9,559 nucleotides of DNA from Candidatus Fermentibacterota bacterium. GTDB lineage: Bacteria > JAFGKV01. The translations under genes and the position numbers were made by a program. Of this stretch, positions 1 to 9,559 are shown piece by piece. Position 1 is the first letter of the stretch, and each line of letters begins with the position of its first letter. The notes beneath the pieces were generated by a model. It ran no database searches. It was not told the origin of the DNA and was given only the letters and a program-made list of their open reading frames with translations. The stretch covers positions 1 through 9,559 of the forward strand of contig JAUXFG010000148.1 of the NCBI GenBank assembly GCA_030620115.1, written 5' to 3'.

Positions 1-1
1 C

Positions 2-1330
2 ACGATTGCCAAGCATTCTCCAAGAGCAGTGATGATGGGGGGCTGGCTGCTATCGTTAGTCTCTCTGCTGAGGCCCGAGGGCATCGTCTTTGTCTCGATC
101 ATCGGAATTGTCTTCTTGAGGCGCAACAGTCGAGGGATCGCATTGGCAAGTTTTTGGCTATTCCTCCTGCTTTGGACACCGTTACTGTTCTGGCGTTGGG
201 ACTACTATGGCGCGCTTGTTCCCAACACGGTCATGGCGAAAGGCGCTTTCTGGTCTGTGGCGCGCTTCAGTGATGGGTTGCGCTATGCCCGCGATTATCT
301 TTTCTCCGATGGTACGGGGCGGTGGATCATAGTCCTTTTCGCCATGGTTTCCGTGGTAGCCACTCTGATCCGATATAGGAAGAAGGGCAGAGCACATGAA
401 GGATCCTTGATCGCCGGGATCGCAGGCGTTGGCATTTTTGTGCTGATTTTTTCGAGTCTATCTGGAGGGGATGGGGCCTTTTCTTTCCGATTTCTCCAAC
501 CGGTGACTATATCGGCAGTCCTACTGGCAACGGTGGGCGCCGCGGGACTCGCCGAGAGGGGGCGTTCGAGCCGCGCCGCGGCACTGCTGATTGTTGCCGC
601 CATGCTTCTTGTTGGCTATCGCGGGCTTCAGGTCGACAGATTCAACGTCCGCCGGCATGAGTTGTCGAAGAAGCCGCGGAATTGGATTCTCTCTGCGAGG
701 CCTTTTCTTGAACAGCCATTGGATATCTGGCATAAGGCAGCAGTCCGTAGCATCGCCTCTAGGACGCATATAGGTGATGCCATTGTTATGGGTGATGTCG
801 GCTTTACAACATATGCTAGCCAGTGTAAGACAATTGATATATTCGGATTGAATGATCGAGATGTCACAGATTACTATAGATCAACCGATCATGATAAAGA
901 TCTTCATTATGATAAGATAGTAACCAAGATCGAGATGATGAAGCCGATAATCTGCTTCTACTTTTTTGATACTGAGCGGGGACGGTATACAATGGAGCTG
1001 GATGGTCGGTTGGTTGAGGAACCACGGCTATCTGAGCGCTATGAATTCACGTCGGTGTTACCTATTGAAGGCTTCTCCCCGAGATTCGTCTTGCATGAGT
1101 ATGTCTTACGTGACACATCGGTCCTGGATACTCTTGATTACTTGGATAGGCTGAGGGAGATGTCACATCGCTGTCCTCGTGCTATGGATTTCTACTTGTG
1201 GGCCATAGAAACGGCCCGCGAGGAGGGACTTCAGGAGTCGGTGAGGGAATGGACGAAGCGTGCGACTCAGGCCCTGCCGTTCTGGTCGCGTACCGCTTTG
1301 GGGGCTACTCGCCTTTCCGGCACACCATAA
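2..1330 (+). CDS. AftB-like GT-C membrane glycosyltransferase, C-terminal part (5' end outside window)
   Basis: The frame is open to the left edge and the nearest ATGs (29, 32, 35) fall in the middle of a membrane region, so the true start lies upstream. Numbering from the ATG at 29 (433 residues), hydrophobic segments lie near residues 4-28, 37-54, 98-112, 126-142, 158-175 and 184-197, followed by a soluble C-terminal domain of about 235 residues. The motif R-P-E-G near residue 16, the loop D-Y-Y-G-A-L-V-P-N-T near 59-68, G-G-D near 146 and a later G-D-V-G-F...D-I-F-G-L-N-D stretch resemble AftB-type terminal arabinofuranosyltransferases and their relatives outside actinobacteria. Such enzymes transfer a sugar from a polyprenyl-phosphate donor to a surface glycan on the outer face of the cytoplasmic membrane; donor and acceptor here are unknown. 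It converges on the hydrolase gene at 1423. Family call is good, substrate unassigned. Confidence 0.8.
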   Translation, partial: TIAKHSPRAVMMGGWLLSLVSLLRPEGIVFVSIIGIVFLRRNSRGIALASFWLFLLLWTPLLFWRWDYYGALVPNTVMAKGAFWSVARFSDGLRYARDYLFSDGTGRWIIVLFAMVSVVATLIRYRKKGRAHEGSLIAGIAGVGIFVLIFSSLSGGDGAFSFRFLQPVTISAVLLATVGAAGLAERGRSSRAAALLIVAAMLLVGYRGLQVDRFNVRRHELSKKPRNWILSARPFLEQPLDIWHKAAVRSIASRTHIGDAIVMGDVGFTTYASQCKTIDIFGLNDRDVTDYYRSTDHDKDLHYDKIVTKIEMMKPIICFYFFDTERGRYTMELDGRLVEEPRLSERYEFTSVLPIEGFSPRFVLHEYVLRDTSVLDTLDYLDRLREMSHRCPRAMDFYLWAIETAREEGLQESVREWTKRATQALPFWSRTALGATRLSGTP

Positions 1331-1422
1331 TCCCAAAGCCCCAACAGATGCCTGGTGGGGACAACATATGGGAAGACCGGCCCCGCCGGCGACCACGAGA
1401 TTTCGTCGTGAGGGGGCGAAGA
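1331..1422. terminator. Convergent intergenic gap with GC-rich hairpins, possible bidirectional terminator
   Basis: This 92-bp gap separates two converging genes. It contains a hairpin CCGGC-CCC-GCCGG at 1377-1389, a second stem CACGA/TCGTG at 1394-1398 and 1406-1410, and nested short pairs TCCCA/TGGGA and CCCCA/TGGGG to their left. No clear U-tract follows any stem, so a canonical intrinsic terminator is not demonstrated. The position is where one would be expected. Confidence 0.3.
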
Positions 1423-2652
1423 TCAGAGCTTTTCCCAGGGAGATTCCTCATCTCTCTGGGGGAGCACCTCGTCCACGACCAAGGTCGCCAGGTACTCTGC
1501 TATCAATCTCAGACCCGCGGGAGTCGAGTGGATCCCGTCACTGATGAAGAGCTGCTCAAGGTTCTCCATCGAATTAAATCTGGACTCCAGGTCGAGAAGG
1601 GAGGATCCTGATTCCTCGGCGATCGCTCTCACAACCGCATTGTATCTTTGATGCCAAGCAATCACCTCGCTCTTGTTGCGTGCATAACCCAACTCCACTA
1701 GATAATCGGGAACACCAAGATCGTAATGAGCAGTTGGCGCAGTCATGAATATGATAGGCGTTCCAGTCTCACGAAATACATCGGCGATATCGAGAAGATT
1801 CTCCCTGTAGGAATGAATAGGCACTCTGACCTCATCGAGAAGACCCTCCGTGTTCCCATATCTCAAGAAGACGGAGAACTTGATAAATCCCTGTAACAGG
1901 CGGCTGCCGTGCGAAAGCCTGTTGTACAAGTTAGTCCACTTTGACGTCCGGATGGCTTTTTCGGCATCTATCGCTCCGCGGGCGAGCCAGTGATCATTCC
2001 ACCCAAAGAAGACAACCACCAGATCGGGCTCGAATTCTCGGCCATACATTTCTGCCAGCATTCGGCCTTGGTGTGAGCTATAGCCGCCAAGAGCAAGTAC
2101 GATACTCTTGAAGGAATTAGCGTACGGTGACAATTTGGAGTTCAGTAGGGACTCGGCGATAGCAGGATAGTTCCTGGGGAATCCATAGTCAGTACAAGAA
2201 TCTCCAAGATAGAGAATAGAATACGTACTTTCAGGATTAGATACGTCGATTTCGTCGCCGTGGAAGCCCAAGGAATTGACATCATCTAGGCTGCTTGGCA
2301 ATCTCCAAAGCAGCTTCTCATCAGGAACAAGGAATTCAAAAGAAGCGGTTCGTGGAAAGCCAAATTCAATCCGTGACAGATATTTGAAGTTCATCAGTCT
2401 CAGCGACAGCTCCGGCATTACTATGAACAGGTTAATAATGCACAAGCAGAGCAACCATTCATACGGTCGCTTGGATCGATAGAGGAACCCAGTCAAGTGC
2501 CAGGAGGCAATGCCGATGACAACCAGGGAAAAGAGAACGGTGATCCGCGACAGACTCACTGTCTGAAAAAGGAGCAGTACGGCGATCACTGTGGAACACA
2601 GCAAAGAGCCTTCTATCAAATACCTGGTCAGAGTCAGGTCTCTATCCCGCAC
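1423..2652 (-). CDS. Membrane-anchored SGNH/GDSL hydrolase
   Basis: The 409-residue product has three hydrophobic segments near residues 12-32, 35-53 and 64-81, then an extracytoplasmic SGNH domain. All blocks are visible: block I Y-L-G-D-S with nucleophile Ser152, block II glycine near 189-190 (A-L-G-G-Y-S-S), block III F-G-W-N-D with Asn219, and block V D-G-I-H with Asp372 and His375. The stretch before block I, L-L-W-R-L-P then N-S-L-G-F-H-G-D-E, is typical of SGNH proteins in exopolysaccharide loci, where they act as esterases or acetyl-ester-modifying enzymes. The actual substrate is not deducible. The longest frame begins with GTG at 2652, inside a palindromic element; the SD-like GGTGAG is only about 2 nt upstream, so the start is uncertain and the TTG at codon 12 is an alternative. 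It lies 3 bp after the stop of the upstream lipoprotein gene and in the same frame, so co-transcription is likely. Confidence 0.85.
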   Translation of the reverse strand: MRDRDLTLTRYLIEGSLLCSTVIAVLLLFQTVSLSRITVLFSLVVIGIASWHLTGFLYRSKRPYEWLLCLCIINLFIVMPELSLRLMNFKYLSRIEFGFPRTASFEFLVPDEKLLWRLPSSLDDVNSLGFHGDEIDVSNPESTYSILYLGDSCTDYGFPRNYPAIAESLLNSKLSPYANSFKSIVLALGGYSSHQGRMLAEMYGREFEPDLVVVFFGWNDHWLARGAIDAEKAIRTSKWTNLYNRLSHGSRLLQGFIKFSVFLRYGNTEGLLDEVRVPIHSYRENLLDIADVFRETGTPIIFMTAPTAHYDLGVPDYLVELGYARNKSEVIAWHQRYNAVVRAIAEESGSSLLDLESRFNSMENLEQLFISDGIHSTPAGLRLIAEYLATLVVDEVLPQRDEESPWEKL

Positions 2653-2746
2653 TTCTCACCGGCTTTCGTCGCGAAGCGGTGTAGTTGGCTGTGGCCACAG
2701 CCCTTTCTTCTGTCTCGCCACGAAGGCCAGTGAGAAGTCCGGGCTA
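2643..2746 (-). repeat. Palindromic element copy A (100-bp core), spanning a gene boundary
   Basis: The core 2645-2744 is flanked by TA on both sides (2643-2644 and 2745-2746). The segment 2646-2743 is a symmetric imperfect palindrome: about three quarters of the 49 arm positions pair, and the centre GGCTGTGGCCACAGCC (2687-2702) is perfect. The ends match the consensus GCCCGGACTTCTCACCGG seen in two other copies. On the minus strand the right arm includes CGACGAAAGCCGGTGAG, matching CTACGAAAACCGGTGAG in the copy near 8530. It is a short version lacking the middle module of the other copies. It encodes the C-terminal 29 residues and TGA stop of the lipoprotein and the GTG start of the downstream hydrolase. 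As RNA it would form a strong hairpin between the two coding regions. Confidence 0.85.
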
Positions 2747-5700
2747 AGCCTTTCCTCGGGCGCGTCGACATGCGTCTCTTTTTCGACACACCGACCCCAT
2801 TGCGGCAGGAGATCAAGAACGGCGGGGATCTCATCACTCCCCGTGATCGTCTTGTACCACTCCCGAGCCATGATCGAATATCCCACGCCATTGGGATGGA
2901 TGCCATCCCGAGACAATACATTGAACAAGTAGTTCGTTTCGCCGGGGAGGAGGGGCATGGTGAAGGCGGTCTCGTACATGACCGTATAATGATCCGCCAA
3001 CGGAATCGAATCCTCTTCCGCCAGCTCCGTTATCGCCTGATTCAGGATGATGACGCGGTTGTTCACGTCCGGATCGCTCCAATCTTGGCCACACTGTTCC
3101 GGAGGGATCCTGGGGGGAATCGTGCCAAGTATGACAACCATGCCTTCCGATCGGGCGTCTTGAACCATCTGTCGGAGATTCGTCACTGATTCAGCTGCGT
3201 TAAAGTTTTCCCCGTCATTCGCATCGATGGTGCCGAAGAGAAGTAATAGGTACCCTGCATTGACACCCTGAAGATTCTCATCCATCTGTTCGACGCCGTC
3301 GCTGCTCGAACCCCCGGAGACAAAGGCGTAGTCGACCTCTACCTCATCGGCAAAGAATACAGAGAGCCCAAGCTCGAGTTCTTCTATGTATCCGGCGCTC
3401 ATCCAGACCCAGATCTTCCCATCGTCCGTGAGGATTCCTTGGGCGCCCGCGGTGATGCTGTCTCCCCAGCCAAATAACTCATGAGGATCGCGCGATCCGA
3501 TATCGGGTACGCGGAACGTGGCAGTCTGTGACCATGGGCCCAGCACGATGCCGTCCCATGCTCTCGCACGCCAGAAAAATGATGCACCATCAAGCGGCAA
3601 CTCGGGCGCGACAGTCCATGTCACGTCACGCCCCGCCGGTACGATTGAGTGACTTTGCGCAACAAGAGATGTCATTGTCGACTCACCATGGATTTCGAAC
3701 GTATAAGTCAACTCATCGGCGTCAAGATCGAGAGCCTTCCGAACGGAAAGGAGGGGCTTGCCCATATTCACGAGCTCGCTATCGTCCGGATCGGGATTCC
3801 CCGGTTGGCCGGGAATCCTATCAGATGCAACGAGTCTCACTAGCGAAGCCTCCCAGCCGGCGCGATCAGTCGCTTGGATCTCGATGCTGTTCCAGCCATG
3901 TATCAGTCCGACGGGGGCGTAGAATGCGCCGTTGACGTCTACCGCTACATTGGCTCCCTGGATCATCACAATAGACCCGGGCTCCGTACTCCCTGAAACG
4001 GTGATGCTTGTCTGCTGGGTGATCAGACTGTCGACGGGGCTGTTGATGATTATGAAAGGTGGTGTGGTGTCGAGTTCCAGAGGGAGACTGAGCAGGTTTC
4101 TGTTCCCGGCGCTGTCCTGTGCCTGAACAATGACCGTGTCGTGTCCTTCGGCAAGAAACACCATGGACTGAAAGGCGCCGTCTTGTTCTGGATCGATCTC
4201 GCCTCCATCGATCCACACGCGCGCGCCCGGTTCCGTTTCTCCGGAAATGGCTATCGGATTCGCGTTGAGAAGCGTTCCGGAGCTGGGAGCCAGGATCTCC
4301 AGCGGGGGAGCAATACGGTCGATGATAAGAACATGGTCCTGGCTTGTTTCGCTCTGATGTCCCGCGCTGTCCACCTGGAATGCCTTCATTGCACATGGGC
4401 CATCATCGCCGGCTATCGAGATCGTTGCAGTCCATGAGCCGCCATGGTCGGCATAAACCTCGGTGAGGGTTGTATCCTTGAGAACGACTACTTGAGCCAT
4501 GGGTTCCGCGGCTCCAGCAAGACACACGTCATTGCCGGTGACATATGAGCTCTCTGGTGGCTGGATGATGAGGGGCATGGCAGGTGGGGATAGATCGACG
4601 TGGAAAACCGATGAATTTCCCCTGACCCAGCCACACCCCGGAGCGGAAGACGCCCTCACGCTCAATGTGTACGAACCATCGGGTCTGGGAGTTTCCAAGG
4701 CCAGCTCGAAGATGCCTGTCTGGGGAACCTCCTGTGCGGTAGAAATCCTGCCATCGAGCAGAATCTCCAGCCATGCACCGGCATCAGTACTCCCCGAGAT
4801 CAGCATCTCGGAAGTCACGATGAGAAGCCCGTCTTCGGGGCTCGTGAGCAGAGGAGGGGTGGGTGCGGAAAGGTCCACGGCGAAGGGGATCTCCTCTGAC
4901 GGGGCGCTTCGATTCCCCGCCGCGTCCTGGGCATACGTTCCGAGCAGAAACATGCCCTCTCCCGGGGTCTCCAATGAGCACGAGAATGCTCCTGTGACCG
5001 ACGCATCGAGACTGTCGGTCCTCGCATCATCGAGCAGCAGGTAGACGAGGGAGTAAGGCTCGGCCACGCCCTCGATGACAATGGAAGTCTCTCGCAGTAG
5101 CTCGCTGTTGGCAGGTCTCAGTATGACTGGAGAAGGAGGCGGTGTCCGATCCACCGTGAACACGACCGCGTCTTCGGCAATGATTGCTTCGGCCCGATAT
5201 GAAACCACTCCGCCGACAAAGGCGCCCTCAAAGGGAAGGGAGAGCGGGGGAAAGGCGAAATCTCCTCCCGAAGCCTGTGTGGTCAGGCCAATATCGCCCC
5301 CGTTGAAGAAGATTGCCAACGAAACGTTTTCCTTCACGGTTCCGTGGAAAGCCACTGTCGTCAAGGCAAGGGATGCACCCGGACTCGGTGAGAGGATTTC
5401 GTCCACCACCTTGGGCTGACCGCTCCCCACATGTACCGTGATGCTTTCCCCAAAGGCGGTATGCCCACCTGTCTCCAGCACTCCTCTGGCGTAGATCAGA
5501 GCCTCGCCTTGTCCGGTGGGCTGAAATGCGTCCAGGAAAAATGCGCCATCTTCCACTTGGACCGTTCCGATCAGGGTTCCGTCTCGAAACAGCTCAACCG
5601 ACGAGACATCTCCTGTCGCCAAGCCCGCGATAGGCGCCGATTCCGCCGGCAGCCATGAGTCATGGGGAGGGAAAAGGACAACCGGTGTTTCCGAGGCGGC

Positions 5701-6057
5701 CAGGTCAATATGAACTGGAACAGGTTCGCTGACCAGTGACGAGTCTTCGACCATTCGGGCCCACAGAACCCTGCCTCCTTGTCCGCCCAGCACGAAATCA
5801 TCAATCCTGAAAGCCCCGTCTTGATTCGCGTAGGTTGTTTCGCGCGGGGCGGTGCCGTCTATCAGGACCACTACAGCCTCCCCGGGGTCGGCAGATCCAA
5901 TGATGCAGACCTTGAGCCGATCTATCCAGGAGCCCGGGGCGGGAGAGAGAAGCTCCGGCGAGGCACCGATAGGAGGCTTGGTTGGGCTATCTTCGCCGCA
6001 GGCCGAGAACAGAAGAAGAACCCAAAGGATCATTCTCACGAGCAATGCGGTTTTCAT
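2656..6057 (-). CDS. Ig-like repeat lipoprotein with C-terminal SGNH hydrolase domain
   Basis: The ATG at 6057 was chosen although the frame is open to 6162. It is preceded by AAGGAG (6066-6071, 8-nt spacing) and opens a lipoprotein signal peptide: M-K-T, a hydrophobic core, then F-S-A-C with the lipid-anchored residue Cys20. The 1133-residue product has about eight Ig-like units of roughly 90 residues (32-748), each starting with a P-rich segment and containing a G-S-T-E-P-G-like turn plus a D-G-A-F or D-S-A-G-N motif. An FN3-like module follows (749-850, with F-F-W-R-A-R-A-W-D-G). The SGNH domain runs from about 858: block I G-D-S (Ser867), block V D-G-I-H (Asp1051, His1054). Block III reads G-T-I-D from Gly942, so the usual Asn of G-x-N-D is Ile, which puts full activity in doubt. 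Residues 1105-1133 are encoded by a palindromic repeat. The likely role is a cell-surface or periplasmic esterase on a long Ig stalk; the substrate is unknown. Confidence 0.85.
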   Translation of the reverse strand: MKTALLVRMILWVLLLFSACGEDSPTKPPIGASPELLSPAPGSWIDRLKVCIIGSADPGEAVVVLIDGTAPRETTYANQDGAFRIDDFVLGGQGGRVLWARMVEDSSLVSEPVPVHIDLAASETPVVLFPPHDSWLPAESAPIAGLATGDVSSVELFRDGTLIGTVQVEDGAFFLDAFQPTGQGEALIYARGVLETGGHTAFGESITVHVGSGQPKVVDEILSPSPGASLALTTVAFHGTVKENVSLAIFFNGGDIGLTTQASGGDFAFPPLSLPFEGAFVGGVVSYRAEAIIAEDAVVFTVDRTPPPSPVILRPANSELLRETSIVIEGVAEPYSLVYLLLDDARTDSLDASVTGAFSCSLETPGEGMFLLGTYAQDAAGNRSAPSEEIPFAVDLSAPTPPLLTSPEDGLLIVTSEMLISGSTDAGAWLEILLDGRISTAQEVPQTGIFELALETPRPDGSYTLSVRASSAPGCGWVRGNSSVFHVDLSPPAMPLIIQPPESSYVTGNDVCLAGAAEPMAQVVVLKDTTLTEVYADHGGSWTATISIAGDDGPCAMKAFQVDSAGHQSETSQDHVLIIDRIAPPLEILAPSSGTLLNANPIAISGETEPGARVWIDGGEIDPEQDGAFQSMVFLAEGHDTVIVQAQDSAGNRNLLSLPLELDTTPPFIIINSPVDSLITQQTSITVSGSTEPGSIVMIQGANVAVDVNGAFYAPVGLIHGWNSIEIQATDRAGWEASLVRLVASDRIPGQPGNPDPDDSELVNMGKPLLSVRKALDLDADELTYTFEIHGESTMTSLVAQSHSIVPAGRDVTWTVAPELPLDGASFFWRARAWDGIVLGPWSQTATFRVPDIGSRDPHELFGWGDSITAGAQGILTDDGKIWVWMSAGYIEELELGLSVFFADEVEVDYAFVSGGSSSDGVEQMDENLQGVNAGYLLLLFGTIDANDGENFNAAESVTNLRQMVQDARSEGMVVILGTIPPRIPPEQCGQDWSDPDVNNRVIILNQAITELAEEDSIPLADHYTVMYETAFTMPLLPGETNYLFNVLSRDGIHPNGVGYSIMAREWYKTITGSDEIPAVLDLLPQWGRCVEKETHVDAPEERLSPDFSLAFVARQKKGLWPQPTTPLRDESR

Positions 6058-6065
6058 CAGTTGTA

Positions 6066-6071
6066 CTCCTT
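6066..6071 (-). promoter_or_regulatory. Shine-Dalgarno site deciding the lipoprotein start
   Basis: AAGGAG on the minus strand lies 8 nt before the ATG at 6057. Together with the signal peptide that begins there, it supports this start over the ATG at 6162. Confidence 0.75.
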
Positions 6072-6076
6072 GTCTA

Positions 6077-6093
6077 TCGGGGAGAGTCCCCGA
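6077..6093. promoter_or_regulatory. Perfect 7-bp hairpin in the lipoprotein gene leader
   Basis: TCGGGGA, a 3-nt loop, and TCCCCGA form a GC-rich stem whose edge is 5 nt upstream of the AAGGAG ribosome site of the lipoprotein gene. No T-run follows on either strand. It could stabilise the 5' end of the mRNA or affect ribosome access; this is inference from position only. No convincing -10/-35 pair was found upstream of it. Confidence 0.4.
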
Positions 6094-6224
6094 CATCGTC
6101 TGCATAGCGCCTTTTTTGAATGCAACCCACTGGCGTTCTCCAGCGGCGCGATTCCATGTCATGATGCTTCTGGGGCCTCGTGCTGTTCAACCGCTCCTGA
6201 TATCATGCGACGACGGGGATATGC

Positions 6225-6435
6225 TAGCCCGAACTTCCCACCAACTTCCGGCTGTAACCGCCGATATGGCATCCCGCGTCTGACGCGGGACAGAGGATAC
6301 GCCTTCGGGCTTCCAGCTCGTAGAGCCTACAGCTCGGAGAGGGTCCTCAGTCGTCCCGCACCCAAAGCGTTGGGTCGGGACATTCAGAACCATTTCGGCG
6401 GTTTCGCTTCGAAACCCGGTGAGAAGTTCGGGTTA
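6225..6435 (+). repeat. Palindromic element copy B (207-bp core), intergenic, with nested hairpins
   Basis: The core 6227-6433 is bounded by TA at both ends. The left arm (GCCCGAACTTCCCACC from 6227) and the reverse complement of the right arm (ACCCGAACTTCTCACC) align for about 45 bp, through a shared AACCGCCGA-ATGG segment. Internal stems are TCCCGCGTC/GACGCGGGA (6272-6290), a two-part stem GTCCCG..CCCAA/TTGGG..CGGGAC (6353-6381), and GGTTTCG/CGAAACC in the right arm (6400-6416). The middle contains AGAGGATACGCCTTCG, also present in the copy near 8600. It lies between the DUF2442 gene and the lipoprotein leader and encodes no convincing protein. Confidence 0.85.
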
Positions 6436-6470
6436 GGAATCAAAGAACCGGCAACCGCACCGTGAATAAT

Positions 6471-6483
6471 GGGACTACGTCCC
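6471..6483 (-). terminator. Possible terminator hairpin after the DUF2442 gene
   Basis: GGGAC-GTA-GTCCC on the minus strand starts 7 nt after the stop codon and is followed by ATTATT, a weak U-rich stretch. The stem is short (5 bp), so this is a weak call. Confidence 0.4.
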
Positions 6484-6490
6484 CCTCTCA

Positions 6491-6787
6491 CTATTCTCGA
6501 CCTTTGAGCCACCGATATAGAGAGGGTTGGATTTCGCCCGACGATCGACCGGCCACGAGGCCGGAGACACTGATGTCTTCGTCCAGGTCCGGCCAGTGAA
6601 TGCCATTTCCCCGTCCGATAAGACGCCAATTGTTTCGCTCCTGGAGAGTGCCGTGTTGCAGGCGTGGGTACCAGGCGAGTGGAACGGAAAGGCTTCTTCC
6701 GTCGACCAGTTCAACCGTCAGCGTGTCATCTGTCAGCAAGACACTTCGTGCGAGCATGGTGCCGGCCTCAACTGCCAAAGTATTCAT
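6491..6787 (-). CDS. DUF2442 family protein
   Basis: This 98-residue protein matches the DUF2442 pattern closely. It has V-E-L-x-D-G-R-x-L-S-V-P-L-A-W-Y-P-R-L at residues 25-43, a central R-N-N-W-R-L-I-G-x-G-x-G-I-H-W-P-D-L-D-E-D-I-S-V segment at 51-74, and a short tail containing G-L-V-A-G-R. Length is normal for the family. The ATG at 6787 is preceded by AGGAGGAG (6793-6800) with 5-nt spacing, so the start is firm. DUF2442 genes often accompany a DUF4160 gene in a suspected toxin-antitoxin-like pair; no DUF4160-like frame is visible next to this one, so it appears orphaned. Molecular function is unknown. Identification as DUF2442 is confident, any TA role is speculative. Confidence 0.9.
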   Translation of the reverse strand: MNTLAVEAGTMLARSVLLTDDTLTVELVDGRSLSVPLAWYPRLQHGTLQERNNWRLIGRGNGIHWPDLDEDISVSGLVAGRSSGEIQPSLYRWLKGRE

Positions 6788-6792
6788 CCCAA

Positions 6793-6800
6793 CTCCTCCT
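6793..6800 (-). promoter_or_regulatory. Strong Shine-Dalgarno of the DUF2442 gene
   Basis: AGGAGGAG on the minus strand, 5 nt from the ATG at 6787, fixes the start of this small gene. Confidence 0.8.
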
Positions 6801-7297
6801 GAGTCCTATGATTGGCCAACAGCTCTGAGATAGAAGCTGTGGTATTCCCAGGAGGAAGGCAACAAGAAAAAGCCAGAAAACGACCTGTGATGCGCCGGAC
6901 CGCAGGTTGCCATGTGTGTCTGATACGTGCGATATCCAGCAGAAGGACGGTGCTTCTCACTTCATCCTCTCCCTTATCCGCTTGCTTGCCGGACTTACCG
7001 CAGCCGATCGGATCCCTCCAAGATGCGCTCCTATCTCTCGGTTCGTCTCCCGAGTCACCTCCCGACTCAAATAGATCCCCACATTTCGTGTTTCGTGCCG
7101 CTTCCGGTCCCGCTCCAATAGGTCAGCCTCTCGGCTGCTGACGCAGCGACGGGGAGATGGGGAGCGGAGAAGCGGGGGACCGAGGGATTCGACGAGGCTC
7201 CCGCCGAAGCTCCCGATGAGGTTCTTTGGGGGAGGAGAAGGGACTTGGCTCAGTCATGGGTCTTCTTTCAACGTAGACATGTCTTCGAGGAAAGACC
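6801..7297. other. Non-coding spacer without a recognisable gene
   Basis: No frame in this 497-bp stretch gives a recognisable protein, and the open frames present look compositional (Ser/Pro/Arg rich). Small structures only: CAGCT/AGCTG flanking a 10-nt loop near 6829-6848, and GTCAGC/GCTGAC at 7122-7127 and 7137-7142. The missing N-terminal part of the nuclease remnant that follows is not detectable here. Confidence 0.5.
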
Positions 7298-7606
7298 TTG
7301 ACATGTGATAGATCGGAGAAGAGTGAGAGAACTGTAGGTGTGACCACAGCTGAGAGGATTGGGATCAAGAAAGGGATCCGGCAAGGGATGGAGAAGGGGA
7401 TGGAGAAAGGGATCCGACAAGGCCTCATGGAGGGCATCCTGCTGGCGCTTGAGCTGCGATTCGGCCGGGAGGGTTCCCGACTCGAAGGTCAGCTAGGGGG
7501 AATCAGGTGCCTTGAGGATCTCCGGAGCATCAAGGACCTTGCGAAGACAGTCCCCGATCTGGAGACACTGAAGAGAGAAATAATCAGGCTTTCCCCACAG
7601 GTATGA
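7298..7606 (+). pseudogene. C-terminal remnant of an Rpn / PD-(D/E)XK transposase-like nuclease
   Basis: The frame (102 codons from a TTG at 7298; in-frame TAG at 7274) carries T-T-A-E-R-I-G-I-K-K-G followed by a Gly/Lys/Gln heptad-like run (I-R-Q-G, M-E-K-G, M-E-K-G, I-R-Q-G). It ends with L-A-L-E-L-R-F-G and a helical tail containing L-R-S-I-K-D-L-A-K-T. This is the usual C-terminal end of Rpn-family (recombination-promoting nuclease) and related PD-(D/E)XK proteins, which are about 300 residues long with the nuclease domain first. The nuclease domain is absent, and no ATG or clear ribosome site precedes the conserved part. It is most likely decayed. A short expressed isoform is an alternative, since internal C-terminal products are known in this family. 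The charged repeat comes from a 36-bp DNA repeat. Confidence 0.7.
7368..7416 (+). repeat. 36-bp direct repeat inside the nuclease remnant
   Basis: AGAAAGGGATCCG occurs at 7368-7380 and again at 7404-7416. Between them are 12-bp subunits encoding four-residue units ending in Gly. Such length-variable Lys/Gly tracts are common in this family's C-terminal region. Confidence 0.6.
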
Positions 7607-7628
7607 TCTGATAGCCAATCTGGTTACT

Positions 7629-7717
7629 GGTTATTGGCTGCTGGTTGATAGTCACTGGATACTGGATGGAACCCGGAGTCGTTCCGTTCTCCTTCCAGTA
7701 TCAAGCAGCCAGAAACC
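7629..7717. repeat. Long imperfect inverted repeat
   Basis: GGTTATTGGCTGCT (7629-7642) pairs with AGCAGCCAGAAACC (7704-7717), with 12 of 14 bases matching. Inside it GATACTGGA (7658-7666) pairs perfectly with TCCAGTATC (7694-7702), and the loop is rich in GGAAC/GTTCC. The left arm is made of short TGGTTACTGG-like units. It may end transcription of the nuclease remnant or be another small mobile or simple repeat; there is no T-tract. Confidence 0.6.
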
Positions 7718-7754
7718 GGCATCACCTCGCAGCCAACCCACATATGTCGTCACA

Positions 7755-7778
7755 AAACTTGACTCGTTTGTCAAGTTT
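7755..7778. promoter_or_regulatory. Perfect 9-bp inverted repeat, operator- or terminator-like
   Basis: AAACTTGAC, a 6-nt spacer and GTCAAGTTT form a perfect 9-bp inverted repeat. The arms contain TTGAC, as in a -35 box on either strand, but no good -10 box lies at 16-18 bp. It could be a binding site for a dimeric regulator or a hairpin. No nearby divergent promoter makes the choice clear. Confidence 0.4.
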
Positions 7779-8035
7779 CCAACCTATTGAAGACGGCTAG
7801 AGGAAAACGACTGAGCGAATTGTCCGGGGATTGAGGCGATGGTTGGACGCGAGGAATAGCCCAATAGGGAGAGACTTCCCGGGGTCAGGATAGATCCGGA
7901 GATTTGGTTCATGAGAAGGCAATTCGTTCGATAATCCGATTAAGTTTCTGCGCATATACTTAAATAGTTTCCAGGCCAAAGGGGCTATTGGATTGGCCCG
8001 CAGGCAAGATTGTCTGCGATGGATTGGATCTCACT

Positions 8036-9559
8036 TCATAGAGTTGTGCGGAGTCGAAACCGCGCCCAGCGTGCCCTGATCCTGCCCCACAGGGTGTGGC
8101 GGAAATATGGTTCGGGATCTGCCGGGCCGCGGTAGTACCAACGGCTCTGTAGATTCTCGGCGGGGGGCGATGACTCATCTGTCTCAATGCGGACACATGC
8201 AGGGAACAGGAGGCATCCGCGCAATGCCGGGTGGTTCCCCTGCGTGGCGTCCCAGGTGTCGAGGATCCATTGTTTTGGAGATTCCTCTTCGCGTGCGATC
8301 AAGGTGATCTGATGGGTTCCAGCGGGGAGTGAGTCGATGTCTACGGCAAAGCATCCGGGGGGTACTCTGCGCCATGTGGAAAGCGACCAAGGATCACGAT
8401 CTGGGACACGCTCATGCTGTTGCCCCACCCCAAAGACGGTGAGCCCCCAGATATTCCCGCGCACTCTCATCTGATAGTATTGATGCAGACGATTTGCCAC
8501 CAGACTGTCGCATGCGCGGGCTAGCCCGGACTTCTCACCGGTTTTCGTAGCGAAACGGCTGAGGTAGCGTTGCCTGCGAGGCTTGCGACCGAGGTCGTTC
8601 GAAGGCGTATCCTCTGCGATACGTCGAGGATGACCGACAAAGCGTAACGAGGCAGGCGGCGCCATATCAGCCGTTGTAGTAGAAGGCCGGTGAGAAATCC
8701 GGGCTTTACCATCGCCACAATCAGGATAGGCCCATCGGATTGCCTCCCATGTGTTTCCTTCGGTTGTTTTTCCCGTATCCCACCACCACCGGAAGAAGCT
8801 TTTCCTGAAATCGTCACGGAGCCACCAGATGTTTCTTGACGAAAGCTGGAGGACCACGAGGTCTTCCTCTTGCAGATCCATCGGGTCTTTCAATAGGGCG
8901 TAGTCTGCGTTGCCCGCCAAGTATGCCACTGTGGGGTGCAAGTAGAGTTGGGGCGAGAGCCAGATACGTTCATTCCCTGAACATTGTACCAGCCACCGGG
9001 CAAGTGCGCATTCCTGCCGATGGAAACCGTACAATGCCTCCTGGGCAGGGGTGAGCGTATCGAGGCTGCGGGGCCAGACAACGAAGTATCTGCCGAGGTT
9101 GAGCAGGGGAATGATGGTGAGTAGCAAGACGAGGATGAGGCGGCGGAGTTGGATGGCCGAGAGTCTCTCGCGGATCCAAAGCACTCCCTGGACGGCGAAT
9201 AGATATGGTAGCGGAAGAACACCCAGTGTCCGTAAGCAATGCGGCGCCTGCCGTTCTACCGAGAGGATGCCGGGGAGGAGCATGACACAGAGCCAGATCA
9301 TAAGAAGGATGTCGGTGCGCTTCCTTCTTCCCAGTGAAACAGCGAGACCAACAAGGAAGAGGAAGCCGGTGAGTAGATCCAACTGAGGAGCGCCGGCGAG
9401 ATTGTGTCTCCAGTTCTGATCACCTGAGACCACAAACATGCCCACATGCTTCAGCAGATTCCTGAAGAAGCCGGCAGCTATGTCGGGGGTTTCACTCCAG
9501 AGGGCCGCCATTGAGGCGCGTGCGGTGAATAGCTCGGGGTTATCCTTCCATGCCCACGC
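8036..9559 (-). CDS. GT-C / family 39-like membrane glycosyltransferase, C-terminal part, with in-frame repeat insertion (5' end outside window)
   Basis: The frame is open to the right edge, with 16 further codons before the ATG at 9511 that read D-N-P-E-L-F-T-A-R, so the start lies outside. Numbering from 9511 (491 residues), G-D-Q-N-W-R-H-N-L-A-G near 30-40 followed by L-D-L-L-T-G-F-L-F-L-V-G-L is characteristic of ArnT/PMT-like GT-C proteins. Hydrophobic segments lie near 45-60, 68-82, 97-112 and 124-140. A soluble region follows that includes R-N-I-W-W-L-R-D-D-F and, near 393-410, a D-I-D-S-L-P-A-G-T-H segment suggesting a beta-rich C-terminal domain. The predicted role is sugar transfer from a polyprenyl donor at the outer face of the membrane; substrate unknown. 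Residues 270-330 are encoded by a palindromic element that leaves the frame intact. Whether the protein is functional with this insert cannot be told. Confidence 0.75.
   Translation of the reverse strand, partial: AWAWKDNPELFTARASMAALWSETPDIAAGFFRNLLKHVGMFVVSGDQNWRHNLAGAPQLDLLTGFLFLVGLAVSLGRRKRTDILLMIWLCVMLLPGILSVERQAPHCLRTLGVLPLPYLFAVQGVLWIRERLSAIQLRRLILVLLLTIIPLLNLGRYFVVWPRSLDTLTPAQEALYGFHRQECALARWLVQCSGNERIWLSPQLYLHPTVAYLAGNADYALLKDPMDLQEEDLVVLQLSSRNIWWLRDDFRKSFFRWWWDTGKTTEGNTWEAIRWAYPDCGDGKARISHRPSTTTADMAPPASLRFVGHPRRIAEDTPSNDLGRKPRRQRYLSRFATKTGEKSGLARACDSLVANRLHQYYQMRVRGNIWGLTVFGVGQQHERVPDRDPWSLSTWRRVPPGCFAVDIDSLPAGTHQITLIAREEESPKQWILDTWDATQGNHPALRGCLLFPACVRIETDESSPPAENLQSRWYYRGPADPEPYFRHTLWGRIRARWARFRLRTTL
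8522..8706 (-). repeat. Palindromic element copy C (181-bp core), inserted in frame in a coding sequence
   Basis: The core 8524-8704 begins GCCCGGACTTCTCACCGG and ends with the inverse CCGGTGAGAAATCCGGGC. The arms pair imperfectly for about 50 bp, through CGGCTGA on one side and TCAGCCG on the other, to GCCTGC/GCAGGC. TA flanks the left end (8522-8523); the right flank is TT. Inner stems include CGTATC/GATACG. The middle on the minus strand contains AGAGGATACGCCTTCG, identical to copy B. Core plus a 2-bp duplication is 183 bp, exactly 61 codons, with no stop on the host frame. The encoded peptide is Arg-rich and unlike the flanking protein. Confidence 0.9.

Follow-up and report, generated by a model that had tools for sequence, protein, structure and literature searches.

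The best-known palindromic elements that lie in frame and are translated are those of Rickettsia, where they have often been tied to an intracellular, decaying lifestyle. As summarised in PMC10969869 from Ogata et al. (2000, 2002), the Rickettsia palindromic elements (RPEs) are about 100–200 bp long, palindromic, present in many copies and inserted in frame in unrelated genes. According to the same account, their hosts include housekeeping genes, a fixed peptide is left in the protein, and nearly half of RPEs were reported in open reading frames (ORFs), in frame. Bacterial MITEs with a TA target, such as Correia/NEMIS, RUP and ERIC, have terminal inverted repeats (TIRs) and TA ends and lack a transposase gene; they are mostly intergenic, with occasional in-frame fusions (PMC10969869, PMC2759123, PMC5896051), and such fusions of RU/ERIC have been reported in enterobacteria (PMC2759123).

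We analysed a stretch of 9,559 nucleotides, hereafter the window, for which an earlier note had proposed a palindromic element lying in frame in a glycosyltransferase gene and behaving like an RPE. The element, at 8524–8704, resembles RPEs in being palindromic, about 100–200 bp long and in frame in ORFs (the host gene and truA). Unlike RPEs, it has its own sequence, and its peptide matched nothing in Pfam or NCBIfam at E-values up to 10, although NCBIfam holds RPE models. Its family has a TA target duplication, only 7 of 113 copies lie in genes as against nearly half of RPEs in ORFs, and the host is outside the Rickettsiales, with same-family MAGs labelled as Ca. Fermentibacteria (Zod_Metabat.355) and Ca. 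Eisenbacteria (Prado127). The best reading is that the element works like RPEs but is not one of them by sequence or host. The proposed RPE-like behaviour gained a second case in truA, but this is not a Rickettsia element and most of its copies are intergenic.

The element also shares TIRs, TA ends, the absence of a transposase gene, a mostly intergenic location and some in-frame fusions with the Correia/NEMIS, RUP and ERIC MITEs. It differs from them in being almost wholly palindromic, whereas theirs are repeats at the ends only, and in that the same terminal repeat occurs in unrelated bacterial families. It is a MITE in that it is short, multicopy and without a transposase gene, with 16-bp TIRs and a TA duplication; an autonomous parent was not found. 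The terminal-repeat sequence had no relevant match in the paper texts searched. With REP/BIME elements it has in common the formation of hairpins, high copy number, mostly intergenic copies and RAYT-like genes in the genome, but its family is longer, has a TA duplication and conserved 16-bp ends, and shows no convincing linkage to Y1 genes. We consider it highly probable (about 0.87) that a non-autonomous, MITE-like palindrome inserted at a TA (YTAR) target in a glycosyltransferase-like gene, in the single open orientation and frame, and that frame-breaking insertions have been purged.

The element and its host gene

The palindrome is near-perfect and 181 bp long (8524–8704). Its left 16-bp TIR, GCCCGGACTTCTCACC (8524–8539, plus strand), pairs with the right one, GGTGAGAAATCCGGGC (8689–8704), which reads GCCCGGATTTCTCACC on the minus strand. 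The entire length folds as a single long hairpin (−94.3 kcal/mol against −58.4 ± 4.3 for shuffles, z = −8.3), and the stretch has 51 matches within its own genome. To the left lies TA (8522–8523), the target dinucleotide found family-wide, and to the right TT (8705–8706), a degenerate duplication partner with TT for TA. The 2-bp duplication claimed for this site is real for the family, with TA on both sides in 73 of the 113 complete copies, but degenerate at the window copy.

The host gene lies on the minus strand (8036–9559) with its 5′ part cut at the contig end. Its frame has no stop between 9559 and the terminating codon at 8036, leaving 507 codons visible and confirming that the palindrome is in frame. 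Element and TA together (8522–8704, minus strand) make 181 + 2 = 183 bp, and translation and orthologue alignment agree with the earlier arithmetic of 61 added codons (ARISHRPS...TGEKSGL). The insert occupies residues 286–346 of the open frame, which correspond to the previously given 270–330 when counted from the ATG at 9511. It is hydrophilic, with a predicted pI of 11.7, and the junction-spanning host sequence runs from AYPDCGDGK through IAEDTPSNDLGR.

Orthologues of 652–657 aa from two same-family genomes align on both sides, matching query residues 2–282 and 349–503, and lack exactly the insert. Identity to them is about 57% on both sides of the insert (57–58% over the N-terminal segment), and invariant motifs are kept. 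Because both flanks match one orthologous gene, a misassembly at the repeat is unlikely. Both sister genomes are without the element family; the exact end pattern was absent from them, and counts at 3 mismatches were near control.

The host protein itself had no Pfam or NCBIfam match, and a first scan of the genome contigs with it as query was empty. The PMT_2 match of an orthologue leads us to infer a GT-C-type membrane glycosyltransferase (PMT_2-like); this match speaks for the earlier identification but is weak. A low-confidence structure model built on three sequences (mean pLDDT 46.9) has the insert as its least confident, structureless part (pLDDT about 23–27). The model places an alpha/beta segment and helices before the insert and a beta-rich C-terminal domain after it (362–477, pLDDT up to about 79), in line with the predicted position ahead of a beta-rich domain.

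Family copies and the open reading frame

The palindrome is a member of a high-copy family with a few hundred copies in its own genome. The terminal repeat gave 661 matches in the 4.1-Mb genome at ≤3 mismatches, compared with 44 for a reversed control. Copies were sampled from about 1.26 Mb of stretches picked for carrying them, and the in-gene rate given below rests on this sample. It held 113 complete copies of 40–241 bp, and a profile search found 149 clusters amounting to 1.8% of the sampled sequence. The commonest lengths were 179, 181, 193 and 191 bp, the 179-bp class being the most frequent. The base outside the TA flanks is mostly a pyrimidine before and a purine after, which together with the paired TA flanks indicates a YTAR target with TA duplication. 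Double-change cells between the two arms numbered 48 in the 179-bp class (at most 27 in 200 column shuffles) and 11 in the 181-bp class (at most 8 in column shuffles). Compensatory changes above the shuffled level indicate that the hairpin itself is maintained, or repaired between arms. In the 193-bp class (L079, L100, L110, L113, L115, L127 and L134), the CAGGCGG of the 181-bp class is replaced by the mini-hairpin TCCCGCGTCGGACGCGGGA, which adds 12 bp and keeps the frame; the 191-bp class also exceeds the 179-bp class by 12 bp. Rfam had no match for the element, and nothing relevant was found in viral contigs searched with the terminal repeat or in plasmids searched with the element.

The terminal repeat leaves a single stop-free frame. 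On entering the element, one frame hits TAG/TAA at the junction; on leaving it, the TGA within GGTGAG closes one frame and TAG/TAA at the far junction closes another. The sole passing frame reads ARTSH...GEKSGL, provided that the length plus 2 is divisible by 3, as it is at 178, 181, 193 and 202 bp; the 179-bp class can never be in frame. This is why in-gene copies share one frame and one peptide, and it offers a simple, testable reason for a common peptide without selection on that peptide.

A second well-supported in-frame case is the only truA of the genome, which holds a 181-bp copy (...ALAGGRSL[61 aa]APCAPPQGLSFIG...). The insert lies between GGRSL and APCAPPQGL, apparently just before a conserved C-terminal motif, and the rest matches Thermus TruA DRRLAGPTAPAHGL gap-free in an ungapped register aligned by eye; at the insert site the Thermus protein reads ...DRRLAGPTAPAHGLYFVE. 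Five more copies are all read in the same frame as the insert in the host gene. C43, in a BNR/Sortilin-type secreted protein, adds 68 in-frame codons between signal peptide and domain, and in its orthologues the signal peptide is directly joined to the WESRGIGGGG domain. C155 adds 60 in-frame codons to a signal-peptide protein. C45 contributes 65 codons at the N-terminus of iPGM (Pfam iPGM_N, 2.6e-43), and C108 and C276 are likewise N-terminal, in a transglutaminase-like protein and a GT2 protein; any of these three may simply have inserted upstream and lengthened the ORF. Elsewhere, a nucleotidyltransferase-like gene is thrown out of frame by a 179-bp copy (L077, 443–621), and a phoU-like gene obtains its stop codon from the TA junction of a copy at its end (L116, 1123–1286).

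Copies are mostly intergenic. By a hexamer test, the empty site fell inside coding sequence for 7 of 113 copies, compared with 818 of 1500 random YTAR sites (55%). Such strong depletion from genes indicates that in-gene insertions are purged and that the in-frame ones have survived; they look like survivors of purging and not the product of targeting. The proposed sequence of events begins with a putative transposase, which would move the element in trans. Insertion would occur at TA (YTAR) in the one orientation and frame that the ends leave open: the TA(R) in each end creates a stop for one of the entry frames and one of the exit frames, and the TGA in GGTGAG closes the second exit frame. 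A length that makes a multiple of three with the 2 bp would keep the host frame. The gene would then encode 61 extra residues as a basic and probably disordered loop in the linker that precedes the C-terminal beta domain, presumably translated and compatible with continued function of the host protein. Frame-breaking insertions would be purged, so that the rare in-gene copies observed would be the harmless ones.

Alternative readings and candidate transposases

If the peptide were instead a useful module under selection, copies of a mobile peptide-coding element would be kept open for their encoded product. The ARTSH...GEKSGL frame is indeed open in 44 of 46 length-compatible copies, and not one of the 181- and 193-bp copies, intergenic ones included, has a stop in it. 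Randomised substitutions, however, predict 3.0 stops against the 0 observed (P = 0.047), and equal or larger deficits were seen in other frames. They extend to the 179-bp class, never in frame, which on one strand has 10 stop trinucleotides over all three frames compared with about 44 expected. Nor were non-synonymous changes specifically reduced in the ARTSH...GEKSGL frame, and the peptide matches no family. Since the randomised-substitution test gave no frame-specific signal, we make no claim that the peptide is under selection, and we regard a selected module as very improbable. It is also quite unlikely that the glycosyltransferase-like gene is a dying pseudogene carrying the insert in frame by luck. 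One third of open-orientation insertions would keep the frame by chance and most in-gene insertions have been removed; moreover, the first 214 residues of the host gene, beyond the contig end, could not be located in the rest of the assembly, and damage there is possible. The visible 507-codon frame is nevertheless intact, with similar identity to the orthologues on both sides and invariant motifs kept, and the same in-frame state recurs in the single-copy truA.

As for how the element moves, its own genome has four Y1_Tnp (RAYT-like) genes (L232, L233, L234 and L235), two of them with element fragments nearby, which could speak for a REP/BIME-type palindrome moved by RAYT (Y1 transposase) and not for a TA-inserting DDE element. 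Two of four is unremarkable, however, against a background in which 28% of randomly chosen points lie within 1.6 kb of a copy. REPs as generally described do not fit with a TA duplication, 16-bp terminal repeats and a length of about 180 bp, and we judge mobilisation by RAYT distinctly unlikely. For the TA-inserting MITE-like palindrome that we prefer, several candidate partners were considered. No IS630-type DDE_3 gene was found in its own genome. The DDE_Tnp_1 loci lacked matching ends, the one full-length IS1634-like element examined had terminal repeats different from those of the palindrome, and an IS1634-like gene in genome G119 had just one matching end nearby. Between distant end pairs, no transposase was recognised among ORFs read by eye.

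Other genomes and other copies in the window

The end pattern TARCCCGNAYTTCTCACC is expected by estimate about 0.002 times per genome, and its reversed control was zero in 386 of 386 genomes. It was present in 10 of the 386, with 243 matches in the element's own genome, 46 in G120, 32 in G274, 22 in G209, 11 in G343 and a few each in G279, G259, G232, G373 and G119. These carriers are related only at the domain level. Complete copies in the other carriers are mostly 176–178 bp long and have TA ends, with differing interiors. Several contigs of G120 and G343 end within about 150 bp of element ends; assemblies are broken by such repeats, so that the copy numbers given for these genomes are too low. 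In G343, contigs break off about 58 bp into the element, which suggests that copies there are identical. Judged by its end pattern, the family appears patchy and ranges over unrelated bacterial families, which suggests a mobile element that has become widely dispersed.

The host-gene copy is a well-supported case from an uncultured lineage with a 4.1-Mb genome, and together with the copy in the only truA it indicates that an intracellular, decaying lifestyle is not required. Mobile palindromes whose ends keep one frame open might, across unrelated phyla, introduce new loops, basic and disordered, into proteins that include essential ones. We consider a generalisation this broad unlikely; if true, it would mean that protein novelty outside the Rickettsiales has a general source in mobile palindromes.

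The window holds two more members of the family. A divergent copy of 207 bp is intergenic (6227–6433). The ORF at 7298–7606 has KGMEKGIRQG repeats and presumably resembles the C-terminal portion of nuclease-like proteins of the Rpn/PD-(D/E)XK type, whose N-terminal domain it lacks. The other copy, of 100 bp (2645–2744), lies between two co-linear SGNH-protein genes; the upstream one, for a 1168-aa protein, takes its C-terminal tail and its stop codon from this copy. The copy also holds the GTG start of the 409-aa ORF, and both frames would be continuous if it were removed.
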